Assembly (NCBI GenBank): GCA_015956445.1
Contig: WIUZ02000016.1
Coordinates: 434,001 to 498,000, forward strand
Source: Thelephora terrestris
Taxonomy: Eukaryota; Basidiomycota; Agaricomycetes; Thelephorales; Thelephoraceae
DNA length: 64,000 bases
Direction: 5' to 3'
The position numbers and the translations under genes are program-made. The first letter of the stretch is position 1; every line of letters starts with the position of its first letter. This document shows, one piece after another, positions 1 through 64,000 of this stretch. A model generated the notes under the pieces. That model was not told where the DNA came from and made no database searches. It saw nothing but the letters and a program-made list of their open reading frames with translations.

Positions 1-1605
1 GGGGGGCGCCCAGTTCTCACAAACGTACTGCTGCATAATTGCGGAGCTTTTACTCAAGGTCGCAAGAGCTCGCAAATCTCATTTGCACCGTGTTGCCGAC
101 TACCAACCTTTTCTGATAAAACGATACTACGAGGATTACATCCGCGGTCAACTTGTGGAGCAACCGCATATTCACCCCTACTCACGTCTGAACTTGAGGC
201 TCACTCTCCGGTATCTTTGGCACGGTACCAACACCTCGTTCTCGACCTACCGTCTGGGTCTACCGGCCAACCTTTGGTCTCGGAGACCACGCTGAGCACT
301 TTTTTTTTTGGTCGTCCAAAGCATGGGGTCAGACATGGCGTTGTGGTCAGCATCTGGGAGGAGCCGTTCCGGAGAGTCTGTTTCTTGTGGCTCTCTGGCC
401 CGGTTTGATTGATAGTCGAGGGTGAGATGAAAATGCTGCAGCCGTTTTTCTTGTTGTTGCAGGTACGCCGCATCAGGAAAGGCGAGAACTTGTCAGAAGA
501 AAGTTCAGCCAAGTACGCATCGACATAGCACCTCGATATCTTCCCACATTCGTGAGATCATTCCGTGTGAATGTAGGACCACGTCCCTCCTCAGTCGCAT
601 TGCCAGTCCTGGCTGGGTCCCGAGAACACCTAATTGGTGAGTGAATCACGACAGCAGCGTCGTAGATTTAGTAGCTCGTACATCGTCTGTCGAGTATATG
701 GTCTTAAAATGTTTTGAATAGTACTCACATCTTGATAATCATAATGTCGATGGCCTTTAGCTCCCGCTAAGTTCCGCGAGGTACATCAATTGGACCGGAA
801 ACCATGACGCAAGGTGCAAGAGCATTGATGAACTCAACGGAGGGACTGGAAAACCACCGAAATCACAAGCACTTCAAGCTTCATGCCTGTGGCTGAATTC
901 CAGCCCGCCCGGTTTCCCACAAACTGTTCGAACAGCCCGGCTGCCACCCCTCTTCGTCTTGAATCCTTCTCAGACCTCTTCGAAGAAATCATGCGAGGGC
1001 AAAGAGTGGTGGTGAGCATCATAATACAGTACGACGACCGTTCGGGTTGGGAAGACGCGTTCATCGCGAGCGCTGGCATCCGGCTATTGGCGAAAAGCAT
1101 CGGCATTGAAGCTTAAGGTGGCAAGAGTCCCATTCACCAATCCTCCCGACGCGTGAACTACGAAACATATAGGCAACTGTTGATCCGTACGCGAGAGGAA
1201 CCACGCGGGAGGTAATGAAGCCACTGCTACGGATATCAATGGATCGTGGATCCGGTGGAAAGCCAAATACTACATGCACGAGTCACCGGTGAATTGATTT
1301 CCGCACCTAAGCATGCCTTCTTCGACAGGGTAGAATCATTCAGCTGACGCGGACCTTCCCAAACGTTTCTCCTCCTTTGGGACTGCGTCCAAATGACCAT
1401 TCATTGTAGTGCGACGGAGCCCCTGAGACCCGCATAAAATAGTACATCCGGGGTCCAATGTCGGAAGTTGTGGAGGAAGGATAACGGGTCGAAGTGGTCA
1501 AGATTCGGTGGTTTACTACAGGGTGGGATGTGGGAAAGACAATTCGAGGCCGCGATCGGCAAAATCCGTTCGAGACCACGAACGCAACTCTCTCATCAGA
1601 TGGCT
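1..1605. other. No recognisable gene; left flank of NLR-1
   Basis: I see no coding pattern I can name on either strand. Open frames here are short (under about 135 codons), overlap each other and lack recognisable motifs. The last ~150 bases resemble sequence upstream of NLR-6 and, inverted, upstream of NLR-7, so they belong to the NLR-1 promoter region. Confidence 0.5.
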
Positions 1606-1660
1606 ATGCTTATATGGGACACGCCATGACGGACACATTGGCCGCCCATCCCTAGCGTTC
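1606..1660 (+). promoter_or_regulatory. Conserved block upstream of class I NLR-1
   Basis: A block of about 55 bases, containing GACACGCCATG and later GCCGCCCATCCCTAGCGTTCG, ends 75 bases before the NLR-1 start codon. Close matches lie at about the same distance before NLR-6 (42077-42132) and NLR-7 (53505-53560, - strand). Conservation outside the reading frame suggests a core promoter or 5' leader. It could also simply be recent duplication. Confidence 0.4.
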
Positions 1661-1735
1661 GAGTTTTTTCTCACAGCCCTAAGCAGGCCTAGTGGCATAC
1701 TAACTTATCTCTTCCCATCTACCGCTGTTTCGACG

Positions 1736-4699
1736 ATGGATACAAACACCCCGCACTCGGGAGGGCACGATGGGGGTCTTTCCTCGTTGAATGCATCTAT
1801 CGGAGCTCTGCATCTCGCAGAGCAAAACTCGAGCATCGAACCAGCCAAGACCGTTTTTGGCTCGGCCGGCGTTCTTCTGGCAACGATTAGGGTGCGTTCA
1901 CTCCCTCTGCAATGACGACCTTCTAGTTCATGTGCCATATCTAGGACTCGGGGTTAAACGAGCGAGACTACTTCAAGCTTGGTCTATCCTGCGCCGGCGT
2001 ATGTCAAGCTCTCGACCGGGGGTTGAATGGTAGACGAACGGATGAGCTCAGTGGATCACTACTCGGGGCGATCGAGACACTGACGACGTGAGTTGAACCA
2101 GTAATGCACGCGCGGAGAAACCCGGTCATTAAGGTCTCCACCGCAGAACTATCGCCACGATCCAGAAGGAAATTGTGGAACAGGGTAAACGAAACTCGAC
2201 CTTCCAAGCGAAGAACGATAAGAAGATGATTGCTGATTGGGGGCGGGACCTGGATAGGATCCTCCTCATCTTCCATGTGCGTCCAGTACGGCCAGATTTA
2301 CGGTCACTAATAGCATCACTTTCAGACGGAGTTGTCAATCAATAACCATATGATACTTTTGGATATCCATCGCGATGTTCAAGCATGCCAGGGAGGCACC
2401 GACCGGCAACATCAATCAGTAGGCACGATTTTCTATTCATCGACAACAAAATACTGAACATCCCGTAGGCCCAACCAAGGTTAGTCTCGCTGATATTTGA
2501 TGGAACCAAGACCTCAAGTTCATTAGTGTCCTCCCCGGGGAATTGCCTCCCCCTCGGCCTAGGGCCTGTTTTGGTCGCGACGAGTTGATCGAAAAGATTG
2601 TCGTTCTTGCAGACACCCTCAACCCTATTGCTCTCATCGGCGCTGGCGGAATCGGGAAGACGTTCGTCGCGCTCGCCGTTCTTCACCACGAGCGCATCGA
2701 ACAACGGTTTGGCGGCAACCGTCGCTTCGTCCGCTGTGACCAGTTCCCAGCTTCTCATGCAAATTTCCTTCGCCAACTCTCGAAGGTTATCGGTGCTGGT
2801 GTCGAAAACCCCGAGGACATGGTTTCCCTCCGACCATTCCTATCTTCGAGGAAAATGATTATAGTCCTCGACAACGCCGAGTCCGTTCTCGACCCTCAGG
2901 GAACTGACGCCAGGGAGATATACGCGATGGTGAAGGAGCTGAGTCAGTTCAGCAACATCTGCCTATGCGTCACATCCCGCATATCCAACGTCCCCCCACA
3001 CTGTATGCGGGTGGAAATTCCCACGTTGTCAATGGAAGCCGCACGCAATATCTTCCACAGCATCTATGGCGGCGGCGATCGGTCCGGGATCATCGACAAC
3101 CTTCTCCAGCGCCTGGACTTTCACGCGCTCTCGATAACACTACTCGCCACCGCCGCATCCGACAATATGTGGAGCTTCGATCGACTGTCTCAGGAGTGGG
3201 ACGAACAACGCACGCAGGTACTTCGGACGGATTTCAACGAGAGCCTGGCAGCGGCCATCGAATCGTCACTCACTTCCCCAACATTCTGCAAACTTGGCCC
3301 AAACGCGCGTGACCTCCTCGGAGTGGTCGCTTTCTTCCCACAGGGAATAGACGAGAAGAACCTTGACTGGTTTTTTTCTACCATCCCTGACAGAAAGAAC
3401 ATATTTGACAAGTTCTGCGCTCTTTCGTTGACGTACCGAAGTAATCAATTCATCACGATGTTGGCGCCGCTTCAGGACTACCTGTCCCCCCAGGACCCAA
3501 TGTCATCTCCACTCCTTTCCGCGACCAAGGATCATTACTTCACCCGGCTGTCGGTTCATCTCGATCCTGACCGACCTGGATTTGCAGAAGCTCGGTGGAT
3601 AAAGTCAGAAGACGAGAACGTCGAGCACCTGCTTGATGTTCTTACATCCATCGACACGAATGCGATCAATGTATGGGATGCTTGTTACCACTTCATGGAG
3701 CACCTCTATTGGCAGAAACCTCGGCAAACAGTGCTGAGGTCGAAGATCGAAGGCCTTCCCGATGGCCATCCCTCCAAGGTCAAATGCTTGTTCAAGCTCT
3801 CGTGGTTGTATGGGTCGGTTGGAAATGATGCAGAAGAAAAACGACTCCTCGGCCATACTTTAACACTTGGGAGAGAGCAGGGGGATGACCTTTGGGTCGC
3901 TCTAACATTGCGATCCTTATCTCGTGTAAATTGGATTCTACGACAGCCCAGGGAAGGGATACCACAGGCGGAGGAAGCATTGGAGTTGTTCAAACGGCTC
4001 GAGGATCCGTTGGAACAAGCTAATTGCTTACAATCCCTTGCCCGGTTATTGCTTGACGATGATCAACTCGACGCTGCTCAAGACGCTGTATCACGCAAGC
4101 TCGAACTTCTCCCGGAGGAAGGCCAAGAGTTTCAGCTCATCGAATCTCATCGCGTCCTCGGCGGTATATATCGATCCAAGGGCGAGAGAGAGAAAACGAT
4201 TCACCATTTCAAGGCGGCTCTGAAAATTGCATCCGCTTTCAATTGGCAAGACGAACTATTTTCGATTCATTACGAGCTGGCACAGGCGTTTCGCGATGAA
4301 GACAAGTTCGAGGACTCAAATGCCCACATCAAACAAGCCAAATTGCATACAGCCGACAACGCTTACCACCTGGGCCTCGGGGGGGAAATTCAATCTCGGA
4401 TCTGGTATCGGCAATGCCGACTGGAAGAGGCGAGAGGCGAGGCTTTGGGCGCACTCGAGGTCTTTGAGAGGCTTGGGGCGATGGCGGATGTAGAGCGCTG
4501 CCGAGAGCTCTGCCAATCGATTGAGCGAGCAATAGAAAGCCGGTCTATCTCGAGCGAATCAGGTTCTAGTGGTGAGCACTTGAGTTCTCAAAAGTGGTGT
4601 TACTTCTAACTGGATGATATCTTAGCATATAGCACAGCGTCGAGCGGCCCAATGTCGACCTTCCCCGACCAAGGATCTGGACGGGTATCTCATTTCTGA
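1736..4699 (+). CDS. NLR-1: class I NB-ARC/TPR STAND receptor
   Basis: Predicted intracellular STAND/NLR-type receptor of about 883 residues. Proposed exons: 1736-1891, 1945-2087, 2147-2276, 2326-2418, micro-exon 2469-2479, 2527-4571 and 4626-4699; all junctions are GT-AG and keep frame. Residues 1-174 form a helical N-terminal domain containing FGSAGVLLATIR and LGLSCAGVCQALDRGLNGR. NB-ARC follows, with the P-loop GAGGIGKT near residue 216, Walker B-like [23 protein letters not shown] and a winged-helix part [25 protein letters not shown] takes the place of the MHD motif. About six TPR-like repeats of ~40 residues fill the C-terminal third, for example SLARLLLDDDQLDAAQDA. The start is the first ATG of an exon conserved in length and frame across class I genes. 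If the last intron is retained, translation instead ends at 4609. Ligand and signalling output are unknown; an immune or non-self role is inferred from architecture. Confidence 0.82.
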
Positions 4700-6663
4700 A
4701 CGCGATATTGTTCTCCCTCTTTTCAAGGTCATTTTATGTCGCCCTAGCTCATCTCTTGTAATTGTACAATGCTCTCTGCACGATCGCCCTCCTGTTCGTG
4801 GTTGATATGTAACAAGTATCCTCTGACCACGCGTTGTCTCTAGATCTGTGAGCTGATCGCTTCTATTTCTTTCCATTGAATGCTAGTTTATTGTGCAGAA
4901 ATATTTAAAGACGCCAAACGTTGCGAGTTTCCAGTCGGAGGCTCAAGCGCTCAACCCCTCTACCGGTCGTCCTCCTCCTACTCTTCCAACCTTGGACCGT
5001 CGATGGAACCGGCGCGCATGAGGGATGATCTTTGATCACCAGTGATAAGCAGCGCGTGGAGAACAAAGTTGTGTGGCCATGACTCTCTGATCCCGGCGTG
5101 CGTTGCTACGTCGATGAGTTCATGTCTACGAGCCGATTCGAAACGACCGTCTGGGCCAAGGAAGCAACTCAGAAGGAAGTCGGCGTCATCGCGTACCGCA
5201 CCACCGGGCCCAAGTGGACGCAGTCTAGAAAAGGGACCGGAGGATGAGCGCATATTGTGGATACGCCGAAGGGAGGTAGTAGAGTAAACAACTCGCCGTC
5301 CCATCATGATTGGATCTGGTCGCAACCCCTTCACATTGATCACAATGTTCTGACGAATCGGTCCTTCTGTCCCTCCCGGTGTGGCGAGGGGAAAGTGCAG
5401 TGGATGCCCGACTCGCATCCACCGACACCGTTCCAACTCAGGTGGAGTGAGAGGCATACGGAACCCAGAAGCACGGCAGATGATTCTCAAAGTCTCGCAT
5501 CCACCCACCACGGGGCTCAGTTCACCCCCAAACTCTCATCCATGCATCGCTTTCGACTCGAGGTCGTCCCTCCCGATTTCGACGAGAAGGATCTCAGGAC
5601 TCTTCGGGGAAGGCTTCCATGGGCCCACCCTCGTCCCCACCGACACAAGATTGACAACTGTATGCTCGGCGGTCCTCCACAAGGGGTTCTCCTGCGTCAT
5701 TATGGGGAGCAGTGTATCCCAGGATCCCACGGCACCCGGCGAATGGTGGCAGATGTCGCTCACAGAATGGAAACCGAGCCTGCAATTCGACCCTCAGTCG
5801 CATAAAATTACGTCGTGAGATATAGATGCAAAGGAAGCCTTCCATCATATGATAGTGACTTGCGACGGATCCCTCTGAGCGGCAGGGAAGTGTAGGGGAG
5901 TCGGAGACAACGAGGGCGTACGAACCCGAGGAAGGAATACTCACCGCTCAAAATTCACAGAAGGGGGACCGCAGTCAAAACCCAGTGGAGTTCTGCACGA
6001 GTCCAGAGAAATCGGTAAACTGATTGAGAAAGATAAGCGTTCGATACGCACAAGAAACGACGCTCTGTCCACTTCCGGTGGAATATCTCTGAGCCCTCTG
6101 CATTATTTCCTTGCCTTGAGGTACTGTTGTGATCAAGCTGCAGGTTATGTCGTTCAGGGTACTCCAACCTCCGACCCAACTGCACAAGGATGTGATCTGG
6201 CTGTTCAAAGGGGTATCGTCGGTCGTGCTCCATCACATCCCACCGATCTCCGGAGTCCCTGATCCAGCCCTTCATCACATCGGAGCTGCCCGAACGAAAT
6301 CCGACTCCGACCAGACGAGAGGATTTAACTTGAGAATTTCTGTGGGCATAATGCCTGGGGCGTAGACGAGAAGGTCTATTTCGCTGTGTAGTGGGGACTG
6401 AACAGATATTCTTCGGTTTAGGAAAGTGTACCCACCTAAAGTAAGGTGCCGCTGTAGCCATGGAGCGCGCAAATGGTTCGTTCACCGGCGTGTACACGAG
6501 TGGTATGTCATATCGCTCAGCGGTTTTTTACACATCAGGTGAATTAAAACCCTGGCTTCTTCCAGCTTCATCGATCAGCGCTCGGCAATGTCATGTAATG
6601 ACACTCGGCTCAGCCAACATGAAACCTCGCGAAACCCGCGAATCCGTGTGACCACTTACGCAT
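4700..6663. other. Intergenic stretch without a recognisable gene
   Basis: This lies between the NLR-1 stop and the start of the first 6.7 kb repeat unit. The first ~150 bases resemble the conserved 3' flank of the other NLR genes. From about 4980 to 6500 the - strand has several moderate open frames (5511 to 4978 is 177 codons; 5944 to 5594 and 6497 to 5955 are others) that could be exons of a decayed gene, but I recognise no family and cannot connect them convincingly. A + strand frame at 5257-5805 overlaps them and looks like a shadow. Confidence 0.4.
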
Positions 6664-7779
6664 GAAGTTGTCCGAATACCGGTGATCGTTTGAACCCACC
6701 GCCGTGCAGACAGGTCTGGCAGCGTCCAACGATGGAAAGTCGTCACGGTCCCACTGGAGATTTGTGGGACGTATAATCCTGTGTTAACCGTTGCTAGTGT
6801 GTGCTTGTACGAGCCCATGACTCACACGGGGTATATACGCAGTCCGTTATGCCGCGCGAAGACTTTGCACCTTCAACCAGGATCCGAGGTCCCGACGCTA
6901 AGAAGGGAAAATTGAGTAAATGAGTGCGATAATCGGTTGAAAGAGAGACAAAAAAGACATGCGCTGGCATTTCCGAGAGTTAACGAGAACTTGAACAGGA
7001 CTCCCACGGAATAAGCCAGGTGGCATCACCGAGAGCAACTCGACAACACTTCTGCAGGGTGATGTTTGGAAATTTGTTAACCTATTCCGCGAGGGGATGA
7101 GTGGACAAAGTCACAGCTCAGGTAAAGGCCCGATGTGGCAAGGGAATGAGAAAACCACACCCAGAGTTTTTCCTTCCCCAGTAGCCCTACCAATAGCCCC
7201 ACCTTACAAGCCGCAGAGTAGTCTGAGCCTCAGACCCATGCTGAGTATTCAAAAGACGAGAGGGAATGCGATACCGGTGTCAAGGTAGTCCCCCTCATGG
7301 AAGCATCAATGCGCTATGGCCGTTCGTGATAGAGGAGGAAAATGACACGAACATCATCTATACCGACGGAACAAGCCCGAGGGTTCGAGCGAGGTGCATT
7401 TGTGCGAGGCTCAATCGAAGAGCGTCCCCCCAACAGCAGTCCCCCCCCCTCCAATCCTCCTCCGAATTCGCTCTGAAATTCGAGGCTGGATTCCAGCCTA
7501 AATCGAACCGCGGGATGATCGAGGCAAGTGTATCTCCCCGTCGCCGCCATGTTCTTGCTTCGGAAGACACCACCATCGCTCCCACAGCTGAACGTTGCAC
7601 CACTCTCGGCCTTGGTGGAAAGCGTGGACCCACTCTATTACGATGTTCATACCGGTTAGGGCTAGCCTCGGATCCAGTGACACGGCCTCGACAGACTCGG
7701 GAACTCCCCGTTTCCGGCGCCTCCTCTTTGCACAGCACCCTCTCTTCCTGCCCACCACCCACTACAGCAATCGGGAACC

Positions 7780-10493
7780 ATGTCAACCTCCTACGGAACT
7801 TCGGGACCAGGTGGGCGCGCAGGATATCAACCTGCCGTCGAACGACCGGTGAGCAGACACGATCATGCAGCGCCCGAGCCGATGTTGATTTGGATGGAAC
7901 AGACAACGACTGAACAATCGTTGTCGAACGAAATCAGGCGACTAAATGTAAGGCTGTTTATTGACGTCTCAAACTTCAGGCCTCGGGGCTAACAGAGTAC
8001 AAGCGCACCGTCAAGACGCTACATGAGGTGAGATGCTTTCCGTCGAGCGCGGCAATTTTCTAATTAAACTGCAGGAGTCTTCTGCGACGCAGGAGAAGAT
8101 TGATGCTTTGTTGAAGGAGTTAGAAAGGTTAGGCCTCAGGGTGGACAGCGGGGATACGGCGCATGAAGTGCAGCCAACGCGGAGTGCTCCTGCGCCCACG
8201 TCAGTCAACTTCATCCTTGTCGATCGATCTTTTACTGAACTCTCTCCAGAGCTTTAGAAGGAATCAGAGGCAAGCTTCAAGGCCTTTCTGATCGCATCGA
8301 GAATGTGGGTCGCATGGGAAGCAACGAAGAAATCAAGGATGTCTTTGCGCTCATCGATGGTATTCGAGATACAATTGCCGATTGTCAAGTAAGTAGCAGG
8401 GCTCAAATCTAGCCTGATCTGGCTGCTGAAGAACGCAGTCTATTACGCTTGCAGCCAGCATACCCGGTGAATCACCCCCTCCAGCGCCGAGGGACTTTTT
8501 CGGACGTGAAGAATTTATCGAGAAGATCGTCGGACTCGCGGAAAACCTGGTGCCCATCGCGCTCGTTGGCGCAGGAGGAATCGGGAAGACGGCTATCGCG
8601 CTCACCGTCCTCCACCACGGTCGTACAAAGGAACGGTTTGGTGGCCACCGTCGATTCATGCGCTGTGATCAGTTTCCAGCTTCCAGTGCTAATTTCCTTC
8701 GCCAACTCTCAAAGATTATTGGCGCTGGCGTTGAGAACCCCGAGGACTTGGCTTCCCTCCGGTCATTCCTGTCTTGCAGGGAAATGCTTATCGTCCTCGA
8801 CAATGCCGAGTCTATTCTGGACCCACAAGGAACCGACGCCCGGGACATACACAAGATGGTGAAGGAGCTGAGCCAGTTCAACAACATTTGCTTGTGTGTC
8901 ACCTCCCGCATATCCAACGTCCCCCCGAACTGCAAGCGGCTGGAAATCCCCACGTTGCCAATGGAGGCAGCATGCAACATCTTCTACAACATCTACGGCG
9001 ACGGTGATCGGTCCGGGATCATCGACGACCTCCTTCGGCGCCTGGACTTCCACGCGCTTTCGATAACACTACTCGCCACCACCGCGTCCGACAACATGTG
9101 GAGCTTCGATAGACTGGCCCAGGAGTGGGGCGAACAACGCACGCAGGTACTTCGGACGGATTACGACGAGAGCCTGGCAGCGACTATTGAATTGTCCCTC
9201 ACTTCCCCATCATTCCGGAAACTAGGCCCAAACGCACGCGACCTCCTTGGAATAGTTGCTTTCTTCCCGCGAGGAATCGATGAGAAGAACCTTGACTGGC
9301 TGTTCCTCACTGTCCCCAGTAGAAAGATCATCTTCGATAAGTTCTATGCTCTTTCGCTGACGTACCGGAGCAACGGCTTTGTCACGATGTTGGCACCCGT
9401 TCGAGACTATCTCTCCCCATCAGACCCCAAGACATCTCCACTCCTTTGTGCTACCAAGGATCACTACTTCACCCGGTTGTCAGTTTACCTTCGTCCTAGC
9501 AAACCCGGATTTGACGAATCACAGTGGATCAAGTCAGAAGACGAGAACGTTGAGCACCTGCTCGATATTTTCACATCCATCGACATGGACGCACTCGATG
9601 TCTGGGATGCTTGTTACAAATTCATGGAGCACCTCTATTGGCAAAAACCACGGCAAACGGTGCTGATGTCGAAGATCGAAGGCCTTCCCGATAGCCATCC
9701 CTCCAAGGTCAAATGCTTGTTCTTGCTCTCACTTTTGTTTGGGTCTGTCGGAAATTTCGTAGAAAACAAACGACTCCTTGTCCATACCTTGGCACTTGGG
9801 AGAGAGCAGGGGGACGACTTTTGGGTTGCTACATCATTACAATCATTATCTCTCGTCAATCTATGTCTGGTACTCTTCAAGGAAGGGATACGACAGGTGG
9901 AGGAAGCATTTAAAACGTTCGAACGGCTCGGGGACCCAGTGGAACAAGCAATTTGTTTGGGTTACCTCGCTCGGTTGTTGCTTCGCGACGATCAACCCGA
10001 CGCTGCTCAAGACGCTGCGTTACGCAAGATAGAACTTCTCCCGGAGAAAGGCGAAGAATTTCACCTCTGCGAATCTCATCGCATTCTCGGCAGGATTCAT
10101 CGTTCCAAGGGAGAGAAAGAGAAGGCCCTTGATCATTTCAAGACGGCCCTAACGATCGCATCTTCCTTCAACTGGCAAGGTCAACTATTTCAGATTCATT
10201 ACGAGATGGCGTGGCTCTGTCTCGACGACGAAAAGTTCGACGAAGCAACCGCACACATCAACCAAGCCAAATCACACACAGTTGATGTCACATATTACCT
10301 GGGTTGTGGGATGGAAATGCAGGCTCGAATTTGGTATCGGCAACGCAGGCCGGAAGATGCGAGGGCTGAGGTTATGCGTGCGTTCGAGGTCTTTCAGAAG
10401 CTTGGGTTGTCGGATGATGCATATACGGAGCGCTGTACAGTGCTCCTCCAGGAGATCGAAGAAGCAATGGGAAGCCCGGAGGTATCAAACTGA
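7780..10493 (+). CDS. NLR-2: class II NB-ARC/TPR receptor
   Basis: NB-ARC/TPR receptor with a coiled-coil-like N-terminus unrelated to that of NLR-1. Proposed exons: 7780-7947 (56 codons), 8004-8027 (8 codons), 8075-8199, 8250-8388 and 8439-10493. The first four encode SLSNEIRRLN, RTVKTLHE, EKIDALLKELERLG and IKDVFALIDGIRDTIADCQ, a heptad-like amphipathic stretch. The main exon has the P-loop [55 protein letters not shown], then about six TPR-like repeats. Exon lengths and phases match NLR-3 and NLR-4 exactly, which supports the start. Near the 3' end the sequence differs from NLR-4, so translation stops at TGA 10491-10493. The terminal intron and AYSAP-type tail of NLR-4 are therefore lost. 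Probably functional apart from this minor truncation; role inferred from domain architecture. Confidence 0.82.
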
Positions 10494-10749
10494 AGTAGGT
10501 GGCAAGTTTTCGAGCCGCAATGCTGCTTCCCGCCCTCATTAACTCTGTCCAGTGTTGGGCGCCGATCGCAGAAGCAGAAATCCCTTTTTTCCACATTGCG
10601 AGCTCTCCCACTGTCGAGTTCCTTCTCTCACAATTCACGCAACTATTAATTAGACTCCGCGATTCAACAGTATGATTAAGATTTGAACACAACCCTGATT
10701 TTCGCGAGTTCTGTACGAAAGCTCTTACGAACTCATTAAAATTCACTGA

Positions 10750-11990
10750 GAGGTATTGGGCCGGTTTTGTCTTCTGCAGCCACTACCGCGTTCATCATCA
10801 ATGTCAACTACCGACTCCAACACCGCTCAGGCGAAGAAACTGCCACCTTCCTCCGCATCCTCATTCTACTGCAAGGACAACAACACCACCTTCGAAAATG
10901 ACACACCCCACCCTTCCGCAACGGGTTGACCCTCCTCACGCTTGCGAGTCTCGCCGCCTCATCGCTATCGTTCACCACCTTCCTGGCTATGCTGTGCAAG
11001 CGGTGGCTGAACCGTTACGCATCGACTGACATGCGAGGAACCGCTATGGAACGCGGTCAGAACCGACAGCGAAAACCGGACGGCGTCGTCGCGATTATCT
11101 GATGAAGTCGTTTCCACTGATGTTGCAGGCTGCGTTGTTACTCCTCCGTTGCGCGCTCTCTCGTTACCTTTGAGAGATTGATGTTATCGCTGCATCAGTT
11201 GTCCTTGGTGTCATTTCGTTCGGCGTCCTCTTCTACCTGTTCACCCTCATTGCGGCGACGGTTTGAGAGGGTTGCCCATATCAAATCCCTGGACCACACA
11301 TCCTTCACTACCACCTCAGGCCAAATGTTTGGAGCACCCTTCGCTTGACCGTCGTTTTAGCCCTATGCCCTGATGAATACCTCGAGAGTCTCCGAGACCA
11401 TAGACATCAAGAGACATGAATTGCGATACACCCCGCGCCAGCCTAGAGACAATGTCGTGCCCTCCTCAAGGCGCCTGGTTTGGAGAATCTCTTACGCTCT
11501 CGCCATTGATGTCTATCGCCTTGGGCAAGCCACGGCCTGGCCAGCAGTCCGTCCCTTGGCCAGACCCCATGACCATCGTCTGCAGAGTGCCATGACCGGG
11601 AGGACTGTTCCGCGCACCGCTCAAGAGCGTGGGTCGGACCAGCAAAAAACTGCGCTAGACTTGTGTGTTGCGGCATTGCGTGGACCTTCCGGAAATCCTT
11701 GGACAGAGCCAAGTTAGCCATGACCAAACAGAAAATACCAACCTGAGGTTGAGTAGAAGACGATAGAGACTGATCCGGGCCCGCTCAATGGGGAAACATT
11801 TAGTGGGCCTACGACCTACAGCATGAACAGTCTTATCTTTTATGCGGCTCATTACCAAAGGTCTCGCAAACGAGAGTTCGCGTGTTTTGAGTCCTTTCAT
11901 GAAGTTGGACGATATCGCGGCAAGGGCATGGCTCGCACTGGGTGACTGGTCGAAACTCGATCAACGAGATGAACGGCGATAGCAAACTAG
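10750..11990 (+). pseudogene. DUF6535-like pseudogene, copy 1
   Basis: Conceptual translation in shifting frames gives pieces of a membrane protein family abundant in Agaricomycetes, which I recall as DUF6535: TLASLAAS followed by FLAMLCKRWLNRYASTDMRG and RQNRQRK-like text near 10930-11100, then SVVLGVISFGVLFYLFTL near 11200-11250 and FMKLDDIAARAWLALGDW near 11900. No single frame spans these pieces; I count at least three frame changes or stops. The + orientation matches NLR-2. The same remnant recurs after NLR-3, so it was already part of the duplicated unit. The bases between the NLR-2 stop and 10750 correspond to the NLR terminal intron and 3' flank. Confidence 0.65.
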
Positions 11991-12318
11991 GCGCTGCCCA
12001 CATCCGACTCCTGGCACGAGAATCATCGCATAATCACAAGCTTGACCTCGGGAATGAGGTCTAGTTCTCCCTCGTTTTGTACACCACCATCAGGGACTCT
12101 TTCTCGCATCCCGTTTCGAGTCGACGGAAGTAAACGGGACCGAGAACATCATTAATAAAGTAGTTGCAAGCATCTAATTAACATACTCCAATCCACTCGT
12201 CGCGTGTAGCCACATCTACAGAGTGCTTCGAAGTCGGTCTCGAAAAAGTTCCGCCGAGGATCCAAGGTCCACACAGGTAGCTTAAACACCCCCAAAACTC
12301 ACTTCCCGTTCTCAAGGC

Positions 12319-13370
12319 TCAAGCAGCGGAAGATCCACCCCCACCAGAAGTCGTCGACGTCGACCCGGCACTAGTCGCGATCTTAATCTTACCCTGCCCT
12401 TCGCCCTTCTCGATAAACCCGAAACTCCCCTTCCCACACATGTTCCTCCTCTTCTCCCTCTTCCCCTCGCTCAACTCGTCGTTCAATTTCCTCAACTCGC
12501 TCAATGTACCGAGGGATTCCGACGAGGACGGCGTGATCTCCTTCAGCGCTTTCTAACAGTTCGAGAGGGAGATCACCCGAGGGGGGCGCTCGGGAGTAGC
12601 AGGTTCTGTCTCCGGAGAAGCCGGTTTGGCATCTGGCGAAGGAAGGGGTTCGTCCCAGGTATCTATATCGTCCTCGAAGACCACGACACGAGCCCTATCC
12701 TCGGAGGGGGCATCAGCGGTGGGAGTAACAGGGGTAGCGCCTTCCTTTGTCATTTTTAGGCCTCCCAGGGCAATACTACACCCGCCTTGACTGCGTCCAA
12801 CACGCAGATCTATCCGACATGAAAGGCTCGTCAGCTTAAAGCCCTACTTCCAGACGAGACAGAGAGCGCGCGTTTGAGATCAGATCCGGAGAAATTCCCT
12901 GTCATCCTCGCCGTCTCATCAAGACTCACGTCCTCCGCAACAGTCTCGCCCTTTAACAATATTTTCAAATCTCTTTCATCTCCTTCTCCCCAGGAAGGTC
13001 GACGAGCAACCTCCTAAGTAACCTCCTCAACACCGCATCGTCCAGATCGAACGGTCGGTTTGTCGTCCCGATCACTACCACCCTCTGGTCTTGAGAGCTG
13101 GGACGGAGAACGTCCATCTCGGACATGAACTCAGCGATGACCCCCCGGTGCGCCAAAGCACCTCCAGTCTCGCGAGAAGACACGCGGGCTCCAGATAGGG
13201 AATCGATCTCATCGGCGAAGTCCACACACGGAGAGAGCCTTCGGGCAAGGGAGTGACAGCTTTGACCAACTTTTCTCCCTCACCGACATACTAAACGGAA
13301 ACAACAGCCTGAAGATCTGGGCTAAATGAGGCTCCAAGGAAACTTGGCCGTCTCACTTCCGAAGAAGTAC
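12319..13370 (-). pseudogene. AAA+ ATPase (Msp1/spastin-like) pseudogene, copy 1
   Basis: On the - strand, pieces match the C-terminal half of a meiotic-clade AAA+ ATPase. YVGEGEKLVKAV lies near 13280, FADEIDSLSGAR (Walker B region) near 13210, and VVVIGTTNRPFDLDDAVLRR (sensor 1/arginine-finger region) near 13070. NFSGSDLK (sensor 2) lies near 12880, DAVKAGVVLPWEA near 12780, and a tail MCGKGSFGFIEK near 12440. The parent is probably a mitochondrial-outer-membrane-type AAA protein. The N-terminal half with Walker A is missing and the frame shifts several times, for instance near 12968 after GEKEMKEI. It is a 5'-truncated host pseudogene carried in the repeat unit; an equivalent copy lies at 32427-33440. 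Confidence 0.75.
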
Positions 13371-16000
13371 CTTGTTCCTCCTCGGCTGGTACTAGTCCTT
13401 CGGTGACACCTCGGAAGGTTCAGGTTTGGGTCTCCCGGTGCTGAACGCGTGGAGTTGTCCGAATACATGTGGCCATTTGAACCCACCGCCACGCAGGCAG
13501 GTCTAGAAGCGTCCAACGAAGAGGAGTCGTCACGGTCCCACTGGAGATCTGTGGATCGTATAATCCTATGTTTACCGTTGCTTGTACGAGCCCATGGCTC
13601 ACACGGGGGATATACGCAGTCCGTTATACCGCGCGCAGTCTTTGCACGCTCAACCAGGATCCGAGGTCCCGACGCTAAGAAGGGAAAATCGAGTAAGTGA
13701 GTGCGATAATCGGTTGAAAGAAAGACGAGAAAAGACATGTGCTGGCATTTCCGAGAGTTGAAGAGAGCTTGAACTAGACTCCTGCTCACACGAAACAAGC
13801 CAGGTGGCGTCACCGAGAGTAACTCGACGAAGCTTCTGCAGGGTGATGTTTGGGAATTTGTTAACCTATTCCACGAGGGGATGAGTGGACAAAGGAGTCA
13901 CGGCTCAGGTAAAGGCCCGATGTGGCAAGGAAATGAGAAAACCGCGCCCAGAGTTTTTCCCCCGACAATAGCCCTACCAATAGCCCTACCTTCCAAGCCG
14001 CAGATTAGCAACCCTCAGACCTATGCTGAGTATACAAAAGGCGAAAGGGAATGCGATACCGGTGTCAAGGTAGACCCCCTCATGGAAAGCATTAATGCGC
14101 GGTACGGCCTTTCGTGATAGAGGAGAAAAATGACACGAACATCATCTGTACCGACGGAACAAGCCCGAGGGTTCGAGCGAGGTGCATTGGTGTCATTCAA
14201 TTGGTGCGAGTCTTAATCGACCCGCAGGATGATCGTAGTCTGGAATCCAGCCTCGAATTTAGAGGCGAGGAGGACGCGATTCCGAAGGGCACGATACCTA
14301 GGGGGACGACGCCTTGATCGAGGCAAACGGTGTATCTCCCCGTCACCGCCATGTTCTTGCTCCGGAAGACAACCACCATCGCTCCCACAGCTAAACGTTG
14401 TACCACTCTCGGCATCGATGGAAAGCGTGCACCTACTATTACAATGTTCATACCGGTTAGGGCTAGCGTTGGATCTAGCGCCACGGTCTCGACAGACTCG
14501 GGAATTCCCCGTTTCCAGCGCCTTCGCTTTGCACAGCACCCTCTCGTCCTGCCCACCGCCCACCACAAGCATCCATCGGGAAACTCATGTCGACCTCTTT
14601 TTACGGAACCTCGGGACCAGGTGGGCGCGCTGGCCACCAACCTGTCCTCGAACGAACGGTGAGCAGACACCTTGCAGCGCCCGAGCCGATGCTGATGTGG
14701 TTGGAACAGACAACGGCTGAACAATCGTTATCCAACGAAATCAGGAGGCTAAATGTAAGGGTGTTCACCAACATCTGCAAACTCGGGCCTCGGGGCTAAC
14801 AAACCACAAGCGCACTGTCCAGACGCTACACGAGGTAAGATGCTTTCCTTCGAGGGCGGCACTTTTCTAATTAAACTGCAGGAGTCGTCCATGACGCAGG
14901 AGAAGGTTGATGCTTTGCTGAAGGAGTTGGGCAGATTAGTCCTAGGGGTGGACAGCGGGGATACGGCACATGAAGTGCAGCCAACGCGGAGTGCTCCTGC
15001 GCCCACGTCAGTCGACTTGATCCTTGTCGATCGATCTTTCACTGAACAATTTCCAGAGCTCTAGAAGAAATCAGAGGCAAGCTTCAAGGCCTTTCTGATC
15101 GCATCGAGAATGTGGGCCGCATGGGAAGCAACGAAGATATCAAGGACGTCTTTGCGCTCATCGATGGTATTCGAGATACAATCGCCGATTGCCAAGTAAG
15201 TAGCAGGGCTCAAATCTAGTCTGATCTGACTGCTGATGCAACGCAGTCTATTACGCTTGCGGCCAGCATACCCGGTGAATTACCCCCTCCAGCGCCGAGG
15301 GACTTTTTCGGACGCGAAGACTTGATCGAGAAGATGGTCGGACTCGCAGAAAACCTGGTACCCATCGCGCTCGTTGGCGCAGGAGGAATCGGGAAGACAG
15401 CCATCGCGCTCACCGTCCTCCACCACGGTCGTATCAAGGAACGATTTGGTGGTCATCGCCGATTCATCCGTTGTGATCAGTTTCCAGCTTCCCGTGCCAA
15501 TTTCCTTCGCCAACTCTCCCAGATTATTGGCGCTGGCGTCGAGAACCCAGAGGACTTGGCTTCCCTCCGGTCATTCCTATCTTGCAGAGAAATGCTTATA
15601 GTCCTTGACAACGCCGAGTCTATTCTGGACCCACAAGGAACCGACGCCCGGGACATACACAAGATGGTGAAGGAGCTGAGCCAGTTCAGCAACATTTGCC
15701 TGTGTGTCACCTCCCGCATATCCAATGTCCCCCCAAACTGCAAGCGGCTGGAAATTCCCACGTTGTCAATCAAGGCAGCATGCAACATCTTCTACAACAT
15801 CTACGGCGAAGGTGATCGGTCCGGGATCATCGACGACCTCCTTCGGCGGTTGGACTTTCACGCGCTTTCGATAACGCTACTCGCCACCACCGCGTCCGAC
15901 AACATGTGGAGCTTTGATAGACTGGCAGAGGAGTGGGGCGAACAACGCACGCGGGTACTTCGGACGGACTACGACGAGAGCCTGGCAGCGACTATTGAAT

Positions 16001-17319
16001 CCCAGTAAAAAGTTCTCACGACGTGTGTTGACTTCCGGTGATCCCCGTCGATGGTAAAGCGCCCGTCGACCGGGGTCTATGGGAGTCCAAAAATCGAATA
16101 TTTCATTTACCTCCGTAGATTTTTTGTGCATCCTGCGTAACGCATATTTTTTTACGCCTATTTTCGTGCAATATAAACGACTCTGGACGACTTCGGGTGA
16201 CCTGGGGCGACCATTATCGACTACTGTCGACTTGTTTTTATTGTTGCTATGCCCGCCGTCACTTGCTTTCATCAGTTGCAGTCGATTCGGAACGACATTT
16301 GTTGATTGCTGTAGATCTACAGCGACTTATATAGACTAGTACACAAATGCGAGATAATTAATACAGTTCCTCTCCGACTTGCGTCCTCGCAGGGTTCTGC
16401 GCCTTCCGTTCTGCCAGGAAGGCACGTGATCGACATACACAGTTGAGAGGATTGCCGTGAAACTACATACCCTCGCGTCCAGCTGAGCCTAGATACAAAA
16501 CAAAGTGGGATGAGATACTGGTTAGATGAGATGCCACGTCAAGTAACCATTTCACGCACTGTACCCGCGTCATTCCGAACTCCCCTCGTCGTGCTCACTT
16601 GTCTACACAGGCGGGCAGCATCTTGGCATGCAAATGATCGCCTGGAGGTTGTGCCTGTGGGGCTGTTACGTTAGGAGCAGTAAAATTAGACAAAATCATA
16701 GGAAATGGGAGGAGGGAGGAGGGGGCACAGTAGCGGCTGACGACGTCAAAGTGGTTGGGGGGCAAAAGGAGTTTGAGGGAGGCAGTCGGGTTTGGTTTGT
16801 TTTAACTTATGTTTGAGGATCGCCGATCACGATGACGTATGATATAAACGATCGCACCGCGGCTGGGAATCAACTTCGCGAGAGGTCGCCCGCGCAAATG
16901 GGGTTACTTATTGTTGGTATCCCCAGTGTAAAGATTTCTTTCAATCTTCTTATGATGCTTTGGACGCTTGCGCCATTTGTTGTCTTCGGGAGTACACTTC
17001 ATCACAGAGGTCGAAACATTGATGAGGAGATCATGTCAGAGGATCAAGTTATTGTTAGACTTAGAGAAGTTTTTCCTGACGAGATGATTTTTTTTCGATC
17101 GCGTTGCTTCGAAATTTTATTAAAAATGTATTATAATTATATAAGGCGGCGCGCACACGTCGTTGAAGTGCAAAGACGCATGTCGAAGTGCGAAGATGCA
17201 TGTTGAAGTTGGTCGAAAACGGTGGCCAAATCGATGGACCTCGTTCGGGGTCGCCCGGGGTCTACGCGATCAACCAGGATCCATACCGATCCGTGCCGGT
17301 CAATGAACTTTTTACTGGG
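16001..17319. mobile_element. 1.3 kb DNA transposon with 15-bp TIRs
   Basis: The ends are perfect inverted repeats, CCCAGTAAAAAGTTC at 16001-16015 and its complement ending at 17319. The flanks are a 7-bp direct duplication ATTGAAT (15994-16000 and 17320-17326); the uninterrupted sequence is present in NLR-2 and NLR-4. The interior has subterminal repeats, GACGACTT/CGACTACTGTCGACTT near the left end and GTGCAAAGACGCATGTCGAAG-type repeats near 17165-17205. An open frame at 16832-17206 matches nothing I know. I read it as a non-autonomous TIR element. A 7-bp duplication does not fit the 8 bp usual for hAT, so I leave the superfamily open. Confidence 0.85.
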
Positions 17320-18904
17320 ATTGAATTGTCCCTCACTTCCCCAACATTCCGCAAACTTGACACAAACGCGCGCGACCTCCTCGGAGTGGTCGCTTTCTTC
17401 CCGCGAGGAATCGACGAGAAAAACCTTGACTGGCTGTTCCCCACCGTTCCCAGTAGAAAGCTCATCTTTGACAAGTTCTGTGCTCTTTCATTGACGTACC
17501 GGAGCAACGGCTTTGTCACAATGTTGGCACCCATTCGAGACTATCTCTCCCCCCAAGCCCCTATGTCATCCCCACTTCTTTGCACTACCAAGGATCACTA
17601 CCTCACCCGGCTGTCGGTTGATCTTGATCCTGACCTACCCGGATTTGGCGAAGCACAGTGGATCAAGTCAGAAGACGAGAACATTGAGCACCTGCTTGAT
17701 ATTTTCGCGTCCATCGACATGGACGCACTCGATGTCTGGGATTCTTGTCACCACTTCATGGACCACCTCTATTGGCAAAAACCACGGCAAACAGTGCTGG
17801 GCTCAAAGATCGAAGGCCTTCCCGATGGCCATCCCTCCAAGGTCAAATGCTTGTTCTCGCTTTCATGGTTGTTTGAGTCGGTTGGAAATTACGTAGAAGA
17901 AAAACGCCTCCTTGTTCATACCTTGGCACTTGCAAGAAAGCAGGAGGACGACTTTTGGGTTGCTCAATCATTACAATCATTATCTCTTGTCAATCGATAT
18001 CTGGGACTCTTCGAGGAAGGGATACGACAGGCGGAGGAAGCATTGGAAATGTTCGAACGGCTCGGGGACACGGCGGAGCAAGCGATTTGTTTGGTTTCCC
18101 TCGCCCGGTTGTTGCTTGACGACGATCAACTCGACGCTGCTCAAGACGCTGCGTTACGCGGGATCGAACTTCTCCCGGAGAAAGGCGAAGAATTTCTGCT
18201 CTGCCAATCTCATCGCGCTCTTGGCGAGATATATCATCGCAAGGGAGAGAAAGAGAAGGCCCTTGACCATTACGAGACGGCCCTAACGATCGCATCCCCC
18301 TTCAATTGGCAAGATGAACTATTTTGGATTTATTACGAGATGGCGCTGCTCTTTCTCGATGACAACAAGTTCAACGACGCAAACGCCCGCATCGAACAAG
18401 CCAAATCACACACAGTTGACAACGCATACTACACGGCCAATCGGATCTGATGCTCGGGGTGATGTCGAATGTGGACGTCGCCTGATATGAGGAATCCCGA
18501 GGGATCGATATCTGTTGACGATTAACTTACTGTTATAAGATATCACGCGACACGGTAGACGTCCGTAGATATCATACATTTTTCGACCAACCGCCCTTGC
18601 GATCCAGCCTTCCACCCCAATACACTTGCTACCGTTGGGCGAGAGAACCAAGAGTCATATCAATTATGCATGTCATGAAGTACAAGTTTATGAGAGTATG
18701 GGAAGTTATTCAACGGAAGCGTCTGAGGTCGAAACAAATTCGTCCATTGACAACTGGTCCTCGGACTGCTGTACACTTGCCAAGGCAGTCTGCGCAGAAG
18801 CAGAGCCTGTGCTTGGAGGGTAATTTTGCTCATCGGCGTCCAGGCATTTGACGAGGATCCTATTGCACGATCAGGTACACACAAAGATAGGATTTGCTGC
18901 GGAC

Positions 18905-20225
18905 TCACTCAGAGGCACTTAAACCATTGCCCGATGCAGCATTCTGACGGATGTCAGTAAGCGTCTTGTCAACGGACGTCCAGAAGGTATCCGAGGGATC
19001 TTTGTCATAAACTTGTCGCTGAAGGTGGCGATTGAGTGAAATCTATGACTGGATGACAACGCGGCACTCACAAGAAGCGCGAAACGGACAGCGACGGTCA
19101 CCGAGGCACTCATGTCACTTCTAAACCACTTCTCGAAAGCCTTTGCCATTTCCTTGAGGAGAACGGTGATATGGAGCCTTTCTTCGACAGCATGGCGGAT
19201 CTGCCGGGCGATTAGCAAGTAATGAACGGCAAAACACAAACGCTTACCACGTCTTTCACTTCAGAACGTGCGTATCGGCACGACGCCTTGATCTTTGATC
19301 GAAGGACTTGGTACGCCTCGCCTTCCAAGTATTTCTTGTTGATTCCCGACTTGGTACGGAGCCATTTCTCAAAGTGCGGCTCGTTTAGTTGGACATCCAC
19401 CACGAAAAAGGGGAACTCACAAGGACGATTACTCCTGGGCCTGTTTTCAAGTCCTTTCCCAAGGCTCGATATCGTGATAAGCTGGGAGACACAATGACGA
19501 GCCTCGCACGGTAATCTATTTCGTCCTAAAAGCAATCGTCTCAGCAGTCTACTACAGGTAATTGCAGCTGGGTACCTTTATCTTTTTCGGTAGGTCCAGC
19601 TTTTCACCCGTCTGTGATCCCTCCATTGCTGCAGACTCGAGGCGGGAGTAAGCCTCACTCATTTTGATGAGTGTGGCTTGCTGGTAGATTAGGGCTGACC
19701 TCGTATCAAGCTCAATGCACTACGTCAAAGTTGTGAGTACCTGGAAAAAAAAGGTAATACCTGACTAAACCGGATGAGCGAATTTTCCCCATTGGTGGTG
19801 AGCCGAAGGTTACGTGCGGTGTTGATGGTGAACGCGGCGATTGCATCACGAGAGTTCTGGGTGCTGGCTTGATGTTGGACGTCCCGGTTTTCAGTGCTAT
19901 CTTGCAACCCCTCAGGCTCGGTATCTGACGACAGTTCACCATCACCACCTGAGGTCGTTGAGGTGTTCTGTTGCATTGGTAGTGTCAATGAGGTGTTGGA
20001 AGTGTCAGAAATGATGTCGTTGAGGAAGCTGCTCATCTTCGCAGAGGGGGGGGGAGTGGAAGTGGGGACCAGAGGTTGAGGCAAACAAATCTTCACTCGA
20101 TCGGGTGCAAAGCCGGAGCCCGCCATTTCTGGACTTCGTTTCGATGACTGACCGGCCTGGATCCCGTCGACTGAGAGCACCGTTGCCAGATTGTGAGTGA
20201 GACGCTCATCGCGTGTGCTTATCAA
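18905..20225 (-). CDS. Transposon companion protein (unknown function)
   Basis: Multi-exon gene on the - strand of the 5.9 kb element. The first exon (from 20225) is Ser/Thr/Pro-rich with FLNDIISDTSNTS and then AIAAFTINTARNLRLTTNG. A middle exon (about 19535-19240) contains LITISSLGKGLEN and PHFEKWLRTKSGINKKYLEG. Later parts include LHITVLLKEMAKAFEKW and a final piece near 18960 reading FWTSVDKTLTDIRQNAA before TGA at 18905-18907. From memory, similar unnamed proteins sit beside the transposase-like gene in many mushroom genomes; I have no function for them. The divergent arrangement, with start regions overlapping the + gene by about 30 bases, suggests a shared bidirectional promoter. Exact splice sites are not all resolved. 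Confidence 0.55.
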
Positions 20226-23200
20226 GACTTATCGTTTGCAGGTCTCGAACGGATTCCATCTGGGAATGGAAAACGTTCCGATGACAGGTTTCGTTGCACA
20301 GTCTGTATCGAGTATGGGTCAGACGACGAATCTAAGACGTTTACCCCAAACAATAAGACTGCCCACCTTCAGACCACGAAGCACAGAGTTTCGTTGAACA
20401 CCCGTGCACGAAAACTGGCGGAGGAAGGATCAGCGCGGGAACAAGTTGAACATGCCCAACTTCCGCATTCGGTCCTCCTTCCACTGCCGGAGTTTCCGTC
20501 GGCCCATCCCACCGGTTCAGACGACGGAACATCCAATATATTGAAAGGCTTTCGTCGACTTGGCCTCGATTTTCTCGATGAAAGTGGAGAACGGTTGGAG
20601 TTCTCTGCAGGGGCTGACTCAGGCGACGAGAGGAATCGAACGGAAAACGAACGGGATGAGGCTCCTGATTCCGATCATTCAGATGAGTCTGAAAGCGATG
20701 TTGCCAGCCAAGAGCCCGGATGGACCACGCAAGACAGTGGGTTGGGCGACTATTGGCCGTATCCTTCGAAAACCGTCAGTGAAAGATTACGAGCATCAGA
20801 TACTTCGGCACTTACAAAATGACTAACCAGATGCTCGTCTTGGATATTCTTGACAACATGCCACATCTGAGGCTCTCTGATGATCACATGAAGACGGTTT
20901 TGTGGATGCTTGAGGAACTGGATGTACCAGACACACCGAGTTTTTATGCACTCCGTGAGACACAAAAGAGGCTTGCGGAGGAGATGGATATTCAACCGCG
21001 CGAGCATATCTCCGCGCTTGGACAGAAGTTCCATGCCGTTGCTCCGGAAGATTTGCTAGCACTGGTCAGTGATCCTTCTCGTTAAAATTTAATGATCTAC
21101 TTACAGTTCACAGGACTGGGCCAACCCACACGTGCGAAATTCGATGTGTTTATACCCGGAGGTTACGTCCTCAATCAGTGAGTCGTGGCAGGCAGGAAAA
21201 TGGCGTGAAGAGGTCCCTCTCGATGAGTTATCACCAATGTGGGCAGACTGGGAAGCCTCGCCAGAGCAACACTTCTATGTCAATGAGGTTGCGTGCACCA
21301 GGGCAGGGAAGTACATCTTGCCAAAGCGATGGATTGTTGTCGATAAAAAGGAGTACACCGAAGGCAACCCTGTCTACTTCAGTGAACGTGTAAGTTGTAC
21401 GAGAGTCAGTTTAATCTACGTGCTGAGACTTTGCCTATAGAGAGGGAGGTACCGGGTCAGAACGTCCGAAATCATCCGCGTTCCGGTGGATCACCTACAG
21501 TTGACCTTCCCTGAGATCAAGGCACTCGGACGGGGGGGATTTCAACGTGAGCGGGTCAATGTATATCTCAAAACCTATGACTGATTATTCGAAAAGATTT
21601 TAGCCCAAACCCAGTCCGAGCCATTGCAAAAGGCAGACCGGTCTTCAGTCTCCGAGTCATGCCGTGGGCTGACGACGTATCTGGAAACCGAAGTAAACAA
21701 TACAACCCACACATCAACATTTATATGAAGAACTTGAATATACCTAGCGAGAAACTCAAACAGCAATTTTTCGTTCGGTTTTGTTCAACATCACCCGACA
21801 CGAGCTCCAACGAACAGTTTCGAGCATTTCTTGAGAACTGGTAAGCTTGGCCCCTGTTGTAACCCGCAGTAAGCTCACACACCAACAGCGGCCACGAGAA
21901 ATACATACCGGCATATGATTGTCTGCTCCAACGTGAAATTTTGTTTCGAATCTTCCCGCACCACCTACCAGCCGACAACCCACAACAGGCAGAGTCGGCA
22001 TCAGGCATTGGCGGGAATGGGAACCTGAACTGTATCCGAGATAAGTCAGGTGGAACAAAGGAACAAAAAGAGAGTAACGACGTCTACCATGCTTTGTTTG
22101 CTGTGAGTAGTCATCACATTCTCCAACGTAAAAATAATTTAATTGAGTCCTCCTGAGCCCGGGGAAAAGCGCAGGATGGTGCCAGAGACTGTGCAAATAA
22201 TCAAGCAGCAGATTTATTTGGCGTGTGAGGGAATCGCATGCAGGGTTTCTGATCTTCAAACCGAGACCGGCATCAAAGATCGAACGGCACAATACTGGAT
22301 CGACCGTGCGTTGGAACGGTCATCTGAGCTCATGCGGCAACGACTCCATGAACCTGAAACACAAGACCCCCGTCTCAGAGGGAAACTGAAGCCAGATGAA
22401 CGAAAACAAATCAAGGAGATGATTCATTCCGAGGTCTCAGCAGAGGTGAGACGATGGGTGATTGAGCAACCACCGGAACGGTTCAACGAAATTCCACAAG
22501 AATCATGTAAGAGTTATGTCCTCCCTGACAGCAGAACCCCCCCAGAACTCATTGGGATAGACCTTCGCAATGAACTCCGCCCGGGAGATCACTATAACAT
22601 TTTGTTTGGGTTCCCAGGCACGTTTATTTCTACTGAATGCCCGACACTTATACAACACATCTAAGATTGAACCCATACAGGATTGGATCCTCATCAGGAC
22701 TCCTCGATTGACCTGCTTCACACGATACTCCTTGGTCTGGACAAGTATGTGTGGCATAAGACAAGCAGCGCCTGGAATGAGAGGAAGGGAACACTCTTTG
22801 CATTGCGGATGGATTTAGCATCCTCGTTAGATGGCTTAAGCGGGTCACGCGAGGATGCTCGGTACCTCATCAAATACAAGAACAATCTTGTTGGACGGCA
22901 GTTCAAGTTCATCCAGCAGCTGGCCATTTTTCATCTACGTCGAGACATGTGCAATGACCTTGTCTTTGACCTGTGGAAAGCGACAGGCGAACTCGGAGCT
23001 TTGTTGTGGTACCCTATTATCAACAATATGGAACAATATCTGGTGAGTCAAAGATGGTGCACTGTCCATTTGTGTGTAGTCATTGGCGTTCATTCTTCAG
23101 GCTGATCTCAAAGTTCTGATCGCAAATGTCCTCGATATTTGGGCGAAGATTGACGCAAACCGCATAATCGACAAAATGAAACTTCATGTTCTAACACACT

Positions 23201-24132
23201 TGCCTGAAGACGTCCTACGATTTGGTCCACCAGGTTTATATATTGTCGAAGGGTTCGAAGGCTGGAACCGAATCTGGCGGCTTTGCAGTATTCTGTCAAA
23301 CCACCATTCGCCGAGCCGTGACATTGCCATCAAGCTTTGCAAGGCTGAGCGCATTAAACATCTTTTGAGCGGTGGTTTTTGGCAGGACAAGAACTCAAAG
23401 GCATATGTACAAGCAGGTAAAGCTGTGTGGGGAATGTTCGACTCTGACAAAAAGCTACGACGACGCCTTGGTTGGAACCAGACGCCGGGCTTGGCACCTG
23501 GAAAGTTTGCCTCTCAGTTGAACCGCGTCGATCATTCTGACCTCATGTCCCTTGCATAGGCTCTGTCAAGCTCGTCCCTGCAAAGAGACAGCCCAAGAAC
23601 TGCACGTGGGATGAGCTCTTTGACTCTGGGACCATCCCACCACCGCGCCCTGATGGTATCGCCGCTGACGAGACCCTGTCGATTGGCGAGAGCATCATCG
23701 CAACATCGGGAGATGTCTGCAAGGTTGGCTCGTGGGTTTTTTGTCGTTCGACATCTGTGCGCCATTTTACTGTCCTGTGTGTATGAGATTGACGAGGTCA
23801 GCACACAGAACGGTCGACCGAGAGCGAAGATCGAGAGGAAGATCATGCACTCCACCCATGACAAATACTTCATCAACCTGCACGCTCTTCACAATGCGTG
23901 GCGCCTTCGTGAAGTCCTGCCCCGAAACCTCACGGAACCTGTGCCTTATGTTGATAACCGTGAGGAATTCCACCACACTATGGCAAGAAAATTGCAGAAG
24001 GCAAACCCCAAGAAGCGTGCAAGGGCGAAGGAGAAGGCGAAGGACACGCGCGAACGAAAGAAACGAGCGGTCGATTCAACGGGGGGAATCGAAGACATGC
24101 AAAGTGAAGACGAGGTACATCCAGCGTTGTAG
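20193..24132 (+). CDS. Putative DDE-type transposase, multi-exon
   Basis: Large spliced gene filling the right two thirds of the element. The N-terminus has a zinc-finger-like CTVC...HLQTTKH, followed by an acidic region. Exons about 20193-20774, 20831-21064, 21114-21389 and from 21441 on give DYWPYPSKT|MLVLDILDNMPHLRL, ALDWANPHVRN and HFYVNEVA. The next pieces contain MPWADDVSGNRSKQYNPHIN (candidate first catalytic Asp) near 21660-21715, CLLQREILFRIFPHHLPADN, and YWIDRALERS. LDPHQDSSIDLLHTILLG near 22685-22735 resembles the Tnp2 Asp-His region, and GLYIVEGFEGWNRIWR lies near 23235-23280. The C-terminus (about 23560-24132) has a basic tail, KKRARAKEKAKDTRERKKR. The splice junction near 22507-22680 is unresolved and may hold a lesion. 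The transposase call is inferred from element ends and the Tnp2-like spacing; the true start is uncertain. Confidence 0.6.
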
Positions 24133-24635
24133 TATCACCCGATATCTCTGGAATACGACTGTAGATATCAACGATATATTTGAAATCGTTTGATATTTTT
24201 GTAACATCCATATGTATCAATAAAGCATCTCGTCCTGTGAATATCCCCAGACGTCACCTGGGACATCAGCTGGTATCGAGTTCGATCGGCCGTGTACCTG
24301 GGTCTTGGGATGGAAATGCAGGCTCATATTTGGCACCGGCAATGTAGACTGGAAGATGCGAGGGCTGAGGTTATGCGAGCATCTGAGCTCCACCAGAAGC
24401 TTGGGTTGGCGAAGGGTGTGGAGGGCTGTAGGGAGTTACTCCAAAAGATTGAAGAAGCAATGGGAAGCTAGGTATCAAACGAAGGAGGGGGGGACTTCCT
24501 TTTCGGGCAACCACCACTTATCCGTTCGGACTTTGAGTGGGTCGGCCAGCAAAATCGAAGTATTTACTCTTCTCTACACCGCATTCAACCCTAAACCTAC
24601 TACCAATCGCACAATAAACAAACGTCCCACATTGC

Positions 24636-26243
24636 ATGCCAAATCCTCCGGGTAGGAGAATGGCCTCAGGCCCCATCAAACCCAGCCAGCCAATCAAACA
24701 AGTACACGAAGCAATGAGAGCCATACCGTCCGCAGTGAAGAACGCAGAGGATGCCAGGTCATATTTATTCTCCAAAAACTGGCTCACCCCAGCAGACGAA
24801 ATCTCGCTCGAAACCCTGGCAAGAACCCTTTTCGGGCTGGTTATTGATCCCACCGTCAAACTCAATAAAGAAGCATCTAACCCGATCCTCGCCGTCGCCT
24901 ATCTAATCACCGAGAAGTGCGAAGACAATATCAGACTCAATGTGGCCGACACCATCACCAAACACCTGCTGGACGCACTAGCCCCAATCACTAACAGCAT
25001 CCAAGAGAAGTTTGATACGCATCTGAAGGCCGTCACTGAATCCAACAAAGCCTATCTGGAGATCAACGAGAAACTGCAACAGACGCAAGAGAAGTTAGAG
25101 GAATCAGCCCAAAAGGCAACAACCCCCACCAGATCCTACAGCCAAGCCGCCGCCACCCCACCACAGCAACAACCCCCTCCCCCCTTCCCCCCCTTCCCCA
25201 CCTACACGTCACCCAACGCAGCACTCTCCCAGCTTCAAGTCAAAAACCGAGAGGAGGTAAAGAGACGGCAAGTATTGATCGACTTCGATAAGGACGCGAA
25301 CCCGTCCCTCGAAGTACTGAACGAAGCAACTCTCACCAGGAAAGCCAAAGACGCCTTGAACGCCACCTGGGCGGCGGCGCGGGAACCCAAACCCGAACGC
25401 CCAAACTTAAAAACGATCATACTGATGAAGAACGGCGGCTTACTCTTAGAACTAGATTCCACGGAAACAGCTGACTGGCTTCGCCACCCCAACACACGCG
25501 AAAGCTTCCTAACAGGCCTAGGATCCGGGGCGAACATCAAAGACAGAACGTACCAAGTGATCGTGCAGTTTGTGCCGATCCAATTCGACCCAGAGATACA
25601 GGAGAACTTGAGGAACTACGAGATCTTTAACGGTCTCGAAGAGAACTCAGTACTAAAGGCCGAATGGATCAAACCGCCCGGATCGAGAACGGCAACCCAG
25701 AAAGTAGCGACACTAAGGGTATATCACAGGGACGTGGAGTCCGCCAACAAGATCCTCAGCGAAGGTGCGTCTGTCTTCAACAAACCCACAGTTCCGAGGA
25801 AGCCCAAGAAGGAGCCCATGCGGTGCCTACACTGCCAATTATTTGGCCACGAACGCCGGGACTGTAACTACGAGTACCCGAGATGTGGTCGATGCACCGA
25901 GACTCACCGAACTGACGAGTGCGAAGCTAACCCAGACGAGTTCAAATGCGTCAACTGCTCAGGTAACCACCCTAGCTACAGCAGAAACTGCTCCTACTTT
26001 GAAGAGAGATGCAAACGAACTGACATGAGGAGACCCGAAAACAACCTCGCCTTCTACCCCACAGATGAACCGTGGACCTGGGCCACAATGCAGCTACACA
26101 CCCGCTCGAACCCACCAGATCCACCCCGACCGCCGCCACCAGCCCGTCAGCCAGGCCTCCGCCAAACCCACCTCACCCACAACACCAACGCCCCCACGAC
26201 GAACGTGACCAGAGACGCACCCCCCCCGAACCCCCCCCAATGA
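24636..26243 (+). CDS. LINE ORF1, zinc-knuckle RNA-binding protein
   Basis: ORF1 has 535 codons from ATG 24636 to TGA 26241-26243. The N-terminal half is helical with a likely coiled-coil stretch (EKLQQTQEKLEESAQKA, about residues 145-160) followed by a Pro/Gln-rich linker. The C-terminal third carries three Cys/His knuckles: CLHCQLFGHERRDC, CGRCTETHRTDEC and CVNCSGNHPSYSRNC (about residues 395-455), as in ORF1 or Gag-like proteins of I/Tad1-type LINEs. The protein would bind the element RNA and form the particle used for target-primed reverse transcription. The frame is undamaged. Its stop overlaps the ORF2 start as ATGA. Confidence 0.9.
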   Translation: MPNPPGRRMASGPIKPSQPIKQVHEAMRAIPSAVKNAEDARSYLFSKNWLTPADEISLETLARTLFGLVIDPTVKLNKEASNPILAVAYLITEKCEDNIRLNVADTITKHLLDALAPITNSIQEKFDTHLKAVTESNKAYLEINEKLQQTQEKLEESAQKATTPTRSYSQAAATPPQQQPPPPFPPFPTYTSPNAALSQLQVKNREEVKRRQVLIDFDKDANPSLEVLNEATLTRKAKDALNATWAAAREPKPERPNLKTIILMKNGGLLLELDSTETADWLRHPNTRESFLTGLGSGANIKDRTYQVIVQFVPIQFDPEIQENLRNYEIFNGLEENSVLKAEWIKPPGSRTATQKVATLRVYHRDVESANKILSEGASVFNKPTVPRKPKKEPMRCLHCQLFGHERRDCNYEYPRCGRCTETHRTDECEANPDEFKCVNCSGNHPSYSRNCSYFEERCKRTDMRRPENNLAFYPTDEPWTWATMQLHTRSNPPDPPRPPPPARQPGLRQTHLTHNTNAPTTNVTRDAPPPNPPQ

Positions 26244-29200
26244 ATGATACAACCTTACATCAACCGCAGCTTCGACTTTGGCAACAAAACGTGAACAAAT
26301 CCCTAACCTCACAGCTCCACCTCCTCAACACGGCCCGCCCGAACGACTGGGATATACTGCTCCTACAAGAACCCTGGATCAGTCAGACCAAAACCACCAG
26401 GAGTGCACCATATTGGCAAGTACTATACCCGAATTCGCACCTCAGAGACAACGCACGAACCCTACGATCTCTCATCCTAATAAACACTAACATTCCAACC
26501 AACTCATACGACCAGATCCAGTTCCCCACGCAAGACGTCACAGGCGTCCACATTACACGAGAGAGACAAAACATCTTCTTGATAAATGTGTATAACGCTT
26601 GCGACAACAACAACGCTATCACCGCGGTAAGTGAATTCCTCAAATCAAAATTCCCAGACGACCACGTACCAGACGACCACCACGTCATCCTCCTCGGCGA
26701 CTTCAATCGTCACCACGCCATGTGGGAGGAGGACCGCAACGCCCACCTCACGTCAAGCGAAGCACAGCTGCTCCCACTCCTCGACCTAGTCAGTGACTTC
26801 GACCTACGCATGGCACTCCCGCCAGCAATCCTGACCCTCCAAGCTCTATCGACCGGAAACTGGACGAGACCGGACAATGTCTGGTGCACAAGCCACTCGA
26901 TTGACCTATTCACTAACTGCTCCACCAACCCAGGACTTAGAGGCCCAAACACTGACCATCTCCCCATCCTCTCAACGATAGACATCCCACTACCCCGCAA
27001 CCAACCCAAGCAATCACGAAACTTCCGCGACGTTGACTGGAAGGCCTTCAACCAACACCTATCCGACCTCCTCGCCACCCACCCCCAGCCCCGACGCATC
27101 ACCACCCCCACGGAATTCCGATCGTCCCTCGACGTTATCAACAACACGCTGAAAGCCACCATCGAGGATCAGCTCCCCATCAGCAAACCACTACCGCACA
27201 CCAAGAGATGGTGGAACAGCGACCTGACAGACCTTCGAAAGAAGAGAAACAGACTAGCTAACGTCGCTTACAGATGGAGAGGCACTCCCGACCACCCCAC
27301 CCACCAGCAACTCAAAACCGCCAACAAACAGTACGCTGAGTTGATCGAGAGCGCGAAGAAAGAGCACTGGGAGAACTGGCTAACTAACGCCGCAGAGAGA
27401 GACATATGGACGGCGAACAAATATGCCACTGACCCTCCAACAGACAGCGGACGTACACGCATGCCCACGCTCAACTTCACAGACCCCGAAGGCAACACGA
27501 GACGTACCAGCACCAACCAAGAAAAGAGCAATGCCCTAGCTAACTCCTTCTTCCCCCCCCCCACCTGAGAGACCAGCCATCCCGCACACCCAATACCCGG
27601 AACCTGCTAACATATTCCAATTCTTCACCCCTGAACAGATCCGCAAGGCCGCCAAACGTCTTGAAGCCTACAAGGCCCCTGGCCCAGATGGGATCCCAAA
27701 CGTAGTCCTTAAAAAGACCATTGACACACTAATCAGGCACGTCTACTATGTTTACAGGGCAATCTTCGAACTCGACATCTACCCCGAAGAATGGAAGGAA
27801 TCCATCACAGTGGTGCTGTGCAAACCGGGTAAGCCATCCTACGAGGAACCAAAAGCGTACAGACCCATCGCGCTCCTCAACACACTGGGAAAACTCTTTT
27901 CCTCGATAGTCGCTGACGATCTTAGCCACTACTGTGAATCGCGAGAGGTATTCCCCGGCAACCAATTCGGCGGCAGACCAGCCCGAACTACTTCAGACTC
28001 GATGCTCCTACTGACACACAGAATCAAGGAAGCCTGGAGAAGCAGAAAAGTGGCCTCCATCCTTTTCCTTGACGTACAGGGGGCCTTTCCCAACGTAGTC
28101 AAGGAAGTTCTCATCCACAACATGCGGAAATGTGCTGTGCCAGAACGATACGTACTACTGACCGAGCGAATGCTAACGGGTCGTCGAACCAAACTCTCCT
28201 TCGATGACTTCCTCTCTGACTTCATAGACATCAACAATGGGAACAATCAAGGATGTCCCCTCTCCATGATCTTCTACGCGTTCTACAACGCCGGCCTGCT
28301 AGAGATCAGCCCGCCCACCGCAACGGATGAACAGCAATTCGGATACGTCGACGATGTCGCACTGCTCGCCATAGGTAACGACCTCACAGAAACGCACAGT
28401 AAGCTCAACGACATGATGACGTGAGAGGGCGGAGCCTTCGAGTGGTCAATGACACACAATTCGAAGTTCGAACTGTCCAAACTTGCACTCATGGACTTCT
28501 CCACCAGACCGCACCAACCCACCCCGCTGACACTAACCGACCCTTACACAAATGTCTCGACCACGATTGCTCCATCACTCACATACCGTTTCCTAGGAGT
28601 TCTATTTGACCCCAAGCTAAGATGGAACGCGCAGACGGAACGCGCCAGTCGATCAGCCTCAGCATGGATCAACCTAGTCCGCAGACTCGCTCGTACCTCA
28701 TCGGGCATCTCCGCCAAAGGTATGAGACAGCTATACACAGCAGTCGCAATCCCCAAGATGTCATACGCGGCCGAAGTCTGGTACACCCTACCGCATCACC
28801 CCACCCCCGACGCAAAACGTAGACTAGGCTCAATCAAGTTCACACAGAAGCTCATCACAGAACAAAGAAAGGCAGCTATCACCATCCTAGGAGCAATGAG
28901 AACCACAGCCGGTGACGTACTCAGTATCCATGCACACCTCCCCTTCCCACACCTATTATTTCTCAAGGCACTAATCCGTGTCGCGACCCGTCTAGTTACC
29001 CTTCCTGCCTGCCACCCGCTACACAGACCCACCCAACGAGCCGTCAGAGGAGCACCGAAAAGACACCGGAGTCCACTCCACCTGCTTTTTCTCACCACCG
29101 CAGTAAAACCGAAAAATTACGAAACAATCCAAATCACCAGGAGACATCGTAATTACGGCATGCTAGCCAACGTCAAAATAGAGGAGAACAGACAAAAGGC

Positions 29201-30332
29201 TATCCTCGACGCACACAACATCCAAGGAACGGCGATATACACTGACGGCTCGGGTTATGAACACAAGATCGGCGCAGCGGCAGTTCTCGTCAGAAACGGC
29301 ACCACCATCAGAACACTCAAATACCACCTAGGAAACGAGGAGGAGCATACGGTATACAAGGCGGAGGCAATAGCAGTGACGCTAGCCCTACACATGCTGA
29401 CAGAACTTAACCAACGTATCAACAGAGTCACGATAGGCATGGACAACCAAGCGGTCCTACTCGGCCTACAGAATCAGAAGTCGAAGCCAGGGCACCATAT
29501 AATGGACAAGATACACGACGCCCTACAAGATTTCCAGGCGATGCAAGGGAGGAGGCGAGGAGTCAAGTTGAAAGGATACAGGAAAGGCAAGGGAAGAACA
29601 AGACTGGAGGACGGGAGCAGAGGTTGGGAAGAGTGGAAGCTGAAGAGATGGTGTCACGTCGAGTTTATATGGACGCCGGGACACGAGGACATAGAGGGCA
29701 ACGAACTGGCGGACGAACAGGCAAAACTCGCAGCGCAAGGCGAATCGAGCGACAAACAAGACCTACCCCCCTTCCTACGAAGGAAACCACTCCCAGTCAG
29801 CATATCTGCGACACGACAACTCCTCAAGAAGGACCTGAAAGCGAGATGGCTCAGAGACTGGGCAGACTCACCACGCCACGACCAAACACACTCCATCGAC
29901 AACTCATTCCCCTCCAATGACTACCTACACATCATCGACCAACTGCGACGTAACCAAGCGAGCCTTCTGACTCAGCTCAGAACGGGACACATTCCTCTGA
30001 ACCAGATCCTATTCAGAATCAAACGCGCTGAAACACCCCACTGCCCACACTGCGGACCAGGAGCGATCGAGACCATAACGCACCTCATCTTCTTCTGTCC
30101 ACACTATGCCAGAGCAAGGGGGCTGCTCATGGCTAGCGTCAGCAGAAAAGATTTTACGTCCAAACACCTACTGAGCAGCAGAAAAGGAATCCCGCACCTA
30201 CTCCGTTACGTCAGCGACACCGGTCGCCTGAGGGCAACTTTCGGGGAAGTTCGCCCGAAGGACAATTTCGTCATAAAGGAAAAAGAAGTCAAGGAGAAGT
30301 CGAACGCGAGGACAACTCATCATGAGTCCTAA
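26240..30332 (+). pseudogene. LINE ORF2: endonuclease, RT, RNase H (two lesions)
   Basis: ORF2 most likely starts at ATG 26240-26242, overlapping the ORF1 stop. The AP-endonuclease region shows LLLQEPWI, GDFNRHHAMWEED and TDHLPILSTID (26340-26990). The RT region shows APGPDGIP, RPIALLNTLGK, FGGRPARTTSD, DVQGAFPNV, NQGCPLS and FGYVDDVALL (27670-28365). RNase H shows YTDGSG, YKAEAIAV, GMDNQAVL and WTPGHEDIEGNELADEQAK (29235-29740). CPHC...HLIFFCPHY follows near 30040-30105. The frame breaks at a run of ten C's (27553-27562), giving TGA at 27566-27568. A second TGA at 28422-28424 follows NDMMT and probably derives from CGA. The C-run change could also be a sequencing slip. Confidence 0.9.
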
Positions 30333-31039
30333 CACATTCGCCGAGGATAACCCATCGACCTTTCAGGCACCCTTTGGGAGTATCGGAAGGGAGGTTCCTA
30401 GTACGACGGGGAGGGCCGACAACCGCCTTACACCAATCCACCGTCCACCGCTAACACACCACAGCTCACCTCTCATCACTCGGGAATTTCCCCTCACACA
30501 AAACACTGTTTAGTCCGACTTAGATTCCATTCAACATGCGAACCAAGATCGAGAAGGAGAACGGAGAAGGAAGGACAGGAACGAGGGCGAAAGGAGGGAC
30601 GTGCTGAGGGCCATTCCACAACACCGATTACAAGCCATTCTGCCTGAAGGCCAAACCACCTTCCACCCGTCTCACAGATCGCGATGTGTAACATAGGTTT
30701 AATTACCTCCGCACAATAAACTAGCATCGAAAAAAAAAAAAAAAAAAAAACGAAGGAGGTTCTGGTGGTAAGTTTTCTAGCCGCAATCCTCCTTCCCGCC
30801 CTCGTTAACTCTGTCTCATCTTTTTACTTTTTGTTAGGCGCTGGTCGCAGAAGCAGAAATCCCGTTTTTTTACATTGCGAGCTTTTCCACTGTCCAGTTT
30901 TTTCTCTCACGATTCACTGATCTCGATTAGACTCCGCGCTTCAACGTTATGATTAAAATTTGAACACGACCCTGATTTTTGCGAGTTCTGTACGAGAGCT
31001 CTTACGAACTCATCAAAATCCACTGAGAGGTATTAGGCC

Positions 31040-32150
31040 GGTCTTGTCCTCTCCAGTCACTACCGCGTTCATAATCGAGCTCGACTCCCGACTCCAATAC
31101 GACCCAGGCGAGGAAACTGCCACCCTTCTCCGCCCCGCAACGGTTTGATTCTCCTCACGCTTGCGAGTCTCGCCGCCTCATTGCCATTGTTCTCCACCTT
31201 CCTGGCTATGCCGTGCAAGCAGCGGCTGAACCGTTATGGCGTCGACTGACATGCGAGGGACCGCTATCGAACGCGGTCAGAACCGACGGCGAGAATCGAA
31301 CAGCGTCGTCGCGTCGTGCTTCGATTATTCGATAAAGTCGTTGCCGCTGATGCTGTAGGCTGCGTTGTTACTCCTCCGTTGCGCGCTCTCTCGTTACCTT
31401 TGAGAGATCGATGTTATCGTTGCACTTGGTGTCACTTCGTTCGGCATCCTCTTTTGTCTTTACATTCTGATTGCAGTCATGGTTTATGAGAGTGTGCCCA
31501 TGTCAAATCCCCGGATCGCACATCATGCATCATTCACCACTACGTCAGGCCAAAGGTTTGGAGCGCCCTTCGCTCGACCGTCATTTTAGCCCTATCGGTT
31601 ATCGCCTCAGCCCTTACAAATACCTCGAGTCTCCACAACATCAAGAGAAACGAATTGTGGCGCATTCCACGGCGGTCCAGAGACAACGTCGTGCCCTCCT
31701 CGGGGCGCCTGGTTTGGAGGCACTTCTTACACCCTCACCATTGCCGCCCATCGCCTTGGGCGAGCCACGGCCTGGACACTAGTCACTAGTCCATTCCCCG
31801 GCCAGTGCCTATAACCTCGTTTGCAGAGTGCATAGTCAGAGACTCAGAGGACTGTTCCGTGTACCGCTCAAGAGCGTAGATCGGACCAGCAATAGTCTGA
31901 TCCGCGCCCGCTCAACGGGGAAACATCCACGACCTGCAGCATGTACCGTGCCATTTTTATGCGGTTCATTACGGTATCGAAGGTCTCGCAAATTAGAGTT
32001 CCGTGTTGTGAGTGCTTTCATGAAGTTGAACGATATCGCGGCGAGTGGATGGCTCGCACGAGTGGGTGACTGGTCGAAATTCGATCAACGAGATGAGACA
32101 CTGCAAACTAGGCGTTGCCCACATCCGGCTCCTGGCACCAGAATTATCGC
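31040..32150 (+). pseudogene. DUF6535-like pseudogene, copy 2
   Basis: Counterpart of the remnant at 10750-11990, at the same place in unit B. Visible pieces are TAFIIELDSRLQYDPGEETA near 31050-31115, LTLASLAAS near 31155, NRYGVD with MRGTAIERGQNR-like text near 31230-31290, and FMKLNDIAASGWLARVGDW near 32020-32075. Frames shift at least three times. The stretch 30760-31040 before it corresponds to the NLR terminal intron and 3' flank displaced by the LINE insertion. Copy 2 keeps some segments better than copy 1 and vice versa, so both decayed further after the duplication. Confidence 0.62.
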
Positions 32151-32426
32151 ATAATCACACGCTTGACCTCGTGAATGAGGTCTAAGTCTCCCTTGTTCTG
32201 TACACCACCGTCAGGGACTCTTTCTCGCATCCTGTTTCGAGTCGACGGAAGTAAACGGGACCGAGAACACCATTTATAAAGTAGTTGCAAGAATCTAAGT
32301 AGTGTGCTCCACTCCACTCGTCGCGTGCAGCCACATCCACAGAGTGAAGCCGGTCTGAAAAAAGTGCCGGCGAGGATCCAAGCTCCACACAGGTAGCTCA
32401 AACACCCCAACACTCACGTCCCGTTC

Positions 32427-33440
32427 TCAAAGCTCAAGCAGCCGAAGATCCACCCCACCAGAAGGCATCGACGTCGGCCCAGCACTAGTCGCAATTTTGA
32501 TCTCACCCTGCCCTTTGCCCTTCTCAATAAACCCGAAACTCCCCTTCCCACACATGTTCCTCCTCTTCTCCCTCTTCCCCTCGCCAAACTCATCGTTCGA
32601 TTTCCTCAACTCGCTCAATGTACCGAGGGATTCCGACGAGGACGGCGCGATCTCCTTCAGCGCTTTCTAAAAGTTCGAGAGGAAGATCGCCCGAGGGGGG
32701 CGCTCGGGAGTAGCAGGTTCTGTCTCCGGAGAAGCCGGTTTGGCATCTGGCGAAGGAAGGGGTTCGTCCCAGGTATCTATATCGTCCTCGACGACCACGA
32801 CACGAGCCCCGTCCTCGGAGGGGGCATCAGCGGTGGGAGTGGTGGGAGTAACAGGGGTAGCGCCCTCCTTTGTCATTTTTTAGGCCTCCCAGGGCAATAC
32901 TACACCCGCCTTGACTGCGTCCAACAACAGATCTATCCGACATGGAAGGCTCGTCAGCTTAAAGCCCTACTTCCAGACGAGACAGAGAGCGCGCGTTTGA
33001 GATCAGATCCGGAGAAATTCCCTGTCATCCTCGCCGTCTCATCAAGACTCACGTCCTCCGCAACAGTCTCGCCCTTTAACAATATTTTCAAATCTCTTTC
33101 ATCTCCTTCTCCCCAGGAAGGTCGACGAGCAACCTCCTAAGTAACCTTTTCGACACCGTATCGTCCAGATCGAACGGTCGGTTCGTCGTCCCGATCACAA
33201 CCACCCTCTGGTCTTGATAGCTGATCTTGGACATGAACTCGGTGATGACCCACCGGTGCGCCAAAGCACCTCCAGTCTCGCGAGAAGACACGCGGGCTCC
33301 AGATAGGGAGTCGATCTCGTCGGCGAAGACCACACGCGGAGAGAGCCTTCGGGCAAGGGAGTGACAGCTTTGACCAACTTCTCTCCCTCACCGACATACT
33401 AAATGGAAACATCAGCCTGAAGATCTGGGCTAAATGAGGC
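32427..33440 (-). pseudogene. AAA+ ATPase (Msp1/spastin-like) pseudogene, copy 2
   Basis: Second copy of the C-terminal AAA+ remnant. FADEIDSLSGAR lies near 33330, QRVVVIGTTNRPFDLDD near 33190, NFSGSDLK near 33000, a Pro/Glu-rich linker DIDTWDEPLPSPDAKPASPE near 32770, and SELRKSNDEFGEGKREKRRN near 32600. Compared with copy 1 it lacks the VLRPSS segment before SYQDQR and has other small differences, but it shares the missing N-terminal half and the frame break at GEKEMKEI. The truncation therefore predates the duplication. Confidence 0.75.
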
Positions 33441-33479
33441 TCCAAGGAAACTTGGCCGTCTCACTTCCGAAGAAGTCCC

Positions 33480-36400
33480 TTGTTCAGGTTTGGGTCTCCC
33501 GGTGCTGAACGCGTGGAGTTGTCCGAATACATGTGGCCGTTTGAACCCACCGCCGTGCAGGCAGGTCTAGCAGCGTCCAACGAACAGGAGTCGTCACGGT
33601 CCCACTGGAGATCTGTGGTCCGTATAATCCTATGTCAACCGTTGCTTGTATGTGCTTGTACGAGCCCATGACTCACGGGGTATATACGCCGTCCGTCATA
33701 CCGCGCGCAGTCTTTGCACGTTTAACCTGGATCCGAGGTTCCCCGACGCTAAGAAGGAGAAATCGAGTAAATGGTCGAAAGAAAGACGATAAAAGACGTG
33801 CGCTGGCATTTCCGAGAGTTAACGAGAACTTGAACTGGACTCCTGCTCACACGGAACAGACCAGGTGCCATCACCGAGAGCAACTCGACAAAGCTTCTGT
33901 AGTGTGATTTGTAGAAATTTGTTGACCTATTCCGCGAGGGGATGAGCGGACAAAGTCACGGCTCAGCTAGAGGCCCGGTGTGGCAAGGGATTGAGCAAAC
34001 CGCACCCAGAATTTTTTCCCGTCAATGGCCCTGCCAATAGCCCCACCTTCCAAGCCGCAGATTAGTAACCCTCGGACCCAGGCTGAGTATTCAAGAGGCG
34101 AAAGGAAATGCGATACCGGTGTCAAGGTAGACCCCCTCATGAAAGCATCAATGCGCGGTACGGCCTTTCGTGATAGAGGAGAAAAATGACACGAACATCA
34201 TCTGTACCCACCTGACATGCCCGAGGGTTCGAGCGAGGTGCGTTGGTGTCATTCGATTGGCGCAAGTCTCAATCAACCCGCAGGATGATCGAGGCAAGTG
34301 TATCTCCCCGTCACCGCCATGTTCTTGCTCCGGAAGACAACACCATCGCTCCCACAGCTGAACGTTGTACCACTCTCGGCATTGATGGAAAGCGTGCACC
34401 TACTATTACGATGTTCATACCGGTTAGGGCTAGCGTTGGATCTAGCGCCACGGTCTCGACAGACTCGGGAATTCCCCGTTTCCAGCGCCTTCGCTTTGCA
34501 CAGCACCCTCTCATCCTGCCCACCGCACACCACAAGCATCCATCGGGAAGCTCATGTCGACATCCTTTTACGGAACCTCGGGACCAGGTGGGCGTGCAGG
34601 ATATCAACCTGTCCTCGAACGACCGGTGAGCAGACACCTTGCAGCTCCCGAGTCGATGTTGATGTGGTTGGGGCAGATATCGACTGAACAATCGTTATAC
34701 AACGAAATCAGGAGGCTAAATGTGAGGCTGTTCATTGACGTCCTGAACTTCGGGCCTCGGGGCTGAAAACCTACAAGCGCACTGTCCAGGTGCTGCACGA
34801 GGTAGAATGCTTTCCTTCGGGCGCGGCACGTTTCTAATTCAACTGCAGGAGTCGTCCGCGACGCGGGAGAAGGTTGATGCATTGTTGGAGGAGTTAGCAA
34901 GGTCTGGCCTAGGGGTGGACAGCGGGAATACGGCACACGAAGCGCAGCCAACGCGGAGTGCTCCTGCGCCCACGTCAGTCAACTTGATCCTTGTCGATCG
35001 ATCTTTCACTGAACTCTTTCCAGAGCTCCAGAAGAACTCAGGGACAAGCTTCAAGGCCTTTCTGATCGCATCGAGAATGTGGGCCGCATGGGAAGCAACA
35101 AAGATATCAAGGATGTCTTCGCGCTCATCGATGGTATTCGAGATACAGTTGCCGATTGCCAGGTAAGTAGCAGGGCTTGGATCTAGTCTGATCTGACTGC
35201 TGACAAATGCAGTCTATTACGCTTGCAGCCAGCATACCCGGTGAATCACCTCCTCCAGCGCCGAGGGACTTTTTCGGACGCGAAGAATTTATCGAGAGGA
35301 TGGTCGGACTCGTGGAAAACCTGGTGCCCATCGCGCTTATTGGCGCAGGAGGAATCGGGAAAACGGCTATCGCACTCATTGTCCTCCACCACGGTCGTAT
35401 TAAGGAACGGTTTGGTGGTCATCGCCGATTCATCCGTTGTGATCAGTTTCCAGCTTCCCGTGCCAATTTCCTTCGCCAACTCTCCCAGATTATTGGCGCT
35501 GGCGTCGAGAACCCAGAGGACTTGGCTTCCCTCCGGTCATTCCTGTCTTGCAGGGAAATGCTCATAGTCCTCGACAACGCCGAGTCTATTCTGGACCCAC
35601 AAGGAACCGACGCCCGGGACATACACAAGATGGTGAAGGAGCTGAGCCAGTTCAACAACATTTGCTTGTGTGTCACCTCCCGCATATCCAATGTCCCCCC
35701 GAACTGCAAGCGGCTGGGAATTCCCACGTTGCCAATGGAGGCAGCATGCAACATCTTCTACAATATCTACGGCGACGGTGATCGGTCCGGGATCATCGAC
35801 GACCTCCTTCGGCGCCTGGACTTCCACGCGCTTTCGATAACACTACTCGCCACCACCGCGTCTGACAACATGTGGAGCTTTGATAGGCTGGCAGAGGAGT
35901 GGGGCGAACAACGCACGCGGGTACTTCGGACGGACTACGACGAGAGCCTAGCAGCGACTATTGAATTGTCCCTCACTTCCCCAACATTCCGCAAACTTGA
36001 CACAAACGCGCGTGACCTCCTCGGAGTGATCGCTTTCTTCCCACGAGGCATTGACGAGAAAAATCTTGACTGGCTGTTCCCCACTGTCCCCAGTAGAAAG
36101 CTCATCTTTGATAAGTTCTGTGCTCTTTCGCTGACGTACCGGAGCAACGGCTTCGTCACGATGTTGGCCCCCATTCGAGACTATCTCTCCCCCCAAGACC
36201 CCAACTCATCTCCACTTCTTTGCGCTACCAAAGATCACTACTTCACCCGACTGTCGGTTAATCTTAATCCTAGCCACCCCGGATTTGATGAAGCACAGTG
36301 GATCAAGTCAGAAGACGAGAACGTTGAGCACCTGCTCGGTATTTTCACATCCATCGACATGGATGCACTTGACGTCTGGGATGCTTGTTACCACTTCATG

Positions 36401-37345
36401 GAGCACCTCTATTGGCAGAAACAAAGGCAAACGGTGCTTGGGTCAAAGATCGAAGGCCTTCCCGATGGCCATCCCTCCAAGGTCAAATGCATGTTCAGGC
36501 TCTCACGGTTGTTTGGGTCGGTTGGAAATCAAGTAGAAAAAAAACGACTCCTCGTTCATACCCTGGCACTTGGGAGAAAGCAGGGGGTCGGCATTTGGGT
36601 TGCTCTAACATTACAATCATTATCTCTTGTCAATCTACATCTGGGACTCTCCAGGGAAGGGACACAACAGGTGGAAGAAGCATTTGAAATGTTTGGACGG
36701 CTCGGGGACACGGTGCAACAGGCAATTTGTTTGGGGAGGCTCGCTCGGTTGTTGCTCGATGACGATCAACCCGACGCTGCTCAAGACGCTGCATTACGCA
36801 AGATTGAACTTCTCCCGGAGAAAGGCGAAGAACATCATCTCTGCCAATCTCATCGCCTTCTTGGCCATATTCTTCATTCCAAGGGAGAGAAAGAAATGGC
36901 CCTTGAACATTTCGAGACGGCCCTCACGATCGCATCCCCTTTCAATTGGCAGGGTCAACTGTTTTTGATTCATCACGAGATGGCGTGGCTCCTTCTCGAT
37001 GACGACAGGTTCGACGACGCAAACACCCACATCGAGCAAGCCAAATCACACGCAGTTGACAGCGCATTCTACCTGGGTCACGGGATGGAGATGCAGGCTC
37101 GGATTTGGCATCGGCAATGCAGGCCAGAAGCTGCGAGGGCTGAGATTCTGCGTGCATTCGAGGTCTTTCAGAAGCTTGGGTTGGTGAAGGAGGTGGAACG
37201 CTGTAGAATGCTCCTCCAACAGATCGAAAAAGCAATGGGAAGCCAGGTATCAAATGAAGCAGGTTCTGGTGGTAAGTTTTGTAGCTGCAATGCTGCTTCC
37301 CACCCCCGTTAACCCTGTCTCATCTTAGCCTACAGTGCGCCCTAA
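33480..37345 (+). repeat. Direct repeat unit C (upstream block plus NLR-4)
   Basis: Third, shorter copy of the repeat: the upstream block 33480-34553 (no gene seen; matches 6664-7779 and 13431-14586) and NLR-4. The DUF6535 and AAA pseudogenes seen in units A and B are absent after NLR-4, so the unit ends near the NLR 3' end or was cut short there. Confidence 0.82.
34554..37345 (+). CDS. NLR-4: intact class II NB-ARC/TPR receptor
   Basis: Best preserved class II gene, about 844 residues. Proposed exons: 34554-34721, 34778-34801, 34849-34973, 35024-35162, 35213-37271 and 37329-37345. Residues 1-152 are an N-terminal GTSGPGGRAG stretch followed by a coiled-coil-like region (EIRRLN, EELARSGLG, DKLQGLSDRIENVGRM, DVFALIDGIRDTVADC). 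NB-ARC begins after SIPGESPPPAPRDFFGRE, with P-loop GAGGIGKT near residue 196, [38 protein letters not shown], and MLAPIRDYL at the MHD position. Six TPR-like repeats of ~40 residues follow. The terminal intron leads to a short AYSAP tail. It lacks the transposons of NLR-3. Likely cytosolic; the ligand is unknown. Confidence 0.87.
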
Positions 37346-38086
37346 CTGAAAACTATCGAAGCGTTCAGGTGAACTGGAGGGCTATTTATGCCTGAACACA
37401 ATAATTTTCTCCCTCTTTTTCGATATGGATCGTATATTACCTAACTACGGATCTGTCTGAATGCCCAGTGACTATCAAGAGACCTTTCTGGATGGTACAG
37501 AGAGGTGTCACTGTTGACCATGCCACCGTTCCCTGACCGCCCACCCGCGCCCATAATGCAGGCCGTGGGATACGATCAGCCAGTGGCATACCGCACACTC
37601 GTTTGCCTCCCCAGTCACATTCCAGAACTGGTGACCTTCTGAAGAAGCACAAGTGGATTTACTGGCCAGACGTACATAACCCTACTATACGCTTCGAGCC
37701 AGGTGATTCGAGAATGGGCCCGGGATCTTCCGTTACTAGCCTGTGTCTTATCGAAACCATTGGCATAGCCGCTTCTCCTCTGGTATGGACCTTCTCCATG
37801 AATTTCGAGACTGATTGAGATGGTCTGCATCTTATGTGTCATCCTTCTGCTAGATCCCCATCCTTCACAGCGATAGTGTTAGTCAACTTCCGGCTGGCTA
37901 GGGCGGTTTTATTAATGGTGTGGATAGCGTCTACAGTGCGTTCAAAACCATCGGACTTTTTTGTTTAATTATGGGGTGCGTGGCGTGTCATGATGGCCGC
38001 TCATATTTACGAAGGTTCTGGTATTTCATCGGTCCTCGGCGCGTGTCACACACACTCCTGCCCCGCGACCAACACAAGTTTCAACA
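37346..38086. other. Intergenic, NLR-4 3' flank and NLR-5 promoter
   Basis: No convincing gene on either strand. Short frames here are below 76 codons and have no recognisable motif. The region must hold the NLR-4 terminator and the NLR-5 promoter, but I see no diagnostic element. Confidence 0.5.
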
Positions 38087-41000
38087 ATGGCCACACAGGT
38101 CCAGCGACAGGATGGGCGGGGCAGAGTCCTCTCGTCGTTGAATGTAGCCATCGGCACTTTGGACCCCGAGAAGCATGCCTCACTCATGATACCACTCAAG
38201 GCCATTTCCGGTTCTGCGCGCATCCTCCTCATCGCGATCAGAGTTAGTACCTCCAGTCCTTGCTGGACGATGGCTGGCTGATCCACACAGGACTCGATGA
38301 TCAATAACACCGGTTATGTCGAGCTGGGACTAGCCTGCGCCGATATCTGCAGAGTCCTTGAGCGGGGGACGAACGGCAGAGAACCAAATCAGATCAGTCG
38401 GCCTGTGTATGAGGCAATCGAGCGACTTACATTGTGAGCTGAGACAGTGTTGTACACACAGAGCAATTCGCTTATCGGGTTCTTGATCTCAGTGTCGTGG
38501 CCGAAATCCAGAGGAGGGTCGTAAAACAGGGCAAACGAAATGCGATCTATCGTGTTTTCAAACTGAGGGGCGATAAACACAGGTTTTCCACCTGGAAACT
38601 GGAGCTCGACAAGGCCCTTCGTGCTTTTAACGTACGTTCCGTCGGTTTTGTCTACTCGCCGCTAAACGTTTTCCTCCAGACCGAACTTTCGATACTCACG
38701 CATCTGGTTGTTTCTGATGTTCGCCGTGATGTCGTAAACACCCAGGCCATGGTTTCTGACGTCCGATGCGACATTTCGAAGACAAACGCCATCGTGTCCG
38801 CCGGTGCCACGAACACACACACCGCCCTTGCCAACATGCACAATGTGATCCTCCAGGGTGTCGCAAACACCGAAGTAATCATTTCAAAGCTTCAAAACAA
38901 TGTTTCAGGGGCACCAGGAACCGTCTCCAGTGTCCAGGGTCCTTTGGTAGAGAACAAGGAAGAAAGAGATTCGTCGGTAAGTAACGCTCGTATTCCACCC
39001 CTCACCAAATGCATGCTTATCATCTCCTAGGCTCAAACCAGGTCCGCATTCTCAGGCATCGATGGATCTTACATCTTACATCTGCGTCTAGTATACTTGG
39101 GGAGTCCCCGCCCCCGCCACCGAGAGCCTGTTTCGGGCGCGACGAATTGATTGAGAAGATCGTCGGTTTCGCGGAAAGTCTTACCCCAACCGCTCTCATC
39201 GGTCCTGGCGGGATCGGCAAGACCTCAATCGCCACAACGATTCTTCACCACGAACGTATCAAGGAACGATTCGGCCAAAACCGTCGATTTATTCGTTGCG
39301 ACCAATTCCCCGCCTCGCTCACTCACTTCCTCCGCCGACTCTCAGAAGTCACGGGCGCAGACGTACAAAACCCTGAGGACCTCGCTTCCTTACGCCCGCA
39401 CCTATCGGCGTCCGGAGAGATGTTCGTCGTACTCGATAATGCAGAGTCTATCCTCGACCCACGGGGAGCCGATGCTCAGGAGATATACAAAGTAGCGAAG
39501 GAATTAAGTTGCTTCCCCAACATTTCTTTGTGCATTACTTCCCGCATCTCGACCATCCCTCCCGACTGCGAGACCCTTGAAATCCCGACGCTGTCGATGG
39601 AGGCCGCGCGCAACACGTTCTATCGCATCTGCAAGTACGAACGGTCCGATTTGATTGATCGCATCCTAACCCAGCTCGACTTCCATCCGCTCTCGGTCAC
39701 TCTACTCGCTACCGTCGCACTTCACAACAAGTGGAGTCCCGATCGGCTCGTAGGGGAATGGGAACGGCGGCGGATTGATGTGCTGCAGACGGAGCACAAC
39801 GAAAGCCTCGCCGCAACGATCGAACTTTCACTCGCCGCCCCGATGTTTCAAGACCTCGGCCCGGACGCTCGAGGGCTTCTTGGAATGATCGCCTTCTTTC
39901 CACAAGGCGTCGATGAGAAAAACCTCGACTGGTTGTTCCCCACCATTTCCAACAGAGCCGTCATTTTCGACAGGTTCTGCATCCTTTCTCTAACGCACCG
40001 AGTCAACGGATTCCTCACGATGCTTGCGCCACTTCGCGACTATCTTTCTCCCCGGGATCCTAGGGCCTCCCCACTCCTCTGCACGACAAAGCAACGTTAC
40101 TTCACCCGAATGTCAGTCGACCTCGACAACCCCACCACGCCTGGATTCAAAGAAGCGCAGTGGATCACATCAGAGGATGTGAACGTCGAGCACCTGCTCG
40201 ACGTCTTCACAACCGTCGACACCAGCTCGGAGGATGTCTGGAAAGCCTGCGCCGACTTCATAAGGCACATCTTTTGGCATAAAAAGCGGCCCATCGTTCT
40301 CAGACCGAACATAGAGAGGCTCCCGGATAGCCACCCCTGGAAGCCCGAATGCCTGCTCGAGCTCTCACAACTGTTTCGCTCACTCGGAGACACTGCGAAC
40401 AACAAAGAGGTCCTCACTCGCACCTTGACCCTCTGGAGAGGACGGGAGGACGGATACCGGATCGCACAGGCGTTGGTGTTCCTGGCTTACACGAATCGAA
40501 CCCTCAACTGTCTCAAGGAGGCGATTTCGCAGGCGGAGGAAGCGTTGGAAGTCTGCGAACGCCTGGAGGTCGTTACCATGAAGCCGCACGTTTTGCGATG
40601 CCTGGCTTGGATGTTGCGAGATGACGACCAACTCGACGCCGCCGAAGCGGTCACACAGCGAGCCGTCGACGCTTTTCGGGATCGGGGCGAGCAATATGGG
40701 GTTTGTCAAAGTTACCGCACCCTCGCCGGGATTTGTCTCCACAAAGGCAAGGTCGAAGAAGCTGTCGACTACTTCAATTCGGCGCTCGAGATCGCGTCCG
40801 CCACCCAATGCAACAGGGAACTGTTTTGGAACCATTATTGCTTGGCGGAACTGTTCTTCGATCAGGAACGATTCGATGAGGCTCACGCTCACGCCGAACT
40901 CGCCAAATCGCACTCGGGGGACGACTCGTTTACATTGGGCCGAGGGATGCAGCTGCAAGCCACGTTTTTGCATAAACGACAGAGGCTCGAAGAAGCGGAC

Positions 41001-41211
41001 GCCGAGGTTTCAAAGGCGATTGAGGTGTTTGAGCGGATAGGGAATAAGACGGAAGTGGAGAAATGCAGAAATCTGCTTCGAGATATCCGGAAGGACTTGA
41101 ACGAGCGAGTCGATATTACTCTTGAATCAGGCGGCGATGGTGAGTTTTCCATAATGACATTGCTTCCTACCGGTATCGATTCCTCTTTTTCCAGGTAGGG
41201 CCCGCGAGTGA
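38087..41211 (+). CDS. NLR-5: divergent intact class I receptor
   Basis: About 936 residues. Proposed exons: 38087-38242, 38291-38433, 38493-38631, 38680-38976, micro-exon 39031-39041, 39092-41139 and 41195-41211. The N-terminal domain (AISGSARILLIAIR, LGLACADICRVLERG, KQGKRNAIYRVFK) keeps the class I exon lengths, but exon 4 is 297 nt instead of 81-93. It carries a repeated motif VSDVRRDVVNTQAM / VSDVRCDISKTNAI and related heptad-like text, a likely extended coiled coil. NB-ARC has P-loop GPGGIGKT, FVVLDNAES, CITSR, HPLSVTLLA, FFPQGVDEKNLDWLF and MLAPLRDYL. Six TPR-like repeats follow, e.g. CLAWMLRDDDQLDAAEAV. It is the most divergent NB-ARC/TPR body in the cluster and is probably an older paralogue. 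Confidence 0.85.
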
Positions 41212-42076
41212 CGACATCAAATTTGTCCCCCAGGCTCCCTTCGTCTCACCGTATCCCCGGTCCTTGCTTCCTGAAACGATATTTCTTTATTTTTTCCTAG
41301 CTTTTTTTTATCACCTCTGTGGGGCAGAGGGAGACAACAAAGGATCCCTTGAAGGGACGTTGTGCTTCCGTTCGTTCTCATTTTCCCTTGATTCTCATAG
41401 ACTCCCCTTGTTTATTTCGTTTTCGATCTTTTTTCTCTGCAGGATACATCACTGACTTGAAACGATTCACATAAATGGTCTTTTGGGAAAGTGGGAAGGT
41501 GTAAAAAGACGAAAGTAAGGCCTTTGACCTATCGGTCATGCGGCAACGGCGGTTTGTTTAATGTCGTCGTCGCAACCTCCTGCCAGCAGCGAGGCCTTGG
41601 GGCGCTGCGCTCAACCTGCCTTCCTGGGGGATTCTCATGACGTCCGTTCGTCTCTCAGACTTACCTCCACCTTCCTTCAATCAGGATACCGCTGTTGATT
41701 AAGAGACAAATTGATTCCGTGCACATTCACATACCGTACAAAAGTCAGATCGAGCTAGAGGAAGCGTCATAATTTTTCCCTACAACGGCGTTCAGTTCAC
41801 GACTGCTTCCCTGGGCGTGACCTTTTTGGAACTCTGCCACCCGGGTTCTGTGACATTTTAGATGCGAGGAGTTGGGGGGAACTGACGGCGTTGTGCGTGG
41901 CTGCTCCTCAAAGCGTATGGTCACAGTATGCGTCGCACCGGTCATCGAGAGGCAGCTTAGTGCTCAGGGAAATCCTGGGGAAAGAGAGGAGCACAGGGTG
42001 TTCTGGTACAAAACGAGGAAAATATTTGGGGTGATCGGCGAAATCCGTCGCTGACGTTTCATCATACGGCGACTTC
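41212..42076. other. Intergenic between NLR-5 and NLR-6
   Basis: No gene recognised. The right part (about 41980-42076) resembles sequence upstream of NLR-1 and, inverted, upstream of NLR-7, including GGTGATCGGCGAAATCCGTCG. The left part is T-rich 3' flank of NLR-5. Confidence 0.5.
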
Positions 42077-42132
42077 TGCTTGTAATGAGACACGCCGTGG
42101 CCACTACATCGACCGCCTATATCTAGCGTTCG
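42077..42132 (+). promoter_or_regulatory. Conserved block upstream of NLR-6
   Basis: Shares GAGACACGCCGTGG and GACCGCC..ATCTAGCGTTCGG with the blocks before NLR-1 and NLR-7 and ends 60 bases before the NLR-6 start codon. Likely core promoter or 5' leader of class I genes. Confidence 0.4.
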
Positions 42133-42192
42133 GATGTTACCTCACTGCCTTCGTGCCCTACTATTTCCTCTCGACTGACACGTGTTTCGACA

Positions 42193-45100
42193 ATGGCCAC
42201 AAACTGCTCACATCCGAGTCTGACGGAAGGACACGATAGGGCGCTGACCGCATCCATTGAAACTCTAAATCTCGCTGAGCAGAACTCGGGCATCAGACCA
42301 GCCCAGACGGTTTTTGGTTCAGCCGGCGTTCTTTTGGCCACGATTAGGGTAACTTCCCCCGCTCTGCGATGATAACCTTCTTTTTCATATCAATTTTGTT
42401 AGGACTCGGCGGCCAATGACCAAGAGTATGTTAAGCTCGGGCTATCCTGCGCCAATGTATGTCGAGCTCTCGACCGGGGGTTGAATGGGAGACGAACGGA
42501 GGACCTCAGCGGATGCCTCCTTGGGGCGATCGATACATTGACAACGTGAGTTGAACCAGCAACGAGTACGTCGAGCGACCCAGTTTATGAGATAACAATC
42601 GCAGGACTGTGGCAGCGATCCAGAATGCCATCATACAGCAGGGTAAACAAGGCCCAGCCTCACCTCCCTTCCACACGAAGCACGATAAAGAGAAGATCGC
42701 CGCTTGGGGGAGGGACCTAGATAGGATTCTCCTTATCTTCAACGTGCGTCCAGTTGGCCCCGTTCGACAATCACTCATACTTTCGCCTTCAGACTGAGCT
42801 GTCAATCAACAACCACGTGATGCTTTTGGATATCCGTCGTGATGTGCAGACAGGTCAGGGGAGCGCCGATGGCCGGACTCAATCAGTGAGCACGACTTTC
42901 TATCTATCGACAATCAAGCGTTGATCGTCCATTAGATCCAAGGAAGGTCAGTGCTCGCTGGCATCAGGTGGATCCACAGTCTTAGGTTCCAGTAGTATCC
43001 CTCTTGGAGAATTGCCTCCCCCGGCGCCGAAGGCCTTTTTCGGACGCGGCGCGTTAATCGAGGAGGTTGTCAGTCACGTTGCAAAGCTCGAGTCCATCGC
43101 TATCATTGGCGCAGGGGGGATCGGGAAGACTTCGATTGCCTTCACTGTCCTCCACGACGACCGCATCAAGGCACGTTTCGGAGACAACCGTCGATTCATC
43201 CGCTGTGAGCAGTTCCTCGCTTCGCGTGTTCATTTTCTCTCCCGACTGTCCAAGGTTATAGGTGCGGGGGTCGAAAACCCTGAGGATCTGGTACCCCTGC
43301 GTCCCTTTCTTTCCTCCAAGGAGACACTCATAGTCCTTGACAACGCCGAGTCAATTCTCGATCCTCAAGGACCAAATCACAGAGAGATCTACGCAGTGGT
43401 GGACGAACTCTGCCAATTCAAAACCGTATGCCTCTGTATCACTTCCCGCATTACAACGGTCCCACGGTACTGCAAACGCCCACAAATCCCAACATTATCA
43501 ACGGAGGCCGCGCGCGAAATCTTCTACGGCATCTACGGTAACGGCGAGCGGTCTAACACGATCGACAACCTCCTCCAGCGCTTGGACTTTCATGCGCTCT
43601 CGATAACGCTACTCGCCACCACCGCATCTGACAATGTATGGGATCACGATCGACTGGCCAAGGAGTGGGACGAACAACGGGCACAGGTGCTTCGGACGGA
43701 TCAAAATGAGAGCCTGGCAGCAACGATCGAGTTATCGCTCACCTCTCCAATGTTCCGAAAACTTGGCCCTGACGCCCATGACCTTCTCGGAGTGGTCGCT
43801 TTCTTTCCACAGGGTGTGGGTGGGTAAAACCTCGACTGGCTTTTCCCCGCCATCCCTGGCAGAGCAAACATCTTCGACAAGTTCTGCGCTCTCTCGTTAA
43901 CGCACCGAAGCGGTGGTTTCATCACGATGTTGGCGCCGATACGGGACTACTTCCGTCCCCGAGACCCAAATGCATCTCCGCTCCTCTGTGCGACCAGGGA
44001 TCATTACTTCACCCGGTTGTCCGTCAACCCCGATCCTGACCGATCCAGATTTGGAGAAACACAGTGGATTGTTCCCGAGGATGTGAACATTGAGCACCTC
44101 CTCGACATCTTCACGTCCATTGACGCAGGTGCAGTCAATGTCTGGGATGCTTGCGGCAACTTCCTACACCACCTATATTGGCATAAACCACAGCAAACCA
44201 CGTTGGGGACAAAGATTGAAGGCCTTCCTGATGGTCATCCCTCGAAGGCTAAATGCCTGCTCGAGCTCGCACAGTTGTCCGGAGCAATTGGTAACGATGC
44301 TGAACGCAAACGCCTCCTCATCCACACCTTAACCCTTGAGCGAGAGCGGGGAAATGACTTTGGGGTTGCTGAAACGCTGCAATCTCTGTCTTACGCAAAC
44401 CGGTACCTAGGAGTCTATAAGGAAGGGATAGAACAGGCGAAGGAAGCATTTGAAATGTTCGAACGGCTCGGGGACACACGGGAACAAGTTGTTTGTTTGG
44501 ATAGCCTCGCTTCATTGTTTCTTCAGGACAGCCAGCTCGATGCCGCAGAAGACACCGCGTTAGGCAAAATTAGTCTCCTCCCGGAGAAAGGCCAAGAGTT
44601 TAATCTCTGCCAATCTCATCGCCTTCTTGGCAAGATATATCGTCGCAAGGGAGATAAGGACAAGGCCGTTCATCATTTCAACTCAGCCCTGACGATCGCG
44701 TTCCCTTCCAATTGGCAAGGTGAACTATTTTGGATTCATTACGAGATGGCAGAGATGTTTCGTGATGAAGGGGAGTTCGACGACGCAAATGCCCACATCG
44801 AACGAGCCAAATCGCTCACGGCTGACAACGCATACAACATGGGTTGCGGGATGGAGATGCAGGCTCACATCTGGTATCGGCAACACAGGCTGGAGGATGC
44901 GAGGTTTGAGGCGCTGGGCGCACTCGAGATCTATGAGAGGCTTGGGGCAGCGAAGGATGTGGGTGGCTGCCAGCGTCTCTTCCAAATGATTGAACAAGCG
45001 ATGGAAAGCTTGTCTGTCTCAAGTGGATTAGGCTCAGACGGTGAGTTTCCTGGCCACGATTCCATCCCTTACCCTGCTGATTCTGACCCACCTTAGCGTA

Positions 45101-45338
45101 TTGGACAGCACCCAGCACCCCAGTGGAAGGCCTTCAAGAATTTGACTGGGGACCTGCACGGCAGTGTCCCACCCCTGAACGCAATATCGCTCCTTCTCTT
45201 TTTTTCTCAAGGAAGTTCTCTGTCGTGCTAGCTGGTCGATTGTGTTCATTCATTGCCGTATGTGTTATCGCTTTGCTTTTCGCCGTTGATGTGTGCCATG
45301 TACCCTCTGACCACACGTTCCGCCGGTCGGCTTGTTAG
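42193..45338 (+). pseudogene. NLR-6: class I receptor with in-frame stop and hydrophobic tail
   Basis: Exons 42193-42348, 42403-42545, 42605-42743, 42793-42885, micro-exon 42936-42946, 42996-45040 and 45097-45338, with the same lengths as NLR-1 through the 2045-nt main exon. It has [22 protein letters not shown] and six TPR-like repeats. At 43825-43827 a TAA follows FFPQGVGG where relatives read GVGEKNLDW; the frame is otherwise open on both sides. The change also creates GGGTAAAA, a donor-like site, and an AG 39 bases on would skip the stop in frame, so a working product is conceivable. After the terminal intron the frame runs on through what is 3' UTR in relatives, adding about 80 residues with a hydrophobic segment CSFIAVCVIALLFAVDVC. 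Whether it is a pseudogene or a modified gene is undecided. Confidence 0.75.
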
Positions 45339-46608
45339 GATCTCTCCTTTCTTTTCTTTTCATTACTCGTTTACTCTTCAGGTGTAGAATACCTTTGTTG
45401 CGCGTCGTGGACGTTTCGCTATCATCTCCATTCTATTCTCTCACGATTGTAAATTAGACCTGATTCACTGTTCGACTGAAGGCTGACGGCGATCTGGTGA
45501 AAAGTGTAAGAACGATGACCGCAAAAGGTACGTACTCGTGACTCGGCATCCGCGCAGTATGCAGGACTTTATAGACCATACGGGACCCTCGTCGCGCCAC
45601 GCAGCAGATATCTTTTGCTACCTCTTTCTGAGTTATGGATCGACAGCACGATTTGTTCCAATCTTCGTTGTGCATCTCACAGTCAAAAATACCGCAAGAT
45701 TCGGCGATGATGTGCAGTGTTGAGCTAAAACCGTTCACTGTCAGCCGCTTGAGACAAGGGAAAGTAATCGGATCACATACCTACGCCTGAATGCCTGAAC
45801 AAATGGCATGTTCTAGTCACAGAACCATCGCTACCACAAAATACCAACTCTTCTTAGGAGAGATACACAGGGGAAGGATTTGAACGTGGTAACGGGGAGT
45901 ATCCGCGACGAGCTCTGCGGAAGGCATTGACGGCACTGTGTAAAATTCTCGCGAGGTCCCAGAGCTGTCGCCCTTAGGATGTTCGATGCATCCCGGGGGT
46001 TAAAGTTGGGCGAACCTCACTAACGAGGTGACGGTGAGGCAAACGTGCTGAAGTGATGCGAATATGTACCTGTGACTGCCGAAATTTGCGTCTCACCGGA
46101 AGGCTCGTGCTAATCCTGTGTTCATCGCCAGAAGTTCCTCGCGTGAAATTATCTGCTCAGCGGTGCAGCTCGCGTGGCAGAACGAAAGCCTCACGTGACA
46201 TCGTACACAGCATTGAGCTCGGCCAAAATCCAGCCGAAATGAGGTGCTCCGACGACAGTCACAAAGCCCTAGGCCCTGTTCTTCTTCTCATGTGACCAGA
46301 AACGCGTGGGGTGATTTAGGAGGGAAAAGATATGGCCGCTGCCAGTAGTGGGTAAGCCAAAAGTTCACTGGCTAGCAAAGAATTGATGACGTTTGACAAA
46401 GAGACTGTGCACCAGGTTTTTCTTTTGCGGAAAACGTAGTTCTGGTGTGGTGGAGAATGGAACCCGTCATGGCGATGCATACTGAGGCCCTCAGATCGTC
46501 ACCGGATCGACTCACCGCCTCGCGCCGCGTGCCTATATCTGCAAACCCCAAAGCTCGCCTGGAAAGGCCTAAATCGCTATTCCCACCCTCCCTACTTACA
46601 AAGCTCTC
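45339..46608. other. Intergenic; no gene recognised
   Basis: The first part (to about 45500) is NLR 3' flank, matching inverted sequence near 50290-50460 downstream of NLR-7. The rest holds only short open frames without motifs. It includes the promoter of the gene starting at 46609; upstream exons encoding a signal peptide for that gene cannot be excluded. Confidence 0.45.
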
Positions 46609-47591
46609 ATGGTCTACGTTCCCGGCATAACCAAGGCTCTCGTTCGACGCAAAGGAGGAGGCAAGAACAAGGGCGGCAAATCCAGTCCAAGCACCTCTTC
46701 ATCCAAAAAGTCTCCGAAGAGCACCCGCAATCTCCCGTTGGGAAAGAAGTCGGCGACGATGTACGGAAATGGTGGTGGGCCCGTCAGGACGATACCGTCG
46801 GGCGTCTTCGCGGGGAGGACCGTGGGTGGTGGAACCCGAGCTGATGTCTACGGAAACAGGTTCGCCTGAGCCGTCTTTTGTCTCTCGATGAGCTTATTTT
46901 CACAATGATCTGCTTGTTCACAGGAAATACGGAAGCGGTTACCCTGGGTACCCCATTGGCGTAGCCGGGTACGGATTCCCGTACTTTTTCTGGCCTTTGA
47001 CTTTTGGCGGGAACGGTGCATACTACGTTCACAGCAACGAGGTGAGCGCAGCCAGCTCCTCTCGTTTGGTGATCACTCATGGCATCTTGACAGTACGGAA
47101 GTCCGGATAATACTACTCGGCCTGGAGGCCCAATGTTCACGTCAACGTACGCGTCGAACACTCAAAACACGACGTTCTATTTTGTCGCAGATAATGACAC
47201 CGCGACCGCCATGGTTCCTATCATCCAGCAGAATTGCTCGTCAGTCCTGGATTCGGGTGTCTCCAATACGCCGGTACCCTACAATCTTAGTGACCCCAAC
47301 GCGCCTAAACCCGAGCAAGCTGTCCAGTACTACCGGGCCAGCAGCGCTGCGTTGATGCTCGCGGGGTATAACAACACCGCTCAATTATCAGATAACACGA
47401 GTCTACCGGACACGCCTCTCCCCACGAACATCGATACGGACCTGCTGGCGTGTCTGAACCGGACGATCGGCGTGGCTATCCCTCTCGTTGACGGTGCGAA
47501 TCCTGCCGCGTGGAATTTTGGCGTCACCTTGAGCGTGTACACGATAAGCGGCTTCTGGGTTTTGCACCACGTTCTCTCTGGGATATTATGA
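46609..47591 (+). CDS. Gly/Tyr-rich protein of unnamed basidiomycete family
   Basis: Three exons, 46609-46859, 46924-47041 and 47094-47591, encode about 288 residues. Residues 1-45 are basic and Ser/Gly/Lys-rich (RRKGGGKNKGGK, SSKKSPKS). Residues 60-125 are Gly/Tyr/Phe-rich with GRTVGGGTRADVYG, YGSGYPGYPIG and GFPYFFWPLTFGG. Then comes NTTRPGGPMFTS and a globular half with PEQAVQYYRASSAALMLAGY and TDLLACLNRTIGVAIPLV. The last ~20 residues are hydrophobic (GVTLSVYTISGFWVLHH) and could be a GPI signal or membrane anchor. Several N-x-S/T sites suggest a secreted or surface glycoprotein. I recall similar unnamed proteins in many Agaricomycetes; no function is known to me. The start may be further upstream. 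It is single-copy here, between the two NLR arrays. Confidence 0.78.
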
Positions 47592-47980
47592 TTCCGGTAT
47601 AATCTATGCGATCTACCCCCCTCCGATTTTCGTCACCCATACCCTCGTCCGTCGTGTGTACATTTGTATTATCAACGTTAGCATTAATAATTAATAACCG
47701 GAGTGGACGGCTGCGTGAGCGGTAGATATTCAGACCATGGTTAAACGCGTAGGCTTGATTTCTTACCGCAGATCTTGCATTTAATTTGGTCGGGCCGGGT
47801 CAGAGGAAAGATTTATGGAATTATGCAACACGAGCTTGAGGCTGAAAACCAGAAGGATGTGTTTGCGGTAGCAACATACAGCGAAATCAGCTCATCGTCT
47901 GGCAAGCGCCGAAACGACCTGACTTCTCTTGTTCCCTCATTCTACTTATCCTCAACGTCCTCGCTGCAGATGGATTAGCT
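47592..47980. other. Short intergenic stretch
   Basis: No gene seen between the Gly/Tyr-rich gene and the copper-fist gene. AT-rich bases near 47660-47700 may serve as 3' end of the former and the rest as promoter of the latter. Confidence 0.5.
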
Positions 47981-49410
47981 ATGGTATGCCTTTCCACCTC
48001 TCTCATCCTCTACCCCCCTTTGACCTTCGAACAGGTACTGATCAACGACAAGAAGTTTGCATGGTACAACCTTCCCAAACTTTCCCTCCCCAACGCTGAC
48101 CGAAAAACCACCTCTCAAGCGAGTCTTGCATCAAAGGTCACCGAACTTCTTCCTGTAACCACACCGACCGTCAACTTTTCGAGGTGAAGCGCAAAGGCCG
48201 TCCGGTTTCCCAGTGTGTCAGGTGCCGCGAGCTGAGGAAGAGTCGAGGGGTACATTCGAAATGTCTGTGTAACGAACTCGACGCGGAGGATCGCAGCAGG
48301 CAAAACCTTGCTTCACTTTCTGGCTCCGGCTCCAAGCGTACGTCGTTTTTTGTCTGCTGCGAGCTCCTACGATGACCGTTCCCCGTCAAATAGTCCGACG
48401 GATCGCACCAGCGCTGCCGAGGGAGATCAACGACGTTTTTATAATTGAAAGATCCGACCATATTCCTGACCCCCGGTTACAAGGTCCGCTTCCGAGTTCT
48501 CTTCACTACTCACTCATCGGACTCAAGCCTTCCAGTGGATCGTCTGTTGAATCCTTGCAGGTGCAAAAGCGTTTGGGAATGTCGATGCAATCGTTCGGCT
48601 GGCACTTCGGATCAAGGAAGCCTTGAAACTCTCGCTCGGGTCGCTGCTTCCATTAGTATCAACCCCCCTCCTAACCCCCCAGAACCCCCCTCGGTCCGCA
48701 AGAGCTGTTGCGCCTCCAAACACAAACCTGATAACGTGAAGGACTCTGGACTTGTAAGAGGACCAGACCTCCCTCGTTTGCTCCTTGATCCAGAACACAC
48801 GTTTCCTTCACGTCGTGATGTCCCACCTCTCACAACCCCAACGTCCATCCCATCGATCAAATCCGTCGTACTGTTGGCGGGTACAGGATGCTCTTGCGGT
48901 TTTGAATGCGCTTGCCCGGGCTGTGTAGAACACCGTGTACCTTCTTCATCCACGGAAACACAAGAAGGTCCTAACCTCAGATCTTGTTCTGACGACTGCC
49001 CTCACTGCGTCGACCGTTTGGGAGGTGTCGCATTGCCTGAGCCGGATTCGCCCCCGCAGCGACCGTCTATCATCGAAAGCTTCCTCAATCGTATGCCGAG
49101 TCTGCCTCCACCTCCGAAGAACCGCTCTGCGCATATAGACCCGACCAACGTCACTGTCTTCCCTGCCGGTCTGTTCTCCGTCGATCTAAGTGGGCCAGGT
49201 AACGGCGAGCAACAGGAGAAAGCCCGGTCTGCTTGGGGCCTGGTGGACATCCCGAGGCTTGAATGTTGCGGAGGCGCGTGTGGGTGTCCGGATGGGAGGT
49301 GTGGATGCGGGAGTTCTTGCGCCGGATGTTGCGTGGAAGGAGATGACCCTTCCGATCTCCCTGGCGGTTCTGATGCGTTAGCTGAACTAATGAGTCGTAC
49401 GAATACGTGA
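47981..49410 (+). CDS. Copper-fist transcription factor (MAC1/ACE1-type)
   Basis: Nuclear copper-sensing transcription factor. Proposed exons: 47981-47983 (just the ATG), 48035-48063, 48120-48337, 48394-48475 and 48528-49410; all are GT-AG and in frame. The N-terminal copper fist reads VLINDKKFAC|ESCIKGHR, SSCNHTDR, then KRKGRPVSQCVRCRELR. It gives the Zn-binding C-x2-C...C-x-H pattern and the RGRP-like minor-groove hook (here KGRP) known for the family. A short NPCRCKSVWECRC segment follows near residue 145. Further on are CSCGFECACPGCVEH, matching the MAC1-type copper-binding Cys/His motif, and a second Cys cluster ECCGGACGCPDGRCGCGSSC at the C-terminus. About 400 residues. It likely regulates copper uptake or detoxification genes; which of the two is not decidable here. 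A truncated copy lies at 58519-58873. Confidence 0.88.
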
Positions 49411-50623
49411 TAGGTGTTTTCCCCTCCATCTTCGTGTCTACTAGTTTTTGGGTTCTCATCTTCTATTACTCGGGTTTTAGTAGCGACGGTAGTCCTTTCT
49501 CAACCCATTCGTGTACAACAGGGGTGGAATTTAAAAATGTGACTTATCTTCTTTTCCGTGGCCAAGCGTTGGAGGTGAGCACTCTCGTTAGGGCTGCCCA
49601 GCAGCTGAACCCACCCTAGGTTCCTGCGCGGCAGCAGGTTTCAGGCAATCACAGGTACATACTGGCTCAGCTTCAAACGTTCGCTTCACACCCTCGCCTC
49701 ATGATCGTGGCTCGTCCAGGCTTGACAACTTGATCCTTCGTAGGCACTAACGAACGGCCCATTCTCTGAGGCACAAGTAATAACGATTGATCCCCTTCTC
49801 GAACTCTCTCTTGGCGTAGGTTATTCCTCGGGACGCATCGAGCATACCAAGAGGGAGATGGCTCACCTCCATCCCAGCGCATGTACACCATCGGACGGCA
49901 ACACCCGCAACCGCGCTGCTTCCTCTCGATTTGCATCTTCGCGAGAAATTCTCACAATACCGTCAATTCCTCCAAGACTCTTCTGGAGTTCGTCGCAGAT
50001 ACTCCCCATTACCACATTCTTATCCCCTGATTCTCAAGAGTTCCTCTTCCGTGGTAGCGGTGGTCCTGTGGCTAGGCGGCGCCATCTGTTGTAGAATCTA
50101 GGCGTGGGTCTATGATCCACACACATGAGATTCATCGTGGACGAAGAACTGGTAAAAAGATGTGACTTGGGGTGGGCAAATCTGCTACATACCCTGCCAA
50201 AGTGTGGCGCAACAAGGGTCTCGTATAATTTGTAAAGTCCTGCATACCCGCGGATAACGAGTACGTAGGTATTCTACATCTGCAGAGTAAACGAGTATCC
50301 GAAAGATAAAAGAGAAGGGATGTCAACAACCCTACCGACAGAACGTGTGGTGAGAGAGTACATGATACATATCAACGGCGAACAATATTTGGAGCGACAA
50401 CTACAGCAATGAACGGATACAAGTGGCTAGCTGGCACGATATAGAACGTCGTTGGGGAAGGAGAGGATAAACGATATCGCGTTCAGAGGTGGGACACCCG
50501 TTCGGGTCCCCGGTCAAAAACTTGAAAGTCTTCCATTGGGGTGCTGGGTGCTGTCCAATACGCTAAGGTGGGACGGAATTAGCAGGGGTAAGGAATGGAA
50601 ATCACGAAGCTCACCATCTGAAT
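49411..50623. other. Copper-fist 3' flank and NLR-7 3' flank
   Basis: No gene recognised. 49440-49600 is duplicated at 58869-59025. 49670-50100 is duplicated, diverged, at about 54230-54700. 50290-50460 is the conserved 3' flank found after every - strand NLR (compare 55105-55215, 59410-59580 and 63190-63340). 50520-50623 would encode the terminal exon of NLR-7 if its main exon did not stop earlier. Confidence 0.6.
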
Positions 50624-53444
50624 CTAATCCACCCGAGATAGACCAGCTTGTTCAATCATTTGGAGGAGACTTTGGCAGCCCCCCACCTCCTTCGCTGCCC
50701 CAAGCTTCTCATAGATCTCGAGTGCCCCCAACGCCTCAGACCTTGCATCATCCAACCTGTGTTGCAGATACCAGATCCAAGCCTGCATTTCCATCCCGGA
50801 ACGCATCTTGTATGCATCATGAGCCGCGTGCGATTTGGCTTGTTCGATGTGGGCATTTGCGTCGTCGAACTCCCCTTCATCGCGAAACATCTCTGCCATA
50901 TTGTAATGAATCCCAAATAGGACATTTTTCCAATTGAAAGAAGATGCGATTGTTAGGGCTGTCTTGAAATGGTGGACGGCCTTCTCCTTCTCTCCCTTGC
51001 GACGATATATGTTGCCAAGAAGGTTATGAGATTGGCAGAGGTGAAATTCTTGGCCTTTCTCCGGGAGAAGCTCGATCTTGCGTGATACGGTGTCTTCTGC
51101 GGCATCGAGCCGGCTGTCAAGAGCAAACAAGGTAGCGAGGCTCTGCAAACAATTTGATTGTTCCCGCACGTCCCCGAGCTGTTTAAATATCTCCAATGCT
51201 TCCTTTGCCTGTTGTATCCCTTCCTCATACATTCCTAGACTCCAATTTGCATACGACAGACATTGTAGCATTTCAGCAACCCCGAAGTCATTTCCCCGCT
51301 CTCGCTCAAGGGTTAGGGCGTGGAGAAGGAGACGTTTGTATTCAGCGTCGTTTCCCATTGCTCCAGACAACTGCGCGAGCCTAAACAGGCATTGAGCCTT
51401 GGAGGGATGACCATCCGGAAGGCCTTGAATCTTTGTCCCCAACGTAGTTTGCCGTGGTTTATTCCAATGAAGGTGGTGTAGGAAGTTACCGCAAGCATCC
51501 CAGACATTGACTGCGCCCGCGTCGATCGACGTGAAAACGTCAAGCAGGTGCTCAACATTCACATCCTCTTGCACAATCCACTCTGTTTCTCCGGACCTGG
51601 AATGGTCAGGATCAGGATTGACGGACAACCGGGTGAAGTAATGGTCCTTGGTCGCACAGAGGAACGGAGACGCTTTTGGGTCTTGGGGGCGGAAGTAGTC
51701 CCGAAGCGGCGCCAGCATCGTGATGAAACCACTGTTTCGGTGCGTCAACGAGAGAGCGCAGAACTTGTCGAAGATGTTCGCTCTGCCGGGGATGGTGGGG
51801 AAAAACCAGTTAAGGTTTTTCTCACCCACACCCTGTGGGAAGAAAGCGACCACTCCGAGGAGGTCGCGAGCGTTTGGGCCGAGTTTGCGGAATGTGGGGG
51901 AAGTGAGCGACAACTCGATCGTTGCTGCTAGGCTCTCGTTGTGATCCGTCCGAAGCACCTGCGCGCGTTGCTCGTCCCACTCCTCGGTCAGTCGATCATG
52001 ATCCCAACCATTCTCGGATGCGGTGGTGGCGAGTAACGTTACCGAGAGCGCATGAAAGTCCAAGCGCTGGAGAAGATTGTCGATTATCTCAGACCGCTCG
52101 TCGTTACCGTAGATGCCGTAGAAGATTTCGCGCGCGGCCTCCGTTGATAATGTTGGGATCCGTGGGCGTTTGCAGTACCGGGGGACACTTGTCATGCGGG
52201 AAGTGATACAGAGGCATACAGTTCTGAATTGGCACAGTTCGTCCACCACCGCGTAGATCTCTTTGTGATTTGGTCCTTGGGGATCGAGAATTGACTCGGC
52301 GTTGTCGAGGATTATGAGTGTCTCCTTGGAGGAAAGAAAGGGACGCAGGGGTACCAAATCCTCAGGGTTTTCGACCCCCGCACCGATGACCTTGGACAGT
52401 CGGGCGAGGAAATGAACACGCGAAGCGAGAAACTGCTCGCAGCGAATGAATCGACGGTTGTCTCCGAATCGTGCCTTGATGCGGTCGTCGTCGAGGACAG
52501 TGAGCGCAATCGACGTCTTCCCAATCCCCCCTGCGCCGATGAGAGCGATGGACTCGAGCTTTTTGGCATGACCGACAACCTCCTCGATTAGCTCACCGCG
52601 TCCGAAAAAGGCCTTCGGCGCTGGAGGAGGCAACTCTCCGGGAGGGGTGCTATCAAGATATAAGTCCATGGATCTCATTGTATGTATTGTCGCTGACCTA
52701 GCTTGGGCCTACGTGGTGGTTAGTGTTCCTGTGTAGGCGGGGAGGGGGAGAAAGTTACTCTTACCGAGTGAGCACCTTCCTGGATCGCCAGTACATTTTT
52801 ATAGGTCCCCGCAACCATCACATGGGTATCGATCGCCAACTCGGTCTAAAAGCGAAACTGTGAGTGATTGTCGAACGGGGCAAGCTGAACGCACGTTGAA
52901 GATAAGGAGAATCCTGTCCAGGTCCCTCTCCCAAGCGGCGATCTTCTCTTTATCGTGCTTCGCGTGGAAGGGAGGTGAGCTTGAGTCTTGTTTACCCTGC
53001 TTGACGATTGCCTTCTGGATCGTTGCCACAGTCCTGCGATTGGTATCTCAGGAACTGGGTCGCTCGACGTACTCGTGGCTGGTTCAACTCACGTTGTCAG
53101 CGTCTCGATCGCCCCAAGGAGGCATCCGCTGAGGTCCTCCGGTCGTCTCCCATTCAACCCCCGGTCGAGAGCTCGACATACATTGGCGCAGGATAGCCCA
53201 AGCTTGAGGTACTCTTGGTCATTGGCCGCAGAGTTCTAAATAAATATGAACAAGAAGGTCATAATCGCAGAGCAGGAGAGGTTACCCTAATCGTGTCCAA
53301 AAGAACGCCGGCTGAACCAAAAACGGTCTTGGCTGGTCTGATGCCCGAGTTCTGCTCAGCGAGATTTAGAGCTCCGATGGATGCGGTCAGCGAGGAAAGC
53401 GTTCCATCGCGCCCTTCCGCTAGATGCGAGGAGTTTGTGGCCAT
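50624..53444 (-). CDS. NLR-7: chimeric class I NB-ARC/TPR receptor
   Basis: - strand exons: 53444-53286, 53235-53093, 53033-52895, 52845-52765, micro-exon 52708-52698 and 52649-50624. The N-terminal half (MATNSSH, QNSGIRPAKTVFGSAGVLL, HAKHDKEKIAAWERDLDRILLIFN) and its introns match NLR-6. From exon 4 on (TELAIDTHVMVAGTYKNVLA) it matches NLR-9 and NLR-8. NB-ARC has [44 protein letters not shown] and MLAPLRDYF, followed by six TPR-like repeats. A small deletion relative to NLR-6 near the 3' end shifts the frame, so the protein stops at 50624-50626 after MIEQAGLSRVD and loses the terminal-exon tail. The ATG at 52678 lies inside the last N-terminal intron and is not the start. Otherwise intact. 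Confidence 0.84.
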
Positions 53445-53504
53445 TGTCGAAACACGTGGTAGTTGCGAGATAACGGCAGGGCACAAAGGCAGTAAGGGAA
53501 ACGC

Positions 53505-53560
53505 CGAACGCTAAAGATGGGCGGTCAATACATTTGCCACGGCGTGTCTCATACAAGCAT
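53505..53560 (-). promoter_or_regulatory. Conserved block upstream of NLR-7
   Basis: Read on the - strand this contains GCTTGTATGAGACACGCCGTGG and GACCGCCCATCTTTAGCGTTCG (written here in parts), the same block as before NLR-1 and NLR-6. It lies about 60 bases upstream of the start codon at 53444. Confidence 0.4.
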
Positions 53561-55283
53561 AAGTCGCCGTGTGATGAAGACATCGGCGACGGATTTCGCC
53601 GATCACCCCAAATTCTTCGTTTTGTGCCAGAACGCGCTGTGTTGCTCTCTTTCCCCAGATCACCTCACCTAAATCACTGGTCCTTGAACGCTCTGATGTA
53701 TTGTGTCTTCTACCGTTCCATACCTTCGACCCTAGGTATGCTCTTCTTGACGCGGGTGGGGATGATTTAGCAAGTCGCCGTTTAAACATAGTTCCGGAAG
53801 GGAGTTCGACACTCAGGAGGAACTGCAAGGGGTGATAACTGGCCTATTCTGCCATGTCGAAGAATACTCACTCCGCTGCAAAAAAGGATTCAGCAGTGAG
53901 TGCACGAACACATTCGAGTTTCCATCGGGCGGTTCATTCATTCCCCGTAGTACTGGCTTCGTTACTTTGAATGTTGCGTCCCAAACACTGAACTGCCGAG
54001 CTCAAGGCTGACCGCGATTCCACGGATTACGCGCCTAGCGCACGTGCAGCTTTCGCTCTGCCCCGTGAGCTGCGAATACATGCGAGCACCGTTTGGTGAC
54101 GATAAACACAGGATTGACTTAGGCGATCCTAAACCTTCCGGTAGGACTGTGGCGGCTCCTGATTCAGTGAATGCTGACGAACACACCTTAGATTCCTGCA
54201 CGGGAGCAAGTTTCGGCAGTTACAGGTATTCGCATGACTCCAAAAGTTCGCCTCACCCTCGCCTCGTGACTGCCAACGCTCGCCCATGCTTAACAATTTG
54301 ACCCTTCGGAGGCGCTTACGAACGACCCATTTTCTGAGGAAGAAGTCATGACGATAGTTTCCTTCTCGAACACTCTCTTCATATATCAGTCGGGGCGCAT
54401 CGAGCATACCGATGGAGATGGCTCCCCTCCATACCAGCACATACCTGTACTCCATCGGTGCAACACACGTAACCGCGCTGCTTTCTTTTGATCTGTATTC
54501 CCGCGAGCGGTTTCCACAACACCGTCAATTCCTTCTTCGCGGAAACACCCTGTCGCCTCTCTCAGCTCCTTCCTGAGCCTTCGAATCTCCCTAAGACTTG
54601 TTATTTCATCGCGGGCGCTGTTTCTGTGGCCAGATCATGTCGTCCGATGAGGCATCCAGTAGGTCTATGATTTGCTTGTGGTTGCCCGAAGCAGCTGATC
54701 GTGGGTTATTTCTCGTCAGCCCTACATCCTTTGCGGTGTTCTCGATCATGAGAGTCACAACGATGAATAGACGATAGCGTACCTCTGTCGGTCTGTGACT
54801 CGGAAAGAAAACGTTGGGGTGGTCAGATCTATGGCGGCTGCGGCCCCCGTTCGAGCGTGAGGTAAAGAGGTTTCTGTATGGTAGCTAGACCATATATATG
54901 CATAGATAGCGGGTAGATACCTTTTTTAGCCTTCGTCCTTCCAAGGACTCTGAACTAGACCGCCGTCCGCCGCAAGATGAATGAACGAGGTCTGTTTTAC
55001 GGTTGTGAGAATTGTAAGAGAATAATCTCGGTATCGGAACGTTCACAACGCGCAGCAAGGGTATCAAACATCTTCACAACAAACAAGTCTCCAACCAAAA
55101 AAGAAGGATGTCAATAAGTCTACCGGCAGAGACGGTGCATGATACATATCAACGACGAACGATAAAACGATGGCAGAGCGATAACACAGAGCAACTACAT
55201 GCGAACACAGGTGGCCAGTTGGCACGTCTTTGGGGAAAAGAGAACTACCAATGTTGCGTTCAGAGGGAACTCCGTTCAGATCT
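53561..55283. other. Intergenic; duplicated flank sequence, no gene
   Basis: 53561-53830 resembles the upstream region of NLR-6 in inverted orientation. 54230-54700 is a diverged copy of 49670-50100. 55105-55215 is the conserved NLR 3' flank. The part around 53850-54200 contains only short frames with no motif. No tRNA or other RNA gene seen. Confidence 0.5.
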
Positions 55284-58227
55284 TCAATCAGGATCTTGAG
55301 ATTCTCCCATTGGGGTGCTGGATGCCGTACTATACGCTAAGGTGGGACAGAGTCAACAGGGGTAAGGAATGGAATCCACGAAGCTCACCATCTGAATCTG
55401 ATTCACTTGGAATAGACCAGCTTTCCATCGCTTGTTCAATCATTTCGAGGAGATCTTGACAACTCCCCACGCCCGCCGCTGCCCCAAGCTTCTCAAAGAT
55501 CTCGAGTGCCCCCAACGCCTCGTACCTCGCATCGTCCAGCCTGTATTGCCGAGCCCAGATGTCAGCCTGCATTTCCATCCCCTGACCCAGCCTGTATGCA
55601 TTGTCAGCCACGAGGGATTTGGCTTGTTTGATGTGGGCATTTGCGTCGTCGAACTCCCCTTCATCGCGAAACATCTCTGCCATGGTGTAATGAATCCAAA
55701 ATAGGTCATTTTGCCAATTGAAAGGAGATGCGATCGTTAGGGCTGTCTTGAAATGGTAGACGGCCTTCTCCTTCTCTCCCTTGCGACGATATCTTTCCAA
55801 GGAGGTAATGAGATTGGCAGAGGTGAAACTCTTGGCCTTTATCCGGGAGAAGCTCGATCTTGCGTGACACGGTGTCTTCTGCGGCATCGAGCCGGCTGTC
55901 AAAAAGAAACAAGCGAGCGAGGCTTTGCAAACAATTTAACTGTTCCTCCACGTCACCGAGCCGTTCGAACATGTCCAATGCTTCCTTCGCTCGTTGTATC
56001 CCTTCCTCATACATTCCCAGACTCTGATTTGCATACGACAGATTTTGTAGCATTTCGGCAATCCCAAAGTCATTTCCCCGCACTCGCTCAAGGGTTAGGG
56101 CGTGGAGAAGACTTTTGCGTTCAGCGTCGTTTCCCATTGCTCCGGACAACTGTGCAAGCCTGAGCAGGCATTTAGCCTTGGAGGGATGACCATCAGAAAG
56201 GCCTCGAATCTTTGTCGCCAGCGTAGTTTGCCGTGGTTTATGCCAATAGAGGTGGTGTAGGAAGTTACCGCAAGTATCCCAGACATTAACTGCGCCCGTG
56301 TCAATCGACGTGAAAACGTCGAGCAGGTGCTCAACGTTCACATCCTCTTGCACAATCCACTGTGCTTCCCCAAAGGAGAATGGGCTGGGTTCAGGGTTGA
56401 CAGATAACCGAGTGAAATAATGATCCTTGGTTGCACAGAGGAGCAGAGATGCTTTTGGGTCTCGGGGACGGAAGTAGTCCCGAATCGGCGCGCCAGCATC
56501 GTGATGAAGCCACTGCTTCGGTGCGTTAACGAGAGAGCGCAGAACTTGTCAAAGATGTTTGCCCTGCCGGGGATGGTGGGGAAAAACCAGTTAAGATTTT
56601 TCTCACCCACACCCTGTGGGAAGAAAGCGACCACTCCGAGGAGGTCGCGAACGTTTGGGCCAAGTTTGCGGAATGTGGGGGAAGCGAGCGACAACCCGAT
56701 CGTTGCTGCCAGGCTCTCGTTGTGATCCGTCCGAAGCACCTGCGCGCGTTTTTCGTCCCACTCCTTTGCCAGTCAATCGTGATCCCAACCATTTTCGGAT
56801 GCGGTGGTGGCAAGTAACGTTACCGAGAGCGCGTGAAAGTCCAAGCGCTGGAGAAGGTTGTCGATGATCTCAGACCGCTCGTCGTTACCGTAGATGCCGT
56901 AGAAGATTTCGCGTGCCGCCTCCGTTGATAATGTTGGGATTCGTGGGCGTTTGCAGTACCGGGGGACACTTGTCATGCGGGAAGTGATACAGAGGCATAA
57001 GGTTTTGAATTGGCACAGTTCGTCCACCACTGCGTAGATCTCTTTGTGATTTGGTCCTTGGGGATCGAGAATCGACTCGGCGTTGTCGAGGATTATGAGC
57101 GTTTCCTTGGAAGAAAGAAACGGACGCAGGGGTACCAGATCCTCAGGGTTGTCGACCCCCGCACCGATGACCTTGGACAGTCGGGCGAGGAAATGAACAC
57201 GCGAAGCGAGGAACTGCTCGCAGCGAATGAATCGACGATTATCTCCGAATCGTGCCTTGATGCGGTCGTCTTCGAGGACAGTGAGCGCAATCGACGTCTT
57301 CCCAATCCCCCCTGCGCCGATGAGGGCGATGGACTCGAGCTTTTTGGCATGACCGACAACCTCCTCGATTAACTCACCGCGTCCGAAAAAGGCCTTCGGC
57401 GCTGGAGGAGGCAACTCTCCTGGAGGGGTGCTATCAAGATATAAGTCTATGGATTTCATTGTATTTACTGTTGCTGACCCAGCTTGGACCTACGTGGGGG
57501 TTAGTGTTCTTGTGTAGGCGGTGAGGGGGAGGAAGTTACACATACCGAGTGGGCACCTTCTCGGATCGCCGATACATTCCTGTAGGTACCCGCAGCCATC
57601 ATATGGCCACTGAGCGCCAACTCCGTCTGGGGCACGCCGTTGGTGGATGCCAAAGTACCGAACTGGCCGAACGTACCTGGAACACTTTAAGGACCTCGTC
57701 GAGCTCTTGCCTCCAGCCCGCAATCGCATCCTTCTCGTTCTTCGCGTTAAAGAACCCTAAGACCGGATTTTGTTTGCCCTTCTCTTCGACCTTCTTCTGG
57801 ATCTCACCGATGGTGCTGCGATCGAGAGCTTAGTAAGCGTACCGCTCGGCGTGCGTGTTGCTGATTTGAAACTCACGTTGTCAGTTGTTCGATGGCCTTG
57901 AGCGTAAAACCGTCGGGTTCGACCGATCGGTTCGCATTCAACGCACGGTCGAGTGCTTCACACACACGAGCGCAGTACAGCCCAAGACCGACAAACCCTT
58001 GTTTGTTGCTGATCGTGTCCTGAATGAACGTGAATCGGGAGCTGTTCGTCGAAGAACAGAAGCGAACGTACCCTGATCATATTCAAGAGGGCACAAGCGG
58101 CACCCAAAGCGATTTGGGCCGGCGCAACACCGCCAGCGTCCTTCGCAGCGGTCAGAAATTGGATGGCCATATCCAACTTTCGCAGAACGCCATCGGACCC
58201 TTTGGATTGTTGGGAGGTTGAAGCCAT
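55284..58227 (-). pseudogene. NLR-8: class I receptor pseudogene
   Basis: - strand exons 58227-58072, 58019-57877, 57815-57677, 57626-57546, micro-exon 57489-57479, main exon from 57430, terminal exon 55336-55284. The N-terminal domain (SDGVLRKLDMAIQFLTAAKD, GVAPAQIALGAACALLNMIR, LGLYCARVCEALDRALNANR) is nearly identical to NLR-9. NB-ARC starts normally with GAGGIGKT. The main exon has three lesions: a TGA at 56773-56775 where relatives read CGA (after GWDHD), a 2-base insertion near 56489 at MLA, and a 2-base loss near 55793 in the TPR region. The terminal exon still reads AYSTASSTPMGES. It could yield only a truncated N-terminal/NB protein of about 400 residues. Confidence 0.85.
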
Positions 58228-58518
58228 CGACGACGCTCGTGGTAGATACGAGGAAAGAGTGACACGTAAGCGATAAGGAAGAATCCTAACTGCAAACAGA
58301 CGTGGGCGGTCGTTTTACGGACATGACCACTGGGTGGAGACCGTGTGATCGCTCAAGCGCTCAAATTCCTTGTGCTGGCAATGCTTCTTCGATCGCTTGA
58401 TCCGTGTTCTGCTGAACCTTCGACGGATGTCCCACCTTCCTTCCTCCATCTGTCGCCGCCTTAACTGAGAACGAGTGCTAAGTCTGTAGGCCTCGTTCCT
58501 CCTTCCATAACCTAAAGC

Positions 58519-58873
58519 TGCCGCGAGCTGAGGAAGAGTGGAGCGGTGCATTCGGAATACCTGCGTAACGAACTCGACGCGGAGTATCGCAGCAGGCAGA
58601 ACCTTGCTTCACTTTCTGGCTCCGGCTCCAAGCGTACGTGGTTACCTTGTCTGCTGCTAGCTCCCACGATGACCGTTGCGGGTCAAATAGTCCGACGGAT
58701 CGCACCAGCGCTGCCGAGGGAGACCAAGGACGTTTTTATGATCGAAAGATCTGACCATATTCCTGACCCCCGGTCACAAGGTCCGCTTCCGAGTTCTCGT
58801 CACCACTCACTCATCGGACTCAAGCCCTCCGGTGGGTCGTCTGTTGAGTCCTTGCAGGTGCAAAAACGTTTGG
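58519..58873 (+). pseudogene. Truncated copper-fist copy
   Basis: Matches 48224-48577 of the copper-fist gene, including the intron between exons 3 and 4, so it arose by DNA duplication, not retroposition. The Cys of SKCLCN has become Tyr and the ATG and first half of the fist are absent. At TTTGGG (58869-58874) the copy jumps 875 bases to the parent's 3' UTR (49447 onward) and continues to about 59025. Non-functional. Confidence 0.85.
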
Positions 58874-59636
58874 GTTCTCATCTTCTATTACTCGGGTCTT
58901 AGTAGGGACGGTAGTCCTTTCTCAACCCATTCGGGTACAACAAGGGTGGAATTTAAAGATTTACCTATCTTCGTTGCCGTGGCCGAGCGTTGGGAGGTGA
59001 GAACTCTCGCTAGGGCTGTCTTTTATGGTGCTTCGGATTCTGTCCACCCCTAGCTCGTTTACACCTCAGTTTCGGGCGTCTCCGGGTTTTGGGCGAAAAG
59101 CTATACTTCAGGACAAAGGGCCCAGAGTGAGATTCCATCGGCCGACCCTTGTTCCCGTGAACGTTGAGAACCGAATACTCAGTGGTAAAACGCCGTGTTC
59201 ATCCCAGGCCTGAACGTGCGTCCAGCAAATGGGGGTAGATGTTGCCGTGGAGTAGAACCGAGCGGGCTCCCCGCCGTCAGCCTTCAGTTGAATGATCTAG
59301 ATACAGTTTACCATCGCAAGAGAACAGAATAGATTTCATAGCGGAACGTCCACGACCCGTAACAAACGTATCCTACATCTGAAGAGTGAACGAGTGTGCG
59401 GAAGAAAAAAAAGCAGGGATGTCAATAAGCCTACCGGCAGAACGTGCGGTGAGAGGGTACATGATACATATCAACGGCGAACCATGGAGCGTTAACTAGA
59501 GCAACGAGCGGACACAAGTGGCCAGCTGGCACGATATAGAGTGACATCGCTGGGGAAAAAGGGGATGAACGATATTGCGGGTGGGATACCCGTTCAGATT
59601 CCCAGTCAGAATCTTGAAAGGGGTGCTTGGTGCTGT
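58874..59636. other. Copper-fist 3' flank copy and NLR-9 3' flank
   Basis: 58874-59025 copies the copper-fist 3' flank. 59410-59580 is the conserved NLR 3' flank. No gene seen in between. Confidence 0.55.
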
Positions 59637-62539
59637 CTAATACGCTAAGGTGGGACAGTGTTAGCAGGGGTAAAAGATGATATCGTGGCCAGGAAGCTCA
59701 CCGTCTGGATCTGATTCACTCGAGATCAACTCGCTTTCCATCGCTTGTTCAATCGTTTGGAGGAAATGCTGGCAGCGCCCCGCGTCCGCCGCAGCCCCGA
59801 GCCTCTCAAAAGTCCCGAGTGCGCGCAACGCCTCGGACCTCGCATCGTTCAGCCTGTGTTGCCGATACCAGATCCGAGCCTGAATTTTCATCCCGCGACC
59901 CAGGTTGTATGCATCGTGAGCTGCGTGCGATTTGGCTTGTTCAATGTGGGCATTTGCGTCGTTGTACTCCCCTTCATTGTAGAACATCACTGCCATCTCA
60001 TAATGAATCCAAAATAGTTGACCTTGCCAATCGAAAGGGGATGCGATAGTTAGGGCTGTCTTGAAATGGTAGACCGCCTTCTCCATCTCTCCCTTGCGAC
60101 GATATATCTCGCCAAGAAGGCGGTGAGATTGTGAGAGGTGAAGTTCATGGCCTTTCTCCGGGAGAAGCTCGATGTTGCGTGACACGGTCTCTTCTGCGGC
60201 ATCGAGCCGGCTGTCAAAGAGAAACGAGCGAGCGAGGCTCTGCAAACAATTTAATTGTTCCCGCATGTCCCCGAGTTGTTTAAATATCTCCAATGCTTCC
60301 TTCGCCTGTTGTATCGCTTCCTTATACATCCCTAGATGCTGATTTGCATACGACAGACATTGTAGCGTTTCAGCAACCCCGAAGTCATTTCCCCGCTCTA
60401 GCTCAAGGGCGAGGGCGTGGAGAAGGAGATGTTTGCATCCAGCGTGGTTTCCCATTGCTCCGGACAACTGCGCGAGAGTGAGCAGGCATTTAGCCTTGGA
60501 GGGATGACTATCTGGAAGGTCCTTGATCTTCGTCCCCAACGTGATTTGCCGTGCTTTATGCCAACGAAGGTGGTGTAGGAAGTTACCGCAAGCATCCCAA
60601 ACATTGACTGCGCCCGCGTCGATCGACGTGAAAACGTCAAGTAGGTGCTCGACATTCACATCCTCTTGCACAATCCACTCTGTTTCTCCGGACCTGGAAT
60701 GGTCAGGATCAGGATTGACGGACAACCGGGTGAAGTAATGGTCCTTGGTCGCACAGAGGAACGGAGACGCTTTTGGGTCTTGGGGGCGGAAGTAGTCCCG
60801 AAGCGGCGCCAGCATCGTGATGAATCCATTGCTTCGGTGCGTCAATGAGAGAGCGCAGAACTTGTCAAAGATGTTCGCTCTGCTGAAGATGGTGGGGAAA
60901 AACCAGTCGAGGTTTTTTTCACCCACACCCTGTGGAAAGAAAGCGACCACTCCGAGGAGGTCATGGGCGTCAGGGCCAAGTTTTCGGAACGTTGGAGAGG
61001 TGAGTGATAACTCGATTGTTGCTGCCAGGCTCTCGTCGTGATCCGTCCGAAGCACCTGCGCCCGTCGTTCATCCCACTCCTTTGCCAGTCGATCGTGATC
61101 CCAAACATTGTCGGATGCGGTGGTTGCGAGTAGCGTTATCGAGAGCGCATGAAAGTCCAAGCGCTGGAGAAGGTTGTCGATTATGTCAGACTGCTCGCCG
61201 TTACCGTAGATACCGTAGAAGATTTCGCGCGCGGCCTCCATTGATAGCGTTGGGATTCGTGGGCGTTTGCAGTACCGGGGAACAGTTGTCATGCGGGAAG
61301 TGATACAGAGGCATACGGTTTTGAACTGGCACAGTTCGTCCACCACTGCGTAAATCTCTTTGTGGTTTGGTCCTTGGGGATCGAGAATTGACTCGGCGTT
61401 GTCGAAGATTATGAGTGTCTCCTTGGACGAAAGAAAGGGACGCAGGGGTACCAAATCCTCAGGGTTGTCGACCCCCGCACCGATGACCTTGGACAGTCGG
61501 GTGAGGAAATGAACACGCGAAGCGAGGAACTGTTCGCAGCGAATGAATCGACGATTATCTCCGAATCGTGCCTTGATGCGGTCGTCTTCGAGGACAGTGA
61601 GCGCAATCGACGTCTTCCCGATCCCCCCTGCGCCGATGAGAGCGATGGACTCGAGCTTTTCGAGATGACCGACAACCTCCTCAATCAGCTCATCGCGTCC
61701 GAAAAAGGCCTTCGGCGCCGGAGGAGGCAACTCTCCGAGAGGGGTGCTATCAAGATATAAGACTATGGATCTCATTGTATTTATTGTCACTGACCTAGCT
61801 TGGACCTACGTGGTGGTTAGTGGTCTTGTGTAGGCGGGGAGGGGAGGAAGTTACACTTACCGAGTGAGCACCTTCTTGGATCGCCAATACATTCTTATAG
61901 GTACCTGCAACCATCACATGGGTATTTACCGCCAACTCGGTCTGGCAGCACGCTGTTAGTGGATGCCAAACGGAACTGGCCGAACGTACCTGGAACACTT
62001 GAAGGACCTCGCCGAGCTCTTGCCTCCAGCCCGCAATCGCATCCTTCTCGTTCTTCGCGTTCAAGAACCCTCGGACCACGCTTTTTTTGCCCATCTCTTC
62101 GACCTTCTTCTGGATCTCATCGATGGTGCTGCGATCGTGACCTTGGTAAGCGTATTGCTCGGCGTGCGTATTGATAATTCAACACTCACGTTTTCAGTTG
62201 TCCGATGGCCTGGAGCGTGGAATCGTCGAGTTCGACTGATTTGTTCGCATTCAACCCACGGTCGAGCGCTTTACACACACGAGCGCAGTACAGCCCAAGA
62301 CCGACAAACCCTTGTTTGTTGCTGATCGTGTCCTGAATGAACGTGGATCGGAATTCTTCGTAGAACAACAGAAGGGAACGTACCCTGATCATATTCAAAA
62401 GGGCACAAGCGGCACCCAAAGCGATTTGGGCCGGCGCAAAACCGCCAGCGTCCTTCGCAGCGGTCAGAAATTGTATGGCCATATCCAACTTTCGCAGAAC
62501 GCCATCGGACCCTTTGGATTGTTGGGATGTTGAAGCCAT
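59637..62539 (-). CDS. NLR-9: intact class I NB-ARC/TPR receptor
   Basis: - strand exons: 62539-62384, 62332-62190, 62128-61990, 61941-61861, micro-exon 61805-61795, 61746-59702 and 59644-59637; about 860 residues. N-terminal helical domain: LRKLDMAIQFLTAAKDAGG, LGAACALLNMIR, LGLYCARVCKALDRGLNANK, then EIQKKVEEMGKK and GWRQELGEVLQVFQ. NB-ARC has P-loop GAGGIGKT near residue 215, [38 protein letters not shown] and MLAPLRDYF. Six TPR-like repeats follow, e.g. SLARSFLFDSRLDAAEET. The 2045-nt main exon equals that of NLR-1 and NLR-6. The terminal exon is cut to two codons by TAG where relatives have TGG (AYW). This is the cleanest class I gene of the - strand array. Confidence 0.87.
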
Positions 62540-63351
62540 CGACGACGCTGGTAGTGGATGCGAGGAAAGCCTGACACGTAAGCGATAGGGAAGAAGCCGA
62601 ACTGCAAACGGACGTGGGCGGTCGTTTTGCACACATTGGCTCAAGCGCTCAAACTCTTTACACAAAGCTTCTGGCGCTATCGATCATTAGGTCCACGCCG
62701 GGCAACAGCCTGATCCGTGTTCTGCCGAATCTCTGGCGGATGTCATACGTTCAGCATCCGTCATAACCGGGAATGCGCACTACGTCTGTACACCTCGTCA
62801 CTCATTACCTTACCCTCCTCATGGTTTCTTGACCCAAGTCGGATCGATGCCCTTCCGCATAACGGCCAGTCTAGGGAATATCACGGTCGAGATAAATCTG
62901 TACGACGGCGTGTGAATTCGTACGTGCTGACCCAGACCTGCAGCCAAGCAGGAAGCGATGAGTCGGTGGATTCGACTGGAAAAGAAACATTTCACAAGTG
63001 CCAGAAAGAACGAACAAGACGGTCGGTCAAATTTAATCCCGCGATGTCGCTCGGCAGGAGGCTGTATCGGTTAGCGTGTGGGGCCTTATAGGGCTGAGGA
63101 GGAAGAAGACGACTGGTGAACGGGATAATCCCTCGGCCAAGCCCCGACACATGTAACACGTGACGTGGAGTGTTTTTACCTCCGGACGAAAGATTGATGT
63201 ACAAAGAAAAAGAGAGAGCATGGATCTACAGACGGAACGTGTGGACGGAGGATACATGACGCATGTCAACAAAGAACAGTCGAGCAGTAACACGGGACAG
63301 TATACAGATATTACAGGGGGTTAGCTGGGATTGTGGAGAACACGCTTGGGT
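62540..63351. other. Intergenic between NLR-9 and NLR-10
   Basis: The first ~100 bases (CAAACGGACGTGGGCGG near 62605) match the NLR-8 upstream region and are the likely promoter of this pair. 63190-63340 is the conserved NLR 3' flank. No gene seen between. Confidence 0.5.
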
Positions 63352-64000
63352 TCAACGCACTAAGATGGAACCAACTTAAGTTAGCAGGGATCGGAAGATG
63401 CATCGCAGCTAGAAGTCTCACCACCAAAATCCGGCTCGTTCGAGATTGGGCTTTCCGTTGCCTTTTCGATCTGCTGGAGGATCCCTCTGCAGTCCTCTAC
63501 ATCCTTCGCCGCTCCAAGCCTCTCGTAGATCTCGAGCGCGCACAAGACCCCATATCTTTTCTCTTCAAGCCTGTGCTGCCGATACCAAACCCGAGCCTGC
63601 ATCTTCATCGTGCGACCCAGGTTGAGGGCGTTGTCAGCCGCGCACGGTTTGGCTTTTTCGATGCGGGCGTCGACGTCATCGGACTCGTCTTGATCACGAA
63701 ACAGCCAGGCCATGTCGTAATGGATCCAAAACAATTCACCTCGCTAGTTGAAAGGGGTTGCGATCGCTAGGACCGTTTCAAAATGGCGAGTAGCCTTCTC
63801 TTTCTCGCCCTTGGAATGGTAAATCGTGCCAAGGAGGCGATGAAATTGGCAGAGCAGGGATTCTTGGCCTTTCTCGGGGAGGAGTTCAATCTTGTGTGAT
63901 GCAGCGTCTTGCGCGGGGTCGAGTTGATTGTCGTCGAGGAACAACCGAGCGAGGTTATCCAAACAAATCGCTTGTCCCGCCGCATTCTCTAACCGTTGAA
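63352..64000 (-). pseudogene. NLR-10: 3' end of an NB-ARC/TPR gene, runs off window
   Basis: Only the last TPR-like repeats are in the window: NLARLFLDDNQLDPAQDA, RLLGTIYHSKGEKEKATRHF, then MFWIHYDMAWLFRDQDESDD and VWYRQHRLEEKRYGV. The frame is interrupted by TAG at 63744-63746, where relatives read TGG in FNWQGELFW. The terminal intron (63360 to about 63419) leads to a two-codon last exon ending at 63352. The N-terminal and NB-ARC parts lie beyond position 64000, so whether the locus is otherwise intact is unknown. It is more diverged than NLR-7 to -9. Confidence 0.75.

Follow-up and report, generated by a model that had tools for sequence, protein, structure and literature searches.

A putative two-protein DNA transposon with TA target-site duplications, a probable remote relative of EnSpm/CACTA, in the fungus Thelephora terrestris

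Described relatives and the element among them

CACTA elements were first known from plants, and plant EnSpm/CACTA elements carry clustered short motifs inside both ends, as does the element described here. It lies in a stretch of 64,000 nt of Thelephora terrestris DNA (assembly GCA_015956445.1, contig WIUZ02000016.1, positions 434,001-498,000, forward strand), which is referred to below as the window. The element resembles EnSpm/CACTA (Tnp2, Pfam PF02992, Transposase_21) in its CAC..GTG ends, short terminal inverted repeats, order of catalytic motifs and possession of two proteins, but differs in its 2-bp TA duplication (3 bp in EnSpm), in a degenerate C(2)C motif and in a companion encoded by a separate, divergent gene. 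None of the 73 rows matching PF02992 in this genome falls at the loci of this family, whose large protein gave no match at E<=5.

In the sections of Kojima 2025 (PMC12730594) that treat this clade, its members are recognized by termini that are mostly CA..TG and by duplications of 2-5 bp; the element has CAC..GTG termini and a TA duplication in all five of its copies. The CMCT clade is marked there by C(2)C and H(3-4)H between the second D and the last E, with the DDE residues in an RNase H-like core. The fungal EnSpm families of the same sections have CAC..GTG ends and 3-bp duplications, as opposed to the 2-bp TA found here. ESTA is presented there as EnSpm-like with TA duplications and an EnSpm/RAG1-like transposase, in families from Pucciniomycotina with a TET/JBP gene; further ESTA families are listed in its Data S1. 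Compared by description only, ESTA shares the TA duplication and an EnSpm-like transposase with our element, and the families described differ in their Pucciniomycotina origin and TET/JBP gene. Plavaka (PF18759), which that source places in the CMCT clade, likewise has 2-bp duplications in some cases, but its ends are TGT..ACA or CATCA..TGATG rather than CAC..GTG. Plavaka is abundant in this genome, with at least 132 match rows (123 of 261 candidates scored). Membership was rejected both for Plavaka (no PF18759 match, none of these rows at the element, no profile similarity above shuffles) and for KDZ (PF18758; no Pfam match, 0 of 125 genome match rows at the element, a profile score no better than some shuffles). 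Maize Spm (TnpA/TnpD) and SmTRC1 of Schistosoma pair a catalytic protein with a DNA-binding partner, according to PMC1636069; the element is similar in pairing such a protein with a companion, whose DNA binding is our proposal, but has two divergent genes in place of alternative splicing of one transcription unit.

Ends, target site and copies

The element spans 18432-24294, from CACGGCC to GGCCGTG, with TA on both sides (Table 1). Its inverted ends, TACACGGCCAATCG (18430-18443) and CGATCGGCCGTGTA (24283-24296), are complementary at 13 of 14 positions, in agreement with the first-pass annotation of this DNA; the 55-base ends given there shrink to an inverted repeat of about 14 bp, beyond which the two ends differ. 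The TA duplication and empty site that it reported were also found, as paralogues of the host gene at 37072 and 10298 hold one TA and no element, and TA is therefore assigned as the target-site duplication. Identity to these paralogues is 87.0% and 86.6% in the left flank and 81% and 78% in the right flank. At the window site alone, both TA and TAC fit as the duplication; the remaining copies fit TA only, so a 3-bp TAC duplication is ruled out. The window copy landed within the TPR end of a gene of NLR type, whose frame enters the element for five residues (TANRI) and then meets a stop.

In the 40.6-Mb genome, an 89-bp left end and a 95-bp right end have at least five matches each, and these pair up. 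The five resulting copies (the window copy, L006, L007, L008 and L009) occupy unrelated sites with differing flanks, with TA at both sides in every case; relatives were found at L016, L017 and L018/L019. No swarm of short copies appeared among the genome matches to the ends. At independent sites, the window copy and L006 are 99.32% identical and L007 and L008 98.94%, and these two near-identical pairs therefore indicate recent movement. Transitions account for 39 of the 40 differences between the window copy and L006, 30 of them at CpG, a pattern that young copies should show when they decay under cytosine methylation. In L008, exon 10 of the transposase gene is interrupted by a 3.3-kb insert; in L009, 956 bp are inserted in exon 11, and exon 8 contains a stop. 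The window copy, previously called complete, lacks 348 bp relative to L006, its nearest sister; exon 13 is gone entirely, as are intron 13, the end of intron 12 and the beginning of exon 14.

The outer 170+170 bp contain five GATATC sites in L006, five in L007 and seven in L009, and the interior of each copy holds two more. Shuffle means were 0.34-0.48, and none of 2000 shuffles reached the observed counts. The palindromes sit between each tip and the genes, outside the central interval.

Table 1. Features of the element and its insertion site (window coordinates)
Feature	Position	Strand	Basis or remark
TPR part of interrupted NLR-type gene	17167..18450	+	ORF list; TPR_12 E=7.6e-17
TA target-site duplication, left copy	18430..18431	.	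Single TA at paralogue empty site; TA at both ends in 5/5 copies
Left terminal inverted repeat CACGGCCAATCG	18432..18443	+	Identical end in 4/5 copies; L009 has CACGGCTGAACG
Left subterminal region, 3 GATATC palindromes	18432..18600	.	
Companion gene, 341 aa, 7 exons	18706..20036	-	All introns GT..AG, single open frame, 5/5 copies
Companion exons	20036-19761, 19710-19576, 19525-19421, 19367-19251, 19200-19072, 19018-18909, 18859-18706	-	
Interval between divergent start codons, 107 bp, candidate two-way promoter	20037..20143	.	Gene models
Predicted transposase gene	20144..24132	+	Splice sites common to copies
Transposase exons 1-6	20144-20192, 20242-20774, 20831-21064, 21114-21389, 21441-21546, 21597-21840	+	
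Transposase exons 7-12	21889-22102, 22188-22506, 22561-22617, 22681-23042, 23101-23526, 23571-23735	+	
Junction of 348-bp internal deletion, window copy	23775..23776	.	Comparison with L006
Transposase exon 14 remainder (window copy; exon 13 missing)	23776-24132	+	
Right subterminal region, 2 GATATC palindromes	24130..24282	.	
Right terminal inverted repeat CGATCGGCCGTG	24283..24294	-	Present in 5/5 copies
TA target-site duplication, right copy	24295..24296	.	Empty-site paralogues and other copies
Severed 3' end of NLR-type gene, 57 codons and stop	24298..24471	+	

The predicted transposase and its companion

The splice sites common to the five copies corroborate the two divergent spliced genes proposed at first pass. 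Built on such sites, the L006 transposase model has 14 exons and encodes 1198 aa. Across exons 1-12, each modelled intron has splice dinucleotides in all five copies, counting GC donors, which follow exon 9 in four copies and exon 11 in three; these donors leave the exon 11/12 junction as the least secure part of the model. Exon phases are equal through exon 9 in all five copies, at exon 10 in four and at exons 11-12 in three. For the companion, the start of exon 2 was moved 9 nt further because the AG of the first model is missing in three of the five copies; the replacement AG is present in all of them. A companion start codon at MAGSGF was also rejected, with indels of 2-3 and 11 nt among the copies upstream of ATGAGC. 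Between L006 and L009, dN/dS is 0.105 for the transposase gene (exons 1-12) and 0.135 for the companion, with dS>1 for both, and the introns are 42% different; both genes have diverged under purifying selection. The 107 bp between the start codons may serve as a shared two-way promoter.

No Pfam family matches the 1198-aa protein at E<=5, its exon pieces gave only sub-threshold Pfam matches (best E 0.066), and a PDB sequence search returned nothing better than E 0.29. The companion, searched with the first, 3-residue-longer model, has no Pfam match at E<=1. An Rfam comparison gave nothing useful. Both proteins presumably recur in Agaricomycetes; the family is not named in the titles or abstract openings of the open-licence literature searched. 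Aligned with Tnp2 of this genome by hhalign, the large protein scores 40.3, with a probability of 34% and an E of 4e-4 for the single comparison; none of 30 column shuffles reaches this score, the highest being 24.6. Three sub-hits to a second Tnp2 group (26.8, 25.8 and 22.4; shuffle maximum 25.4) follow one another in the order expected, and the Plavaka and KDZ profile scores were no better than some shuffles. These comparisons suggest that the large protein is remotely homologous to the Tnp2 (EnSpm/CACTA) transposases of this genome and not to Plavaka or KDZ, so the Tnp2-like character assigned to it earlier stands at the level of remote homology.

The large protein and Tnp2 have their motifs in a common sequence: D, C(2)C, DxxH, H(3)H-GP-E. 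The L017 motif segment aligns beside FGDYPALAKLMHMKGHNGVCPCRFCEIHG of Tnp2, the window segment HVLTHLPEDVLRFGPPGLYIVEGFE beside Tnp2 HSLTHLGPETARLGPPSLSAQWTME, and LDPHQDSSIDLLH aligns with the Tnp2 DFMH segment. In alignment A1, D425, D426, E848 and E851 are invariant in all four rows, D510 is present in three (the decayed L016 has Asn), and the H(3-4)H between the second D and the last E reads HVLTH, HLLTH, HILTH and HILGH. We infer that the large protein is a DDE transposase whose catalytic residues, in L006 numbering, are D425 or D426, D510 and E851. LDPHQD, formerly taken as a catalytic D region, gives way to D510 of ADNPQQ, which the profile alignment puts at the second catalytic Asp. 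The C(2)C motif reads CRRC in L017, CIRD in all five copies and CIRG in L016, and the decayed L019 is without the second Cys; the recently moving lineage has apparently lost this Cys. By eye, the N-terminus appears to carry a CCHH zinc-finger-like motif, and the C-terminal domain is probably partly lost from the window copy.

The companion is present in all five copies and also lies divergently beside the deeply diverged transposase of L017 (hhalign 72.6% with a score of 39.7; 100 shuffles reach at most 21.2), the only place in this genome where it was detected outside the CACGGCC copies. The earlier claim that it travels with the transposase is thus upheld, and the paired ends, the TA duplication and the presence of both genes in every copy bear out a two-gene TIR transposon. 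The association of the genes with these ends holds in part: the C-terminal transposase domain was detected in this genome only at loci of this family, whereas L017 has both genes and no ends in the stretch read. The companion was not detected at L016 or L018/L019, which carry the transposase, nor in a search at C45, and a search for element ends at L018/L019 found none.

Competing explanations and significance

We consider it probable (roughly 0.7) that the element is a DNA transposon of the cut-and-paste kind, which enters at TA and duplicates it, a remote relative of EnSpm/CACTA (Tnp2) with a proposed TnpA-like companion. The large protein would cut the element ends. More tentatively, and by analogy with maize TnpA, the companion may bind the GATATC palindromes at both ends, bring the two ends together and control the shared promoter interval. 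The low copy number and the lack of a short-copy swarm would suit a segmental insertion or immobile gene pair, yet five copies with the same ends, TA at both sides and unrelated flanks, together with the empty site in the paralogues, make this negligible. A chance resemblance to Tnp2 in thin profiles, with the transposase coming from another DDE superfamily, could be argued from the shallow alignments and from an earlier comparison with a less diverse query, in which the best Tnp2 scored 33.7 and a reversed Plavaka alignment 31.5; the later score, exceeding all 30 column shuffles, and the common motif order render it improbable.

The role of the companion as end-binding partner is the weaker part of our reading. 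It might instead be an anti-silencing or regulatory factor, for which VANC proteins and the promoter role of TnpA offer comparisons, with the large protein transposing alone. The CpG transitions between young copies, which suggest cytosine methylation of the element, and the mere 107 bp between the two start codons speak for such a factor, but similar constraint on both genes and palindromes lying between tips and genes, rather than in the central interval, make it unlikely. Affiliation is a matter of two tentative readings. The element may belong to an already named lineage, most likely ESTA or fungal EnSpm: Kojima 2025 (PMC12730594) characterizes ESTA through TA duplications together with an EnSpm/RAG1-like transposase and gives CAC..GTG ends for EnSpm families, but the ESTA families there are from Pucciniomycotina and the EnSpm families have 3-bp duplications. 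It is also conceivable that the element stands apart from the named EnSpm, Plavaka and ESTA as a lineage of its own within the EnSpm/Transib/RAG1 clade. In that lineage, a divergent partner gene would be part of the autonomous copies, TA would be the target, palindromic GATATC would form the end-binding sites of the partner, and the recently moving branch would have lost one C(2)C zinc ligand.

Two proteins without a Pfam match are thereby placed in a fully bounded element, for which the ends, the target site, gene models, recent copies and candidate protein-binding sites are given, and which makes transposition by a fungal two-protein system directly testable. It offers a test case for the dispensability of the C(2)C zinc pair in a clade that also holds RAG1, provides probes for annotating such proteins in other fungi, and is a case of a transposon severing the 3' end of one gene within an NLR-type array.

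Copies of the Transposon and Their Insertion Sites

The window lies at G000:C8:434001-498000 within a 40.6-Mb genome of 60 contigs, in which the 89-bp left end and the 95-bp right end of the element gave five matches each, pairing into five elements. All five copies have TA at both sides, and their flanks are unrelated to one another. Over shared columns, identity is 99.32% between the window copy and L006, 98.94% between L007 and L008, 89-90% between these two pairs and about 73% between L009 and the rest. The window copy and L006 show 40 differences, 39 of them transitions (30 at CpG), and L007 and L008 show 65, of which 56 are transitions (45 at CpG). L009 is flanked by CCTAAC-type telomere-like repeats (G000:C56 near 1987966 and 1995182), which, with the end of the contig some 0.5 Mb away, form an interstitial array; the insert within L009 has a repetitive look by eye.

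Positions and sizes of the element, its sister copies and its diverged relatives (window positions unless a contig is named)
Feature	Position	Size	Remarks
Window copy, with both TAs	18430-24296	5867 bp	begins TACACGGCC, ends GGCCGTGTA
Severed last 57 codons of host gene	24298-24471		
Sister copy L006	same contig as window copy, 47 kb away	6215 bp	
Sister copy L007		6159 bp	
Sister copy L008+L010	G000:C11:32959-42479	9521 bp	includes 3.3-kb nested insert in transposase exon 10
Sister copy L009		7217 bp	includes 956-bp insert in transposase exon 11
Diverged relative L016	C23		36-77% identical by segment
Diverged relative L017	C8		28-47% identical
Diverged relative L018/L019	G000:C60:434500-454300		decayed; ~10 kb of other DNA separates its two parts at transposase residue 865

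Over the 1 kb to the left of the window copy, identity to the paralogues that end at 37072 and 10298 is 87.0% and 86.6%; the flank on the right carries on in the same paralogues with 81% and 78% identity, so that in both empty paralogues the two flanks meet at a single TA. The product of the interrupted host gene carries TPR repeats (TPR_12, E=7.6e-17) behind an open frame in which the P-loop GAGGIGKT was recognized by eye, and the gene is therefore of the NLR type. Its frame enters the element, reads TANRI and then stops. Between 3392 and 63982, on both strands, eight more places align with the host gene through the point of insertion, at 72-87% identity in the left flank; this region is a dense array of NLR-type paralogues, with the host gene as the interrupted one. 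Directly behind the severed gene end, a 541-codon open frame (24618-26243) with CCHC-like zinc knuckles appears by eye to resemble a LINE-type ORF1.

A 16-base end pattern, allowing at most one mismatch, was found at 25 places in the genome compared with 6 for the reversed control. The five copies account for ten of these with their own ends, and four others were also inspected. At C23:952579 and C45:154586 an element end adjoins a transposase C-terminus, and at C12:2307192 the match is limited to 18 bp. L052 (G000:C12:1343992) is a right end with 31 bp identical to the L007 right terminus followed by unrelated sequence; no partner end was found within the 3 kb read, and L052 is possibly a non-autonomous derivative.

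Probable Transposase and Companion Genes

Splice sites of the transposase were set by copy comparison at points, introns 5, 7 and 8 among them, where the window sequence taken by itself is misleading; the resulting model has 14 exons and 1198 amino acids in L006. Exons 13 and 14 were modelled from L006 and the remaining copies inspected by eye. For exons 1-12, AG is present at every modelled acceptor in all five copies and donors are GT, save GC after exon 9 (4/5 copies) and exon 11 (3/5); exon phases are concordant through exon 9 in five of five copies, for exon 10 in four and for exons 11-12 in three. The transposase is interrupted in exon 10 of L008, a stop lies in exon 8 of L009 in addition to its insert, L007 has an in-frame 54-nt deletion in exon 11, and the window copy lacks 348 bp relative to L006 (at 23775/23776), with loss of exon 13 and of adjoining sequence on either side.

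The divergently oriented companion, whose start codon is separated from that of the transposase by 107 bp, has 7 exons and encodes 341 amino acids (344 in L009); in all five copies its introns are GT..AG and its frame is open. An earlier start of exon 2, 9 nt upstream, was rejected because its AG is missing in three copies. Comparison of L006 with L009 (Nei-Gojobori) gave dN/dS values of 0.105 for transposase exons 1-12 (dS 1.12) and 0.135 for the companion (dS 1.31), and the introns of these two copies diverge at 42% of sites. Transposase values for the young pairs are higher, 0.34 and 0.55, from few changes.

Relatives and Identity of the Large Protein

Searching the genome with the transposase core returned the five copies and the three diverged loci, and its C-terminal domain was detected solely at loci of this transposon family. 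The terminus of L016 is TACACGGCC, as in the element, and a C45 fragment is 96.5% identical to the L016 end. Genome-wide, the companion was found in the five copies and at L017; the scan that showed it at L017 also lists two of the copies, with E 0.097, and a match of 38% identity on C38, with E 0.22. The transposase of L017 is likewise accompanied by this divergent partner, with tblastn E values of 0.002-0.005. The pieced L017 companion scored 39.7 (probability 72.6%, 33 columns), the maximum in 100 shuffles being 21.2. Searches for a companion at L016, L019 and C45 yielded none, and no ends were found around L017.

The whole large protein had no Pfam match at E<=5, and the best PDB sequence match had E 0.29. 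Tnp2 (73 match rows), KDZ (125) and Plavaka (at least 132, with 123 of 261 candidates scored) are abundant in the genome, and none of the rows listed falls at loci of this family. We compared profiles built from hand-picked groups of loci (Tnp2, 8 + 6; Plavaka, 5 + 3; KDZ, 8), taking the longest open frame per locus, which overlaps the family hit in 22/22 Tnp2 and Plavaka loci. A low-diversity eight-row profile, of which hhalign kept five rows, scored 30.5 and 33.7 against Tnp2 and 31.5 against a reversed Plavaka control. A more diverse four-row profile scored 40.3 against Tnp2 group A, reached by 0/30 column shuffles (maximum 24.6), and gave three collinear weaker matches to group B (26.8, 25.8 and 22.4; shuffle maximum 25.4). 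The same profile gave no signal against Plavaka (17.0 and 15.4, reached by 17/30 and 22/30 shuffles) or KDZ (16.7, reached by 3/30), the KDZ result being a weak negative because the check for overlap of open frame and family hit covered the Tnp2 and Plavaka loci.

In L006 numbering, the profile alignment places a candidate second D at D510 in ADNPQQ, and the candidate first D, DDVSGN (425/426), was placed by likeness outside the scored alignment. The C(2)C position corresponds to C529, the Tnp2 DFMH segment aligns to IDLLH (687), H(3)H lies at 827 and the candidate E at 851, E848 being likewise invariant. C(2)C reads CIRD in all five copies, with the first Cys alone kept, CIRG in L016 and CRRC in L017.

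Subterminal Repeats and Place among Known Systems

In the outer 170+170 bp, the palindrome GATATC is present 5 times in L006, 5 times in L007 and 7 times in L009, and each interior has two; for the outer parts, shuffle means were 0.34-0.48, and 0/2000 shuffles reached the observed counts. In Spm, according to PMC1636069, TnpA and TnpD are both essential, TnpA acting on the element promoter and TnpD stabilizing the binding of TnpA to DNA. By analogy, we propose that the companion may bind GATATC at both ends.

The motif order, the CAC..GTG ends and the duplication of 2 bp agree with Kojima's definition of the CMCT clade (PMC12730594), and it is therefore likely that a DDE enzyme would excise the element, with insertion at TA. 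Fungal EnSpm elements have a Pfam match and a 3-bp duplication, whereas the transposon here has neither; a TA duplication is shared with ESTA, to which the transposon may belong. The transposon probably works like an EnSpm/CACTA element, and we regard it as a variant of this known kind.
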